The position numbers were made by a program, and so were the translations under genes. A model generated the notes under the pieces. That model saw nothing but the letters and a program-made list of their open reading frames with translations. It ran no database searches and was not told the origin of the DNA. Below are positions 1 through 64,000 of a stretch of 64,000 nt of DNA, piece by piece. Positions within the stretch are counted from its first letter, which is position 1, and each line of letters begins with the position of its first letter. The stretch covers positions 1 to 64,000 of the forward strand of contig NZ_JAOZVW010000146.1 of assembly GCF_025869345.1 (NCBI RefSeq). Direction: 5' to 3'. Source of the DNA: Sphingopyxis sp. (lineage in GTDB: Bacteria > Pseudomonadota > Alphaproteobacteria > Sphingomonadales > Sphingomonadaceae).

Positions 1-2
1 TT

Positions 3-78
3 CGTCACCCCGGACTTGATCCGGGGTCCCGCTTTCCACCGTCGCTGAGCGGGACCCCGGATCAAGTCCGGGGTGACG
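3..78. repeat. REP-like inverted-repeat pair (cgtcaccccggacttgatccggggtccc ... gggaccccggatcaagtccggggtgacg)
   Basis: Near-perfect inverted arms around a 16-nt spacer, read directly from sequence. Confidence 0.9.
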
Positions 79-195
79 GGAAAGGGTTGGTCGGGCCTGT
101 CAAAAGCCAAATCACGTCGCCACCGCCCGCGCAATTTAGTTACAATCGAAACCGGTGCTGTTATAGCGTGGCCGATCATTCACAGGAGCATTCCC

Positions 196-1488
<1,293 letters not shown>

Positions 1489-1519
1489 ACCACACCCTCC
1501 CCTGAAGGGGAGGGGCTTT

Positions 1520-2239
1520 TCACTTCCGCGCCCGCCAGTCCACCACCTGCCAGCCCATCGTCGGCGCCAGCTTCTTCAGCTTTCGCGACGGCGTCGTCGC
1601 GACCGCTTCGTTGGCGAAGTGCAGCATCGGATGGTCGGAGACATGATCGGAATAGGCGCGGATGTGCGCCTGATCCCGCGTGATTTCGTTCGCGGCGAGC
1701 CAGTCCGAAATGCGCGCGAATTTCGCCTCGCCATAGCAATTTTCGCCCGCCAGCCGTGCGTGGACATGGTCGCCGCCGTCGGCTTCGTCGAGCCGCGTCG
1801 CGAGCACGTCGTCGATGCCGAGCCGCCGAGCGATCGCATCGACATAGAGATGAAAGGAAGCGGTCGCGAGCAGCAGCCGATAGCCTGCCGCGCGGTCGGC
1901 GGCGATCTGGTCGAGCGCCGCGGCGTGCAGCCCGCGCGCGACCACCTTGTCGGCGTAGCTTTCGGCAAGCGGCGCGATTTCGCTGCGGCGAAAGCGCGTG
2001 CCGACAAGCAGGCGGAGGTTGATCGCCTTCAGCCGCGACCGGTCGATCAGGCGCAGCGCATAAGCCGCGCCCGCGAGTCCGACGAGCGGCAGCAGCAGCA
2101 GGCGCCACGGCTGGCGCCGCCTCGCAACATGCATCAGGAACCCGCTGTAAGTCCCTGATCGCGTGATCGTCCGGTCCATATCGTACATCGCGACGCGATG
2201 GACGGGATCGGTCGCGGGCGGGGCGGATGGCGTTTCCAT
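1520..2239 (-). CDS. HAD-IB family phosphatase (SerB-like)
   Basis: MYDMDRTITRSGTYSGFL (DxDxT motif) and ..ISDWLAANEITRDQAHIRAYSDHVSDHPML. Start chosen at METPSAPP. Confidence 0.8.
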   Translation of the reverse strand: METPSAPPATDPVHRVAMYDMDRTITRSGTYSGFLMHVARRRQPWRLLLLPLVGLAGAAYALRLIDRSRLKAINLRLLVGTRFRRSEIAPLAESYADKVVARGLHAAALDQIAADRAAGYRLLLATASFHLYVDAIARRLGIDDVLATRLDEADGGDHVHARLAGENCYGEAKFARISDWLAANEITRDQAHIRAYSDHVSDHPMLHFANEAVATTPSRKLKKLAPTMGWQVVDWRARK

Positions 2240-2328
2240 GGAACCGACAATAGGGCGCCGCGCCGCCGCGGCCAAGGGGCCGGAATTGCTTGCCGTGTCA
2301 GGGCAAATAAGACAATGTCCCCCGCGAG

Positions 2329-3435
2329 ATGGTGGCCAGGGCGGACTTTGACTATAGCGACGGCGCCGGCGGGGCCGCGGTTCGCTTCACTGGCCGGTTG
2401 ACGCTGGCGCGCCTCGGCGACCTTCCGCAAAGGCTGGACGCCGTCGGGCCGGTCGCGTCGATCGACCTGTCGGGGGTCGAACGGATCGACACCGTCGGCG
2501 CCTGGATCGTCACCCGCACCGTCAACGAATATGGCGCCAAGGTCACCGGCGCGAGCCCCGAGGCCGAACGGCTGCTCGAAGCGCTGAAGGACGACAAGAG
2601 CGAATATCGCGTCCACCTGGGTCGCCGCTCGGCGATCGAGCGGATGCTCGAACAGGTCGGCACGGCAAGCCTCGCGGTCTGGGGCGAACTGATCGGCATC
2701 ATCGATTTCTTCGGCGCAATGATCATCGCGCTGGGCATCCAGATTCGCGCGCGGCGGCGGCTGCGCTGGCACGCGGTCGTCACCCGTTTCCAGACCGTCG
2801 GCGTCGACGCCCTCCCCATCATCGGCCTGATGAGCCTGCTGATCGGCATCGTCATCGCGCAGCAGGGCGCGGTGCAGCTCGAGCAATTCGGGCTGGAGGT
2901 GTTCACGATCAACCTCGTCGGCCGCGCCTCGATCCGCGAGCTTGGCCTGCTGATGACCGCGATCATGGTCGCGGGGCGATCGGGATCGGCCTTCGCAGCG
3001 CAGATCGGCACGATGAAGCTGACCGAGGAAATCGACGCGATGCGGACGATCGGCGTGTCGCCCATGGAAGCGATCGTGCTGCCGCGCGTCGCCGCGTCGA
3101 CGATCACCATGCCCCTGCTCGGCTTTTACGCCAGCATCTGCGCGATCATCGGCGGCGGGATCTTCTGTTGGGCCGGGCTCGGCATCCCGCCCCTCACCTA
3201 TGTGCAGCGGCTGCGCGAGATCATTCCGATGCATGATTTCTGGATCATGCTGATCAAGGCGCCGGTGTTCGGCATCCTGATCGGCGTCACCGGCTGTTAC
3301 GAAGGGATGCAGGTGCGCCAGAATGCCGAGGAGGTCGGCAAGCGCACGACCTCCGCGGTCGTCGCGGCGATCTTCCTCGTCATTGTCCTCGACGCTTTTT
3401 TCGCGGTCTTCTTCTCGTCGCTGGGATGGAATTGA
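2329..3435 (+). CDS. mlaE: MlaE-type ABC permease with N-terminal STAS-like domain
   Basis: MlaE signature region (GRASIRELGLLMTAIMVAGRSGSAFAAQIGTMKLTEEIDAMRTIGVSP) preceded by a STAS-like segment; first gene of a four-gene MCE operon. Confidence 0.9.
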   Translation: MVARADFDYSDGAGGAAVRFTGRLTLARLGDLPQRLDAVGPVASIDLSGVERIDTVGAWIVTRTVNEYGAKVTGASPEAERLLEALKDDKSEYRVHLGRRSAIERMLEQVGTASLAVWGELIGIIDFFGAMIIALGIQIRARRRLRWHAVVTRFQTVGVDALPIIGLMSLLIGIVIAQQGAVQLEQFGLEVFTINLVGRASIRELGLLMTAIMVAGRSGSAFAAQIGTMKLTEEIDAMRTIGVSPMEAIVLPRVAASTITMPLLGFYASICAIIGGGIFCWAGLGIPPLTYVQRLREIIPMHDFWIMLIKAPVFGILIGVTGCYEGMQVRQNAEEVGKRTTSAVVAAIFLVIVLDAFFAVFFSSLGWN

Positions 3436-4301
3436 TGAGCGAGGAAAGCCGGGCCGAGATCAAGGAGGAACTGGCCGCCGCCGACGCGGTGCGGCCCGAG
3501 ACGTTCGAATATGCGATCCGTATTCGCGGGCTGCGCAACCAGTTCGGCGACGCGGTGATCCATGACGGGCTCGACCTCGACGTGCGCTCGGGCGAGATAT
3601 TGGGCGTCGTCGGCGGATCGGGGACCGGCAAGTCGGTGCTGATGCGCTCGATCGTCGGGCTCCAGACCCCGGCCGCGGGCGAGATCGAGGTTTACGGCAA
3701 GACGCTCGACACCATCACCGACGCCGAGGAATCGCGCGACCTCCGCCGCCGCTGGGGGGTGATGTTCCAGGGCGGCGCGCTCTTCTCGACGCTGAGCGTG
3801 GCCGAGAATATCCAGGTTCCCTTGCGCGAATATTATCCGCGGCTCGACCAGCAATTGCTCGACGAGATCGCGGCCTACAAGGTGTCGATGGTCGGCCTGC
3901 CCCCCGATGCCGGGCCGAAATTTCCCGCCGAACTGTCGGGCGGCATGGTCAAGCGCGCCGGCCTCGCCCGCGCGCTCGCGCTCGACCCCGCTTTGCTCTT
4001 TCTCGACGAACCCACCGCAGGGCTCGACCCGATCGGCGCCGCCAAGTTCGACGAGCTGATCCGCGAGCTCGCCGACACGATGGGGCTCACCGTCTTCCTG
4101 ATCACCCACGATCTCGACTCGCTTTATGCGACCTGCGACCGCGTCGCGGTGCTGGCGGAGAAGAAGGTGATCGCGGTCGGCACCATCCCGGAACTGCTTG
4201 CCACCGAGCATCCGTGGATACAGGATTATTTCAACGGCCCGCGCGGACGGGCGGCCGCCGGCTGCAATATCGCGGCAGAGCGGCAGGATAGGAAAAGCTG
4301 A
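3426..4301 (+). CDS. mlaF: MlaF-type ABC transporter ATPase
   Basis: Walker A GGSGTGKS, signature LSGGMVKRAGLARAL, Walker B LLFLDEPTAGLDP. Confidence 0.92.
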   Translation: MELMSEESRAEIKEELAAADAVRPETFEYAIRIRGLRNQFGDAVIHDGLDLDVRSGEILGVVGGSGTGKSVLMRSIVGLQTPAAGEIEVYGKTLDTITDAEESRDLRRRWGVMFQGGALFSTLSVAENIQVPLREYYPRLDQQLLDEIAAYKVSMVGLPPDAGPKFPAELSGGMVKRAGLARALALDPALLFLDEPTAGLDPIGAAKFDELIRELADTMGLTVFLITHDLDSLYATCDRVAVLAEKKVIAVGTIPELLATEHPWIQDYFNGPRGRAAAGCNIAAERQDRKS

Positions 4302-5242
4302 TGGAAACACGCTCGAACAATGTGCTCGTCGGCGCGTTCGTCCTCTTCTTCATGGCCGCGCTCGCGGTGTTCTTCGTCTGGCTCGCGAACGACAGCGGCG
4401 GCACGAAGCGCGCCTACGACATCTTTTTCAAACAGTCGGTCGACGGCCTCAACAAGGGCGCGCAGGTGCAGTTTTCGGGCGTCCCCGCCGGGCAGGTCCG
4501 CGAAATCGCGCTGTGGCCCGACGACCCGCAATTCGTCCGCGTGCGGATCGAGGTGAACGAGGGCGTGCCGATCCTTCAGGGCACGACCGCGGCGCTCGAA
4601 GGCGTCGGCTTCACCGGCGTCTCGCAGATTTCGCTCGACGGCGCGGTCAAGGGCGCCCCGCCGATCACCGACAAGGGACCGGCGGGCAAGCCCGTCATCC
4701 CGACGCGCGTCGGCGGGCTCGGCGAGTTGCTCAACACCGCGCCGCAGCTGCTGCAGCGCCTCTCGACGCTGTCCGAACGGCTCGCCGAGCTGGTCGACGA
4801 CGAAAATCAGGCGAGCATCAAGGGCATCCTCAACAATGTCGAGGCATCGACCGCGATCCTCGCGCGCAACGGCCCGGCGCTCGAAAAGGCGCTCGCCGAT
4901 ACGCGCATCGCGATCCAGCAGACGGGCAACGCCGCCGAGCAGATCGGCAATCTCGCCGCCTCGGCGCAGGGGACGATCGACCGCAACGTCGACCCGGCGA
5001 TGGCCAATCTGCGCGATACGCTGAAATCGGCGAATGAATCGATGAAAACGCTGGAGGCGGCGATCGCCGACGCGCGGCCGGGGCTCAAGACCTTCAGCGA
5101 CACCACCGTTCCCGAAGCCAATGCGCTGATCCGCGACCTGCGCCGCACCTCCGCCTCGCTGTCGAGCCTGACCGACAAGCTCGATCAGCAGGGCGCCGGC
5201 GCGGTGCTCGGCGGCAGCAAGCTGCCCGATTACAAGAAATGA
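4301..5242 (+). CDS. mlaD: MlaD/MCE family substrate-binding protein
   Basis: N-terminal TM followed by MCE domain (VGAFVLFFMAALAVFFVWLA..VQFSGVPAGQVREIAL); ATGA overlap with mlaF. Confidence 0.9.
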   Translation: METRSNNVLVGAFVLFFMAALAVFFVWLANDSGGTKRAYDIFFKQSVDGLNKGAQVQFSGVPAGQVREIALWPDDPQFVRVRIEVNEGVPILQGTTAALEGVGFTGVSQISLDGAVKGAPPITDKGPAGKPVIPTRVGGLGELLNTAPQLLQRLSTLSERLAELVDDENQASIKGILNNVEASTAILARNGPALEKALADTRIAIQQTGNAAEQIGNLAASAQGTIDRNVDPAMANLRDTLKSANESMKTLEAAIADARPGLKTFSDTTVPEANALIRDLRRTSASLSSLTDKLDQQGAGAVLGGSKLPDYKK

Positions 5243-5850
5243 GGATGCCGACAATGCGAACGCTCCGCACTTCCCTGCTCGTCGCGGCCGCGGCGGTAAC
5301 GCTTTCCGGCTGTATCGGGCTGGGCGGAAAGACGCCGCCCTTTCTGCTGACGCTCGACGCCGACGCGGCGCCGACCGCCGGGACGGCGCGCACCGCGAGC
5401 GACGCGGCGACGCTGACCATCCTGATTCCCACCGCGCCGCAGAAGCTGCGCACTCCGCGCATTCCGGTGCAGCAGGACGATGCCAGCGTCGCCTATGTCA
5501 AGGACGCGCAATGGGTCGAAGCGCCGCAGCGTCTGTTCCAGCGGCTCGTCTCCGAAACCGTCGCCGCGCGCACCGCGCGGGTCGTCCTCGACGAGGGGCA
5601 ATATCTGACCGCTCCGGGCGAGCAGCTTGCGGGGCAGCTCATGGATTTCGGAGTCGACGCGCGCGCGAACGAGGCGGTCGTCGTCTATCAGGCGATGCTG
5701 GTCTCGGCCGGCGGCAAGAGCGTCACCCAGCGTCGCTTCGAAGCGCGCGAGCCGATCGCCGGCAAGGTCGAAGCCAAACCCGTCGGCGAAGCGCTGACCC
5801 GCGCCGCCAACAAGGTCGCGGTCGATGTCGCGGGATGGCTGGGCGGCTGA
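5239..5850 (+). CDS. ABC-type transport auxiliary lipoprotein (PqiC-like)
   Basis: Lipobox TLSGC at N-terminus; operonic with mlaEFD. Confidence 0.75.
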   Translation: MRMPTMRTLRTSLLVAAAAVTLSGCIGLGGKTPPFLLTLDADAAPTAGTARTASDAATLTILIPTAPQKLRTPRIPVQQDDASVAYVKDAQWVEAPQRLFQRLVSETVAARTARVVLDEGQYLTAPGEQLAGQLMDFGVDARANEAVVVYQAMLVSAGGKSVTQRRFEAREPIAGKVEAKPVGEALTRAANKVAVDVAGWLGG

Positions 5851-5871
5851 GGGGCGAGTCCTGCAGCAGCC

Positions 5872-5947
5872 ATCATTGCGAGCGAAGCGAAGCAATCCAG
5901 AGCGGTTTACGCCTGCTCTGGATTGCTTCGCTCCGCTCGCAATGACG
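5872..5947. repeat. REP-like inverted-repeat pair (tcattgcgagcgaagcgaagcaatccagagc family)
   Basis: Long inverted arms; second family member at 15829-15913. Confidence 0.9.
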
Positions 5948-6064
5948 GTTCCCTTTGACGAAATCTCCGTCTAAACGCGCCCGCGCGGTCCAGCCGCGCC
6001 TTTGCGTGCCTCTTTCGGGTTTCCGGCATGCGCTCTCTCCCCGAGCCCGCCGATCTGAAAGGAC

Positions 6065-6391
6065 ATGCTCGTGGGATGGATCATCCTGGCCGTCGCCGTT
6101 TTCACCGAAATCTGCTGGGCGCTGAGCCTCAAATGGGCGGCGACGCTCGGGACATGGCAGGCATCGGCGGTTCCCGTCACGCTGAGCTTCGTCAACATGG
6201 CGCTGCTCGCGCTGGCGATGCGCGAGATTTCGGCGGGCACCGCCTATGCGATCTGGACCGGACTCGGCGCCGTCGGGGTGATCATCGGCGGGATCATGCT
6301 GTTCGACGAGAAAGTGAGCGGCGCGCAAGTCGGTTTCATGGCACTGATCGTCGTCGGCGTGGTGGGGACGAAGCTGTTTTCGGCGGGGTGA
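6065..6391 (+). CDS. SMR family small multidrug/guanidinium exporter
   Basis: 108 aa, four TM, ISAGTAYAIWTGLGAVGVIIGGI SMR motif. Confidence 0.88.
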   Translation: MLVGWIILAVAVFTEICWALSLKWAATLGTWQASAVPVTLSFVNMALLALAMREISAGTAYAIWTGLGAVGVIIGGIMLFDEKVSGAQVGFMALIVVGVVGTKLFSAG

Positions 6392-6446
6392 GGCAGGGCG
6401 GCATTCGACCGATTGCGGACATTGGAAACACGAGTAAGTTTCCTTC

Positions 6447-6941
6447 ATGAGCATTGGGATGAACCGTCGGCCTTTTCTAATAGGAATGTTAGCTGGTGCA
6501 GCACTGGCGCTGGCAAGCGCTGCCACGGCAGCGTGGTTGTCGAAAGAAGATGCCCCGCAATATCTCCGCATCGTCGATGACAATTACGAGCACATTCTGG
6601 GACCAAACTACAAGCTCGAGGACGGCCCAACGAGTGCAAAGATCATTAGGGATTGCAAGGTCCAGCAGTTCGTTACGGACACGTCTCTGCCAGATTACGC
6701 TGGATCATCATTTGTCAAAATCGATGGAATACCAAAAGCCAATTTGAATTGCATCATTGGGGAAGCCCGAATTAATTCGATGTCGATCGCAATAGTGGAC
6801 GGAATTGATCTAACGCCAACCGATTGCATCGGAGGGTGGCCAACCCGGTTCCAAGATGAGGAAGCGGGTAACTTTGAGCTGTGTCGTGGGGGAAAAAATC
6901 CAGATCCGATTTTCGTGCCCACACCTCCTCCTAAGCGTTAG
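6447..6941 (+). CDS. hypothetical exported protein (AT-richer than surroundings)
   Basis: 164-aa ORF with N-terminal hydrophobic/signal segment (RRPFLIGMLAGAALALASAATAAW); no family recognised. Confidence 0.6.
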   Translation: MSIGMNRRPFLIGMLAGAALALASAATAAWLSKEDAPQYLRIVDDNYEHILGPNYKLEDGPTSAKIIRDCKVQQFVTDTSLPDYAGSSFVKIDGIPKANLNCIIGEARINSMSIAIVDGIDLTPTDCIGGWPTRFQDEEAGNFELCRGGKNPDPIFVPTPPPKR

Positions 6942-6971
6942 TCCGCTCCCCACCCCAAAGCGGCCCATAAG

Positions 6972-7003
6972 AAAAGGGCCGGAGTTTCCCCCGGCCCTTC
7001 CCT
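6972..7003 (-). terminator. intrinsic terminator downstream of rplA
   Basis: aagggccggagtttcccccggccctt stem-loop immediately after rplA. Confidence 0.7.
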
Positions 7004-7022
7004 GTATCGATGTCGGTGCCGG

Positions 7023-7721
7023 TCAGGCGCCGGCGACGTCGGCCGTGTCGACCTTCACGCCCGGGCCCATCGACGACGACAGCGCGATCTTGCGGACATA
7101 TTTGCCCTTCGCGCCGGCCGGCTTGGCCTTGACGATCGCATCGACGAAGGCGTCGAAGTTCTGACGGAGCTTTTCCTCGCCGAACGACAGCTTGCCGATG
7201 CCGGCGTGGATGATGCCGACCTTTTCGACGCGGAATTCGATCTGACCGCCCTTGGCGGCCTTCACGGCTTCGGCGACGTTCGGGGTGACGGTGCCCAGCT
7301 TCGGGTTCGGCATCAGGCCCTTCGGACCCAGCGTCTTGCCGAGGCGGCCGACGATGCCCATCATGTCCGGCGTCGCGATGACGCGGCCATAGTCGAGGTT
7401 GCCCGCAAGCATGTCTTCCATCAGGTCTTCGGCGCCCACCTTGTCGGCACCGGCGGCCAGCGCCTTGTCGGCATTGTCGCCGCGCGCGAACACGGCGACC
7501 TTGACGTCCTTGCCGGTGCCGGCGGGCAGCGTGACGACGCCGCGGACCATCTGGTCGGCGTGACGCGGATCGACGCCCAGGTTCATCGCGATTTCGAGCG
7601 TCTCGTCGAACTTGGCCGAGGCCAGCTCGCGCACCGTCTTGATCGCTTCATCGACGCCGTGCAGCTTCAGCGCGTCGACCTTGCCCTCGAGGGCCTTCTG
7701 CTTCTTGGTCAGCTTAGCCAT
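7023..7721 (-). CDS. rplA: 50S ribosomal protein L1
   Basis: [33 protein letters not shown].. Confidence 0.98.
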
Positions 7722-7725
7722 GGGT

Positions 7726-8157
7726 TCAGCCCTCCGTCACTTCGAGGCCCATCGAGCGGGCGCTGCCTTCGATGATCTTCGTCGCCTGTTCGATGTCGTT
7801 GGCGTTGAGATCCTTCATCTTGATCTCGGCGATTTCGGCGAGCTTCGAGCGCGCGATCTTGCCGCCGCTGATCTTGCCGGGCTCCTTCGAACCCGACTTC
7901 AGGTTCGCGGCCTTCTTGATCAGATAGGTCGCCGGAGGCGTCTTGGTGACGAAGGTGAAGCTTTTGTCGGCGAAGACGGTGATGATGGTCGGGGTCGGCG
8001 TGCCCTTTTCCATGGAATCGGTCGCGGCGTTGAACGCCTTGCAGAATTCCATGATGTTGACGCCGCGCTGACCCAGCGCCGGCCCGAGCGGCGGCGAGGG
8101 GTTGGCGGTGCCGGCGGGCACCTGCAGCTTGATGTAGCCGCTGATCTTCTTGGCCAT
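7726..8157 (-). CDS. rplK: 50S ribosomal protein L11
   Basis: [43 protein letters not shown].. Confidence 0.98.
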
Positions 8158-8310
8158 GATGGCCTCCTTTCTTTCTATCGCCCCGGACGGGTCCAGGGCT
8201 CAAAATAAGCGGTCGAACGGAAGGGCATCACCCCTTCCTCCCGCGCGGAATCACGTCCTTATCTGACGCGAAGCGGCGCGCATAGGCGCAAAGACGTAAG
8301 AAAACAAGCC

Positions 8311-9261
8311 TTATGCGCCGGCTTCGGGCGGGGTGATGCGCAGCAGCCCTTCCTGCATCGCCGATGCGATCAGCGTGCCGTCCTGGCGATAGACGAGGCC
8401 GCGGTTGATGCCGCGGCTGGCGCCGGTCCAGTCGCTGTCCATCACATAGACGAACCATTGGTCGGCGCGGACGTCGTCGTGGAACCACATCGCATGGTCG
8501 AGGCTGGTCGAAAACAGGCCCGGAGTCGACCAGGTGAAGCCGTGCGGCAGCAGCGAGGAGGACAAAAGCCCCATGTCCGACGCATAGGCCAGAAAAGCGC
8601 GGTGGAGCAGCGGGTCGTCGCCGATCGGCGCCGCGAGCCGATACCATTGATAATGCGTCGTGCCCTTTTCGACCGACGACGGGCGAAAGCTGCGGATCTC
8701 GAACGGGCGGAGCCGCGCCATGCGGTCGAGCTGCGCGTCGCTGACGTTCGGATCGGCGGCCAGATTTTCGACGAACTCGGCGCATTGTTCGGGCGGCAGC
8801 ACGTCGGGCATCGGCGCCTGGTGCGCGGCGCCCGCCTCGGGCGCGTGGAAGGAGGCGGTCAGGTTGAAGATGACCTTGCCGTCCTGCCGCACGACGACGC
8901 GGCGGTTCGCGAAGCTGCGCCCGTCGAAGTCGCGATGGACGCGGAAATGGAGCGGCTTCGCCTCGTCGCCGCCGCGCAGGAAATAGGCGTGGAGCGAATG
9001 CGCGGTCTTGGCGGGATCGACGGTCCGCGCCGCGGCGACGAGAGCCTGCGCGATCACCTGTCCGCCGAAGATGCGCTGGCGCGTCGGCTTGTTGAAGGCG
9101 GGGAAGGTAAATTCGTCCTCGAGCCCCGGCACGCGTTCGAGATCGAACAGGCGCGTCACCGCCGCGACGACCTTTTCGGGCGAAAAGGCCGACTGGATTT
9201 CGCGCGCGCGATCGACGCGCGCCTGGATTTCGGTGGAGGTCAGTGAGTTTGGCGCCGACAA
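8311..9261 (-). CDS. tesB: acyl-CoA thioesterase II (TesB-like)
   Basis: RIFGGQVIAQALVAAARTV and C-terminal hotdog domain SSLLPHGFTWSTPGLFSTSLDHAMWFH. Confidence 0.9.
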   Translation of the reverse strand: MSAPNSLTSTEIQARVDRAREIQSAFSPEKVVAAVTRLFDLERVPGLEDEFTFPAFNKPTRQRIFGGQVIAQALVAAARTVDPAKTAHSLHAYFLRGGDEAKPLHFRVHRDFDGRSFANRRVVVRQDGKVIFNLTASFHAPEAGAAHQAPMPDVLPPEQCAEFVENLAADPNVSDAQLDRMARLRPFEIRSFRPSSVEKGTTHYQWYRLAAPIGDDPLLHRAFLAYASDMGLLSSSLLPHGFTWSTPGLFSTSLDHAMWFHDDVRADQWFVYVMDSDWTGASRGINRGLVYRQDGTLIASAMQEGLLRITPPEAGA

Positions 9262-9340
9262 TCCCTCGCCCTTTCCTGACAGACCGCGCGATAACGATGG
9301 AGATCCCGGCCTGCGCGGGGATGACGACCTGTCGGGGTCG

Positions 9341-9877
9341 TCACTTCATCCGTTCGACCTGCTCGAAATCGAGCTCGACCGGGGTCGCGCGGCCAAAGAT
9401 CGACACGCTGACCTTGACGCGCGCCTTGTCGAAATCGAGTTCCTCGACGAGGCCGTTGAAGCTCGCGAACGGGCCTTCGAGCACCTTGACCTGATCGCCG
9501 ATCTCGTAATCGACGCGGATTTCGGTCTTGGGGCGCGCCGCGGCCTCTTCCTTGCTATTGAGGATGCGCGCGGCCTCGGCCTCGCTGATCGCCTGCGGCT
9601 TGCCCATCGAGCCGAGGAAGCCGGTGACCTTCGGCGTGTTCTTGACGAGGTGATAAACGTCGTCGGTCATCGTCAGCTTGGCGAGGACATAGCCGGGGAA
9701 GAATTTCCGTTCGGCCTGCACCTTCTTGCCGCGCTTCACCTCGGTGACCGTTTCGACCGGCACCTCGACCGATTCGACGAGCTGGGTCAGGCCCATGCGT
9801 TCGGCCTCGGCGAGCACCGAATCGCGAACCTTGTTCTCAAAGCCCGAATAGGCGTGAATGATGTACCAGCGCGCCAT
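9341..9877 (-). CDS. nusG: transcription termination/antitermination protein NusG
   Basis: MARWYIIHAYSGFENKVRDS..FFPGYVLAKL..KOW region EGPFASFNG. Confidence 0.97.
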   Translation of the reverse strand: MARWYIIHAYSGFENKVRDSVLAEAERMGLTQLVESVEVPVETVTEVKRGKKVQAERKFFPGYVLAKLTMTDDVYHLVKNTPKVTGFLGSMGKPQAISEAEAARILNSKEEAAARPKTEIRVDYEIGDQVKVLEGPFASFNGLVEELDFDKARVKVSVSIFGRATPVELDFEQVERMK

Positions 9878-9911
9878 GATGCGTGTCCCTTTTATCCCTG
9901 CGGTGCCGCGC

Positions 9912-10109
9912 TTAGCGCGCGAGCGACGTCAGCCAGCTGACGATGAATTTGAAAACCGAATCGACGCCGAAGAAGAAGAGCGCGAGGATGGTCGTCATGA
10001 TCAGCACCATGATCGTCGTCTGCACCGTCTCGCGGCTCGACGGCCACACGATCTTGGTGGCTTCGGTTTTCACCTGGTTGACGAATTCGCCAATCTTGGG
10101 CCTCGCCAT
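9912..10109 (-). CDS. secE: preprotein translocase subunit SecE
   Basis: 65-aa MARPKIGEFVNQVKTEATKIVWPSSRETVQTTIMVLIMTTILALFFFGVDSVF. Confidence 0.95.
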   Translation of the reverse strand: MARPKIGEFVNQVKTEATKIVWPSSRETVQTTIMVLIMTTILALFFFGVDSVFKFIVSWLTSLAR

Positions 10110-10302
10110 ATCGATCGTCCTGTCCTTCAAGCATCTGGGTTTCGAGCAGATGGGTTGCCGCCCCTTCCGCGTCAAGCGCGCTTTGGGCAAGTGTCCGCCC
10201 ACCCTCCCCGGCGATGCCGGCGAAAGGCGGGAGGAAACGGCGCAACTGTCCGAATGAAGCGGCCTTTACCCGTGCGCCTCCGCCTTGGCAAGCGCTTGCG
10301 AT

Positions 10303-10623
10303 TCAGGCGGGCGACGACAGCTTCATCAGCACCAGCCCCGACACGATCAGCAGCGCGGCCACGATGCGCATCGCACTCGCGGTTTCGCCGAGGATCGCGA
10401 CGCCGACCAGAAACGCCCCCACCGCGCCGATTCCGGTCCAGATGGTATAGGCGGTGCCCAGCGGCAGCGATTTCATCGCCAGCGACAGCAAGGCAAAGCT
10501 CGCGATCATCGCGGCAATCGTGACGGCGGTCGGTCCCGGCCGCGTGAACCCCTCCGACTGTTTCATCGAAAAGGCCCAGACGACCTCGAACAGGCCGGCG
10601 ATGGCAAGATAGATCCAGGGCAT
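10303..10623 (-). CDS. gdx: SMR family transporter, Gdx/SugE-like guanidinium exporter
   Basis: MPWIYLAIAGLFEVVWAFSMKQSEGFTR..AMKSLPLGTAYTIWTGIGAVGAF closely fits the SugE/Gdx subfamily pattern. Confidence 0.85.
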   Translation of the reverse strand: MPWIYLAIAGLFEVVWAFSMKQSEGFTRPGPTAVTIAAMIASFALLSLAMKSLPLGTAYTIWTGIGAVGAFLVGVAILGETASAMRIVAALLIVSGLVLMKLSSPA

Positions 10624-10639
10624 GACAGCTCCTTATCGG

Positions 10640-10704
10640 CTGCCGGGCCGTCCCGGACCTGACACCCGCCCCGCAACCGACGAGGCCGGCGGGGACGTGG
10701 CCCC
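10640..10704 (-). promoter_or_regulatory. candidate guanidine-II (mini-ykkC)-like leader: ACGG-loop hairpin next to the gdx RBS
   Basis: Minus strand CCGGG-ACGG-CCCGG (10656..10643) 5' of AAGGAG..ATG; upstream GGGG-CCACGT-CCCC hairpin (10704..10691) is only an imperfect P1. Confidence 0.45.
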
Positions 10705-10833
10705 TTTTGCTTGCGATCGGGCGCGATGCGCGCGCCTTCACAAATTCTTTAGATCGTCTTCAGGACATCCAAGTCAAGCGCCGATAGACCGGCCCCTGCC
10801 TTGCATCTCTCCATGCGACCCAGGGATGTGGGT

Positions 10834-10868
10834 AACCCCGTCGCGCCAACCGGCTCGGCGGGGTTTTT
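10834..10868 (+). terminator. intrinsic terminator on + strand, no upstream + strand CDS
   Basis: AACCCCG..GCCaaccGGC..CGGGGTTTTT. Confidence 0.7.
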
Positions 10869-10941
10869 CCTGCCCTTTCGCTTATTCCGCGCAAGCAGCC
10901 AACGCTTAGCCGCGTGATAGTCCGGCGAGCCATCGAAACGA

Positions 10942-11017
10942 TGGCAGGGGCAGCAGGATTCGAACCCGCGACCCTCGGTTTTGGAGACCGATGCTCTACC
11001 AGCTGAGCTATACCCCT
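10942..11017 (-). tRNA. trnW: tRNA-Trp (anticodon CCA)
   Basis: Cloverleaf AGGGGTATAGCTCAGCTGGTAGAGCATCGGTCTCCAAAACCGAGGGTCGCGGGTTCGAATCCTGCTGCCCCTG with encoded 3' CCA. Confidence 0.97.
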
Positions 11018-11109
11018 AGGCCGGAGTGCGCCCCTAGCCCGATTGCAGGGCGCGGGCAAGAGGGATGACGGGTTGCTTATCGCAACTCGCCTGATATGCG
11101 CGAAGGCCC

Positions 11110-12048
11110 ATGACCGCCGCCGCGTCCCCCTCCTCCGCCGCTCCGCAGCATTATCTCGGCGGCATCGCGCTGCGCCTGCTCGCGATGGCCAGCCTATCGT
11201 TCATGTTCGTGCTGGTCAAATATATCGCCGCCGACGGGATTCACATCGTCGAAAGCCTGTTCTGGCGGCAGGCGATGGTGCTGCCGCTGCTCGTCCTGTG
11301 GGCGCTGACCCACGGCGGGCTCGGCATGTTCCGCACCCGGCGGATCGGCGTCCACGCGCGCCGCGCCGCGATGGGGCTGACCGGGATGGCGCTCAATTTC
11401 GGCGGCATGATCTATCTGCCGATGGCCGAGGCGACGACGATCAACCTGTCGGTGCCGATCATCTGCGTCTTCCTCGCCGCCGCGCTGCTCGGCGAGCGCG
11501 TCGGCCCGGCGCGCTGGAGCGCGGTGTTCGTCGGCTTCGTCGGGGTGCTGATCGTGCTCAACCCGACCTCGCTGCTGACCCAGGGCTTCGCGGGCGAACA
11601 CGGGCTCGGCACGCTGATCGCGCTCGGCGGCGCGGTGATGACGGCGCTGATCACGATCCAGGTTCGCGACCTCGGCCGCACCGAAAGCGCGCTGACGATC
11701 GTCTTCTGGTTCAGCCTGATCTCGCTGATCCCGCTGGGGATTGCGCTGCCCTTCGTCATCACGCCGCACGGCGCGGCGGAGTGGGGGCTGCTCGCCGGGC
11801 TCGGCCTGCTCGGCGCGGTGGCGCAGCTGTCGCTGACCGGCGCGCTGCGCCTCGCGCCGGTGTCGGTGGTGACGCCGATGGATTATTCGAGCCTGCTCTG
11901 GTCGATCGCCTGCGGCTGGTGGTTCTTCGGCACCCTGCCCGCCGACACGACCTGGGCCGGCGCGCCGCTGATCGTCGCGAGCGGCCTGTTCATCGCCTGG
12001 CGCGAGCACCGCCGCCATATCGAACGCGTGAAGGAAGTCGCCGCATGA
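11110..12048 (+). CDS. EamA/DMT superfamily permease
   Basis: About 10 TM segments, duplicated EamA architecture. Confidence 0.88.
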   Translation: MTAAASPSSAAPQHYLGGIALRLLAMASLSFMFVLVKYIAADGIHIVESLFWRQAMVLPLLVLWALTHGGLGMFRTRRIGVHARRAAMGLTGMALNFGGMIYLPMAEATTINLSVPIICVFLAAALLGERVGPARWSAVFVGFVGVLIVLNPTSLLTQGFAGEHGLGTLIALGGAVMTALITIQVRDLGRTESALTIVFWFSLISLIPLGIALPFVITPHGAAEWGLLAGLGLLGAVAQLSLTGALRLAPVSVVTPMDYSSLLWSIACGWWFFGTLPADTTWAGAPLIVASGLFIAWREHRRHIERVKEVAA

Positions 12049-12662
12049 GCCAGCCCATACTCTATCATTGCCCCGATGCCCGCTCGCTCCGCTGCCTGTG
12101 GGCGGTCGAGGAGGCCGGGATCGATGTCGATCTGCGCGTCCTGAAATTCCCGCCGCGCGCTTTCGAACCCGACTACCGCGCGGTGAACCCACTGATGACC
12201 GTTCCCGGCTGGGTCGAAGACGGGCGGCTGATGACCGAATCGGCCGCGATCTGCGAGCGGATCGCCGAAGGGACGGGGCTGGAAGTGCGCCGCGACGAGG
12301 ACGATTATTGGGATTACCGCAACTGGCTCCACCGCAGCGACGCGACGCTGACCTTCCCGCTCGCGATCATGATCCGCTACACCCGCATCGAACCCGAGGA
12401 GCGCCGGCTGGCGCAGGCGGTCGCGGACTATAAAGCCTTCTTCGGCGGGCGGGCGCGGAGCATCGAGGCGGCGCTGGCGGACGGGCGCGAGTGGCTGGTC
12501 GCGGGACGCTTCACGGTCGCCGACATCGTCATCGGCTATGCGGCGTTTCTGGCAACGACGCTGGGCGCGGAGGATGTTCTGGGCGAGGCCACGACCGCGT
12601 GGCTGGCGCGGTGCATGGCGCGTGACGGGTTCAGGCGGGCGCGCGAGCGCCAGAGGGGTTAA
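12045..12662 (+). CDS. glutathione S-transferase family protein
   Basis: MSQPILYHCPDARSLRCLWAVEEAGIDVDLR..LMTESAAICERIAE; ATGA overlap with permease. Confidence 0.88.
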   Translation: MSQPILYHCPDARSLRCLWAVEEAGIDVDLRVLKFPPRAFEPDYRAVNPLMTVPGWVEDGRLMTESAAICERIAEGTGLEVRRDEDDYWDYRNWLHRSDATLTFPLAIMIRYTRIEPEERRLAQAVADYKAFFGGRARSIEAALADGREWLVAGRFTVADIVIGYAAFLATTLGAEDVLGEATTAWLARCMARDGFRRARERQRG

Positions 12663-12706
12663 GTTCCACGACGGCTTTGGGGTGGGGAGCGGACGCAAGG
12701 TAGCGA

Positions 12707-13012
12707 CTATTCGCAACCCTTTTTCGTGGCTCGAAAACTGAAGTGCTGCCCGGCCCCTGGCGTGACATAGCCGACAATGCACTCATGCTTTTCACCGGTC
12801 GTGTAACGAAGCTTGATTTGTCCGCTGCCTTCGCAATCTATTGATTTTCTGCCAATAAATTGCTCACCTAGGCGTGCTAGCGTTATCTCGGCACCACATA
12901 GGTCTAGCGTGGCTTCCTCGACGAGTTTCTGGTCATCTCGCACGACGAACACATCCTCAACCCTTGCACAGGCCGTGAGCGCCAGCAGCACTGCAAATGT
13001 CAGCCACTTCAT
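12707..13012 (-). CDS. small hypothetical lipoprotein (AT-richer)
   Basis: MKWLTFAVLLALTACARVEDVFVV with lipobox LTAC; ORF 12707..13039. Confidence 0.6.
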   Translation of the reverse strand: MKWLTFAVLLALTACARVEDVFVVRDDQKLVEEATLDLCGAEITLARLGEQFIGRKSIDCEGSGQIKLRYTTGEKHECIVGYVTPGAGQHFSFRATKKGCE

Positions 13013-13065
13013 CCGCTTACAATGCGGGGCTTTTCTCATGTCCGCAATCGGTCAATAGCCGTCTC

Positions 13066-14625
13066 TCAATTCACCATCCGCTCATACCCCTCCCAATAGG
13101 GCGCGCGCAGGTCCTTGCGCAAAATCTTGCCGCTCGCATTCCTCGGCAGCGCTTCGATCACATCGACGCTGCGCGGGGCCTTGAAGGCGGCGATGCGGTC
13201 GCGGGCCCAGGCGATGATGTCGGCTTCTTCGATACTCATCCCGGGCTTGGCGACGACGACCGCTTTCACCGTCTCGCCCCATTTCTGGTCGGGGATGCCG
13301 ATCACCGCGACCTCCTGCACCGCGGGGTGACCGAAGATCGCGCTTTCGACCTCGGCCGGATAGACATTCTCGCCGCCCGAGATGATCATGTCCTTCATCC
13401 GGTCGTGGATGAAGAGATAGCCGTCCTCGTCGAGATAGCCCGCATCGCCGGTGTGGATCCAGCCGTCCCCGGTCATCGTCTTCGCCGTCGCGTCGGGCAG
13501 GTTCCAGTATCCGAGCATGTTGTTCGACGAGCGGGTGACGACCTCGCCGACGTCGCCGGTCGGAACTTCCTTGCCGTCAGCGCCAAGGATTTTGATCTCG
13601 ACGCCGGGCAGCGCCTTACCCGCAGAGCGCATCCGCTTGTTGCCTTCGGGATCATGATCCTCGGGCGGCAACATGCAGATCGTGCCGGTGGTCTCGGTCA
13701 TCCCATAGGCCTGGATGAATTCGGCGCCGAACATCCTGATGCACTGGCGCAGCAGGTCGAGCGGGATCGGCGCGGCACCGTAGAGGATATATTTGAGCCG
13801 GCTGTAATCGACGCTGGCGCAGCGCGGGTGCATCAGCAGCATCTGAAGCGCCGCGGGGACGATGAAGAAGCGCGTGACGCCATGCTGCTCGACCGCGTCG
13901 AACACGCCGTCGGGGTTGAACTCGGCAAGGATGATGCCCGGCAGCCCCGCCGCGAGCGCCATGATGCCGAGGCCGGTGCCGCCGATATGCGCGCAGGGCA
14001 TGGCGACGAGCACCGCCTCGTCATCGTCCCATTTCGTATAGGCGAGGTCGGCGTCGGCGGAATTCTTGCGCAGCGCGAAGAGGTTGCGGTTCGACAGCAC
14101 CGCACCCTTGGGATTGCCGGTCGTGCCCGAGGTGTAAAGTTGCAATACGGCGTCGTTCGGTCCTGAGGGCACGAAAGCGGCGCGCGGCGTGCTGTCGATC
14201 AGCGCGCGCGCCTCGTCGGCGCCGATGATCCGCGGAGCGCGGTCGAGTTTGCCGGCAAGCTGTTCCGCCGCATTCTCGAAGCCGGGCCCCGTGAAGACGA
14301 TCTTCGCCTTGGTATCATTGACGATATAGGCCCACTCGGTCGGCGACAGCCGCCAGCCGATCGGCGCCATCACGATGCCCGCGCGCGCCGCACCGAAGAA
14401 GATGGTGAAATAGAGATCGCTGTTCTTGCCGATCCACGCGATGCGGTCGCCCTTCTCCAGTCCAGCGGCGAGCAAAGCGCTTGCGACGCGCGCGGTGCGC
14501 TCTTCAAGTTCGGCATAGGTGAAGACCCGGTCTTCCTCGCGCATCGCGATGCGATCCGGCCGGTCGGCCGCCCAATGGGCAATGAATTCGTCGAACGTCA
14601 TCAGGTCCGAAAGGTCGGCGGCCAT
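13066..14625 (-). CDS. AMP-dependent fatty-acyl-CoA synthetase/ligase
   Basis: VLQLYTSGTTGNPKGAVLSNRN (A3), GWIHTGDAGYLDEDGYLFIHDRMKDMIISGGENVYPAEVE. Confidence 0.93.
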   Translation of the reverse strand: MAADLSDLMTFDEFIAHWAADRPDRIAMREEDRVFTYAELEERTARVASALLAAGLEKGDRIAWIGKNSDLYFTIFFGAARAGIVMAPIGWRLSPTEWAYIVNDTKAKIVFTGPGFENAAEQLAGKLDRAPRIIGADEARALIDSTPRAAFVPSGPNDAVLQLYTSGTTGNPKGAVLSNRNLFALRKNSADADLAYTKWDDDEAVLVAMPCAHIGGTGLGIMALAAGLPGIILAEFNPDGVFDAVEQHGVTRFFIVPAALQMLLMHPRCASVDYSRLKYILYGAAPIPLDLLRQCIRMFGAEFIQAYGMTETTGTICMLPPEDHDPEGNKRMRSAGKALPGVEIKILGADGKEVPTGDVGEVVTRSSNNMLGYWNLPDATAKTMTGDGWIHTGDAGYLDEDGYLFIHDRMKDMIISGGENVYPAEVESAIFGHPAVQEVAVIGIPDQKWGETVKAVVVAKPGMSIEEADIIAWARDRIAAFKAPRSVDVIEALPRNASGKILRKDLRAPYWEGYERMVN

Positions 14626-14723
14626 CGATTCTCTCTCCTCGAATCGCGTTGCTTTTTGCAATCGATGGCAAGGCTAGCGGCTCCGCGCGCGCGGGAAAAG
14701 CACGCAGATGTGACAGGGTGCAA

Positions 14724-15356
14724 TCAGCGACGATGAAAAAGCAGCATCAGATTGTTCGCGGGCATGGCGCGGCGCTCGGCAAAGGCCAGGCCGGCTTCGG
14801 CAGCGGCGACCTCGACCGCGTCCAGATCGCGCAGCCCCCAATCGGGATTGCGTTCCTTCAGCGAGCGGTCGAACGCCAGGTTCGAGGGCGCGGTTGCCAC
14901 TTCGCGTTCGAGATAGGGACCGTAAAGGATCAGCGGCGCGCCCGGCGGCAAGATGCGGGCGGCCCCTGCGAAAAGCCCCAGCGTCGCGGCCCATGGGCTG
15001 ATATGCACCATGTTGATGCACAGCAGCGCATCGGCCGTCCCCACCGGCCATAGGGGCGCGGCGGCGTCGAGCAGGATCGGCGGCGCGATGTTCGCGAGAC
15101 CCGCCTCGGCGCGCCATGCGGCGATCGAGGTCAACGCCGCGGGGTCGGGATCGCTCGGTTGCCAGAAGAGCCCCGGAAAGGCGGCGGCGAAATGGACGAC
15201 ATGTTCGCCCGATCCGCTCGCGACCTCCAGCACCGTGCCCGCGGGCGGCAGCCAGTCGGCGAGCACGGCGGCGATCGCATCGCGGTTGCGGACCGTCGCG
15301 GGGGCGTGGCGCTTCGCTCCCGCGCCGCCGTCCTCTGCCATCCACGGCTGGGTCAT
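14724..15356 (-). CDS. DUF938-type SAM-dependent methyltransferase
   Basis: [48 protein letters not shown]. Confidence 0.85.
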
Positions 15357-15799
15357 GCAGCGCGCGCCTGTTCCCGCGCGCGGCGTTCGCGGACGACCAG
15401 CCAGAGGAACAGGCCGACCGGCCCCGCCATCAGGGTCAGAAACAGGAACGGCAGTTGCACGATGCGGCCGAACCCCTTGTTGTCGGCGTCGCGCGCGATC
15501 CACAGGCCGGTGAACAGGTCGAAGGCAAGATAATGGACCCAGCCGAGCGTCGCTCCGCCCGGCGCCGCGAACAGCTTCATCACCCCGGCGAGCGAGGTGA
15601 AACTGCCGCCAGTCCCGCCCGGGTCGATCCCCCCGGTCAGGAAACCGGTGATGAGAATAATATACAGCAGGCAGAGCAGCGACACGCCGGCATAGAGGAT
15701 GGCGGACAATGTCCGCGGACTGCGCGGCGCGAAGGCGAGCAGCAGCCAGCCGGCGATCGCCCAGTAATTGGCGATGAGATAAAGGTTGTTCCAGCTCAT
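15353..15799 (-). CDS. ABA4-like (DUF4281) membrane protein
   Basis: 148 aa multi-[38 protein letters not shown] motif. Confidence 0.8.
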
Positions 15800-15828
15800 A
15801 TGCGTTCTCTCCCCAGATCAGCTTTTCC

Positions 15829-15913
15829 CGTCATTGCGAGGAGCCGAAGGCGACGCGGCAATCCAGAGCGTGCGTAAAACGCCCTGGATTGCTTCGCTTC
15901 GCTCGCAATGACG
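15829..15913. repeat. REP-like inverted-repeat pair (cgtcattgcgagga..gcaatccagagcg / ccctggattgcttcgcttcgctcgcaatgacg)
   Basis: Same family as 5872-5947. Confidence 0.9.
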
Positions 15914-15940
15914 GATATCTGAAACTGACATTATTGCGTG

Positions 15941-16279
15941 CTAAATCACCGCGCCCAGCCCGAAGAGCAGGATGCCGCCGAACAGTGCGATCAGGCCGGC
16001 CGTCAGGATCAGCAGCGTCATCCGCGCCGCGGGCAGTCGCCGCGTCGCGAAGAAGGCCGCCGTTAGCCCGACCCCCAGCGCGATCAGCGGCGCATAGAGA
16101 AAGGCCCAGTCATAGCTGAAGTCGCGGCGGACGCGGACCAGCGCCCATTGTTCGACGACCAGCCCGTAGAGCGTGATCGCTGCCAGCCAGATCGCGACGA
16201 AGACGACCGCGAACAGCGCCCCGCCGGCGAGGCAGCCGGCGCCAGGGCGCTTCGCCGCGCGGTCGTCGGCGCCGGTCAA
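15941..16279 (-). CDS. hypothetical membrane protein downstream of gcvPB
   Basis: 112-aa, three TM segments; ATGA overlap with gcvPB. Confidence 0.6.
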   Translation of the reverse strand: MTGADDRAAKRPGAGCLAGGALFAVVFVAIWLAAITLYGLVVEQWALVRVRRDFSYDWAFLYAPLIALGVGLTAAFFATRRLPAARMTLLILTAGLIALFGGILLFGLGAVI

Positions 16280-17865
16280 CTGCCGCCGATCTCGCTCAGC
16301 GACGGCGTGCCCGGCGCCACCTCGGGCTCACTCCACGCGAGCACGGGTTTCCGCGCCGCGAGCGTTTCGTCGAGCCGGGCGCGCGGGGCGAAATGCGGCG
16401 CCGATTTGAGCGCCGGGTCGCCGTTCTTCGCGCGCAGCGCGATGCTACGCAGCGCGCCGATGAACTGGTCGAGCACCGCCTTACTCTCGGTCTCGGTCGG
16501 TTCGATCAGCATCGCGCCATGGACGACGAGCGGGAAGAAGACCGTCATCGGATGATAGCCCTCGTCGATCAGCCCCTTGGCGACGTCGAGCGTCGAGAAG
16601 CCTTCGGCCAGCCCGCGGTCGCTGAACAGCGCCTCGTGCATGCACGGCCCCGAAGCCGCGAACGGCGCGTCGAGCACATCCTCGAGGCTGCGTAGCACAT
16701 AGTTCGCGTTGAGCACGGCATCCTCGGCAACCTGCTTGAGCCCGTCGGCGCCGTGGCTGAGGATATAGGCAAGCGCGCGGGTGAACATGCCCATCTGGCC
16801 GTGAAAGGCGGTCATGCGGCCAAAGGTCTGCGGATGATCCTCGCCCGCATTCTCCTCCTCGATCAGCCGGAAGCGACCGTCTTCGCTGGTGACGAAAGGC
16901 AGCGGCGCGAAGGGCGCGAGCGCCTCCGACAGCACCACCGGCCCCGAACCCGGACCGCCGCCGCCGTGCGGGGTCGAGAAGGTCTTGTGCAAGTTGATGT
17001 GCATCGCGTCGACGCCCAGGTCGCCGGGGCGGACGCGCCCGACGATCGCGTTGAAATTGGCGCCGTCGCAATAGACATAGCCGCCCGCCGCGTGGACCGC
17101 GTCCGAAATCGCCTTCATCTCGCGCTCGAACAGGCCGCATGTGTTGGGGTTGGTGATCATCACCCCCGCGACGTCGGGGCCGAGCCGTGCTTTCAGCGCC
17201 GTGAGGTCGACGCGGCCTTCGCCGGTCGCCGGAATATCCTCGACGGCGAAGCCCGCGAAGGCGGCGGTGGCGGGGTTGGTGCCGTGCGCGCTTTCGGGGA
17301 CGAGGATGACGCGGCGGTCCTCGCCGCGCGCTTCCAAGGCCGCCTTGATGCAGAGGATGCCGCAAAGCTCGCCATGCGCGCCCGCCTTGGGCGACATGGC
17401 AACGCTGTGCATCCCGGTGAGCGTGATCAGCCATTCGGCGAGTTCGTGGATCACCGCATAGGCGCCCTGCACCGTTTCCTGCGGCTGGAGCGGGTGGACG
17501 TCGGCGAACCCCGGCATCCGCGCGACCTTTTCGTTGAGGCGCGGGTTGTGCTTCATCGTGCAGCTTCCGAGCGGGAAGAGGCCGAGGTCGATCGCATAAT
17601 TCTGCCGCGACAGGCGCGTATAGTGGCGCACCGTTTCCGACTCGCTGAGCCCCGGCAGGCCGATCGGCGCCGAGCGCGCGAGCGTGCCGAGGTCGGCGGC
17701 GGGGGCCGCCTCGTCGAAATCGACGCCGGTCGTCTCGCTGCCGCCGATCTCGAAGATCAGCGGTTCCTCGAGCATCAGCGCGCGGTTGCCGGTGAAGGTC
17801 GTCGTGTCGTCGACGCCGCCGGCGTTCATTTCGGGGCGCCACCCGGCGCGGTTGAGCGCGGTCAT
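16276..17865 (-). CDS. gcvPB: glycine dehydrogenase (decarboxylating) subunit 2
   Basis: [43 protein letters not shown] (PLP Lys region). Confidence 0.96.
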
Positions 17866-19220
17866 GCCAGCACCTCCTTCAGCGCCGCGGCAAAGGCGGC
17901 GATATCCTCTTCGGTGACAGTCTCGGTCACCGCGACGACGAGCCCGTTCGCGAGCGCGTCATTGTCCGGGTAGAGGCGGCCAAGCGAAACGCCGCCGAGA
18001 ATGCCCTTTTCCGCCAGTTCGTGAATGACGGGCCGCGCCGCCTTGGGCAGGACCAAGGTGAACTCGTTGAAGAAGCCGCTGTTCAGCAGCGACACGCCCG
18101 GCACCTTCGCCAGTTCGGCGGCGGCGGCCTGCGCGCGGCCGTGATTGATCCCCGCCAAATGGCGGAGGCCCGCCTCGCCCAGCAGGGTCATGTGGATGCT
18201 GAATGCCAGCGCGCAAAGCCCCGAATTGGTGCAGATATTGCTCGTCGCCTTCTCGCGCCGGATATGCTGCTCGCGGGTCGAGAGCGTCAGCACGAAGCCG
18301 CGCTTGCCATTGGCGTCGGCGGTCTCGCCGCAGAGGCGGCCCGGCATCTGACGGACATATTTGGCCTTGCAGCCGAACAGGCCGAGATAAGGCCCGCCGA
18401 ACTGCAACCCGACGCCGATCGACTGCCCCTCGCCGACGACGATGTCGGCGCCCATCTCGCCGGGCGCCTTGATCAGGCCGAGCGCGACGGGTTCGGTCAC
18501 CACCGCGATCAGCAGCGCGCCCGCGGCCTGGCAGGCGCTCGCGAGCGCGGCCATGTCGTCGATACGGCCGAGGATGTCGGGATATTGGACGACGACGCAG
18601 CTCACCTCCTTGTCGACCGCCGCCGCGAGCGCGGCCCAGTCGGTGCCGGGAACGAGCGCCGGATCGCCATCGACGAGCACATCGCCGGTATAGTTCGCCA
18701 TGGTCCGCGCAACGCTGCGATAATGCGGATGGAGCCCGGTCGAGAGCAAGGCCTTGCCGCGCCGCGTGACGCGCCGCGCCATGACGATCGCTTCCCAGCA
18801 GGCGGTCGAGCCGTCGTACATCGACGCATTGGCGACATCGGTGCCGAGCAGGCGCGCGACCTGGCTCTGAAATTCGAACAGCATCTGCAGCGTGCCCTGC
18901 GCGATTTCGGGCTGATAGGGGGTGTAGGCAGTCAGGAACTCGCCGCGCTGGATCAGATGGTCGACGCTCGCCGGGACATGGTGGCGATAGGCGCCCGCGC
19001 CGAGGAAGAAGGGCCCGTCGCCCGCCGCCATGTTCCGCCGCGCGAGTGCCGCCATATGGCGCTCGACCGCAAGCTCGCTGGCATGATCGGGAAGCCCGGC
19101 GATCGCGCCGTCGAGCCGCGCTTCGGCGGGCACATCGACGAACAGATCGTCGATCGACGCGGCGCCGACGGCGGCGAGCATCGCCGCGCGGTCGTCGCTG
19201 GTAAGGGGAAGATAACGCAT
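17862..19220 (-). CDS. gcvPA: glycine dehydrogenase (decarboxylating) subunit 1
   Basis: [46 protein letters not shown].. Confidence 0.96.
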
Positions 19221-19223
19221 GAA

Positions 19224-20045
19224 CTACTCCGTGGAAGAAGCGGAATGGACGGCAAAAAGCTGGGCGAGGTCGGGAAGCGATCCCGCGAAGATCGCGGGGC
19301 CGCTGTGCGTCGTGCGCACCCACGGCGCGAGCCAGATGCGGAAACCCGCGTCGCGCGCGCGGCGGCAAAAGGCATAGTCGTCGGACAGCAATTCGCGGCT
19401 GTCGGGGTCGATCATCGGCAGGAAGAAGCTCTGCTCGCTGTCGGCGACGCCGTGCGCGGCACGCTCGCCGGGGTCGGTGCGAAAGGCGAGTTCGGGATGC
19501 CGCGCGGCCAGCCCGTCGAGCACGTCGCGGCGGATCAGCATCATCCCCGTCCCGGCGCGCGTCAGCTCGACAAGGTCGGTCAGCGCAAAACGCTGGTCCC
19601 GATGCACGAAATGCAGCGCGAACTCGCCGCCGAAGCGCGCAAGCTCGCCGGGATCGTCCTTCGCCATCCCTTGCTCGACCGCGCGCGCGACGTTGGACCA
19701 GTTCATGATCCTCCGCGGACAAGCCGCGCCAAGGATCGCGCAGTCCTCCTGCTCACGCATCGCCGCCAGCATCGAAAAGACGTCGTCGGCCGCGAAATCG
19801 ATATCGGCGTCGACGAACAGCAGATGCGTACAGTCGCTGGCGCGGAAGATCGCCGCCAGCAGATCGCGCGCGCGGGTGATCGACGCCTGATAGAGGATGA
19901 ACTCGAACCGCACGGCAATGCCCGCCGCCTGCGCCTTCAGTGCGAGGTCGAGCGCGGCGCGGACATAGCTGCCCTGCGCCCCGTCATAGATGGGCGTCGC
20001 CACCATCAGGCGACAATCGGCGAGGGCGGCGTCGGAAACGCTCAT
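19224..20045 (-). CDS. glycosyltransferase-like protein (GT-A fold DxD)
   Basis: LMVATPIYDGAQGSYVRAALDL..HLLFVDADIDFAADDVFSML; located between gcvH and gcvPA. Confidence 0.6.
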   Translation of the reverse strand: MSVSDAALADCRLMVATPIYDGAQGSYVRAALDLALKAQAAGIAVRFEFILYQASITRARDLLAAIFRASDCTHLLFVDADIDFAADDVFSMLAAMREQEDCAILGAACPRRIMNWSNVARAVEQGMAKDDPGELARFGGEFALHFVHRDQRFALTDLVELTRAGTGMMLIRRDVLDGLAARHPELAFRTDPGERAAHGVADSEQSFFLPMIDPDSRELLSDDYAFCRRARDAGFRIWLAPWVRTTHSGPAIFAGSLPDLAQLFAVHSASSTE

Positions 20046-20090
20046 CGAAGCCTCCAAGGCCCCTCCCGCAAGCGGGAGGGGTGAAAGCGG

Positions 20091-20462
20091 TCAAAGATCG
20101 GCGATGAAGGCCTTATAGGCTTCGGCATTCATCAGGCCGTCGAGCTGGCTCTTGTCGCTCAGCGTCATGCGGAAGAACCAGCCTTCGCCCTCGGGGTCGC
20201 TGTTGACGAGCGCCGGGTCCTCTTCGAGCTGGCCGTTGCCCTCGGTCACCACGCCGTCGACCGGCGCATAGACGTCGCTGGCGGCCTTGACCGATTCGAC
20301 GACCGCGGCGTCGCCGCCCGCGGCCAGTTCGGCGCCGGTGTCGGGAACCTCGACGAACACGATGTCGCCAAGCTGGCTCTGCGCGAAGTCGGTGATGCCG
20401 ACCGTCGCGACGTCGCCGTCGACATCGACCCATTCATGCTCTTCGGTATAATAACGCGGCAT
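20091..20462 (-). CDS. gcvH: glycine cleavage system protein H
   Basis: [52 protein letters not shown] lipoyl Lys motif. Confidence 0.98.
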
Positions 20463-20465
20463 CGG

Positions 20466-21599
20466 TCAGCCTCCCTGTTTGCGGACATAGTTATGGGGAA
20501 CGAACGGCATGGCGGCGACGGTGCACGGCACGCGCTTGCCGCGCACTTCGGCGGCGATCGCGGTGCCGGGCGCCGCGTGGTCGCGCGGCACATAGCCCAT
20601 CGCGATCGGCGCGCCGACGCTGGGGGCAAAGCCGCCCGAGGTCACGACGCCGATTTCGGTGTTACCGTCGAACAGCTTCGCGCCTTCACGCACCGGCAGC
20701 TTGCCGTCGACGAGCAGGCCGACGCGCCGACGCGGCGGGCCATCGGCAAGGTGACCGAGAATGCGCGCGGCGCCAGGGAAATTCGCTTCTTCGCGGCGGC
20801 GCTTGCCGATCGCGAAACCAAGGTCGCCCTCGACCGGATCAGTGTCTTCGCTGAGGTCGTGGCCGTAGAGGGGAAGTCCCGCTTCGAGCCGCAGGCTGTC
20901 GCGCGCGCCGAGCCCGATCGGTTTCACCTCGTCCATCGCGCACAGCGCGTCGGCGAAGGCAGCGAGCGCTTCGTTCGGAAGCGAGATTTCAAAGCCGTCC
21001 TCGCCGGTATAGCCCGAGCGGCTGAGCGCGATCGCATGGCCGTTCCACGTCGCGCGCGCGGCCTGCATGAACACCATATCCGCGCATTCGGGCACCAGCC
21101 GCGCCAGTGCGTCAGCCGCCTTCGGCCCCTGGAGCGCGAGCAGGCCATAATCCTCGTTGTGATTGAGGGTGACGTCGTCGGGAAGATTTTCGCGAAGATA
21201 GCCGATGTCGTCCCACTTCACCGCGCCGTTGACCACGACGCCGAGCTGGTCGCCCTCATTGGTGACCATCAAATCGTCCAGAATCCCGCCGTCCTCGCCG
21301 AGCAGCAGCGAATAGCGCATCCGGCCGGGCTTCAACGCCGCGATGTCGCCGGGAACGAGCGTTTCGAGCGCCGCCGCGACATTTTCGCCCGAAAGGCTGA
21401 GCTGCCCCATGTGGCTGACGTCGAACAGGCCCGCATTGTCGCGCGTCCACTGATGTTCGGCCATGATGCCTTCATATTGGATCGGCATCCAATAGCCGGC
21501 GAATTCGACCATTCGGCCGCCGCGCGCGCGGTGCCAGGCGTCGAGCGGCAGCGTCGCGGTGGGGACCGCTTCCTCGCCCGTAAAGTCCGTTTCGGTCAT
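20466..21599 (-). CDS. gcvT: aminomethyltransferase (glycine cleavage T protein)
   Basis: GRMVEFAGYWMPIQYEGIMAEHQWTRDNAGLFDVSHMGQL.. Confidence 0.97.
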   Translation of the reverse strand: MTETDFTGEEAVPTATLPLDAWHRARGGRMVEFAGYWMPIQYEGIMAEHQWTRDNAGLFDVSHMGQLSLSGENVAAALETLVPGDIAALKPGRMRYSLLLGEDGGILDDLMVTNEGDQLGVVVNGAVKWDDIGYLRENLPDDVTLNHNEDYGLLALQGPKAADALARLVPECADMVFMQAARATWNGHAIALSRSGYTGEDGFEISLPNEALAAFADALCAMDEVKPIGLGARDSLRLEAGLPLYGHDLSEDTDPVEGDLGFAIGKRRREEANFPGAARILGHLADGPPRRRVGLLVDGKLPVREGAKLFDGNTEIGVVTSGGFAPSVGAPIAMGYVPRDHAAPGTAIAAEVRGKRVPCTVAAMPFVPHNYVRKQGG

Positions 21600-21664
21600 G
21601 TCAGTCTCCCGCGGTTGACATGGCAAGGCGCGGCCCGATGCCGTCCTGTCGCCATGCCCCCTCT

Positions 21665-21855
21665 GTCACGGGAACCTGAGAGTTTTCCCCCGATGATTCG
21701 GGGTTACCCCTTCGGTGGCCCCGGCGAATTCCGCCGGAACGCTTTCCAGAGTGTCCACTCCAGCCTGCGCGGTCCGTTGACCTGAGAGTTTCCGGGGCGG
21801 TTGCTCCTTCGGTGGCGGCGCAGGTCGCCCTGCCCCGCGCTCTCCCGCGCGGCCG
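21665..21855 (-). promoter_or_regulatory. tandem glycine riboswitch upstream of gcvT
   Basis: Minus strand shows two aptamer cores: gccaccgaaggagcaa..aactctcaggtcaa and gccaccgaaggggtaa..aactctcaggttcc, each with the CCGAAGG/CTCTCAGG signature. Confidence 0.92.
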
Positions 21856-21916
21856 GCCGAATCTCCGCAAGGAGGCCCGACAGACGCCCGAGCCTTGGCG
21901 TCGCCTTTTTACGGAG

Positions 21917-22561
21917 TCAATCGGCGAGCGCGCGGATCGCGTCGTTTTCGTGGATATAGACGCCGGACGCCCGCTCGCCGGTCAGCCGGGCAATCGCCTG
22001 CGCGACCCTTTCGGCGGGAATCGAGCGATAGCGGCGCAGCGATCCGTGAAGCAGCGCATCGGTCAGCGGCGCCGCGGCCATCGCAATTCCCTCGCCCAGC
22101 CGCGGCAGCCCCGCGCGGTTCCCGGTCAACAGACCAGGGCGAAGCAGGTCGAGCCGGTCGAACCCCAGCGCGCGAAGCCCATCCTCGACCTCACCCTTGG
22201 TCCGCAGATAGAAATTGGAGGCTTTCGCTGACGCCCCGACGCTGCTGACCGCGATCATCTGCCGCACCCCCGCCTCTTTCGCGGCGCGCGCGCAGGCGAG
22301 AAGCAGATCATGATCGACGGCGCGAAACGCCGCCTGCGATCCCGCCTGCCGGATCGTCGTGCCGAGGCAGGAGATCAGCGTCGCGGGCCGCCGGTCGGCG
22401 ATGAGCGCGGGCCATTGCTCGCTAGGCGCAACGATAATTTCCCGCTGCGACGACGGATCGTCGGGCGCGCGGCGGCTGAGGATCGTCGCGGCGACCGACC
22501 GCGCCACGATGCCGCCGACAAGGCCGGTTGCACCGATCAGCAGGATGTCGGGTGACGCCAT
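21917..22561 (-). CDS. NAD(P)H-binding/atypical SDR oxidoreductase
   Basis: ILLIGATGLVGGIVAR (Rossmann GxxGxxG), QMIAVSSVGAS. Confidence 0.8.
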   Translation of the reverse strand: MASPDILLIGATGLVGGIVARSVAATILSRRAPDDPSSQREIIVAPSEQWPALIADRRPATLISCLGTTIRQAGSQAAFRAVDHDLLLACARAAKEAGVRQMIAVSSVGASAKASNFYLRTKGEVEDGLRALGFDRLDLLRPGLLTGNRAGLPRLGEGIAMAAAPLTDALLHGSLRRYRSIPAERVAQAIARLTGERASGVYIHENDAIRALAD

Positions 22562-22617
22562 AGCCCGATCCTAAGCCGCGCCGCGCCCGATTGGCAATGT
22601 GGGCTCCGGGTTATTTT

Positions 22618-22950
22618 CGCGCAGAGAACGCAGAGTTCGCGGAGATCAGGTGAAAAGGATTCACGCGGAGACGCGGAGGCGCGGAGAGATTCTGCGGCTC
22701 CCTCCACTTTCGTCATTCCCGCGAAAGCGGGAACCCAGCGTAACGAAAGAACCAGCGCGGCAGCGCCGTATCCGAAAACCGCAATTCGGCCCCGACTTGC
22801 GCAGAAGGGACATGGGCTGGCGAAGCGCCAAAACCTTTGGCTGGGTTCCCGCTTTCGCGGGAATGACGAAAGTGGGAGATCGCCAAATCTTTCCGCGTCT
22901 CCGCGTCTCCGCGTGAACAAATCTCTGCGCACTCTGCGTTCTCTGCGCAA
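22618..22950. repeat. nested three-layer palindrome: 9-mer triplet arms, 8-mer triplet arms, REP pair
   Basis: CGCAGAGaaCGCAGAGttCGCGGAG (22620-22644) vs CTCTGCG x3 (22923-22947); TTC(ACGCGGAG)2GCGCGGAG (22660-22686) vs 22891-22917; cgtcattcccgcgaaagcgggaaccca vs its complement (22711-22736/22843-22868). Confidence 0.93.
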
Positions 22951-22954
22951 CCGA

Positions 22955-24127
22955 TCACGCGTGCGCCAGCGCCCCCGGCACCGCCCCGCGGCCGAAAATC
23001 TCCGCGAAGCGGTCGATCGCGAAGCGGTCGGTCATGCCCGCGATATAGTCGCCGATATGGCGCACCGTCGCCCCCTCCCCTTCGGGCAGGCGCGAGGCCC
23101 AGTCCTCGCCCATCAGGCGCGGGTCGGCGGCGTAGGCGTCGAACAGGCGCGACACCACCTCCTTTGCCCCCACCGCCGCCTCGATCTGCGACGGGTGGTG
23201 ATAGAGATTCGCATACATGAAGCGCTTGAGGTCGCGTTCCTGCCGCGCGAGGTCGCCCGAGAAAGCCCCGAGGGTGCGACCCGCCGCGCGCACCTCGCCG
23301 GCGCTCGCCACCCCGGCGGCGGCGACATTCGCTTCGGTCGTGGCGATCACATCGTTGACCATCACGCCGATCTGGTCGCGCACCAGTTCGCGCAGCAAGC
23401 GGTCGCGCGGCGCGCCGGGAAAGCGCCCCTCGACCGCGCGGTAATTGGCGGCGACGAACGGCTGGTCCATCAACTGGTCGAGCGTCAGCAGCCCCGCGCG
23501 CAGCCCGTCGTCGATGTCGTGATTGTCATAGGCGATGTCGTCGGCCACCGCCGCGACCTGCGCCTCGAGGCTGGCGTGGCTTGCAAGGTCGAGCGGAAAT
23601 TCGCGGTCGATCTCGACCAGCGCCCAGCCGGGATGGCGCACGGGGCCGTTATGCTTGGCGAGCCCCTCCAGCGTCTCCCAGCTCAGGTTCAGCCCGTCGA
23701 AACGCGGATAGGGGCATTCGAGCCGCGCCAAGGTCCGCAGCGTATGGCCATTATGGTCGAAGCCGCCATGCCCCGCCATCGCGGCCTTCAGCGCATCCTC
23801 GCCCGCATGGCCGAAGGGCGGATGGCCGATGTCGTGCGCAAGGCACAGCGCCTCGGTCAGATCCTCGTTGAGGCCGAGCGCGCGGGCGATGCCGCGGCCG
23901 ATCTGCGCGACCTCGATACTGTGGGTCAGGCGGACGCGGTAATGATCGCCGTCGGGGGCGACGAAGACCTGCGTCTTATGGCGCAGGCGGCGAAAGGCGA
24001 TCGAGTGGATGATGCGGTCGCGGTCGCGCTGGAACGCGTCGCGCGGGCCGCGCACGACGCGGCCCGGTTCCTCGTGGCGGCGGCCGCGGCTCTGCGCCGG
24101 ATTGCTGGCGCAGGCGGCGACGCTCAT
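22955..24127 (-). CDS. dgt: dGTP triphosphohydrolase-like HD domain protein
   Basis: RDRIIHSIAFRRLRHKTQVFV..RLTHSIEVAQIGR..CLAHDIGHPPFGHAGEDAL. Confidence 0.95.
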   Translation of the reverse strand: MSVAACASNPAQSRGRRHEEPGRVVRGPRDAFQRDRDRIIHSIAFRRLRHKTQVFVAPDGDHYRVRLTHSIEVAQIGRGIARALGLNEDLTEALCLAHDIGHPPFGHAGEDALKAAMAGHGGFDHNGHTLRTLARLECPYPRFDGLNLSWETLEGLAKHNGPVRHPGWALVEIDREFPLDLASHASLEAQVAAVADDIAYDNHDIDDGLRAGLLTLDQLMDQPFVAANYRAVEGRFPGAPRDRLLRELVRDQIGVMVNDVIATTEANVAAAGVASAGEVRAAGRTLGAFSGDLARQERDLKRFMYANLYHHPSQIEAAVGAKEVVSRLFDAYAADPRLMGEDWASRLPEGEGATVRHIGDYIAGMTDRFAIDRFAEIFGRGAVPGALAHA

Positions 24128-25947
24128 TTGACCGGGTCGACGCTCTGGCCGGCGTCGCTGTTGAACAGGAAACCGTCGCCGCCCGCCTTCTTGTAGTCGC
24201 CGAGCCAGTCCTGCGCCGTCGCGCGATCCTTGAACGGCCCGACGAGCAGGCGCCGCGTCCTGCCCCATTCGGTCGTCGCGGCCGATTTCCCCTTGAACAG
24301 CGCCGCGTTCTTCTTCGCGAACCGGTCATAGTCGAACGCCAGCGCCTTGGCATTGGCGCCGGTCGCGATCTGCACCCAGGTGCGCGCGGGATTGGCCTTC
24401 TTTTCGGCCGCTTCGGCCTTGGCCTTCGCTTCGGCCTCGGCTTTCGCCTTGGCGGCCGCCTCTTCCTTCTCGCGCTTCGCTTCTTCGGCGGCGTCGGCGC
24501 GCTTCTTGTCCTCGCGCAGCCTGGCGAGCACGTCGGCGCCGATCGCGTTGTCGGGCCGCGCCATTTCCTCGGGCGGAATCTCGATCGAACTGGCGATGGC
24601 CGCGAGCGAGGCCAGCGGCGCCTCGGGCGTCACGGCGCTTCCCGCGGGCGCGATCGATGGCGGCGGCGGCATGGGGGCGGCCGCCGGAGCCGGCGCGGGC
24701 CGCCCGACATCGGCGATCGAAAAACCGGGGCCGACGGGGGTCGACGACTGCACGGGGTTCGTGCCGATCGGGGCGACGGATGCGGCCGCCGCCGGAGCAG
24801 GCGCGGCCACCGTTGCGGCGGGCGGGTCCGCCCTGACGGGGACGGGAGACGGACTTGCGGCGGCGGGGGCTGGCTTGTCCACGGCAGGCGGCCGCGCCGC
24901 CGGCGCCCGCGATGCCGCGACGGAAGCGGGTTTGGAAGCGGCTGGCCGCGGCGTCGGCGTCGCTGCCGGAACCGGCGCCGGTTTGGGCTTCGGCGTGGCC
25001 GCCACCGGCGGCCGGCTGCGCTCCGACCGTCTGCCCGCCTCGGTCGCAGGCGGGGAAGGCGATGGCGGCGGCGGGGTCGCGGCGGCGACCTGCACCGGCC
25101 TCCGGCGCGGGCCGAGCTCGCCGCTCGGGAAGCGGCCGAAATGCGCGGCGGCGGCCTGCTGCGCCGGGTTGAGCCGGTCCATCTGCGTCAGATAGGGCAG
25201 GATATTCTGCGCGAGCGCCGGGGGCATCGTCGCATTGACGATCTCGGTCGCCTCGGCATCGCGGCCGTTCATCGCCAGGATCATCGCGCGCAACCGCCAC
25301 GCCGCGCGATCCTGCGCGCGAAGCTGCGGGGTCAGCAACTGCACCGCCCGGTCGGCTTCGCCGCTGATCCCGAGCGAGAGCGCATAGCGGCGCGTCACCT
25401 CGTCATTGGGGGCGATCGACAGCGCGAGCTGATAGTCGCGCTGCGCCGCATCCTGCTGTCCCAGCAGGTCGCGGGCGAGGCCGCGGTCGGCGAGAAAAAG
25501 CCGCTCGGGCGCGCCAAGAAGCTGCGCTTCGCCGAAATAGTCGAGCGCGCGCGTCGGGCTTTCCATATGGACCATCGCCGAGCCGAGCGCCGCCTTGACC
25601 GCGCCGTCACGCGGGCTCGCCTGCTCGGCGCGGGTCAGGAAGCCGACCGCGGCGCGATAATCCTCGAGCTCGTTCGAAGCGCGCCCGGCATCGAGCAGCG
25701 CCGCGGCATCATTGCTGTTCGTCGCCAGCCGCCCGAGCGCCGACGACAGCAGGGTTCGCGCCGCGGTGCGCTTGTCCATCGCCGCTTTCGTCGCCGCATC
25801 GGGCGTCGCCGCCTGAAAGGCGAGCGCAGGCGTGGCGATCGCGCTCGTCAGCAGCAGCGCGCCCGCCGCCGCCGCCAGGCGCCGGGCCCGTCCGGGTCCG
25901 GCGGCCCAACCCTGTCGCCGCATCGCTTTCCATGGCCGCAAGGGCAC
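24124..25947 (-). CDS. TPR and SPOR domain-containing protein
   Basis: N-terminal TPR-like repeats, long P/A-rich linker, C-terminal SPOR-like WVQIATGANAKALAFDYDRFAKKNAALF..RLLVGPFKDRATAQDWLGDYKKAGGDGFL. Confidence 0.85.
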   Translation of the reverse strand: MPLRPWKAMRRQGWAAGPGRARRLAAAAGALLLTSAIATPALAFQAATPDAATKAAMDKRTAARTLLSSALGRLATNSNDAAALLDAGRASNELEDYRAAVGFLTRAEQASPRDGAVKAALGSAMVHMESPTRALDYFGEAQLLGAPERLFLADRGLARDLLGQQDAAQRDYQLALSIAPNDEVTRRYALSLGISGEADRAVQLLTPQLRAQDRAAWRLRAMILAMNGRDAEATEIVNATMPPALAQNILPYLTQMDRLNPAQQAAAAHFGRFPSGELGPRRRPVQVAAATPPPPSPSPPATEAGRRSERSRPPVAATPKPKPAPVPAATPTPRPAASKPASVAASRAPAARPPAVDKPAPAAASPSPVPVRADPPAATVAAPAPAAAASVAPIGTNPVQSSTPVGPGFSIADVGRPAPAPAAAPMPPPPSIAPAGSAVTPEAPLASLAAIASSIEIPPEEMARPDNAIGADVLARLREDKKRADAAEEAKREKEEAAAKAKAEAEAKAKAEAAEKKANPARTWVQIATGANAKALAFDYDRFAKKNAALFKGKSAATTEWGRTRRLLVGPFKDRATAQDWLGDYKKAGGDGFLFNSDAGQSVDPVK

Positions 25948-26006
25948 GTCAGATCATCCCGATTTCAGGCCCGCCTTGCCCGGAGCAACGGCCGCTTACT
26001 GCCCTG

Positions 26007-27479
26007 TTACTGGTTGTTCTGGCGTCCGAGGAAGCGCGGGATGTCGACCCCGTCCTCCTTGCCCTCTTCGCGGTCGGCGGTCGAACCGCGCGACAGGCGC
26101 GACATGCGCTCGAACAGCGTTCCACCACCGAGCGCGCGCGCAGGCGCATCCTCGGCAGGTGCGGCGTGCGGAGCGGCTTCGGCAGCCGGAGCGGCAGGTT
26201 GATAGCCGGTCGGAGCTTCGGGCTCGCTGAGCACCAGCTCGTCGGCGGTATCGTCATAGCGCGCCGCGACCTGCGAGAGCTCCATCGGTTCTTCCTCGGC
26301 AACGGCCTCGGCAGGCGCCTCGGCCTGCGGCGCGTCGCCGAGCGAGAAGCCGGGGGCCGGGTCATTGTCGGCTTCGACAGGAGCCTCGACCGGCGCTTCG
26401 GGCGCGGCCGCCTCGACAGGTTCCTCAGCGACCGGAGCCGGTGCGACGGTGCGCGCGGGCTGGAACGAGAAGCTGCGCGTCGCGGGCGCCGCCTGCGCCG
26501 ACGTGTCGCCGGTGCTGTCGATGCCGGTCGCGACGACCGACACGCGAATCTTGCCGTCGAGATTGTCGTTGAAGGCGCTGCCCCAGATGATGTTCGCGTC
26601 GGGATCGACCAGTTCGCGGATATGGTTCGCGGCCTCGTCGACTTCCATCAGGCGCATGTCCTCGCCGCCGGTGATCGAGATGATGACGCCCTTTGCGCCT
26701 GCCATCGACACGCCGTCGAGCAGCGGGTTGGCGATCGCCTTTTGCGCCGCCTCGAGCGCGCGGCCGTCGCCTTCGGCTTCGCCGGTGCCCATCATCGCCT
26801 TGCCCATTTCGCGCATAACGCTGCGCACGTCGGCGAAGTCGAGGTTGATGAGGCCGGGCATGACCATCAGGTCGGTGATGCCGCGTACGCCCTGCTGAAG
26901 CACTTCGTCGGCCATGGTGAACGCTTCCTTGAAGGTCGTGTTCGGGTTGGCGACGAGGAAGAGATTCTGGTTCGGAATGACGATCAGCGTGTCGACATGG
27001 TCCTGAAGCTCGGCAATGCCGGCCTCGGCCGACCGCATACGGCGCTGGCCCTCGAAGGTGAAGGGCTTGGTCACGACGCCGACGGTCAGGATGCCGCGGT
27101 CGCGCGCCGCCTTGGCGATCACCGGCGCCGCGCCGGTGCCGGTGCCGCCGCCCATGCCGGCCGCGACGAAGCACATATGCGCGCCGTTCAGCGCTTCCTC
27201 GACCTGGCTGATGCTTTCCTCGGCCGCCGCGCGCCCGACCTCGGGCCGCGAGCCCGCGCCCAGACCCTGCGTGATCTGCGTGCCGAGCTGGATACGCCGC
27301 TCCGCCGGCGAGGCGTTGAGCGCCTGCGCGTCGGTGTTGGCAACGACGAAATCGACGCCCTCGACCCGCGCGGCGATCATGTTTGCGATGGCATTGCCGC
27401 CCGCGCCGCCGACCCCGATGACCGCGATCCGCGGCTTCAGCTCATCGACCTGCGGCGGGCCAATATTGATGCTCATCAA
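26007..27479 (-). CDS. ftsZ: cell division protein FtsZ
   Basis: [35 protein letters not shown] tubulin signature; C-terminal [12 protein letters not shown]. Confidence 0.98.
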
Positions 27480-27627
27480 CCAATCTCCCTGTGCGGCGGA
27501 CCTGCGCCGCGTCCCTCACCTTGCGACCCATCCGGACGTCAGTCCCACCGTCCGGGATTCTGTGACCGCATTGCACTATTGTGACGTGGGAATCACCCAA
27601 AAAATTAACCTTTCCCACGCCCGTCGT

Positions 27628-28884
27628 TCAAAAACTGCTTTTGAGAGCGGCCATCAATCGATTGATGATGCCCGCGTTCTTCGGCCGATAGACATCCTGC
27701 GCCATCATCGGCAGATCGCGCAGGTCCACCGGGTCCGACGCGGCATAGAGAACCAGACCCGCGAGCGTCGCGAAAGCCGGTCCGCCATGGGCATCGGGCA
27801 GGCCGTGCAGCCCGCGCGGCCGCCCGACGCGCGCGGCGCGGCCGAGCGCACTCTGCGTGTAGTCGGCGAGGCCTTTCAGGTCGGCGCCGCCGCCGACGAG
27901 CACGACCTGACGCCCGACCGGCCCGACGAAATGCAGGTCCTTCAGCGTCCGGCCGATGTCGCCCATCATCGCGTCGAGGCGCTGGCGGATCACCGCGACG
28001 AGCTGCGCCCGCGTGATGCGCGGCGAATCGCTGCCCGCAGGCGCGCCAGGATCGAGCTCGATGATCTCGTTATTGTCGCGCGGGGAAGCCGAGGCCGAGC
28101 CGTAGAAGCTCTGGAGCCGCTGCGCCTGGCTGCGGCGGATGCCGAAGGCCGAAGCGATGTCGTCGGTGATGTCGCTCGCGCCGAAGGGCAGCGACGCCAT
28201 CTCGACGAGCATCCCGCCGGCATAGAGCGAGACGGTGGTGACCGCGGCGCCAAGCTCGACGAGCGCGACGCCGAGGTCGCGTTCCTCGTCCGACAGGCAG
28301 GCGAGCCCGGCGGCGATCGGCGAGGCGACGACGGCGTTGACGTCAAGATGCGCCTGCCGCACCGCCGCCTCCAGATTCCGCACCGGCGCGCCGTCGGCCA
28401 TGATGATATGGATGTCGACGCCGAGCCGGTCGGCGTGGAGCCCGATCGGGTTCTTGACCCCGGTGAGCCCGTCGAGCGTATAGAGCGCGGGCTGGGCATG
28501 GAGGATCATCCGTCCCTCGGGATCGATCCCGGCGCGGCCGGCGGCGAGCAGGTCGTCGATATCCTCCTGCTCGATGCGGTGGCCGCCGAGCTCGCTCTCG
28601 ATCGGCGCGACGTCGCTCAGCAGGCTGCCCGCCGAGAAGCTGACCCAGACATCGTCGATGTTGAGCCCCGCGATCCGTTCGGCCTGTTCGATCGCCTCGC
28701 GCACGATATGCTCGGTCTGCTCCATGTCGGCGACATAGCCGCGCTGGACGCCGCGGCTCTCGCGCTGGCCGGTGCCGAGGACGTGGAGCTGGCCGTCGGC
28801 GGTCTGCCCCGCGATCAGCGCGCAGACCTTCCACGAGCCGACGTCGAGCGCGGTGATGATCTTTTCGATGCGGGGCGGCGCCAT
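27628..28884 (-). CDS. ftsA: cell division protein FtsA
   Basis: IITALDVGSWKVCALIAG..; position in dcw cluster. Confidence 0.96.
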   Translation of the reverse strand: MAPPRIEKIITALDVGSWKVCALIAGQTADGQLHVLGTGQRESRGVQRGYVADMEQTEHIVREAIEQAERIAGLNIDDVWVSFSAGSLLSDVAPIESELGGHRIEQEDIDDLLAAGRAGIDPEGRMILHAQPALYTLDGLTGVKNPIGLHADRLGVDIHIIMADGAPVRNLEAAVRQAHLDVNAVVASPIAAGLACLSDEERDLGVALVELGAAVTTVSLYAGGMLVEMASLPFGASDITDDIASAFGIRRSQAQRLQSFYGSASASPRDNNEIIELDPGAPAGSDSPRITRAQLVAVIRQRLDAMMGDIGRTLKDLHFVGPVGRQVVLVGGGADLKGLADYTQSALGRAARVGRPRGLHGLPDAHGGPAFATLAGLVLYAASDPVDLRDLPMMAQDVYRPKNAGIINRLMAALKSSF

Positions 28885-28887
28885 GGC

Positions 28888-29829
28888 TTATCCCTTCTCC
28901 GCCGAAGCGGCGGCGGCAACGGCATCGGCCGCATCATGTGCATCGTCGAGCTTCGCGGGCGCCACCTGCCCTTCGTGCGGCAGGCGCAGCACGAAACGCG
29001 TGGGATCGCGCATATCGAAGCGCAGGATACCGCGGCCGAGCAGCCGGTTGGCGCCGTCCATATGCGCGAATTTGGCGAGCGCCGCCTTCGCCTCGACCTC
29101 GCCCTCGGGAAGCGACAGCGTCTCGCCGCTGCGGAAGCGCAAATCCCAGCGGCGGTTGCCGACCCAGGTCGCGCCCGCGAGCAATTCCTTCAGGGAGCTT
29201 GCCTCGGCCAGCAGCCGATCGAGATCCTGCGCACGGCGGTTCGCGTGCGGGCCGATGACGAGCGGCAGGTCGGGCATCGTCGCGACGCTGACGGGTTCGA
29301 GCACGACGCCCTTCGCGTCGATCAGCGACAGGCGATTATTATGCTGCCAGATCGCCGCCGGGGTGCGCTCGACGATGTCGACGACCAGCGTGTCGGGCAG
29401 GCGGCGCGAGACGCGCGCATCCTTGATCCAGCCATATTGCATCAGGTCGTGGCGGACATTTTCAAGGTCGACCGCCGCCATCGAGCGGTCTTTCTGCGCG
29501 AGCGCGATGTCATAGACCTTGAGCCGATCGATGCGGTCGGCGCCGACGACCTCGACCTTTTTGACCTGAAAGCCCGCGCGGCCGACCGCCTGCGCATATT
29601 CCTCGTGGATCTTCGCGGTCACGCCGGTCGCGTGGGCGGCGAGCGCGACCGCGGCGGCCAGGCCGATGCCGATCGTCCAGTTGGCGGCGCGCTGCAGCGT
29701 CGCGGGGCTGACGGGCAGCGCGTTGATCACCGCGTTCAACCGCGACTTCTGGATTTTCCGCCGCTTCTTCGGCGCGCGCGCGGGGCGGCGCGGGGGCGCC
29801 TTGCCGCGCTTGATCCGCGTGCTGCTCAT
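28888..29829 (-). CDS. ftsQ: cell division protein FtsQ
   Basis: Single N-terminal TM plus POTRA-like VKKVEVVGADRIDR; dcw context. Confidence 0.93.
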   Translation of the reverse strand: MSSTRIKRGKAPPRRPARAPKKRRKIQKSRLNAVINALPVSPATLQRAANWTIGIGLAAAVALAAHATGVTAKIHEEYAQAVGRAGFQVKKVEVVGADRIDRLKVYDIALAQKDRSMAAVDLENVRHDLMQYGWIKDARVSRRLPDTLVVDIVERTPAAIWQHNNRLSLIDAKGVVLEPVSVATMPDLPLVIGPHANRRAQDLDRLLAEASSLKELLAGATWVGNRRWDLRFRSGETLSLPEGEVEAKAALAKFAHMDGANRLLGRGILRFDMRDPTRFVLRLPHEGQVAPAKLDDAHDAADAVAAAASAEKG

Positions 29830-30749
29830 AGGGCTTCCTCCACGATGCGCTCGACGAGTTCGGCATAGTCGATACCGATCGCGCGCGCCTGTTCGGGCAC
29901 GAGGCTGAGCGGCGTCATGCCGGGCTGGGTGTTGACCTCCAGCAGATAGATGCCGGCAAGGCCGTGCTCGTCGTCCCAGCGAAAGTCGGAACGCGACGCG
30001 CCCTTGCAGCCGAGCAGCCGGTGCGCCTGGACCGCGAGGTCCTTCATCCGCTGCGCGATGTCGGCGGGAACTTCGGCGGGGCAGACATGCTGGGTCAGTC
30101 CCTCGGTATATTTGGCGTCATAGTCGTAGAAGCCCGACTTGACGCGCAGTTCGGTGACGCCGAGCGCCTGGTCGCCGAGCACCGCGACGGTCAGCTCGCG
30201 CCCCTTGATGAAAGGTTCGGCGAGCAAGCGGTCGAACTCCTGCCAGGGCCCCACCGCATCGCGCGCGATCGGGTTGCCGTAATTGCTGTCGTCCTTGACG
30301 ATCGCGACCCCGACCGACGAGCCTTCGTTGACGGGTTTCAGCACATAGGGGCGCGGCAGCGGATCGACTGAAAACAGGCTTTCGCTGTCGACCATCGTCC
30401 CCGTCGGCATCGGCACACCATGCGGCACCAGCGCCTGCTTCGTCAATTCCTTGTCGATCGCGATCACCGAGGTGACGAGCCCGCTGTGGGTGTATTTGAG
30501 GCCCATCAGGTCAAGCATTCCCTGCACCGTCCCGTCCTCGCCCGGAACGCCGTGGAGCGCGTTGAACACGATGTCGGGCTTCGCCTCGGCGAGCCGCAGC
30601 GCGACATCGCGGTCCATGTCGATGCGCGTGACCTTGTGACCGCGGCTCTCGAGCGCATCGGCGATGTCCTTGCCGCTCATCAGCGACACCTCGCGCTCGG
30701 CCGACCAGCCGCCCATCAGGACGGCGACATGCCACGGACCCCGGCTCAT
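29826..30749 (-). CDS. ddlB: D-alanine--D-alanine ligase
   Basis: VAVLMGGWSAEREVSLMSGKDIADALE..FNALHGVPGEDGTVQGMLDLMGLKYTHSG. Confidence 0.97.
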   Translation of the reverse strand: MSRGPWHVAVLMGGWSAEREVSLMSGKDIADALESRGHKVTRIDMDRDVALRLAEAKPDIVFNALHGVPGEDGTVQGMLDLMGLKYTHSGLVTSVIAIDKELTKQALVPHGVPMPTGTMVDSESLFSVDPLPRPYVLKPVNEGSSVGVAIVKDDSNYGNPIARDAVGPWQEFDRLLAEPFIKGRELTVAVLGDQALGVTELRVKSGFYDYDAKYTEGLTQHVCPAEVPADIAQRMKDLAVQAHRLLGCKGASRSDFRWDDEHGLAGIYLLEVNTQPGMTPLSLVPEQARAIGIDYAELVERIVEEAL

Positions 30750-31642
30750 ACGGGCTTACCCACGCGTTGAATCTCCCATTGCAATGCGATGCCGCTCTTC
30801 GCCTTCACCCGGCGACGGACTTCCTCGCCGAGCGCCTCGATGTCGGCGCTCGTCGCATCGCCGGTGTTGATCAAAAAATTGGTGTGCTTCTCGCTGACCT
30901 GCGCGCCGCCGACCGCGAAGCCGCGGCACCCAGCCTCGTCGACGAGTTGCCACGCCTTGTATCCCTCCGGGTTCTTGAAGGTCGAACCGCCGGTCTTGGA
31001 TCGCAAAGGCTGCGAGGCTTCGCGGCTCGCCGCGATGCGGTCCATTTCGGCCTGAATGGCTTCGCTCGCGCCGGGACGACCGCGGAAGGTCGCGCCGATC
31101 ACCACCGCGCCCTCGGGCAATTCGCTGTGGCGATAGGTGTAGCCGAGGTCCGCGAGCGGCAGCGTCCGGCGCTCGCCCGAGCGCAAGACGACTTCAGCTT
31201 CGACCAATATGTCCTTGACCTCGCTGCCATAGGCGCCGCCGTTCATTCGCACGAAACCGCCGACGGTGCCGGGGATCGAGCGCAGAAATTCCAGCCCCGC
31301 GATGCCTGCGTCGCGCGCGGTCGAGGAAACCAGAATACCCGACGCGCCTCCGCCGCAGCGCAGCGTCGTCGTATCGATCGCTTCGACCTTGGCGAACGCC
31401 TTGCCGAGCCGGACGACGACGCCCGGAAAACCGCCGTCGCGGACGATCAGGTTCGAGCCGAGACCGAGCGCCATCACCGGAATCGCCGGATCGAGGTCGC
31501 GGAGAAAATCCGCGAGATCGTCAGCGTCCTTCGGCTCGAACAGCCAGTCGGCGGGGCCGCCCGACTTGAACCAGACGAGCGGCGCCAGCGGGGCCTTGGG
31601 GGTGAGCTTGCCGCGAACGCTGGGGACGGTTGCGGTGGTCAT
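30746..31642 (-). CDS. murB: UDP-N-acetylenolpyruvoylglucosamine reductase
   Basis: WFKSGGPADWLFEPKDADDL..LGLGSNLIVRDGGFPGVVVRLGKAF.. Start MTTATVPSV. Confidence 0.97.
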   Translation of the reverse strand: MTTATVPSVRGKLTPKAPLAPLVWFKSGGPADWLFEPKDADDLADFLRDLDPAIPVMALGLGSNLIVRDGGFPGVVVRLGKAFAKVEAIDTTTLRCGGGASGILVSSTARDAGIAGLEFLRSIPGTVGGFVRMNGGAYGSEVKDILVEAEVVLRSGERRTLPLADLGYTYRHSELPEGAVVIGATFRGRPGASEAIQAEMDRIAASREASQPLRSKTGGSTFKNPEGYKAWQLVDEAGCRGFAVGGAQVSEKHTNFLINTGDATSADIEALGEEVRRRVKAKSGIALQWEIQRVGKPV

Positions 31643-31646
31643 GCGC

Positions 31647-31781
31647 CGATCCTCCCCCAACGGGGGAGGGGGACCACCCGAAGGGTGGTGGAGGGGCACG
31701 GGAGGTCACACGCAGCGTTCGCCTGCCCGCGCCCCTCCACCATGCTTCGCATGGTCCCCCTCCCCGTTCCGGGGAGGATCG
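31647..31781. repeat. inverted repeat between murC and murB
   Basis: cgatcctcccccaacgggggagggggaccacccgaagggtggtggaggggc versus gcccctccaccatgcttcgcatggtccccctccccgttccggggaggatcg. Confidence 0.88.
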
Positions 31782-31793
31782 GGTGCATGCCGC

Positions 31794-33227
31794 TCACGTC
31801 GCCAACTCCACCGCCGCTGCCAGCCCCGCCGCGATCTTGGTGATGTCGCCGGCGCCGAGGCAGATGACCTTGTCGCCAGCACCAAGTTGACCCGCCTTCA
31901 CGGCCTCGCCGATCGTCGCGGCCAGTGCATCGGCATCCGCGACGGTCGATGCATGACGATGCCCGCGGTCCTTCAATCCCGCGACCAGCGCGTCCGACGA
32001 CACGCCGTCGATCGGGCTTTCGCCCGCCGCATAGACGGGCAGCGCGAGCACCATGTCGGCGTCGTTGAACGCCTGCTGGAAGTCGTCCATATGATCGCGA
32101 AGACGTGTAAATCGATGCGGCTGGACCGCCGCGACGACGCGCCCTGCCCCGGCACCCTCGCGCGCCGCCGACAGCACCGCGCGGATTTCGACGGGGTGAT
32201 GGGCATAATCGTCGATCACCGTCACGACGCCACCCTCGGCGGCAATCTCGCCGACCTTGGTGAAGCGGCGCTTGACCCCGGCGAAGCCCTTGAAGCCCGA
32301 CGCAATCCTGTCGTCGCTGACCCCCATATGCAGCGCCACCGCAATCGCCGCGAGCGCATTCTGGACATTGTGGCGCCCCGACATCGGCAAATGGATGCCC
32401 TCGATCGTCCGGCTGTTCCCGTCGCGGTCGCGCACGACGACGTCGAAGCGGTTGCCGTCGGGCCCCGGCGTCACATTGGTGCCGCGCACGTCGGCCTGCG
32501 CCGAAAAACCATAGGTGACGATGCGGCGGTCGCGGATGCGCGGGATGATCGCCTGCACCTCGGGATGATCGAGACAGAGCATCGCGGCGCCATAGAAGGG
32601 CACATTCTCGATGAATTCGACGAAGGCGCCCTTGATCGCGTCGAAGCTGCCATAATGGTCGAGATGTTCGGGATCGATGTTGGTGACGACCGCGATCGTG
32701 CCGTCGAGGCGCAGGAAGCTGCCGTCGCTCTCGTCGGCCTCGACCACCATCCAGTCCGACGCGCCGAGCCGCGCGTTCGAGCCGTAATTGTTGATGATGC
32801 CGCCGTTGATCACCGTCGGATCGACGCCGCCCGCATCGAGCAAGGCGGCAACGAGGCTGGTCGTCGTCGTCTTGCCGTGCGTCCCGGCGACCGCGACGGT
32901 CGATTTGAGGCGCATCAGTTCGGCCAGCATCTCGGCGCGGCGGACGATGGGGATGCGGTGCGCGAGCGCGGCCTCGACCTCCGGATTGCCGCGTTTGACC
33001 GCGGTCGAGGTGACGACGACCGCCACGCCCTCGACGTTCGCTGCTTCGTGCCCGATCGCGACCTTGATCCCGCGTTTCCGGAGGCCTTCGACGACATAGG
33101 AGTCGGCGATGTCGCTGCCCTGCACCTGATAGCCGAGATTGTGCATCACCTCGGCGATCCCCGACATGCCGATGCCGCCGATGCCGATGAAGTGGATGAT
33201 GCCGATATCGGTCGCGACGCCGCGCAT
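31794..33227 (-). CDS. murC: UDP-N-acetylmuramate--L-alanine ligase
   Basis: [37 protein letters not shown]. Confidence 0.98.
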
Positions 33228-34408
33228 CAGGCGTCTCCCGCGCGGGTGGCGGCGATGCCGCCGGCGACGGCGGCGCGCGCCGGGGCGCCGACGCGGATCA
33301 CGTCCATCATCGGCGGCGCGGCGAAGGATTCGACCAGGTCGGCAAGATCGCGCGTAGCATCGGGAAGCCCACAGCTCGCGGCGCGCTCGGCCGCCTCTTC
33401 GAGCGCACCGGGTTCGAGCGCCATGCGCTGGATATGCTTCGCGACCTCGGCGGCGGTGAAATCGGGCTGCTGGAAGGAAATTGCCCCGCCCGCCTGAACC
33501 ATATCGACGACATTATAGGTCTGATGATCGTCCATCGCGTGCGGATAGGGAACGAAGATCGCGGGCCGCCCGGCGCAGGCGAGTTCGGCGACGGTCGAGG
33601 CGCCCGCGCGCGCGATCACCAGATGCGCCCAGCGCAGCCGCTCGGGAAAATCGGCGATATAGGGCGCGCATTCGGCGGCGACGCCGAGTTCGGCATATTT
33701 GGCGCGCACCGCCGCGATGTCGTCCTCGCGCGCCTGCTGCACGACCTGCAGGCGGTCGAGCAACGCGCGCGGCAGCATCGCGATGGCGGCGGGCACGACG
33801 TCGCTGAGCACCGTCGCGCCGAGACTGCCGCCGACCACGAGCAGGCGGAAGATGCCATCCTCGGGCAGCGGCGGGAAACCGTCCTCGCGGATCGCGATAA
33901 TCTCGTCGCGCACCGGATTGCCGGTGATGTGGAGCTTCATCTCATGCCCGGCGGGGAAGCGCTGGATATTGTGGTAGGCGACCGCGACCGCATCGACGCG
34001 CGGCGCCATCATCCGGTTGACGCGGCCGAGCACCGCATTCTGTTCGTGGATCACGCGCGGCCGCTTCGTCGATCCCGCCGCGAGCAGGCTCGGAAGCGAG
34101 GGATAGCCGCCGAAGCCGACGACGACCGCGGGGTCGAAGGTGCGGATCAGGTCGATCGCTTGCCTGCGCCCCTTGCGGATCGCAAGCGCGGCCTTCACCC
34201 AGCCGATGGGGCCGCCATGGACGCGGCCGGCGGGCAGCACATGCGTTTCGAGTTCGGCAGGCGCGCCCGGAATCTTGAGGCCGCGGTCGTCGCTGACCAG
34301 CGCCACGCGGTGCCCGCGCGCAATCAATTCGCCCGCCAGGGCATAGGCGGGCAGCATGTGGCCGCCGGTCCCCCCGGCGGCGAGCAGAAAGTGGCGCGTT
34401 GCTGTCAT
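33227..34408 (-). CDS. murG: undecaprenyldiphospho-muramoylpentapeptide beta-N-acetylglucosaminyltransferase
   Basis: [46 protein letters not shown]. Confidence 0.98.
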
Positions 34409-34418
34409 GTTCGGGCGC

Positions 34419-35636
34419 TCATCGCTTGTTCCAGTTGCGGGTCATCGACACCCGCGCGGCATAGGGGTTTCGCCGGGTCAGCGACAAGAGCAAACCCATG
34501 CCGATCGACAGCGCGATGAAGGACGAGCCGCCATAGCTGATGAAGGGCAAGGTCATGCCCTTCGACGGGAAAAGCTGGGTGTTCACCGCCATGTTGATCG
34601 TCGCCTGCCCGCCGAACTGCGCGATCAGCCCGGCAACCGCGAGAATCTGGAAACTATCCTCCTCGTCGAGCAGGCGGACGAGAACGCGGACGATGATCGC
34701 GAGGAACAGGATCGCGATGGCGATGCAGGCGATGATCCCGAACTCCTCGCCGATGACCGAGAAGATATAGTCGGTGTGCGCTTCGGGCAGCTTGAACTTG
34801 GCGAGCCCCGCGCCGGGGCCGGTCCCGATCAGCCCGCCCGCGGTGATCGTCGCGTGCGCGCGATCCTCCTGAAAGCTGTCGCCCTCGCCGAACAGCCAGC
34901 TGTTGATGCGCTGGTTGGCGACCGAATAGGTGAAGTAAGCGACGACGAGTCCCGCGAAACCACCCGCCGCGAGAATGCCGATGATCCGCATCGAAAGCCC
35001 CGCGACCATCACCAGCACCAGCCAGGTGCCGAGGAAGATGATCGTCTGCCCGAGGTCGGGCTGGCCCATCAGCAATATGCCGATGATGCCGGTCAGCACG
35101 AAAGATAAAGGCACGACGGGCAGGCTCTGGTCATGCAGCCGCAGCGACAGGATCCACGCCAGCGACACCGCGAAGAAGGGTTTCAGGAATTCCGACGGCT
35201 GGAGGCGGAAGACGCCGCTGCCGATCCAGCGCTGCGCGCCGTTCACCGACGTGCCGATCAGCGGCACGAGGAACAGCAGGAAGAGGAAGGTGATGGTGCC
35301 GTAAATGGCGAAGCGCCGCGCCTGCGCCTTGGGCAGCATCGACACGCCGAGCATGACGGGCACGCCGACGATCACCCACATGAGCTGGCGATAGAAATAA
35401 TAGAGCGGGTCGAGGCTGGCGGTCGTCGTCGACAGCTTTTGCGCCGCGACCGGCGACGCCGCCGCGACCGCGACCAGTCCGACCGCGATCAGCATCGAGA
35501 CGAGCAGCAGCAGCACCCGGTCGATTTCCCAGAACCAGAGGCCGAGCGGCGTGCGGTCGGCGCGGCTGAGGCGCGGGCCGCGCCGCTTCGCCGTCCGCGT
35601 CGTCGCGGCGATGACCGGGCGTTCGGTCGCATTCAT
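34419..35636 (-). CDS. ftsW: peptidoglycan polymerase/division protein FtsW (SEDS)
   Basis: SEDS family multi-TM with GVSMLPKAQARR..GMTLPFISYGGSSFIALSIGMGLLLSLTRR; start MNATERPV. Confidence 0.95.
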   Translation of the reverse strand: MNATERPVIAATTRTAKRRGPRLSRADRTPLGLWFWEIDRVLLLLVSMLIAVGLVAVAAASPVAAQKLSTTTASLDPLYYFYRQLMWVIVGVPVMLGVSMLPKAQARRFAIYGTITFLFLLFLVPLIGTSVNGAQRWIGSGVFRLQPSEFLKPFFAVSLAWILSLRLHDQSLPVVPLSFVLTGIIGILLMGQPDLGQTIIFLGTWLVLVMVAGLSMRIIGILAAGGFAGLVVAYFTYSVANQRINSWLFGEGDSFQEDRAHATITAGGLIGTGPGAGLAKFKLPEAHTDYIFSVIGEEFGIIACIAIAILFLAIIVRVLVRLLDEEDSFQILAVAGLIAQFGGQATINMAVNTQLFPSKGMTLPFISYGGSSFIALSIGMGLLLSLTRRNPYAARVSMTRNWNKR

Positions 35637-35658
35637 GTCGGTCCCCCCGCTCATATCC

Positions 35659-36966
35659 TCATCCATCTCCCAACGCTCGAACGAGGTCGCGGAACGCGTC
35701 GCCGCGCTGCTCATAGTCCCGGAACTGATCGAACGACGCGCAGGCGGGCGAGAGCAGGACGATGTCGCCCGGCCCGGCCGCCGCCGCCGCGTGCGCGACC
35801 GCGGTCGCAAGGTCGCCCGCCCGGTCGACCGGGATCGCCTCGCCGATCTCGGCCGCGAAAGCCTCCATCGCCTCGCCGATCAGATAGGCGCGCTTGACGT
35901 GGCCGAACCAGGGGCGGCAGGCGGAAAGGCCGTCGCCCTTGGCCTGCCCCCCGGCGATCCAGTGCAGACGCTGGTCCGGCGCCGGCGGAAAGGCCGCCAG
36001 CGCCGGTGCAGCGGAAGCCGCGTTGGTCGCCTTGCTGTCGTTGTACCAGCGGGCGCCAGCGGCTTCGCCGACCCATTCCATGCGATGCGGGAGCGCCCGA
36101 TAGGTGGCGAGCCCGCGCTCGATCTCTTCGTCGTTCAGCCCCAGCGTCCGGCAGACGGCGATCGCACACACCGCGTTCTGCGCGTTGTGCGGGCCTTGCA
36201 GCGCGGGCCAGCGCGCCTGGTCAGCGGGATCGATGTCCTTTGCCGAGACGCGGTGGAGACGGTGATTGATGCGCCCGGCGATCATCCGCGACGGATCGTC
36301 GTCGACCGCGACGATCGCGACCTGACCCTGGTGCTGGAGCGAAAACAGCCGCGCCTTCGACGCGGCATAGCCCGCGAAGCCGTCGTAGCGGTCGAGATGA
36401 TCGGGGGTCAGATTGGTCAGCACCGCAACGTCGCAGGCGAGGCTGTGGGCGAGGTCGATCTGATAGCTCGACAATTCCAGCACATAGACGCCGCCTTCCG
36501 GCAAGGGGTCGCGCGACAGGATCGGCAGGCCGATATTGCCGCCCATCAGCGTCGGCACCCCCGCGCTTTCGAGCATATGGGTGACGAGCGCGGTGACGGT
36601 CGATTTGCCGTTGGTGCCGGTGATGCCGACGACCTTGTGCGGCGGCAGATCGGGACGCGCCTCGGCGAAAAGCTCGACGTCGCCGATCACCGGCACCTGC
36701 GTCTCGCGCGCGTGGGCGGCGATCGGGTGGCGGTTGAGCGGCACCCCCGGCGACACGACGACACCCGCGAAACCCACGAGATCGATTTCGAGCGGGTCGC
36801 CGATGTCGGCGTTCAGCGCCATCGCCTCGTCGCGCGCTTCCTCGCGGTCATCCCACGCGGTGACGCCCGCGCCGCTGGCGACCAGCGCCTCGACCGTCGC
36901 CAGCCCCGAGCGCGCCAGCCCCAGCACCGCATAGCGGCGGCCGGCAAAGGCGCGCGCGGTGATCAC
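35659..36966 (-). CDS. murD: UDP-N-acetylmuramoylalanine--D-glutamate ligase
   Basis: [21 protein letters not shown]..; dcw context. Confidence 0.97.
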
Positions 36967-38036
36967 CGCAGCTTGAGCGTCGCGAGCCCCGCGAGCGCGA
37001 GGATGATCGAGACGATCCAGAAGCGGATGACGACGGTCGATTCGGGCCAGCCGAGCTGCTCGAAATGATGGTGGATCGGCGCCATGCGGAAGACGCGCTT
37101 GCCCGTTCTTTTATACCAGAAGACCTGGATGATCACCGACAGTGCCTCGACCACGAACAGGCCGCCGACGAGGACGAGCACCAGCTCGTGCTGCGCGGTC
37201 ACCGCGACCGTCGCGAGCGCGCCGCCGAGCGCGAGGCTGCCGGTATCGCCCATGAAGACGGCGGCGGGCGGCGCGTTGAACCACAGAAAGGCAAGGCACG
37301 CGCCGATGATCGCGGCCGCGAAGATCGCCAGCTCGCCCGCCCCCGGCACGTGCGGAATGCCGAGGTAGCCGGCGAATTTCACGTTACCCGACAGATAGAC
37401 GATGACGAGGAAGGTCAGGCTGGCGATCATCACCGGAAAGGTCGCGAGCCCGTCGAGCCCGTCGGTCAGGTTCACCGCATTGCCGAAGCCGACGATCAGC
37501 ACCATCGCAAAGACATAATAAAAGGGCCCGAGCGGGATATAGACGTCGTTGAAAAAGGGCAGATACAGGTCGGTGCCGGTGCGCGAGACGATCAGCAGCA
37601 CCGCGACCGCGGCGACCGCGAACTCGATCAACAGCCGCACCCGCCCCGGAATCCCGCGGTGGCTGGCCTTGGTCACCTTGTCGAGATCGTCGAGGAAGCC
37701 CACCGCCGCGAAGCCGCCGGTGACGAACAGGCACGCCCAGACGAAGCGGTTCGACAGGTCCATCCACAGCAGGGCGGAGATCATCAGCGAAATCAGGATC
37801 ATCAGCCCGCCCATCGTCGGCGTGCCCTTTTTCGCGAGGTGGCTTTGCGGGCCGTCGTCGCGGATCGGCTGCCCCTTTCCCTGCCGCATCCGCAGCATCA
37901 GGATGAAGCGCGGCCCGATCCACAGGCCGATGATCAGCGCGGTCGCGACCGCGGCGCCCGAGCGAAAGCTCAGATAGCGGATGAGGTTCAAAGCCCCCGG
38001 AAAGCCCAGCCATTCCGCCAGCCAATATAACATCAA
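36963..38036 (-). CDS. mraY: phospho-N-acetylmuramoyl-pentapeptide-transferase
   Basis: [43 protein letters not shown]. Confidence 0.98.
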
Positions 38037-39409
38037 TAATCCCCGTTGGTCAGCGCCGTCACCACATGCGACAGGCCAACGCTGTTCGACCCCTTGACCA
38101 GCACCGCGTCGCCGGGGCGGATCAAGTCCTTCAGCCGCGCGGTCGCGGCCGAGTGGGCGGCCACATGCTCGAATTCGATGCGTCCCTCAAGCGCTTTGGC
38201 GAGCGGCGCCATCTCTTCGCCGACAAGCAGGGCGAACCGCACGCCCGCCGCGACGAGCGGAGCCGCGAGCGCGGCGTGATAGGCTTCGCCGCCCGAACCA
38301 AGTTCCTTCATCGCGCCCAATATCGCCACCTTGCGATCGCCGGATTCGGCCGCGAGCTGTTCGATCGTCGCGGCCATCGAGGCGGGATTGGCGTTATAGC
38401 TTTCGTCGATGACGAGGATCGAGCCGCCGGGCACCTGAGCCCGGTGGCGCGCGCCGCGCCCCGCAAGCCCGCCCATCTCGGCAAAGGCGAGACCCGCGGC
38501 GGGCAGATCGCCGCCGACCTGCTTGACCGCCGCCAGCACCGCGAGTGCATTCGACACCCAATGCGCGCCCGCCTGCGCGATGGTGAAGCAGAGCAGCGCA
38601 TCCTGCACCTGCGCGGTGACGAGCGATCCGCCCTGCCCGTCGGGCAGCCAGTCGACCGCGCGGACGTCGGCGCCCTCGCCCAGCCCGAAGCTGACGACAT
38701 GCGCGGCATGGCGCTCCGCCTTGGCGCGGAGCCGCGCATAATGCGGGCTGTCGAACGGCAGGATCGCGGTGCCGCCGGGTTCCAGCCCCTCGAAAATCTC
38801 GCCTTTCGCGTCGGCGATCGCTTCCTCGCTGCCGAAATACTCCATATGCGCGGGCGCGATGGTGGTGACGATCGCGACGTGCGGGCGCACCATGCGGGTC
38901 AGCGCGGCAAGCTCGCCCGCGTGATTCATCCCCATTTCGAACACGCCGAAGTCGGCGGTCGAGGGCATCCGCGCGAGGCTCAAGGGCACGCCGACATGGT
39001 TGTTGTAGCTCTTGACCGAGCGATGCGCCTTGCCGGGGCGGAAGCGATCGAGCGCCGCGAACAGCGCCTCCTTCGTCCCGGTCTTGCCCGCCGATCCGGT
39101 GACACCGATGATCCACCCGTGACTGCGTGCACGCGATGTGGTGCCGAGCGCGTTCAGCGCCTGGACGCTGTCGGTCACGCGGACGTGCGGGAAATCGATT
39201 TCGGTTTCGCAGACGATTCCCGCCGCGCCCGCGGCGATCGCCTTGTCGATATAGTTGTGGCCGTCGGTCGCCTCGCCCTTCATCGCGATGAACAGGTCGC
39301 CCTTCGTCACTTCGCGCGAATCGAAGGCGACACCCTGCACCGTGAAGTCGGCGCTGGCGGTGCCTCCCGTAGCAGCCGCGACGGCGCGCGCGGTCCACAG
39401 CGGGTTCAT
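38033..39409 (-). CDS. murF: UDP-N-acetylmuramoyl-tripeptide--D-alanyl-D-alanine ligase
   Basis: [34 protein letters not shown]. Confidence 0.97.
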
Positions 39410-40848
39410 GCCGCCGCCTCGCGCGCGACCGCGACATCGTCGAAGGGAAGGACGCGCATCGCATCGCCGCGCCCGACGATCTGGCCCTGCTCGTGGCCCT
39501 TGCCCGCGATGCAGACGATGTCGTCGGCGCGCGCCTCGGCAATCGCGGCGGCGATGGCGGCGCGGCGGTCGCCGATGATCTGCGCATCGGGCGCGCCCTC
39601 GGCGATGGCGGCGCGGATCGCGGCGGGGTCCTCGCCGCGCGGATTGTCGTCGGTGATGATCAGGACATCGGCCTTGGCGGCGGCGACCCGCCCCATTTCG
39701 GCGCGCTTCGCCTGATCGCGGTCGCCGCCCGCGCCGAAGACGAGGATCAGGCGGCCCGCGGCGTGCGGGCGCAGCGCGTCGAGCGCCGCCTCGATCGCAT
39801 CGGGGGTATGTGCATAATCGACATAGACGGGCGTGCCCGCCCTGGTGATCGCCGCGCGTTCGAGGCGCCCGCGCACCGGCTGGAGCCGCGCGAGATTGGC
39901 GAGCGTCTGCTGCACGTCGCCGCCGGTCGCGATGACCAGCCCCGCCGCGACGAGCGCATTGGCGACCTGATAGGCGCCGATCAGCGGCAGCGTGACCTTC
40001 TGCGCCAGCGCGCCCGCCTGGATCAGCAGCGACTGGCCGAGCTGGGTCGGCTCGCGCGAGACGAGGCGCAGGGCGCTGCCTTCGCGCCCCACCGTCATGA
40101 TGCGCAGGCCGCGCTGCTCGGCCTCATATTCGGCGGCAGGCGACCCGAAGGCATCGTCGGCCCAGATCACCGCCGTGCCATCGGCATCGACCACCTCGCG
40201 GAACAGACGCATCTTGGCGGCCAGATAGCTGTGCATATCGCCATGATAGTCGAGATGGTCGTGGCTCAAATTGGTGAACGCCGCCGCCTTCACCCGCAAC
40301 CCCTCGGTGCGATACTGGTCGAGACCGTGGCTCGACGCCTCGAACGCCGCGTGGGTCACGCCTTCGGCGGCGAGGCCCGCCATGTTCGAGAGGAAAGTGA
40401 CGATGTCGGGCGTCGTCAGCCCGGTCGAGGCGCTATCGTTCGACGTCGTGATGCCCAGCGTGCCGATCGACGCGGCATGAAAGCCCGCCATCCGCCAGAG
40501 CTGGCGCGTCATCTCGACCGTCGAGGTCTTGCCGTTGGTGCCGGTCACCGCGACGCAGGTCGCGGGAAAGCGATGAAAGAAGCGCGCGGCGATATGCGCG
40601 AAGGCGCGGCGCGGGTTGGCGTCGGCGATATGGACCGCGCTCTCGACCTTCGCCTCCGGCCGCGCGACGACGGCGATCGCCCCGGCCTCCACGGCTGCGG
40701 GGATGAAATCCTCGCCGTTGAACCTTTCGCCGGCGAAGGCGCCGAAGATCGTGCCCGGGGCGACCTTGCGATGGTCGATCGCGAGCCCGGTCACCACCGG
40801 GTCCGCCCCTGCCAGACCATGATCGTCGAGCAGCGCGGACAGGCGCAT
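39406..40848 (-). CDS. murE: UDP-N-acetylmuramoyl-L-alanyl-D-glutamate--2,6-diaminopimelate ligase
   Basis: VAVTGTNGKTSTVEMTRQLW..DDNPRGEDPAAIRAAI; start MRLSALLDD (TAATG overlap with ftsI). Confidence 0.96.
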   Translation of the reverse strand: MRLSALLDDHGLAGADPVVTGLAIDHRKVAPGTIFGAFAGERFNGEDFIPAAVEAGAIAVVARPEAKVESAVHIADANPRRAFAHIAARFFHRFPATCVAVTGTNGKTSTVEMTRQLWRMAGFHAASIGTLGITTSNDSASTGLTTPDIVTFLSNMAGLAAEGVTHAAFEASSHGLDQYRTEGLRVKAAAFTNLSHDHLDYHGDMHSYLAAKMRLFREVVDADGTAVIWADDAFGSPAAEYEAEQRGLRIMTVGREGSALRLVSREPTQLGQSLLIQAGALAQKVTLPLIGAYQVANALVAAGLVIATGGDVQQTLANLARLQPVRGRLERAAITRAGTPVYVDYAHTPDAIEAALDALRPHAAGRLILVFGAGGDRDQAKRAEMGRVAAAKADVLIITDDNPRGEDPAAIRAAIAEGAPDAQIIGDRRAAIAAAIAEARADDIVCIAGKGHEQGQIVGRGDAMRVLPFDDVAVAREAAA

Positions 40849-42542
40849 TATTCGCTTTCCCCGTTCTTCCAGAGCAGCGGGGTCAGTTCGGACACGTCGA
40901 CGTCGCGGCTTTCGTCGGGGAAGACGCCCAGCATCGGCCCGGCGCGCATCACCACCTTCTTGACCACCGGCGCGACGGTATAGCCCGCGGTGCGCTGGCC
41001 CGAGCTGAAGGCATTGCCTTTCGGCTCGTCGATCATCGCGATGACGACGTAGCGAGGATTGTCCATCGGGAAAACGGCGGCGAAGGTCGAGACGAGCGAG
41101 TGACGGCGATAGCCGCCCGCGCCCGGCTTTTCGGCGCTGCCCGTCTTGCCGCCGACGCGAAAGCCCGGCGCGTCGGCCTGGCGGCCGGTGCCGTCCGAGA
41201 CGATCAGGCGAAGGAGCTGGCGCATCCGCGCGCTGGTCGACGCCTTGAAGACGCGATGCCCCTGCGGCGGCGCCTTGTCGCCGAGCTTCACAATCGTCGC
41301 GGGGCGCCAGATACCGCCGTTGACGAGCGCAGCATAGGCATTTGCGAGATGCAGCGGAGTCACCGCGATGCCGTGGCCATAGCTGGTCGTCATCGTCGAC
41401 AGCCGGCCCCATTCCCTGGGCCACAGCGGAAAGGCGCGTTCCTTGAGTTCGATGGCCGGACGCTTGTTGAATTCGATGCTGCGGAACATCGCCTCCATCT
41501 TTTCCTTGCCGAGCTGGTCGGCGATCTGCGCCGTCACGATGTTCGAGCTGTGGATCAGCGTCTCGGGCACGTTGAGCCAGCGTCCCATCATGTGCGAATC
41601 GCGAATATGGAACCCCGCGATCGCGAGCGGCTTGGTCGCGTCATAGCGTTTCGCCATGCTGGTCACGACGCCATCGTCGATCGCGGCGCCGATCGACAAT
41701 GGCTTGATGACCGATCCCAGCTCGTAGAGATTATAGGTCACCGCGTTGCGGCGCGCGGCCATGTCGCCGGCGATCAGCTTGTTCGGATTATAAGTGGGCA
41801 GCGAGGTCATCGCCAGCACCTCGCCGGTGTGGACGTCGAGGATGATGCCCGCGCCGCCGATCGCCTCCAAATTGGTCACCGCATTGCCGAGCTCGCTTTC
41901 GAGCACGCCCTGGACGCGCGAGTCGATCGACAGGGTGAGTGGTTCGCCGCGCGTCGCCTTGTCGGTGAGCTGCTTGTCGAACGCGCCTTCGACGCCGGTG
42001 ACGCCATGCCCCTCGGCGTCGGTGAAGCCCAGCACCTGCGCCGCAAGGCTGAGCTGCGGATAAAGCCGCTCCTTCTCACGCGGGAAATCGAACCCGACAT
42101 CGCCGATCGCGTTCACCGCCGCGACCTGATCGGGCAACGCGCGGCGGCGGATATAGGTCGGGCGCGGACCGCTGAGCTTCGCCAGAAATTCCTCGCGCGG
42201 GGTGTCGGGGAAGATCTTGACCAGCTCGTCGGCCAGATATTGCCGGTTGTTGAGCAGCTTCGACGGCACGACGCGGATCGAATAGCCGTCGATCGTCCGC
42301 GCCAGCGGCACGCCGTTGCGGTCGACGATGTCGGCGCGCGCAGGAATGAAGGCGGTCGCGCCATTGCCGTGCCCCGACGAGGTGTCGAACAGCGCGAAAA
42401 ACAGCAGACGCATCGAAATCAGGAAAAAGGCCGCCATGAACAACAGCATGAGCATCATCAGCCGCTGCTGCGCGGTCAGCAATATCTGCTGCCGCACCCC
42501 AGCGGTGCGCACCCGGGCCGGACGGACGACCAGCGTGTTCAT
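40848..42542 (-). CDS. ftsI: peptidoglycan D,D-transpeptidase FtsI/PBP3
   Basis: GSVIKPLSIGAAID (SxxK), VGGKTGSAEKPGAGGY (KTG). Confidence 0.96.
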   Translation of the reverse strand: MNTLVVRPARVRTAGVRQQILLTAQQRLMMLMLLFMAAFFLISMRLLFFALFDTSSGHGNGATAFIPARADIVDRNGVPLARTIDGYSIRVVPSKLLNNRQYLADELVKIFPDTPREEFLAKLSGPRPTYIRRRALPDQVAAVNAIGDVGFDFPREKERLYPQLSLAAQVLGFTDAEGHGVTGVEGAFDKQLTDKATRGEPLTLSIDSRVQGVLESELGNAVTNLEAIGGAGIILDVHTGEVLAMTSLPTYNPNKLIAGDMAARRNAVTYNLYELGSVIKPLSIGAAIDDGVVTSMAKRYDATKPLAIAGFHIRDSHMMGRWLNVPETLIHSSNIVTAQIADQLGKEKMEAMFRSIEFNKRPAIELKERAFPLWPREWGRLSTMTTSYGHGIAVTPLHLANAYAALVNGGIWRPATIVKLGDKAPPQGHRVFKASTSARMRQLLRLIVSDGTGRQADAPGFRVGGKTGSAEKPGAGGYRRHSLVSTFAAVFPMDNPRYVVIAMIDEPKGNAFSSGQRTAGYTVAPVVKKVVMRAGPMLGVFPDESRDVDVSELTPLLWKNGESE

Positions 42543-43132
42543 GGCGCGGTGCGGCCCTCCTTCGCCTCGCGCGCCGCGGCGCGCTTGAGGTCGGCCAGCG
42601 TCGATTCGGCGAGGAGCTGATCCTCGATCATCTTGAGCTGCTCGCGGCGGCGGGTCGGCGCCATGCGCGGCGGCGAATCGCTCTGCACGCCGGTTTCGGC
42701 CTGCGCGAGAACGACGGGCTTCTCAGCGGCGGGCTTCGCCGCCGGCTTTTCGGTCGCCGCCGTCGCGGGGGCGCCGACCGGACTCACCATCGCCATCAGC
42801 ACCGGCGCGACCTCGTTGGCGCCGCGCGCCCGCGGCAGGCCGTCGAGCGAGGCGAGCTGGCGCTCGCTCTCCAGATATTGCGAGGCCGACGGCGCCGAAT
42901 AGCCGAAGCTGTCGGCGTTCCACTGTTCGAGCTGGCGCATCGAGGCGCGCACCGCGAGCTCGGATTCGAGATAGCGGATATTCGCCTGCGTCCGGTCGAT
43001 CTGGCGCTCGATCCGCGTCAGTTCGCTGCGCGTCGCCGCAACCTTGAGCGAGACCGGATAAAGCGCCATCGCGAAGAGGAGCACGAGCAGGACCAGGCCG
43101 ATTCCCTGGAGCTTGCGGGCCGCCATCAGCAT
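42539..43132 (-). CDS. ftsL: FtsL-like division protein with extended C-terminus
   Basis: N-terminal TM plus coiled coil ([35 protein letters not shown]) between rsmH and ftsI. Confidence 0.8.
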
Positions 43133-44118
43133 GACATGGACTCCTTCATAGTCGATTGGCCGGGCCAGGCCGGGGCCGCGGTGCGCACCGCGCTGCGCAG
43201 CGTCGCCGAACGCGCGCGCGGATTGCGCGCCTCTTCCGCCTTCGACGGGCGCACCTTGCGCGCGGGCGGATCGAAAGTTGCGGCCCGCGCCGGAGGTTGG
43301 AGCGCGGGCCGGTGGCGCGAACCGCCGGCGTCGCCGCCGCTGCGTTCGCGCAGGAAATTCTTGACGATACGGTCTTCGCTGCTGTGGAAGCTGACCACCG
43401 CGAGGCGGCCGCCGGGGCGCAGCACGCGCTCGGCGGCGGCGAGGCCCTGCACCAGTTCGTCAAGCTCGCCGTTGATGTGGATGCGGATCGCCTGAAAACT
43501 CTTGGTCGCCGGGTCCTTGGGCGCGCCGGGCGGATGACGGAGCGCCTTGCGGATCACCGTCGCCAGTTCGCCGGTGCGCGCCAGCGGCCGCGCGGCGACG
43601 ATCGCCCGCGCGACGCGGCGCGACTGGCGCTCGTCGCCATAATGATAGAGGACGTCGGCGATCTCCTCCTCATCGGCGCGGTTGAGCCACTCGGCGGCGC
43701 TTTCGCCTTCCTGCGCCATGCGCATGTCGAGCGGGCCGTCCTTCTGGAAGGAGAAACCGCGCGCGTCGCGGTCGAGCTGCATCGACGAGACGCCGATATC
43801 GAAGGTGATGCCGTCGACCGCCTCGATCCCGCGCTCGGCGAGCAGCCGGTCGATCTCGCCGAAGCGGCCGTGGATCAGCGTCAGCCGGCCACCCGCCTCG
43901 GCGACCAGCGCCTGCCCTTCGGCGATCGCGTCGGGGTCGCGGTCGCAGGCAATCACGTCGGCGCCCGCCGACAGCATCGCGCGCGTATAGCCGCCGGCGC
44001 CGAAAGTCGCATCGACATGACGCTCGCCGGGGGCGATGGCGAGAGCGGCGATGACTTCTTCGCGGAGAACCGGATCGTGGCGGGGGTCCCGGGGAAGGTC
44101 GGCGGGAAGCTCGGTCAC
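43126..44118 (-). CDS. rsmH: 16S rRNA m4C1402 methyltransferase
   Basis: [40 protein letters not shown] start at 44118. Confidence 0.96.
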
Positions 44119-44615
44119 TTTCGCGCCTTCCCCTTGGTCTCTTCCCAGGCCCCGGCCAGTCGCCGCAGCACCGGGTCGGCCTCGGCGCATTCGGCGAGGC
44201 TCGGCAGCCACCATATCTCGAAGCGGCGGCCCGACCCGACGAAGGCGGTCGCCCCCGCCTCCCCCACGCGGTCGCGCGCGGTGAAATTGGGCAGGAAGCG
44301 CCCGCTGTCGTCGAGCGTATAGGCCTCGGTATAGCTGAAGCGCTTCTTGAACGCCTCGTCCTCGTCGAAATCGAGGTTGCGGGTCAGCGCGGTGTCGCGG
44401 TCGCGCTCGATCTCGTCCGACAGGCGATCGTATTGATCCTGCCCATAGGCGACGAGGCACGGCAGCTTTTCGTGGAAGCCGACCCAAAGCACGCGCTGGC
44501 CGTCCGCATTGAGGGGCACATTGTTGCGGAACTGCGAGGGGACGGCGATGCGTCCCTTGCCATCGATCGCGGCAAAGTTGGTGCCCGAGTAACGGCCGGG
44601 CGTCACAACTGCCAT
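44115..44615 (-). CDS. mraZ: transcriptional regulator MraZ
   Basis: [20 protein letters not shown] and second SpoVT/AbrB repeat [13 protein letters not shown]. Confidence 0.94.
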
Positions 44616-44664
44616 CGCTGAAGCCCCCTGTCTCGCGCCACCGGGCAATATTTCCCTGCGCCCG

Positions 44665-44734
44665 GAATCGACAGATTCGGGCCGAAAGACTCAGGCGGAG
44701 ATTGCCCCTCTCCGATTCCTGCCTATCAAGACTC
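44665..44734. promoter_or_regulatory. cluster of five GANTC (CcrM-type) methylation sites upstream of mraZ
   Basis: GAATC 44665, GATTC 44674, GACTC 44688, GATTC 44714, GACTC 44730. Confidence 0.8.
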
Positions 44735-44738
44735 CATC

Positions 44739-44804
44739 GGGGTGGAAAGGGGTATTTTAGGGTGAGATAGGGATATTACGCCCCAAATAGGTGATTTCGG
44801 GGTG
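44739..44804. promoter_or_regulatory. 10-bp-phased direct repeats upstream of mraZ (putative MraZ operator)
   Basis: GGGGTG 44739, GGGGTA 44749, AGGGTG 44759, AGGGAT 44769, AGGTGA 44789, GGGGTG 44799, all in the same 10-bp register (44779 position degenerate). Confidence 0.65.
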
Positions 44805-44911
44805 AAATGAGTGCGAAAACGGGTCCGGACGCCGCAATGCGGAGCCCGAAGCTTGGGAATGAGAGGAGAATCGGTCGCGGGAGCGGCCGCGAAGCCTTTG
44901 CTTTCGCCCGC

Positions 44912-46138
44912 CTATTCGCCCGCCTGTTCGATGGCGCGAATCCATATGGGGCGAAGGATCGCCCGCGGCGCGGCCGGCCAGAGGCGCGCGGCGAGCCATT
45001 CCATCGTGTCGGCCCGCCGCAAATGCGCCGCCCAGCCGGGCGCCGGCTGCCATAGCGGCGCAAAGAGCAGGTCGGCGTCGCCGATCAGCCACGCCTCGCC
45101 GCCGCCGATACGGCAATGGACGATGCGGCCGCCGGCATGGGCCCGGCAGGCGGCGGGAAACCGCTCGAAGCGCCCGGCGCTGAACAGGCGCAGCCGCGCG
45201 CCCTCGACATCGGCCGCCAGCGGCCTCCCCTCGCCCGTCGGCGCGGCGCCGAGCGTCACGCCCCAATGATCGAGCAGCGGGGTCAGCAGGCTGGTGACCG
45301 GCGGATTGCGCGGATCGCCGAGCGGATGACGCGCCGGCCAGCCCGACAGCGCATCGGCAAGGATGACGGCACGCCCGCCCCCGCGCACGAAAGCATCGAC
45401 GGCCACCAGCTCGCGCGGCGCGAGCGCGCGCGGATGCGCCAGAAACAGCGTGCCGCCCGGCGCGGGCGGATGGTCGATCAGGCTGTCGATCAGGCGCACC
45501 GGCCCCGCCGCCTCGATCCGCCGCAAAGCCGGGTCGTCGTTTGCGCCCTCGGCAATCATCGCCGCCATGCCGCCGTCCGCCGACCAGCGCAGCGGCAGGC
45601 CGGTGAGCATGGTGACGGGCGCGCCCGCGGCGGGCGGGGTGCGATAGAGGGTTGCGAGCAGCAGGTGCGACCCGCCAAACCACGCGCCGATCAGCAGCAG
45701 CGCGGCGATGCCCCGCATCGCCCTGCCCGCGCGCCACCGCGCGAGACGAGTGGCGAGCCATGCGGCCAGCGCCGCTCCGACGCCAACCAGCGCCAGCTGT
45801 GCCCAAGGCATTTGCCCCGCGAGCATCAGCGCAAGGATTGCCTGCGCCAGCAGGAGCAGGATCATGGTATGGAAAAAGCCGTGCTCCCCCGCGAAGGTGG
45901 GGGCCCATCTCCGGCCGGTGCTATTTGGAACCGGCGGATGATGGGTCCCCGCCTTCGCGGGGACACGGTGGTTCTGGACCAGCGCCAGCGGCACCCACAC
46001 CAGCGCCAGCCACGGCAGCGCCAGCGCCGGATCGATCCGCCCGAGCGCCGCCTGCCCGCCCGTGAACCATGCCAGCGCAAGCAACGCCGACACCGCAACG
46101 GCGGCGTCCAGCACGGCCGGGCGGCGGCGCGCAGTCAC
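44912..46138 (-). CDS. DUF4350 domain-containing membrane protein
   Basis: TM segments plus DUF4350-like region (LIDSLIDHPPAPGGTLFLAHPRALAPRELVAVDAFVRGGGRAVILADALSGWPARHPLGDPRN). Confidence 0.75.
   Translation of the reverse strand: MTARRRPAVLDAAVAVSALLALAWFTGGQAALGRIDPALALPWLALVWVPLALVQNHRVPAKAGTHHPPVPNSTGRRWAPTFAGEHGFFHTMILLLLAQAILALMLAGQMPWAQLALVGVGAALAAWLATRLARWRAGRAMRGIAALLLIGAWFGGSHLLLATLYRTPPAAGAPVTMLTGLPLRWSADGGMAAMIAEGANDDPALRRIEAAGPVRLIDSLIDHPPAPGGTLFLAHPRALAPRELVAVDAFVRGGGRAVILADALSGWPARHPLGDPRNPPVTSLLTPLLDHWGVTLGAAPTGEGRPLAADVEGARLRLFSAGRFERFPAACRAHAGGRIVHCRIGGGEAWLIGDADLLFAPLWQPAPGWAAHLRRADTMEWLAARLWPAAPRAILRPIWIRAIEQAGE
45880..45967. repeat. REP-like palindrome inside the DUF4350 CDS
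   Basis: cgtgctcccccgcgaaggtgggggcccatc ... gatgatgggtccccgccttcgcggggacacg, translated in-frame as HRVPAKAGTHHPPVPNSTGRRWAPTFAGEH. Confidence 0.88.
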
Positions 46139-46488
46139 TGTTTCGATTGGCGGGCCCGCGCGAGCGCTGGATCGGGTTCGAGATCGGGAACCGCCGGAAC
46201 CGGCTGCGGCGCCTTCACGCCGCCGACTTCATTCTGGTCCTTCGACACCGGCTGCACGCCCAGCTCCTCGAGCGGCGCGCTGCCGGCCTTCGCGGCATCG
46301 AGCGGCGCCATCTGCGCCGTCCCGGGGGCCTCCTGCGCCGCATTCTGGCGCGCGCGATCGCCGATGAGCCCCGCCATGCCGACGAGCAGCAGCACGGTGA
46401 GCAAGCCGGCAATCCCGATCTGAAGCCGGCGCATCGAATCGTTCACCGGCGCGGGCGGAGTCGACGCGGAGGGGCCGCCGGCCGTCAT
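46135..46488 (-). CDS. hypothetical single-TM protein
   Basis: MTAGGPSASTPPAPVNDSMRRLQIGIAGLLTVLLLVGMAGLIG; ATGA overlaps on both sides. Confidence 0.65.
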   Translation of the reverse strand: MTAGGPSASTPPAPVNDSMRRLQIGIAGLLTVLLLVGMAGLIGDRARQNAAQEAPGTAQMAPLDAAKAGSAPLEELGVQPVSKDQNEVGGVKAPQPVPAVPDLEPDPALARARQSKQ

Positions 46489-47456
46489 GCCGCCAGCCCC
46501 TTGCTGGCGAGCCATTCGGGATTGTAGAGCGTCGACAGATAGCGAAAGCCGCTGTCGCAAAGGATTGTCGCGATCCGCTTGCCCGGCCCCAGTTGCCGCG
46601 CCAGCGCCATCGCACCCGCGACGTTGATCCCCGACGACAGGCCGAGGCAAAGCCCCTCCTCGTCGAGCAACTGGCGCACGACCTTCAGCCCCTCTTCGTC
46701 GGAGATGCGGAACTGGGTGTCGATCGGCGCCCCTTCCAGATTGGCGGTGATGCGGTTCTGCCCGATGCCTTCCGCGACGCTCGACCCTTCGGGCTTCAAC
46801 TCGCCGCATTGATAATAATTATAAAGCCCCGCGCCGTGCGGGTCGGTGAGCGCGATCGTGATGTCGGCGTCCTTTGCCTTGAGGCCCAGTCCCGTCCCGG
46901 CGATCGTCCCGCCGGTGCCCGCGGCGCAGGTGAAGCCGTCGATGCGGCCGTCCATCTGCTCCCATATCTCCTCGGCGGTGCCGAAGATATGCGCCTTGCG
47001 GTTGGCGATATTGTCGAACTGGTTCGCCCAGATCGCATTGTCGGTTTCCTCGGCGATGCGGCGCGAGGTGTGGACGAAATGGCCAGGGTTGGCGAAGGGC
47101 GCGGGTGGCACGAGCACCAGCTCGGCACCGAGCGCGCGGATCGTCGCCATCTTCTCGGCGCTCTGATTGTCGGGCATGACGATGATCGTCTTGTAGCCGA
47201 GCGCATTGCCGACGAGCGCCAGCCCGATGCCGGTATTGCCCGCCGTCCCCTCGACGATCGTGCCGCCGGGGCGCAGGCTGCCGTTCGCTTCGGCATCGCG
47301 GACGATATAGAGCGCGGCGCGGTCCTTCACCGATCCGCCGGGGTTCGCATATTCGCACTTGCCCCAGATTTCGCATCCCGTCGCTTTGCTGGGGCCTTCG
47401 AGCAGGACGAGCGGGGTGTTGCCGATCAGGTCCAGGCTGGTTTTGGCAATAGTCAT
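46485..47456 (-). CDS. cysK: cysteine synthase A-like PLP enzyme
   Basis: LIGNTPLVLLEGPSKATGCEIWGKCEYANPGGSVKDRAALYIVRDAE. Confidence 0.92.
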   Translation of the reverse strand: MTIAKTSLDLIGNTPLVLLEGPSKATGCEIWGKCEYANPGGSVKDRAALYIVRDAEANGSLRPGGTIVEGTAGNTGIGLALVGNALGYKTIIVMPDNQSAEKMATIRALGAELVLVPPAPFANPGHFVHTSRRIAEETDNAIWANQFDNIANRKAHIFGTAEEIWEQMDGRIDGFTCAAGTGGTIAGTGLGLKAKDADITIALTDPHGAGLYNYYQCGELKPEGSSVAEGIGQNRITANLEGAPIDTQFRISDEEGLKVVRQLLDEEGLCLGLSSGINVAGAMALARQLGPGKRIATILCDSGFRYLSTLYNPEWLASKGLAA

Positions 47457-47590
47457 GTCCCTGATCTAGGACCGCCGCCCCAGCGCCGCAAGACAGCTTC
47501 GCTTGCTCCATGGACAGGCCCGCTTTGTCGACCAACGGGGCACGAGCACCGACGAACGGCAGCCATCGCCGCTGCGCTGCCCTTGTCATT

Positions 47591-47608
47591 GTAACAGTAT
47601 ATCATTAC
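47591..47608. promoter_or_regulatory. putative Zur box (GTAACAGTATATCATTAC)
   Basis: Imperfect AT-rich palindrome 44 nt upstream of a ZnuD-like receptor ATG. Confidence 0.6.
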
Positions 47609-47651
47609 TGGCAGCGGCGACTTACTGTCCCGAACAACAGGAATCCCCTTC

Positions 47652-49724
47652 ATGCGCCTTCTCTCCACCGCCGGTTTCACGCTTGCCCTGATGATCGCCG
47701 CCCCCGCCTTTGCGCAGGACGCCGCGCCGCAGCCGACCGGCGACGATGATTATCACACCGACCAGGCGATCGTCGTCACCGCGCCCTATGTCCGCAGCCT
47801 CGACATCCTCGGCAATGTCTCGGTGATGGAGGGCGAGAAGCTGGCGCAAGACATCCGCGGCCAGATCGGCGACACCCTCGCCTCGCAGCCCGGCGTGTCG
47901 TCGAGCAGCTTCTCTCCCGGCGCCTCGCGCCCGATCCTGCGCGGCTTTTCGGGCGAGCGCGCCGCCGTGCTGGTCGACGGGCTCGGCGCGATCGACGCCT
48001 CCTCGACCTCGGCCGACCATGCGGTGTCGATCGATCCGCTGACCGCCGAGCGCATCGAAATCCTGCGCGGCCCCTCGGTCCTGCTCTTTTCGAGCCAGGC
48101 GGTCGGCGGCGCGGTCAATGTCTTCGATCGCCGCATCCCGCGCAGCATCCCCGAAAGCCCGTTCCACCTCGACGCGCTCGCGAGCTATGGCACCGCCGCC
48201 GACGACAAGAGCGCCGGTGCCTCGATCGACGTGCCGGTCGGCCAGCGCTTCGTCGTTCATGCCGACGGCAATTATCGCGATTCGAACAATGTCCGCGTCG
48301 GCGGGCTGATCTATGCCCCCGCTCTTCGCGCGCATCTGCTCGACCTCGCCGCCGACGCGAGCGCCGACGGCGACGCCGACGAGGCGGCGCGGCTGACCGA
48401 CGCCGCGAACAGCCGCGGCAAGGTGCCGAACAGCCAGAGCACCAGCAAGAGCGCGGGGGTCGGCGCCGCCTTCATCGACGACGGCGGCTCGCTCGGGATC
48501 AGCTTCGGCTATCTCGCGGACGAATATGGCATCCCGCCGCGCGCCGACATCGACGAGGTGCCGACGATCAAGGCGCGCCAGTATCGCGTCGACCTGCGCG
48601 GCGAGGTCGAGCTCGGCGACGGATTGTTCGAGAAATTGCGCGTCCGCGGCGCCTATGCCGACTATGCCCATACCGAATTCGACGATGGCGAGCCCGGCAC
48701 CCGCTTCACCAACCGCGGCATCGAGGCGCGCGCCGAACTGGCGCAGAACGACCGCGGCGGCTGGCGCGGCGCGAGCGGCGTCCAATACAGCTTCCGCGAC
48801 TTCGCAGCGATCGGCGACGAGGCGTTCCTGCCCGCCAACGAGACGACGCGCATCGCGGCCTTCACCTTGCAGGAACTCGAACGCGGTCCGGTGACGCTCG
48901 AAGGCGCGCTGCGCCTCGAAAAGTCGCAGGTTCGCGCCGAAAGCATCGGCTTCGACCGCTCGTTCAGCAGCCTGTCGGGCGCGGCGGGGATCAGCTATCA
49001 GCTTGCCGACGGGCTCAAGGCCAGCGTCTCGATCTCGCGCAGCGAACGCGCGCCCTCGGCCGAGGAGCTGCTCTCCGACGGCCCGCACGCCGCGACGCTG
49101 ACCTATGAGCGCGGCAATCCGAATTTCGCCAAGGAAACGAGCTGGGGCGGCGAAGCCTCGCTGAAATTCAAGCGCGACGGCTGGTCGGCGGGGCTCACCG
49201 GCTATGCGAGCCGGTTCGACAATTTCATCTATGAAACCGACACCGGGCTGATCGCCGACGACCTGCCCCTGTTCGAGTTCCGCCAGAACAAGGCGCGCGT
49301 CTGGGGCTTCGAGTTCGAGGGCGCCGCGCCGCTCGCGCAGATCGGCGGCTTCCATATCGGCGCCGACGCGACCGCCGACATGACGCGCGCGAAGATCGTC
49401 GACGGCCCCTATGTGCCGCGCATTCCGCCGCTGCGCGTCCGCGGCGGGATCGAGGCATCGAGCGAACGGCTCGACGCACGCGCCGAGGTCGAATGGACCG
49501 ACGACCAGAATCGCATCGCGGCGTTCGAGACGCCGACCAAGGGCTTCACTTTGGTCAATGCCTCGCTGACCTGGCGCCCGCTGCCGGAGACCCGGCACCT
49601 GTCGCTGACGCTCGCCGCCGACAATATCTTCGACGTCGACGCCCGCCGCCACGCCAGCTTCACCAAGGATTATGTCCCCCTCGCCGGCCGCGACATCCGG
49701 ATCACCGCGCGCGCGAGTTTCTAG
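47652..49724 (+). CDS. TonB-dependent receptor, ZnuD-like
   Basis: Signal peptide, plug domain (LASQPGVSSSSFSPGASRPILRGFSGERAAVLVDGLGAIDASSTSADHAVSIDPLTAERIEILRGPSVLLFSSQAVGGAVNVFD), C-terminal ITARASF. Confidence 0.88.
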   Translation: MRLLSTAGFTLALMIAAPAFAQDAAPQPTGDDDYHTDQAIVVTAPYVRSLDILGNVSVMEGEKLAQDIRGQIGDTLASQPGVSSSSFSPGASRPILRGFSGERAAVLVDGLGAIDASSTSADHAVSIDPLTAERIEILRGPSVLLFSSQAVGGAVNVFDRRIPRSIPESPFHLDALASYGTAADDKSAGASIDVPVGQRFVVHADGNYRDSNNVRVGGLIYAPALRAHLLDLAADASADGDADEAARLTDAANSRGKVPNSQSTSKSAGVGAAFIDDGGSLGISFGYLADEYGIPPRADIDEVPTIKARQYRVDLRGEVELGDGLFEKLRVRGAYADYAHTEFDDGEPGTRFTNRGIEARAELAQNDRGGWRGASGVQYSFRDFAAIGDEAFLPANETTRIAAFTLQELERGPVTLEGALRLEKSQVRAESIGFDRSFSSLSGAAGISYQLADGLKASVSISRSERAPSAEELLSDGPHAATLTYERGNPNFAKETSWGGEASLKFKRDGWSAGLTGYASRFDNFIYETDTGLIADDLPLFEFRQNKARVWGFEFEGAAPLAQIGGFHIGADATADMTRAKIVDGPYVPRIPPLRVRGGIEASSERLDARAEVEWTDDQNRIAAFETPTKGFTLVNASLTWRPLPETRHLSLTLAADNIFDVDARRHASFTKDYVPLAGRDIRITARASF

Positions 49725-49768
49725 CAGGGGTTCGCTGTTGGGGTGGGAAGCGGACACTCCCCACTTTC

Positions 49769-49847
49769 GTCATTCCCGCGAAAGCGGGAACCCAGGGCGT
49801 GCGTCGGCTGATCCCACACTGGGTTCCCGCTTTCGCGGGAATGACGA
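49769..49847. repeat. REP-like inverted-repeat pair (cgtcattcccgcgaaagcgggaaccca family)
   Basis: Same sequence family as the inner layer at 22711-22868. Confidence 0.93.
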
Positions 49848-49917
49848 CGTTAGGAGATGCTCAACGTCGCCCATCGCTCGCCAGCAACCATTCCGTCGCG
49901 AACGTCCCAACGCCGCC

Positions 49918-50658
49918 TTACGACAGCATCGCCATCCCACCGTTCACGTGCAGCGTCTGCCCGGTGACATACCCCGCCTCCTTCGACGCGAGATAGACGA
50001 CCGCAGCCGCGATATCGCTGCCCTCGCCCATCCGCCCCGCCGGGATGCGCTGGTTGAGCGCTTCCTTCTGCGCGTCGGGCAGGTCGTCGGTCATCGCGGT
50101 GGCGATGAAACCCGGCGCGACGCAGTTCGCGGTGACGCCGCGGCTCGCGAGTTCCTGCGCCAGCGCCTTGGTCATGCCGGTGACCCCCGCCTTCGATGCC
50201 GCATAATTGGCCTGTCCCGGATTGCCCGTCGCCCCGACGACGCTGGTGATCGAGATGATGCGCCCGAAGCGCGCCTTCATCATCGGCTTCGCCGCCGCGC
50301 GCGCGAGGCGGAAATTGGCTTCGAGGTTGATGCGGATCACGTCCGACCATTCCTCGTCCTTCATCCGCATGATCAGATTGTCGCGCGTGACCCCGGCATT
50401 GTTGACGAGAATATCGAGCTGCCCCAGCGCCTCGACCGCCGACGGCACGAGCGCATCGACCGCCGCCGCGTCACCAAGGTCGCACGGCAAGGCGACATGA
50501 TCGCCGCCAAGGCTATCGCGAAAGGCGTTCAGCTTGTCGGCGTTGGACCCCGACACCGCCAGCAGCGCGCCCTGCGCCACGAGCGCCTGCGCAATGGCAG
50601 ACCCGATGCCGCCCGAAGCGCCGGTAACGAGGGCAGTCATGCCGGTGAGATCGAACAT
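49918..50658 (-). CDS. fabG: 3-oxoacyl-ACP reductase
   Basis: MTALVTGASGGIGSAIAQALVAQGA..SVVGATGNPGQANYAASKAGVTGMTKALAQE. Confidence 0.95.
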   Translation of the reverse strand: MFDLTGMTALVTGASGGIGSAIAQALVAQGALLAVSGSNADKLNAFRDSLGGDHVALPCDLGDAAAVDALVPSAVEALGQLDILVNNAGVTRDNLIMRMKDEEWSDVIRINLEANFRLARAAAKPMMKARFGRIISITSVVGATGNPGQANYAASKAGVTGMTKALAQELASRGVTANCVAPGFIATAMTDDLPDAQKEALNQRIPAGRMGEGSDIAAAVVYLASKEAGYVTGQTLHVNGGMAMLS

Positions 50659-50673
50659 TAAAGTCTCCATATT

Positions 50674-51093
50674 TTACCGGTTCACGCGGAGACGCGGAGA
50701 CGCGGAGGGTTTATGATCGTTGACGATGCGACGGACACCCTCTTTGAGGGTCGCACCGCCGAAATTTATGACAAGTCCTACCGATTGACGAGTCAAACGC
50801 AGATAGGTCAACAATTGTTTGCCGTGCGCCGCATTAAGCCGTTCGACGGATTTGATTTCGACAAGAAGCCGGTCATCGACCAATAAATCGATCCGAAAGG
50901 CGGCATCGAAGCGCATGTCTTCAAAGAATATGTCGATCGGCTTTTGCCGATCGACCTTATAACCTGCAGCCGCCAGCTTGCCGGCCAGCACGGTTTCATA
51001 GACGCTTTCCAAAAGGCCGGGACCAAGGTCCCGATGGATGCGAAGCGACAAATCCAGCACATCGCCGCTCACGACATCAATGTCTTGCGCCAT
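50674..51093 (-). CDS. GxxExxY protein (PD-(D/E)XK nuclease-like)
   Basis: GLLESVYETVL (GxxExxY) and FRIDLLVDDRLLVEIKSVE (D..ExK); ORF lies inside an inverted-repeat-bounded element. Confidence 0.9.
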   Translation of the reverse strand: MAQDIDVVSGDVLDLSLRIHRDLGPGLLESVYETVLAGKLAAAGYKVDRQKPIDIFFEDMRFDAAFRIDLLVDDRLLVEIKSVERLNAAHGKQLLTYLRLTRQSVGLVINFGGATLKEGVRRIVNDHKPSASPRLRVNR

Positions 51094-51122
51094 ATCTCCG
51101 CGCCTCCGCGTCTCCGCGTGAA
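50681..51122. mobile_element. putative 442-bp GxxExxY element with terminal inverted repeats of 8-mer triplets
   Basis: TIR-L TTC(ACGCGGAG)3 at 50681-50707; TIR-R CTCCGCGC(CTCCGCGT)2GAA at 51096-51122. Confidence 0.75.
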
Positions 51123-51124
51123 CC

Positions 51125-52063
51125 TCAAAAGACCTTCAGCAGCGCCTCGATATCGTCCATCGAAATCACGCTGACCGTCTCGACCTCGCCCGATGCGCTG
51201 CGTTTGACCATCGGCGACAGCACCTTGCCGCCGAATTCGACGAACTGGCCGACGCCGATCTCCTCCATCGCGCCGACGCTCTCGCGCCAGCGGACGCGGC
51301 CGGTGACCTGCTGGACGAGCAGGTCGCGGATCGTGTCGGCGTCGCTGACCGGGCTCGCGGTGACGTTCGCGACCACCGGCACCAGCGGCGCAGCGGGCGG
51401 GTTCGCGCCGAGCGCCTCGGCCATCGCGTCGGCGGCGGGCTGCATCAAGGGGCAATGGAAAGGCGCCGACACCGGCAGCAGCACGCCGCGCTTGATTCCG
51501 AAATCCTTGACCAGCGCGACCGCGCGCTCGATCGCGCCCTTGTGGCCGGAGATCACGACCTGCGACGGGTCGTTGTCGTTGGCGACGGTGCAGACCTCGC
51601 CCTCGGCCGCGGCGTCGGCGAGCTTTTGCGCGGTGTCGATGTCGGCGCCGAGCAGCGCCGCCATCGCGCCGACGCCGACCGGCACCGCCGCCTGCATCGC
51701 CTGCCCGCGCGTCTTGAGCAGCCGCGCGGCGGTCGCAAGGTCGAAGGCGCCCGCGGCGCAGAGCGCGCTATATTCGCCGAGGCTGTGGCCCGCGACATAG
51801 GCGGCCTTGGCGGCGAGCGTCACGCCCCCCTCCTTCTCCAGCACGCGCAGCGTAGCGACCGCATTCGCCATGATCGCGGGCTGGGCATTTTCGGTGAGGG
51901 TCAGTTGATCCTCGGGCCCTTCGCTCATCAGCTTGAAGAGATTCTGGCCGAGCGCCTCGTCGACCTCCTGAAACACCTCGCGCGCCACGGGCGACGCATC
52001 GGCGAGCGCCTTGCCCATGCCGACCGCCTGGCTGCCCTGACCCGGAAAGATGAATGCGCGCAT
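51125..52063 (-). CDS. fabD: malonyl-CoA-ACP transacylase
   Basis: MRAFIFPGQGSQAVGMGKAL..AGHSLGEYSALCAAGAF. Confidence 0.97.
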   Translation of the reverse strand: MRAFIFPGQGSQAVGMGKALADASPVAREVFQEVDEALGQNLFKLMSEGPEDQLTLTENAQPAIMANAVATLRVLEKEGGVTLAAKAAYVAGHSLGEYSALCAAGAFDLATAARLLKTRGQAMQAAVPVGVGAMAALLGADIDTAQKLADAAAEGEVCTVANDNDPSQVVISGHKGAIERAVALVKDFGIKRGVLLPVSAPFHCPLMQPAADAMAEALGANPPAAPLVPVVANVTASPVSDADTIRDLLVQQVTGRVRWRESVGAMEEIGVGQFVEFGGKVLSPMVKRSASGEVETVSVISMDDIEALLKVF

Positions 52064-52108
52064 GTTGCGTCCCCTGTGATGTGATTTATCACCCCCGCGC
52101 CTATTGCC

Positions 52109-52936
52109 TCACCCTGCGCGATGCAAGCCGAAGGGCACGACCTTGTTCGCCGCGTCGTGCCCGATGTCGGCGCGGCCGAGCCATGGAATGCCGGTGCGCG
52201 CGCACCAGTCGCGGGCGATCTCCTCGGCCTCCAGGCCGAACGGCCGGTCATTCGCGGGCACGTCGCTAACCCGCCCCAGCCGCAGCCCGGCGAGTCCGCG
52301 CGGCGCTAGGCACGTCGCGACATGGAAGAAGGCGCGGTCGAAGGCGTAAAGATATTCGCTCACCTCCTCGACCAGCAACACATGTCCCGCAAGATCGGGC
52401 TCGAGCGGCGTGCCGAGCAGCATCGACAGCGTCATCAGGTTGAACGCCGCGTGGCGCGCGCCATGCGCCAGCCCCGGCTCGCACGCCGCCGGATCGCGCG
52501 CGACCAGCCAGTCGAGCGCGCGCATCACCGCGGCATCGCCGCCTTCGCGCCGGATGTCGGCGACCATCGGCCCGTGCGCGACATGGTCGAAGCCGTCGCG
52601 ATAGAGGGCGCCGAGCAGATTGCCCTGATCCGAATAGCCGAGAAAGGCCTTGCGCCGCGCGCCATCGGTCATCGCCGCGACCGCATCCTCGGCGATCCGG
52701 CACGCGCCATAACCGCCGCGCGCGAACCAGATCGCGTCGATGTCGGGGCGGTTCGCCATTTCGACCAGCGCCGCGAAGCGATGCCCGTCCTCGCCCGCGA
52801 AATGGCCGTGGACCGCGAAACATTGCTCGTCGAAGATGAGGTCGATATCGGGATAGCCGATCGCCGCGATCGCGCGCACTGCCTCGGCATCATCGGGCAA
52901 TATGGGGGTGGAGGGAGCGACGATTCCGATGCGCAT
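52109..52936 (-). CDS. S66 family LD-carboxypeptidase (LdcA/MccF-like)
   Basis: IGIVAPSTPILPDDAEAV..DIDAIWFARGGYGACRIAE..FLGYSDQGNLLGAL. Confidence 0.85.
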   Translation of the reverse strand: MRIGIVAPSTPILPDDAEAVRAIAAIGYPDIDLIFDEQCFAVHGHFAGEDGHRFAALVEMANRPDIDAIWFARGGYGACRIAEDAVAAMTDGARRKAFLGYSDQGNLLGALYRDGFDHVAHGPMVADIRREGGDAAVMRALDWLVARDPAACEPGLAHGARHAAFNLMTLSMLLGTPLEPDLAGHVLLVEEVSEYLYAFDRAFFHVATCLAPRGLAGLRLGRVSDVPANDRPFGLEAEEIARDWCARTGIPWLGRADIGHDAANKVVPFGLHRAG

Positions 52937-52995
52937 AGCCAGCCTCTATAATGTTTTTCGCGAAACCTGAATGGCTCTGTCCACCGGACCTTCCT

Positions 52996-53277
52996 CGTCA
53001 TGCTGAACTTGTTTCGGCATCCATGGCCGGCCTTTTCGGGAAACGCAGTGCTTTTTTTGTTTCGCACAAAGCCACAAAGCCACGAAGAGGACGGCTTGGG
53101 CCGATCAGGCCCTTTTCTTATCAACGGTGCGGCGGGCCACACACGGTCGGAAAGGAAAGCCGCTTCGCGGTATGTGCGACTTCTTCGTGGCTTTGTGGCT
53201 TTGTGCGAAAATATAACTAGCCCCGCCCTATCAACCCGACACCTGGCCATGGATGCTGAAACAAGTTCAGCATGACG
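52996..53277. repeat. composite nested palindrome: REP-like outer arms and 8-mer triplet inner arms
   Basis: Outer cgtcatgctgaacttgtttcggcatccatgg / ccatggatgctgaaacaagttcagcatgacg; inner TTC GCACAAAG CCACAAAG CCACGAAG (53061-53087) / CTTCGTGG CTTTGTGG CTTTGTGC GAA (53183-53209). Confidence 0.93.
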
Positions 53278-53343
53278 AAGATGGAAGCAGAGGGCCGGGC
53301 AGGAAGCATTGCAAACCCTTCGCCAAGGCCATAACGCCGCGCC

Positions 53344-54723
53344 ATGTCGGAAAACAAATCCTATTTCTTCTGCGGCATCGGCGGATCGGGCATGTTGCCG
53401 CTCGCAATGATCGTCGCGGCGCGCGGCGCAATGGTTGCAGGGTCGGATCGCAGCCGCGACCAGGGCCGCTCGCCCGGCAAGTTCGACTGGATCGAGCGGC
53501 AGGGCATCGCCCTCTTCCCGCAGGACGGCAGCGGCGTCGCGGCGGGCCAGACGCTCGTGGCCTCGGCCGCGATCGAGGACAGCGTGCCCGACATCGCCGC
53601 CGCGAACGCCCTCGGCCTCGCGCGCCTGACCCGCGCCGATCTCAACGCAGCGCTGTTCAACGACGCCGCACAGGCGATCGGCGTCGGCGGCACCAGCGGC
53701 AAATCGACCGTCACCGGCATGATCGGCTGGATATTGGAACGCGCCGGTCGCAAGCCCACGGTGATGAACGGCGCGGTGATGCGCAATTTCGCCGGCCCCG
53801 ACACGCCTTTCGCCAGCGCGCTCGTCGGCGATGCCGCGACTTATGTCAGCGAAGTCGACGAAAGCGACGGTTCGATCGCCCTCTATCGCCCCGACGTCGC
53901 GGTGGTCACCAACATCAGCCTCGACCACAAGAGCCTGGCTGAACTGCACCAGCTCTTCGGCGATTTCGCGGCGAAAGCACGCGTCGCCGTCGTCAACGCC
54001 GACGATGCGGAATCGGCACCGCTGCTCGGCGGTGCCAATGTCATGCGCTTCGGCTTTTCCGAGGCGGCGGCGATGCGCGGCGGCGGTTTCGAAGCCTTGC
54101 CCGACGGCTGCCGCTTCACGGTCCATTTCGCAGGCGATACCCATGAAGTCCGTCTGCGAATGCCCGGCCGCCACAATGCCGCGAACGCCCTCGCCGCCAT
54201 CGCGGCGGCGCGCGCGGTGAATGTGCCGGTCGCGCAATCGGTCGCGGCGCTGGCCGACTTTGCCGGCCTTGCCCGCCGCTACGAGGTTCTGGGCCGGGCG
54301 AAGAATGTCACCGTCATCGACGATTTCGCGCATAATCCCGACAAGGTTGCCGCGACCCTCGCCGCCGTCGCCGAACTGCCGGGCCGCGCTTTGCTCTTCT
54401 TCCAGCCGCACGGCTATGGCCCGCTCCGCCAGATGGGCAGGGAACTCGCCGCGAGTTTCGCGCACGGAATGCGCGATGGCGACCGGCTCTTCGTCTCCGA
54501 CCCCGTCTATTTCGGCGGCACCGTCGATCGCAGCACCGGCAGCGAAGCACTGGTCGCCGACATCGTCGGTGCGGGCGCCGATGCCGTCCACCTCACCACC
54601 CGCGCCGAATGCGGCGCCGCGATGCTGGAGGAAGCGCAGCCGGGCGACCGCATCCTGATCCTCGGCGCGCGCGACGATACGCTGACCGAATTCGGGCGCG
54701 AGTTGCTGGAGAAGCTGGCATAA
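53344..54723 (+). CDS. Mur ligase family protein (Mpl/MurC-like)
   Basis: KSYFFCGIGGSGMLPLAMIVAARGAMVAGSDRSRDQG..GVGGTSGKSTVTGMIGWIL; outside the dcw cluster and distinct from murC. Confidence 0.85.
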   Translation: MSENKSYFFCGIGGSGMLPLAMIVAARGAMVAGSDRSRDQGRSPGKFDWIERQGIALFPQDGSGVAAGQTLVASAAIEDSVPDIAAANALGLARLTRADLNAALFNDAAQAIGVGGTSGKSTVTGMIGWILERAGRKPTVMNGAVMRNFAGPDTPFASALVGDAATYVSEVDESDGSIALYRPDVAVVTNISLDHKSLAELHQLFGDFAAKARVAVVNADDAESAPLLGGANVMRFGFSEAAAMRGGGFEALPDGCRFTVHFAGDTHEVRLRMPGRHNAANALAAIAAARAVNVPVAQSVAALADFAGLARRYEVLGRAKNVTVIDDFAHNPDKVAATLAAVAELPGRALLFFQPHGYGPLRQMGRELAASFAHGMRDGDRLFVSDPVYFGGTVDRSTGSEALVADIVGAGADAVHLTTRAECGAAMLEEAQPGDRILILGARDDTLTEFGRELLEKLA

Positions 54724-54724
54724 T

Positions 54725-54904
54725 TCCTTCTCCCCTTGCGGGAGAAGGATACGGAGCCTTGCGCCGCAGGCGCTAGGCGCAGTTGGATGAGGGGTTGCGA
54801 GCCTTTGGCTCGCGCGGTCCCGCGGACCGCCGCTCCTCACCCAGCTTCGACTAGCCAGCAAGCTGGCAAGTCGTCACAACCCTCTCCCGCAAGGGGAGAG
54901 GGGG
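54725..54904. repeat. REP-like repeat region (ctccccttgcgggagaagg ... ccctctcccgcaaggggagaggg)
   Basis: Inverted repeat between the Mur ligase gene and the rpsF operon. Confidence 0.75.
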
Positions 54905-55073
54905 ACTCTGCTTGCTTTCCACGCCCGAATCTGTATAGGCGCCCGCATTCGGGGCGAGGCCTTGTGCTTGTCGCCCCGTTTGCTTTGCACGAACAGGCAA
55001 AGCCGGACGACAGCCGGAGGGGTTTCGCGATCGGCGCGGAATCAGCGATCGGCCAAATCGAAGGACGCGAACC

Positions 55074-55439
55074 ATGCCGTTTTACGAGCATGTCTTTATC
55101 GCGCGTCAGGACCTGAGCCAGGCTCAGGTCGACGCGCTGGCGGAAACCGTCACCAACGTCATCGGCGAGTTCAAGGGCACGGTCCACAAGACCGAGACCT
55201 GGGGCCTCAAGCAGCTTGCCTACAAGATCCAGAAGAACCGCAAGGGTCACTATGTGATGCTGTCGGCCGAAGTCACCGGCGAAGCGATCGCGGAGATCGA
55301 GCGTCAGGCTGCGATCAACGAAGACATCATCCGCTGGCTCACCATCAAGGTCGATGAACTCGAAAAGGGTCCGTCGGTGATGATGCGCAAGCAGGAACGC
55401 CGCGGCGGCCGTGGCCGTGACCGCGACGGCGAAGAATAA
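55074..55439 (+). CDS. rpsF: 30S ribosomal protein S6
   Basis: [43 protein letters not shown]. Confidence 0.97.
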
Positions 55440-55450
55440 GGAACAGCACA

Positions 55451-55675
55451 ATGGCACGACCCTTTTTCCGCCGCCGCAAGACCTGCCCCTTCAGCCAGAA
55501 GGATGCCCCGGTCATCGATTACAAGGACGTCCGCCTGCTCCAGGGTTACCTGTCGGAGCGCGGCAAGATCGTCCCGTCGCGGATCACCGCGGTGTCCACC
55601 AAGAAGCAGCGTGAGCTGGCGAAGGCGATCAAGCGCTCGCGCCACATCGGCCTGCTCCCCTATATCGTGAAGTAA
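55451..55675 (+). CDS. rpsR: 30S ribosomal protein S18
   Basis: [47 protein letters not shown]. Confidence 0.98.
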
Positions 55676-55688
55676 GGAGGGCAGCGTC

Positions 55689-56321
55689 ATGGAAATCATC
55701 CTGCTCGAACGTATCGAGAAACTGGGCGGTATCGGCGACGTCGTCACCGTCAAGAACGGCTTTGCCCGCAACTTCCTGTTGCCCAACAACAAGGCGCTGC
55801 GCGCGAACGACGCGAACCGCAAGCTGTTCGAAGCCAACCGCGACAAGATCGAGGCCGATAACGCCGAACGCCGCACCGACGCCGAAGGCCGCGCCAAGGA
55901 CATCGACGGCAAGCAGATCGTCCTGATCCGCCAGGCGTCGAACACCGGCCAGCTTTACGGCTCGGTTTCGGTCCGCGACATCGTCGACGCGCTGGTCGAA
56001 GACGGCGTTGCCGGCGTGACCAAGGCGATGGTCGAGCTCGAGCGTCCGATCAAGTCGCTCGGCCTCGTCGACGTCAAGGTCAAGCTGCACCCCGAAGTCG
56101 CCGTGACCGTCGGCGTCAACGTCGCGCGCTCGCCCGACGAAGCCGAAATGCAAAAGCAGGGCATCGACGTGATCCAGGCGATGTTCGAGGAAGAACAGGC
56201 CGAAGCCGTCGCTTCGGCGCTGGAGCCCGACAGCGAGGACGAGTTCGAAGACGTGGGCCCCGCCCCGTCGGAAATCGCCGCCGAGGAAACTCCGGCTGCG
56301 GACGAAGCCGAAGAGGCTTAA
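55689..56321 (+). CDS. rplI: 50S ribosomal protein L9
   Basis: MEIILLERIEKLGGIGDVVTVKNGFARNFLLPNNKAL; acidic C-terminal extension. Confidence 0.97.
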   Translation: MEIILLERIEKLGGIGDVVTVKNGFARNFLLPNNKALRANDANRKLFEANRDKIEADNAERRTDAEGRAKDIDGKQIVLIRQASNTGQLYGSVSVRDIVDALVEDGVAGVTKAMVELERPIKSLGLVDVKVKLHPEVAVTVGVNVARSPDEAEMQKQGIDVIQAMFEEEQAEAVASALEPDSEDEFEDVGPAPSEIAAEETPAADEAEEA

Positions 56322-56339
56322 TCCTCCCAAGCTTTTCGA

Positions 56340-56378
56340 AAGGGCCGCGTTCCTCCACGGGAACGCGGCCCTTTTCTT
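56340..56378 (+). terminator. intrinsic terminator after rplI
   Basis: aagggccgcgttcctccacgggaacgcggccctttt. Confidence 0.85.
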
Positions 56379-56395
56379 ATGCCCGGCGCTTTCCT

Positions 56396-57436
56396 ATGGC
56401 ATCGGCGATGGCCGACACCCCCCTCCAGCGCCGTTTCGCCGCCGATGCGAGCCTGCTGCCGCATATGGCCGATCTGGCGAACGACCGCATCCTCGTCGCG
56501 CTGCTTGGCGAGGAGGACTATCGCGCGGCGAGCTTTCTCGACCAGCGGCTGCTGACCGAGCGGATCGGCCGCGAATGGGCGACGTGGGACGCGCTTCCCG
56601 ATCTCGGGGCGGCGGCGCCTCCCGATTTCATCTTTCATATCGGGCATGTCGGCTCGACCCTCGCCTCGCGGCTTCTCGCCGAAGCGAGCGGCGTCCTGCC
56701 GCTGCGCGAGCCGATGCTGCTGCGGACGCTGGCGCAGGTCGCGGAGCGGATCGACAGGCCCGAATCCTTATGGTCGCCCGATCTCTATCGCCGGCGGCTG
56801 GCGCAGGTGCGCGGCTGGCTCGGGCGCGGCTTCGTGCCCGGACAGCGCGCGATGGTGAAAGCGTCGAGCGTGATCACCGCAATCGCCGATGACCTGACCG
56901 GCACCGGCGCGCGCGCGCTGTTCCTCCATACGTCGCTGCCCCGTTATCTGGAAACGATCCTCGCCGGCGAAGCCTCGCTGGCCGAGACGCTGGCGCAGGC
57001 GCCCGCGCGGATGGCGCGGCTCGCGGCGCGGCTCCCCGGCTTTCCGCACGCCTTATGGCAATTGCCGCCGGTCACCCGCGTCGCGATGAGCTGGCTTTGC
57101 GAGATGGAGAGCGCGCAGCGCACCCTGCCCGCCGCCGACGCGCGTCACCAGTGGGTCGATTTCGAGGCGATGCTCGCCGACCCCGCGGCCGCGCTCGCCG
57201 CGCAATGCGCGCATTTCGGCCTTGCGGTGGATGCGGCGACAATCGAGGCGGCGGTGACCGGCCCGATCATGCGCCAATATTCCAAAGCGCCCGAACATGG
57301 CTACAGCCCCGATCTGCGCCGCGAATTGCAGGCCGAGGCGGCGGCGAAACATGGCGCGGCGATCGCCGACGCCATCGAATGGGTTGAAGCGCTCGCCGGG
57401 CGCTATACACATCTCGCCGACCTGCCGATCCGCTAG
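56396..57436 (+). CDS. sulfotransferase-like protein
   Basis: DFIFHIGHVGSTLASRLLAEASGVLPLREPMLLRTLAQ resembles a PAPS 5'-phosphosulfate-binding loop; family assignment tentative. Confidence 0.6.
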   Translation: MASAMADTPLQRRFAADASLLPHMADLANDRILVALLGEEDYRAASFLDQRLLTERIGREWATWDALPDLGAAAPPDFIFHIGHVGSTLASRLLAEASGVLPLREPMLLRTLAQVAERIDRPESLWSPDLYRRRLAQVRGWLGRGFVPGQRAMVKASSVITAIADDLTGTGARALFLHTSLPRYLETILAGEASLAETLAQAPARMARLAARLPGFPHALWQLPPVTRVAMSWLCEMESAQRTLPAADARHQWVDFEAMLADPAAALAAQCAHFGLAVDAATIEAAVTGPIMRQYSKAPEHGYSPDLRRELQAEAAAKHGAAIADAIEWVEALAGRYTHLADLPIR

Positions 57437-57444
57437 GAAGACCC

Positions 57445-58101
57445 ATGTTCAAGCTCGTTCCGCTTCTCAACGACCAAGGCATCCGCGCGCTGCGCGAGAT
57501 CGCGGCGGGCGGCAAGTTCGTCGACGGGCGGATCAGCAATCCGCATTCAACGATCAAGAACAACCTGCAGCTTCACGACGCCGGCGCCTATGAGCGCTCG
57601 TCGAAGATCCTCCTCGACGCGATGGTGCAGAATCCCGAGTTCATGGAATTCGCCTTTCCGGCGCGAATCGCGCCGCCGCTGCTGACGCGCTACACGCCCG
57701 GTATGCATTACGGGCTGCACCCCGATGCCGCCTATATTCCGCTGTCCGACGGCCAATTGCGCACCGACGTCAGTTGCACCGTCTTCATCAACGACCCGGC
57801 GGACTATGACGGCGGCGCGCTGCATGTCCGCCTCGGCAACGCCGACCTGCGCTTCAAGGAAGCGCCCGGCGTCGCGATCGTCTATCCCTCGCACACGCTG
57901 CACGAGGTCGAGCCGGTGACGCGCGGCGAACGGCTCGTCGCGATCACCTTCATCCAGAGTCTGATCCCCGACGTCGAGCGGCGGAACCTGATCTACGAAC
58001 TGAACGAGGTCGCGGCGCTGGAGGGCAACACGATGGCGCCGGAAAATTACACCCGGCTGCAAGCAGTTCAATATCAACTGCTGCGGATGTGGCGGCGCTA
58101 G
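57445..58101 (+). CDS. PKHD-type Fe(II)/2-oxoglutarate hydroxylase (PiuC-like)
   Basis: TPGMHYGLHPDAAYIP..CTVFINDPADYDGGALHVRLG..IVYPSHTLHEVEPVTRGERLVAITFIQSLIPD. Confidence 0.85.
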   Translation: MFKLVPLLNDQGIRALREIAAGGKFVDGRISNPHSTIKNNLQLHDAGAYERSSKILLDAMVQNPEFMEFAFPARIAPPLLTRYTPGMHYGLHPDAAYIPLSDGQLRTDVSCTVFINDPADYDGGALHVRLGNADLRFKEAPGVAIVYPSHTLHEVEPVTRGERLVAITFIQSLIPDVERRNLIYELNEVAALEGNTMAPENYTRLQAVQYQLLRMWRR

Positions 58102-58113
58102 GACCGCGCGCGC

Positions 58114-58710
58114 TCAATACCCCATCAGGCTCAGCACTTCCTTGCGGCTGCGTTCGTCGTCGAGGAAGCAGCCGAGCAGGCGGCTGGTCACCATGCCGAC
58201 ACCCGGCGTGCGGACGCCGCGGCCGGTCATGCAGCCGTGCTGGGCGTCGATCACCACCGCGACCCCCTGCGGGTGCAGATTGTCCCAGATGCATTTGGCG
58301 ACCTCCGCGGTCAGCCGCTCCTGCACCTGCAAGCGCCGCGCGAAACCATTCAGCACGCGCGCGAGCTTCGAGATGCCGACGACGCGGTCGCGCGGCAGAT
58401 AGGCGATCGACGCCTTGCCGGTGATCGGCGCCATATGATGCTCGCAATGCGACTGGAACGGAATGTCGCGCAAGAGCACGATCTCGTCATAGCCGCCGAC
58501 CTCCTCGAAGGTGCGCGACAGGTGGACCGCGGGATCGTCCTCATAGCCCTGGCAATATTCGAGCCACGCGCGCGCCACGCGCCGCGGCGTGTCGATCAAC
58601 CCCTCGCGCGCCGGATCGTCGCCGGCCCATTCGATCAGCGTCCGGACCGCGTCGAGCACATGACCGGGCACGACCGGTTTGCCGTCCGGACCCAGTTCCA
58701 CCTTTGTCAT
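58114..58710 (-). CDS. folE: GTP cyclohydrolase I
   Basis: SHCEHHMAPITGKASIAYLPRDRVVGISKLARVLNGFARRLQVQERLT; start MTKVELGPDG. Confidence 0.96.
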   Translation of the reverse strand: MTKVELGPDGKPVVPGHVLDAVRTLIEWAGDDPAREGLIDTPRRVARAWLEYCQGYEDDPAVHLSRTFEEVGGYDEIVLLRDIPFQSHCEHHMAPITGKASIAYLPRDRVVGISKLARVLNGFARRLQVQERLTAEVAKCIWDNLHPQGVAVVIDAQHGCMTGRGVRTPGVGMVTSRLLGCFLDDERSRKEVLSLMGY

Positions 58711-59074
58711 CACCCCGTCCTTACTGTTGCATCGATGCCGCACATTTCGACATGAAATGGGCGATGCGCAACCCCGGTCGGCCAAGAAATTCCTGCACGG
58801 GACCAAGTTTACGTTGCGGAATCTGTGCTTTTCCAGCTTTGGGACTCGCCTGAATTTCCGCGCATTTTCGCCGCGAACAAGTGGCTTGACGCTTTCGTCA
58901 ACTCGGCGCACCTTCATGGTCATTACAGAGTTCGCTCAAGCGGACCGTAATCCGGAGAGCCCGGCGTAGTCCCCGACGCCGGTGGGAGAGGACGATGACC
59001 AGCACAGCTGGCAAGCGGGATATGCCGAGGCACCAGACCGGACCGGTCCGGCACCCTTTGCCACGTCTGGTCAC

Positions 59075-59141
59075 CATCCCTCCCCTTTAAGCACAATTCG
59101 AGTTGGGCGGCCCGCGACGCGGGTTCGAAAAAGGGAGGATG
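59075..59141 (+). promoter_or_regulatory. candidate SD-sequestering leader structure of TonB receptor
   Basis: CATCCCTCCCCTTT (59075-59088) complementary, with small bulges, to AAAAAGGGAGGAT at the RBS. Confidence 0.5.
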
Positions 59142-59144
59142 TAA

Positions 59145-62100
59145 ATGAAGTTCAAGGGACTGATGGGTTCGTCGATTCTGGCGATGGCGGTGGCGACACC
59201 CGCCTATGCGCAGGATAGCGGCGGCTCCACCACCGACGCCTTCGGCGGCGAGATCGTCGTCACCGCGCAGCGCCAATCCGAACGTCTGCAGGACGTGCCG
59301 ATCGCGGTCAGCGCCTTCTCGAGCGAAGCGCTCGAGGCGCAGCAGATCAAGACCCCGTCCGACCTGCAGCTGACTCTGCCGAACGTCACCTTCACCAAGA
59401 CCAACTTCACCGGCGCCAGCTTCACCATCCGCGGCATCGGCGACCTTTGCGTCGGCACGACCTGCGACAGCGCAACCGCGATCCATCTGAACGGCGATCC
59501 GCTGTTCTCGACCCGCCTGTTCGAAACCGAATTCTTCGACCTCGAACGCGTCGAAGTGCTGCGCGGCCCGCAGGGCACGCTGTTCGGCCGCAACGCGACC
59601 TCGGGCGTGGTCAACGTCATCACCGCGAAGCCGAAGCTGGGTCAGTTCGAAGCCGCGGTCGAAGGCGAATATGGCAATTATGATTCGCTCAAGGGCAAGG
59701 CGATGATCAACATCCCCCTTGGCGACACCGCGGCCTTCCGCATCGCGGGCATCTATCTGAACCGCGACGGCTATACGAAGAACACCTTCCTCAATACCCG
59801 CATCGACGATCGCGACCTTTATTCGGTGCGCGGCTCGTTCCGCTGGGAGCCGACGCCCGACACGACGATCGACCTGCTCGGTTCCTATTTCCACGAGCGG
59901 GACCAGCGCACCCGCATCCAGAAACAGCTTTGCCAGCGCGACCCGACCGGTATCCTCGGCTGTCTGAACAATCGTCTCGACAATTCGCCGTTCAACGGCA
60001 ACGCGACCTTCACGGCGGCGCTGACGTCGAAGGAATTCCTGGCGATCCGCGGCATTCCCAATGGGACGGTGACCGCGTCCAACCCCACGGGCCTCCTCGA
60101 TTTCTCGCTGGGCAGCCTCTACGGCCCCGATGTCTATGCCAATACGACGATCCCCAATGATCCACGGACCGTCAACACCGCCTATACGCCGAGCTATTTC
60201 ACCAGCGAACTGACGCTGCAGGGACGGATCGACCATAATTTCGGCCCGGTGTCGCTGCAGGTGTCCGGCCAGTATCAGAAGGTGAAGCTCGACGCATCGC
60301 AGGACTATAACAGCAATGTCGGCGACCGCTCGCTCTATGCGACGGGTCTCCAAAATCTGCAGAACGCGGCCGATGGCCTTTATGGCCCAGGTCTGCAGGC
60401 TTACCTCGGCCCCGTGGCGGCTGCTATCATGCCCAATGGCCCCACGGGTCAGCTCTGCACCTCGCTGGCGGAAGAAACCGGCCTCGGCTCCTTCGGCGGC
60501 AACAAGATTTGCAGCGACCAGTCGTTGCAGTTCGACCGATCGAATCAGTATAACAGCAGCTGGTCGGTCGAAAGCATCCTGACGAGCGACTTCGACGGGC
60601 CGTTCAACTTCTTGGTAGGCGGCATTTATGCCGACTATCACCTGACCGAGAACAGCTATTATGTGAACGCCTTCCCGATCGACTATCTGGCGGGCGTGCT
60701 TGGAGCGTTCACCGGCCTGGGAAGCCTGGCCGACGCGGATCCTTCCAATAATCTGCCGCCGGCGTTTTTGGGCACACCCTTCTTTCGCAACAACACCGAC
60801 GATCTGAAGATCAAATCCTACGGGATTTTCGGCGAAGCCTATTTCGAATTCAATGACCGGCTGAAACTGACGGCAGGCCTGCGCTACAACAACGACAAGA
60901 AGAGCGTGACCGCGCGTTCGACGCTGGCGAGCTTCCTCGTGCCCTTCGGCCAGACCGGCTCGGCGTTCGACTCACCTTTTGTAGCGACCTTCGACGCCGA
61001 TCCCGGCACGCCCGGAAACCAGATCATCCAGGCGCGCAGCGTGAAGTTCAACAAGCTGACCGGCCGCGCGGTGCTCGACTTCAAGCTGACCGACGACAAT
61101 CTGCTCTATGCCTCCTATTCGCGGGGCTATAAATCGGGCGGCATCAACCCGCCGCTGCAGCCGATCTTCGCGGTGCCCGAATCGTTCAAGCCCGAACAGG
61201 TCGATGCGTTCGAAATCGGATCGAAGAACACCTTCGGCAATGGCGCACTCCAACTGAACCTGACGGCCTTCTACTACAAGTATAAGGATCTTCAGCTCAG
61301 CAAGATCGTCGCCCGTACCGCGGTGAACGACAACGTCAGCGCCGATATCTATGGCTTCGAGGTCGAAGGCATGGTCCGGCCCGATCCGGACTGGGTGATC
61401 AACCTCGGCTTCAGCTATCTGCACACCAAGGTGACCGAGGACAAGTTCACCAGCAACCCGCGCGATTTCGGCGGGGGTCGCGAAGATGCCGTCATCCTCA
61501 AGGACATCACGAACGCCGCCAACTGCGCCGTCGGTTCGAAGACGGGGAATGTCGCGGGGATCAATCAGTTCGTGAACGGCGTCCAGACCCTGATCAACGT
61601 CGGGGTCGTTCCCGGCGTCGCCGCTGGCGCAGGTCTGCAGGGCACCACGGCCTTCCCGGCCGACGGCGGCATCGCCTCGACCGGCGCCTACAGCATCTGC
61701 GCCGTCATGGAAGCGGCCGCGGCGGGCGCCTTCGCCAACCTGCCCGCTCCGGTGGCGGGTCTGTCGGTCGATCCCACCGCGCTCGGCGGGGTCGATTATT
61801 ACTCCGCCGGCATTCCCGTCAACATCAAGGGCAACCAGCTGCCGCAGGCACCGAACTACAAGTTCAGCGCCGGCGTCCAGTATACGGCGCATATGGGCGA
61901 CATGACGCTCGTCCCGCGCTTCGACCTTGCCTATACCGGGGAGAGCTATGGCAGCATCTTCAACGGCAACGTCAACCGGATCAAGGGCTATGCCCAGGTG
62001 AATGCCCAGTTGCAGCTCAACGGCGCCGACGACAAATGGTATGTGAAGGGCTTCATCCAGAACCTGTTCAATTCGAGCAGCGTCACCGGCCTCTACATCA

Positions 62101-62183
62101 CCGACCAGTCGTCGGGTAACTACACCAATATCTTCACGCTCGAACCGCGCCGCTATGGCATCGCGGCCGGGATGAAGTTCTAA
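59145..62183 (+). CDS. TonB-dependent receptor
   Basis: MKFKGLMGSSILAMAVATPAYAQ signal, IVVTAQRQSERLQDVPIAVSAFSSEALE, C-terminal YGIAAGMKF. Confidence 0.95.
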   Translation: MKFKGLMGSSILAMAVATPAYAQDSGGSTTDAFGGEIVVTAQRQSERLQDVPIAVSAFSSEALEAQQIKTPSDLQLTLPNVTFTKTNFTGASFTIRGIGDLCVGTTCDSATAIHLNGDPLFSTRLFETEFFDLERVEVLRGPQGTLFGRNATSGVVNVITAKPKLGQFEAAVEGEYGNYDSLKGKAMINIPLGDTAAFRIAGIYLNRDGYTKNTFLNTRIDDRDLYSVRGSFRWEPTPDTTIDLLGSYFHERDQRTRIQKQLCQRDPTGILGCLNNRLDNSPFNGNATFTAALTSKEFLAIRGIPNGTVTASNPTGLLDFSLGSLYGPDVYANTTIPNDPRTVNTAYTPSYFTSELTLQGRIDHNFGPVSLQVSGQYQKVKLDASQDYNSNVGDRSLYATGLQNLQNAADGLYGPGLQAYLGPVAAAIMPNGPTGQLCTSLAEETGLGSFGGNKICSDQSLQFDRSNQYNSSWSVESILTSDFDGPFNFLVGGIYADYHLTENSYYVNAFPIDYLAGVLGAFTGLGSLADADPSNNLPPAFLGTPFFRNNTDDLKIKSYGIFGEAYFEFNDRLKLTAGLRYNNDKKSVTARSTLASFLVPFGQTGSAFDSPFVATFDADPGTPGNQIIQARSVKFNKLTGRAVLDFKLTDDNLLYASYSRGYKSGGINPPLQPIFAVPESFKPEQVDAFEIGSKNTFGNGALQLNLTAFYYKYKDLQLSKIVARTAVNDNVSADIYGFEVEGMVRPDPDWVINLGFSYLHTKVTEDKFTSNPRDFGGGREDAVILKDITNAANCAVGSKTGNVAGINQFVNGVQTLINVGVVPGVAAGAGLQGTTAFPADGGIASTGAYSICAVMEAAAAGAFANLPAPVAGLSVDPTALGGVDYYSAGIPVNIKGNQLPQAPNYKFSAGVQYTAHMGDMTLVPRFDLAYTGESYGSIFNGNVNRIKGYAQVNAQLQLNGADDKWYVKGFIQNLFNSSSVTGLYITDQSSGNYTNIFTLEPRRYGIAAGMKF

Positions 62184-62214
62184 ATCCGGGCGGCGGCAAC
62201 GCCGAAGCGCCCAA

Positions 62215-62262
62215 AGAAAGGCCCCGGCCTCTCCATCGAGAGGCCGGGGCTTTTTCTTGTCC
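62215..62262. terminator. shared bidirectional terminator between convergent TonB receptor genes
   Basis: aaagaaaggccccggcctctccatcgagaggccggggctttttctt. Confidence 0.85.
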
Positions 62263-62304
62263 GCTGGGAACGGGCGGGACGGCGAACCGCCCCGCGGCCG
62301 CTCG

Positions 62305-64000
62305 TCAGAATTTGAAGCGGCCGGTCACGCCATAGGTGCGCGGCTGGCTGGGGTAGCCCGACACGCTGCCCGACTGGGCGACGGCGTTGAACACCGTCGT
62401 CAGATATTGCGCGTTGGTGAGGTTGCGGCCCCACACGCCAAGCTCGAACCCGTTGGTCAGCGCAACGGTGAACGACGCGTTGAGCTGGTTCACCTCGCGC
62501 TTCAGATTCTGCGCGACCGTCGCCGGAAGGCCGAGCAGGCCGTCGACGATCTGGGTCGGGCTTTCATACTGATAGTCGATGTGCGCGATCGCCTTCGTCC
62601 CGCCCGCGAATTCGTGGGTGTAGGTGCCGCCCATCGACACCGACAGGTCGGGGATGCCCGCGGGCTTCAGGCCCGACAGGTCGCCGAACGCCGACGCGAC
62701 GAAACTGTCGTATTTGGGGTCGAGCCAGGTGACCGCCAGGTTCAGGTTCAGGCCCCGCACCGGCCGCACCGACCCGTCGAACTCGAGGCCCCAGGTCGAC
62801 TGCTTGCCCGCATTGGCGAGCGCGAAGCCGGTGCCGGTGAAGACGTTCGACTGGAAGCCCTTGATCGACTGCTTGAACACCGCAAGGTTCAGCGAGGCGA
62901 CCGACCACTGTGCCTTCAGCCCGGCCTCATAGACCGACGATTCTTCCGGCGCCGCAAAGCGTGTGCCCGACACGAGGTTCGGCGTGCCGAGACCACCCGA
63001 AATGATCGCCGGCAAATCGCTGGCGAGCGGACGGCTGTCGCGCGACAGGTTGACCGAGCTCGCCTTGAAGCCGGTCGCATAGGTCGCATAGACGTTGAGC
63101 GTATCGGTCACCTTATAGGCGAGGCGCGCGCTGTAGCTGAAGTCGCCGTCGTTGGTCCGGCCCGGCTCGACGCTGTTCGGAACGTCGAGGAAGGGCGGCA
63201 GGAACTGGAATGCCTTCAGCGGATTGAGCGGGTTCGCCGCCGGGTTGTTCTGGTTGGCGTTCGCGATGGCCTGGAACTGCGCGAAGGTCGCCGCGGTTGC
63301 CGGGTTGGTCGCAAATGCCAGAACGGCCGCCGGATCGTTCGGATTGACACCCGCCTGCTGCAGCGCGCCGCCGAGTATCAACTGGTTGCGGAACGGCGCA
63401 TAGGCCGGGGCATCGAGGTCGATACCCGAGAAGACGTCGGTGCTCGTCACGTCGGTCGAGAAACGCTTCTTGTCCTTGGTGTAGTTGCCGCCAAGGGTCA
63501 GCGTCAGGCGATCGGTGATCTCGAAATCGAGCGTACCGAAGATCGACCAGGCGGTGTTCTTCATGCGATAATATTCGTCCATGCCGTCACCCGCATGGAA
63601 GAAGGAGCCGCTCGGTGCACCGAGCGCGGCTTCGAGCACTGGAACGCTCAACGCACCGCCGCTCGCCGCCTGAATCAACGCATTGCCATAGGCGCGGAAG
63701 TCGTCGCCGAAATAGATCTGGCTGTGCTGCTTGATCTTCTCGTTGAAATAATAGCCGCCGACGAGGAAATTGATCGGGCCGTCGAAATCCGACGCCAGAC
63801 GCAGTTCCTGGGTGAAGGTGTTGATCGCGGTATCGTCCGACTTCTGCCCGATCAGGTCGGCGCTGGTGAAGTCCGAATCCTGGTTGGTGTCGGCGCGAAC
63901 CTGGCGATAGGCGGTGATCGAGGTCAGCGCCATATTGCCGAGATCATAGTCGATCTGGCCCGAGCCGCCGTAATTCTTGATCACGTTCGACGACAGGAAA
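62305..64000 (-). CDS. TonB-dependent receptor, N-terminus beyond window edge
   Basis: Beta-barrel and C-terminus present (..YGVTGRFKF); ORF open to the right edge, so the listed M at 63984 is internal. Confidence 0.93.
   Translation of the reverse strand, partial: FLSSNVIKNYGGSGQIDYDLGNMALTSITAYRQVRADTNQDSDFTSADLIGQKSDDTAINTFTQELRLASDFDGPINFLVGGYYFNEKIKQHSQIYFGDDFRAYGNALIQAASGGALSVPVLEAALGAPSGSFFHAGDGMDEYYRMKNTAWSIFGTLDFEITDRLTLTLGGNYTKDKKRFSTDVTSTDVFSGIDLDAPAYAPFRNQLILGGALQQAGVNPNDPAAVLAFATNPATAATFAQFQAIANANQNNPAANPLNPLKAFQFLPPFLDVPNSVEPGRTNDGDFSYSARLAYKVTDTLNVYATYATGFKASSVNLSRDSRPLASDLPAIISGGLGTPNLVSGTRFAAPEESSVYEAGLKAQWSVASLNLAVFKQSIKGFQSNVFTGTGFALANAGKQSTWGLEFDGSVRPVRGLNLNLAVTWLDPKYDSFVASAFGDLSGLKPAGIPDLSVSMGGTYTHEFAGGTKAIAHIDYQYESPTQIVDGLLGLPATVAQNLKREVNQLNASFTVALTNGFELGVWGRNLTNAQYLTTVFNAVAQSGSVSGYPSQPRTYGVTGRFKF

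Follow-up and report, generated by a model that had tools for sequence, protein, structure and literature searches.

A GxxExxY gene of the PD-(D/E)XK nuclease type inside inverted CRCRRAG arms, and its association with gene-less elements carrying cognate arms

The armed gene between fabD and fabG

The DNA analysed here, a stretch of 64,000 nucleotides from Sphingopyxis sp. (hereafter the window), contains a small gene that lies between fabD and fabG and is enclosed by a pair of inverted repeat arms:

49918–50658, minus strand: fabG, the downstream neighbour
50674–51093, minus strand: GxxExxY / PDDEXK_3 gene, 139 aa, start codon ATG at 51093, stop codon TAA at 50674–50676
50679–50707, plus strand: 3′ arm, the inverted copy, GGTTCACGCGGAGACGCGGAGACGCGGAG on the plus strand, encoding the protein C-terminus
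51096–51124, minus strand: 5′ arm, GGTTCACGCGGAGACGCGGAGGCGCGGAG on the coding strand, three CRCRRAG units, probable ribosome-binding site
51125–52063, minus strand: fabD (ACP S-malonyltransferase), the upstream neighbour, stop codon at 51125–51127

The 139-aa open reading frame scores 120 bits against TIGR04256 (cut-off 35) and 121 bits against PF13366 (cut-off 22), both far above the cut-offs, confirming the assignment made in the earlier note to the PDDEXK_3-related GxxExxY proteins, a widespread family of unknown function. The reading frame is intact, the host genome is Sphingopyxis-like, and the gene runs, as that note also stated, in the direction of the fab operon, with fabD, the gene, and fabG all on the minus strand. 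The family motif is G26-xx-E29-xx-Y32, and the conserved core comprises H20, D69, E79-x-K81, and Q93-xxx-Y97; in an alignment of 60 relatives, H20, D69, E79, K81, and Q93 are invariant and Y97 is nearly so. The H-D-ExK-QxxxY layout is that of RecB/Cas4/lambda-exonuclease enzymes. An AlphaFold model (pLDDT 91.4) shows a PD-(D/E)XK fold, and the top Foldseek match in the PDB is Cas4 SSO0001 (4ic1; E 3.5e-3, TM about 0.46), followed by lambda exonuclease; we regard the structural match to Cas4 as moderate. Cas4 models match 12 of the 60 GxxExxY relatives, and a sequence search for a solved-structure relative of the window protein returned none. PADLOC models gave no match to the window protein; among the relatives, the PADLOC RT-associated PDDEXK model matches 17 of 60, a hint of a link to reverse-transcriptase systems. 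The 139-aa sequence contains no cysteine and therefore lacks an iron-sulphur cluster of the kind found in Cas4. As part of the overall interpretation developed below, the gene product is predicted to act as a small, stand-alone nuclease with a PD-(D/E)XK core, akin to Cas4, RecB, and lambda exonuclease.

The arms are 29 nt each, are 97% complementary, and carry three CGCGGAG octamers apiece. The arm score at the locus is 53, compared with a median of 18 and a 99th percentile of 30 in 348 same-geometry, position-shifted control windows, and the triple-octamer pattern CRCRRAGNCRCRRAGNCRCRRAG has 61 plus-strand and 69 minus-strand matches in the source genome versus 0/4 for the reversed pattern; the arms are therefore not a product of chance, and the unit described in the earlier note is real. 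The location and make-up given there hold, except that the arms are slightly longer; the 5′ arm adjoins the fabD stop codon directly. The 3′ arm DNA encodes the C-terminus (...SASPRLRVNR), with the stop codon just beyond the arm, as had been seen. The sole Shine-Dalgarno-like sequence of the coding strand there is the inward-facing end of the 5′ arm, GGAGGCGCGGAGAT-ATG. In most of about 50 congeneric genes, a stretch of purines about 4–12 nt before the likely start codon sits at the inner arm end or immediately inside it. Judging from these sequences, the 5′ arm probably supplies the ribosome-binding site, in agreement with the earlier proposal.

The fabD-fabG gap is readable in 57 congeners, of which 35 have an empty gap, 15 a GxxExxY gene, 3 a gene-less element, and 4 another ORF. 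Empty gaps are mostly 22–29 nt, and the contrast between empty and filled gaps lies between species. Empty sites thus exist, as anticipated, but precise excision was not found at the compared sites. The gaps of G007, G014, G027, and G036 (loci L056, L058, L078, and L061) hold a different small ORF with an apparent signal peptide, and at L058 a vestige similar to the L072 right arm is left.

The order fabD-GxxExxY-fabG is common to Sphingopyxis, Sphingomonas, Novosphingobium, and another genus, and the fabD-fabG GxxExxY genes of these genera form one clade on the protein tree. These sequences are therefore best and most simply explained by a single old insertion that was inherited vertically and lost repeatedly. 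The earlier note had read the gene as a self-packaged hitchhiker that inserts into operons. A recent arrival in the fab operon would be in keeping with the empty gaps of 35 of the 57 congeners and with the arms as sharp ends of a unit; the synteny across genera and the single clade mark the copy as old and rule out recent insertion at this site, and we give this reading hardly any credence. During descent the arm spelling at fabD-fabG changed (CGCGGAG, CGCAGAG, CGCGAAG, CGCAAAG), and the left and right arms stayed matched (score 50.6 for matched versus 34.7 for mismatched arms; permutation p ≤ 1e-4). Such co-variation of two arms at a fixed site therefore points to selection on pairing or recognition, or to gene conversion between the arms.

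Arm families with and without the gene

Loci were sampled from Pseudomonadota and from one genome per species across GTDB, the latter including Verrucomicrobia, Chloroflexi, Bacteroidota, Planctomycetes, Acidobacteria, Cyanobacteria, desulfo-lineages, KSB1, WOR-3, and SAR324. Arms score above the control 99th percentile at 87 of 111 GxxExxY loci from many phyla (median score 41 versus 18) and at all 48 full-length GxxExxY genes of 60 congeneric genomes, which makes arms near-universal companions of GxxExxY genes across phyla, a point that the earlier note had proposed to test. In low-scoring loci L105, L109, L159, L165, and L180, decayed arms are visible by eye. The reading frame is broken over the matched part in 9 of 81 GxxExxY loci. 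GxxExxY was found on only 8 of 72,556 plasmid records, including an 880-kb replicon on which fabD-fabG also lies. Arms are clearly visible around a Bacteroides plasmid copy. There was no match among phages, and there were two among viral contigs.

Three CRCRRAG units are present in 130 of 176 arms, and the unit spacing among arms is 8, 9, 10, or 11 nt. Left and right spacing strings are identical at 53 of 88 loci, versus 21 expected by permutation, and arm spacing undergoes 8 changes on the protein tree, versus 33 in shuffles. A GFLEKVYE subclade has GAT-type units with mostly 10-nt spacing. In spelling and spacing, the arms match the lineage of their protein.

As anonymous intergenic DNA, CRCRRAG repeats are common. 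In the source genome, most triple-octamer matches pair in inverted orientation, about 120–150 bp apart with no gene between them, and the inverted octamer pairs for which the earlier note had suggested a search are present in large number. In a sample of 42 short gene-less elements from this genome, the median length is 138 bp and [TC]TC[AG] lies just outside the first unit on both sides; direct repeats at the 42 element ends, as would mark target-site duplication, are not above shuffles (p = 0.86). Many interiors contain two hairpins (CCGCGAAGCGG, GGGCCTGTCGGCCC), others contain a different palindromic repeat pair, and some contain neither. The interiors bear no resemblance to the GxxExxY gene, and Rfam identified no RNA family at the gene-less element loci tested. 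Two gene-less elements lie in the window:

22660–22917: CGCGGAG-armed element, arms at 22664–22686 and 22891–22913, interior formed by another palindromic repeat pair (CATTCCCGCGAAAGCGGGAA)
53061–53209: CACAAAG-armed element, arms at 53065–53087 and 53183–53205, interior with two short hairpins

The CACAAAG-armed element lies within a larger palindrome, GTCATGCTGAAC...GTTCAGCATGAC, of which it occupies the loop; its site in congeners holds other repeats or nothing. One gene-less CGCGGAG element is absent from two relatives, where the junction is inexact and a base-exact empty site was not obtained. The window also contains a tandem glycine riboswitch (Rfam RF00504; 21653–21857, minus strand).

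The source genome has three arm families, CGCGGAG, CACAAAG/CACGAAG, and CGCAAAG/CGCGAAG, with a cognate gene for the first two; its second GxxExxY gene has a premature stop and its own 31-nt perfect inverted arms of CACAAAG spelling. Between paired arms, no gene other than GxxExxY was recognised here. Under an RNA-level role, the arms would form stems in transcripts, for protection, termination, or insulation, and would have been acquired by a gene that is otherwise an ordinary member of the operon. Such a role would suit the co-orientation of the gene in the fab operon, the probable origin of its ribosome-binding site in the arm, and the co-variation of paired arms, as of stems, but it would not lead one to expect gene-less elements with cognate arms at other sites in the genome, or unit spacing that is mirrored and specific to the protein, and we consider it very unlikely.

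Nested and interleaved arms are frequent. Comparison of one orthologous gene-less element (C95:11111 in the source genome) with its counterpart in G041 reveals an interior inverted between the arms, with 86 of 93 identities in the inverted alignment versus 55 of 99 in the direct alignment and flanks of about 95% identity. An inverted interior and nested or interleaved arms are what breakage and recombination at the arms would be expected to leave behind. Other arrangements were also seen: L195, L196, L198, L200, and L201 are inside-out pairs, whose arms point outwards with about 20 bp between them; several of these pairs lie within loops of other palindromic repeats; and in L065, L070, and L007 two arm spellings are interleaved (A B a b) rather than nested.

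Gene presence predicts cognate gene-less elements

Across 60 genomes of the genus, 30 with and 30 without GxxExxY, the median number of arm arrays per genome is 25.5 in the former and 0 in the latter (Mann-Whitney p = 5.6e-9), and any array is present in 28 of 30 versus 10 of 30. With the genes' own arms subtracted, phylogenetic GLS, using a tree of one gene (fabD) and unit patterns from one genus, relates gene presence to arm number at p = 8e-9; allowing for genome size or contig number leaves the result as it is, and restriction to the 38 better assemblies yields p = 6e-7. The relationship extends to spelling. Specifically, for CGCGGAG gene-less arms the GLS coefficient is 2.48 for a CGCGGAG-armed gene versus 0.79 for other GxxExxY genes, and for CACRAAG gene-less arms it is 1.83 for the cognate gene versus 0.91 for the others, the CACRAAG test being weak (p = 0.08) when confined to GxxExxY-bearing genomes. 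Independent-pair tests, which have few supported contrasts and low power, gave almost none in the opposite direction at an eight-arm threshold. Gene presence thus predicts cognate gene-less elements.

The two arm-less genomes with the gene are G003, where the gene has a premature stop, and G015, where CGCCAAG arms were missed by the pattern. Conversely, some genomes are rich in arms and have no detected GxxExxY gene (G281 with 21, G052 with 22, and G215 with 111), possibly reflecting relics, missing contigs, or another partner enzyme. In the phylum sample outside family f28, GxxExxY and arms are associated with an odds ratio of 52 (p = 1e-6), and Y1 transposases are not associated with arms (odds ratio 0.6, p = 0.5). 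Within f28, the 8-nt pattern shows no association with GxxExxY; many f28 genes have 9–10-nt spacing. The source genome (G000) has 0 matches to the Y1/RAYT gene family (PF01797). RAYT was accordingly rejected as the mobiliser of the arms in this genome, and outside f28 it is not associated with arms.

One alternative is that another host or element enzyme moves the arms and GxxExxY genes are one cargo among several. The variable interiors (a pair of hairpins, palindromic repeats of other kinds, or nothing conserved) and the genomes with arms and no detected GxxExxY speak for it; against it stand GxxExxY as the only gene recognised between paired arms, the power of GxxExxY presence to predict both the number and the spelling of gene-less arms, and the Y1 results, and we judge it improbable.

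The chief rival is protection of genomes from structures formed by the arms: arms would spread by other means, the nuclease would process their hairpins or cruciforms, and arm-rich genomes would keep the gene. The correlation of gene and arms has no direction, so that the arms might depend on the nuclease without owing their spread to it; moreover, the Cas4/RecB/lambda-exonuclease-type fold counts among its members enzymes that act on DNA ends and single strands, and the fabD-fabG copy is long-resident. This alternative nevertheless leaves unexplained the location of the gene within arms of its own family, the agreement of arm spelling and spacing with the protein lineage, and the greater power of a gene to predict arms of its own spelling than arms of other spellings, and we regard it as rather unlikely.

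A proposed partnership and its relation to known systems

The account we favour, and hold to be the probable one, is a REPIN/RAYT-like partnership in which an unrelated Cas4/RecB-type nuclease acts in trans on its own arm family. The system would have two parts, the nuclease and inverted arms of usually three tandem CRCRRAG units, with the arms enclosing many short gene-less elements as well as the gene for the nuclease. The nuclease would recognise arms of its own spelling and spacing and cut within or beside them, perhaps when they are single-stranded or extruded as hairpins. With another armed element as the template for repair or copying, gene-less elements would then spread, and by the same process arm repeats would be homogenised and interiors exchanged. 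The fabD-fabG copy would be a source gene that has long resided at its site, in the manner of a domesticated RAYT and its REPINs, and would be translated from the ribosome-binding site of its own arm.

From the associations above, we infer that armed elements are mobilised, and that recognition and cutting of arms by the nuclease underlie their spread, homogenisation, and rearrangement. Mobilisation through the arms, as suggested in the earlier note, draws only indirect support, from the trans association with gene-less armed elements; neither target-site duplication nor precise excision was found, and no transposition event was seen in the genomes compared. Conceivably, though we put this below an even chance, a single Cas4/RecB-like nuclease encoded inside the arms is the only dedicated enzyme propagating miniature armed elements that span phyla, constituting a class of mobile elements unrelated to DDE, HUH, serine, or tyrosine transposases, in which arms specify identity and interiors are interchangeable.

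The link between GxxExxY and the repeats gives the family a testable function and names a likely cause for a large class of CRCRRAG repeats; the data suggest that the enzyme acts on a large, overlooked mobile repeat family in many bacterial phyla. If this is true, a Cas4/RecB-type nuclease joins the enzymes able to maintain or spread mobile repeat DNA. The open-access literature, to which our search was confined, yielded no study of GxxExxY biology, of these repeats, or of their association.

The closest parallel is REPIN/RAYT, which likewise combines short inverted-pair non-autonomous elements with a usually single-copy, vertically inherited chromosomal gene. As found here for GxxExxY, the enzyme gene is flanked in cis by the same repeats, and gene-bearing genomes are richer in non-autonomous copies: RAYT-bearing genomes hold more repeats (PMC8049555), and for GxxExxY the medians are those given above. 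However, the GxxExxY enzyme is a PD-(D/E)XK nuclease whereas RAYT is a Y1/HUH protein; REP palindromes are GTAG- or CGTC-tagged (PMC3733652) whereas GxxExxY arms are untagged CRCRRAG arrays with TC[AG]C ends; and gene-bearing and gene-less GxxExxY units have whole arms in common. Because the enzyme and the repeats are unrelated, the GxxExxY system is not a member of REPIN/RAYT.

Insertion sequences with MITEs resemble the system in having terminal inverted repeats common to gene-bearing and gene-less copies. Unlike them, the GxxExxY unit has PDDEXK_3 as its only gene and no known transposase, has repeat arrays as arms with no target-site duplication detected, and is nearly absent from plasmids and phages. 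Rpn / YhgA-like proteins (PF04754) have been linked to DNA mobilisation, in the form of RecA-independent transfer (PMC5350276). They, too, are PD-(D/E)XK proteins, but of a different Pfam family. We know of no association of these proteins with repeat arms.

Cas4, lambda exonuclease, and RecB have in common with the window protein the PD-(D/E)XK core (H, D, ExK, QxxxY) and provide its best structure and HMM matches. Unlike Cas4, the window protein is a stand-alone 139-aa protein encoded inside repeat arms, with no cas1/cas2 or CRISPR array adjacent. Cas4 works in CRISPR spacer acquisition, and a stand-alone relative tied to arms therefore bears on the origin of such enzymes.
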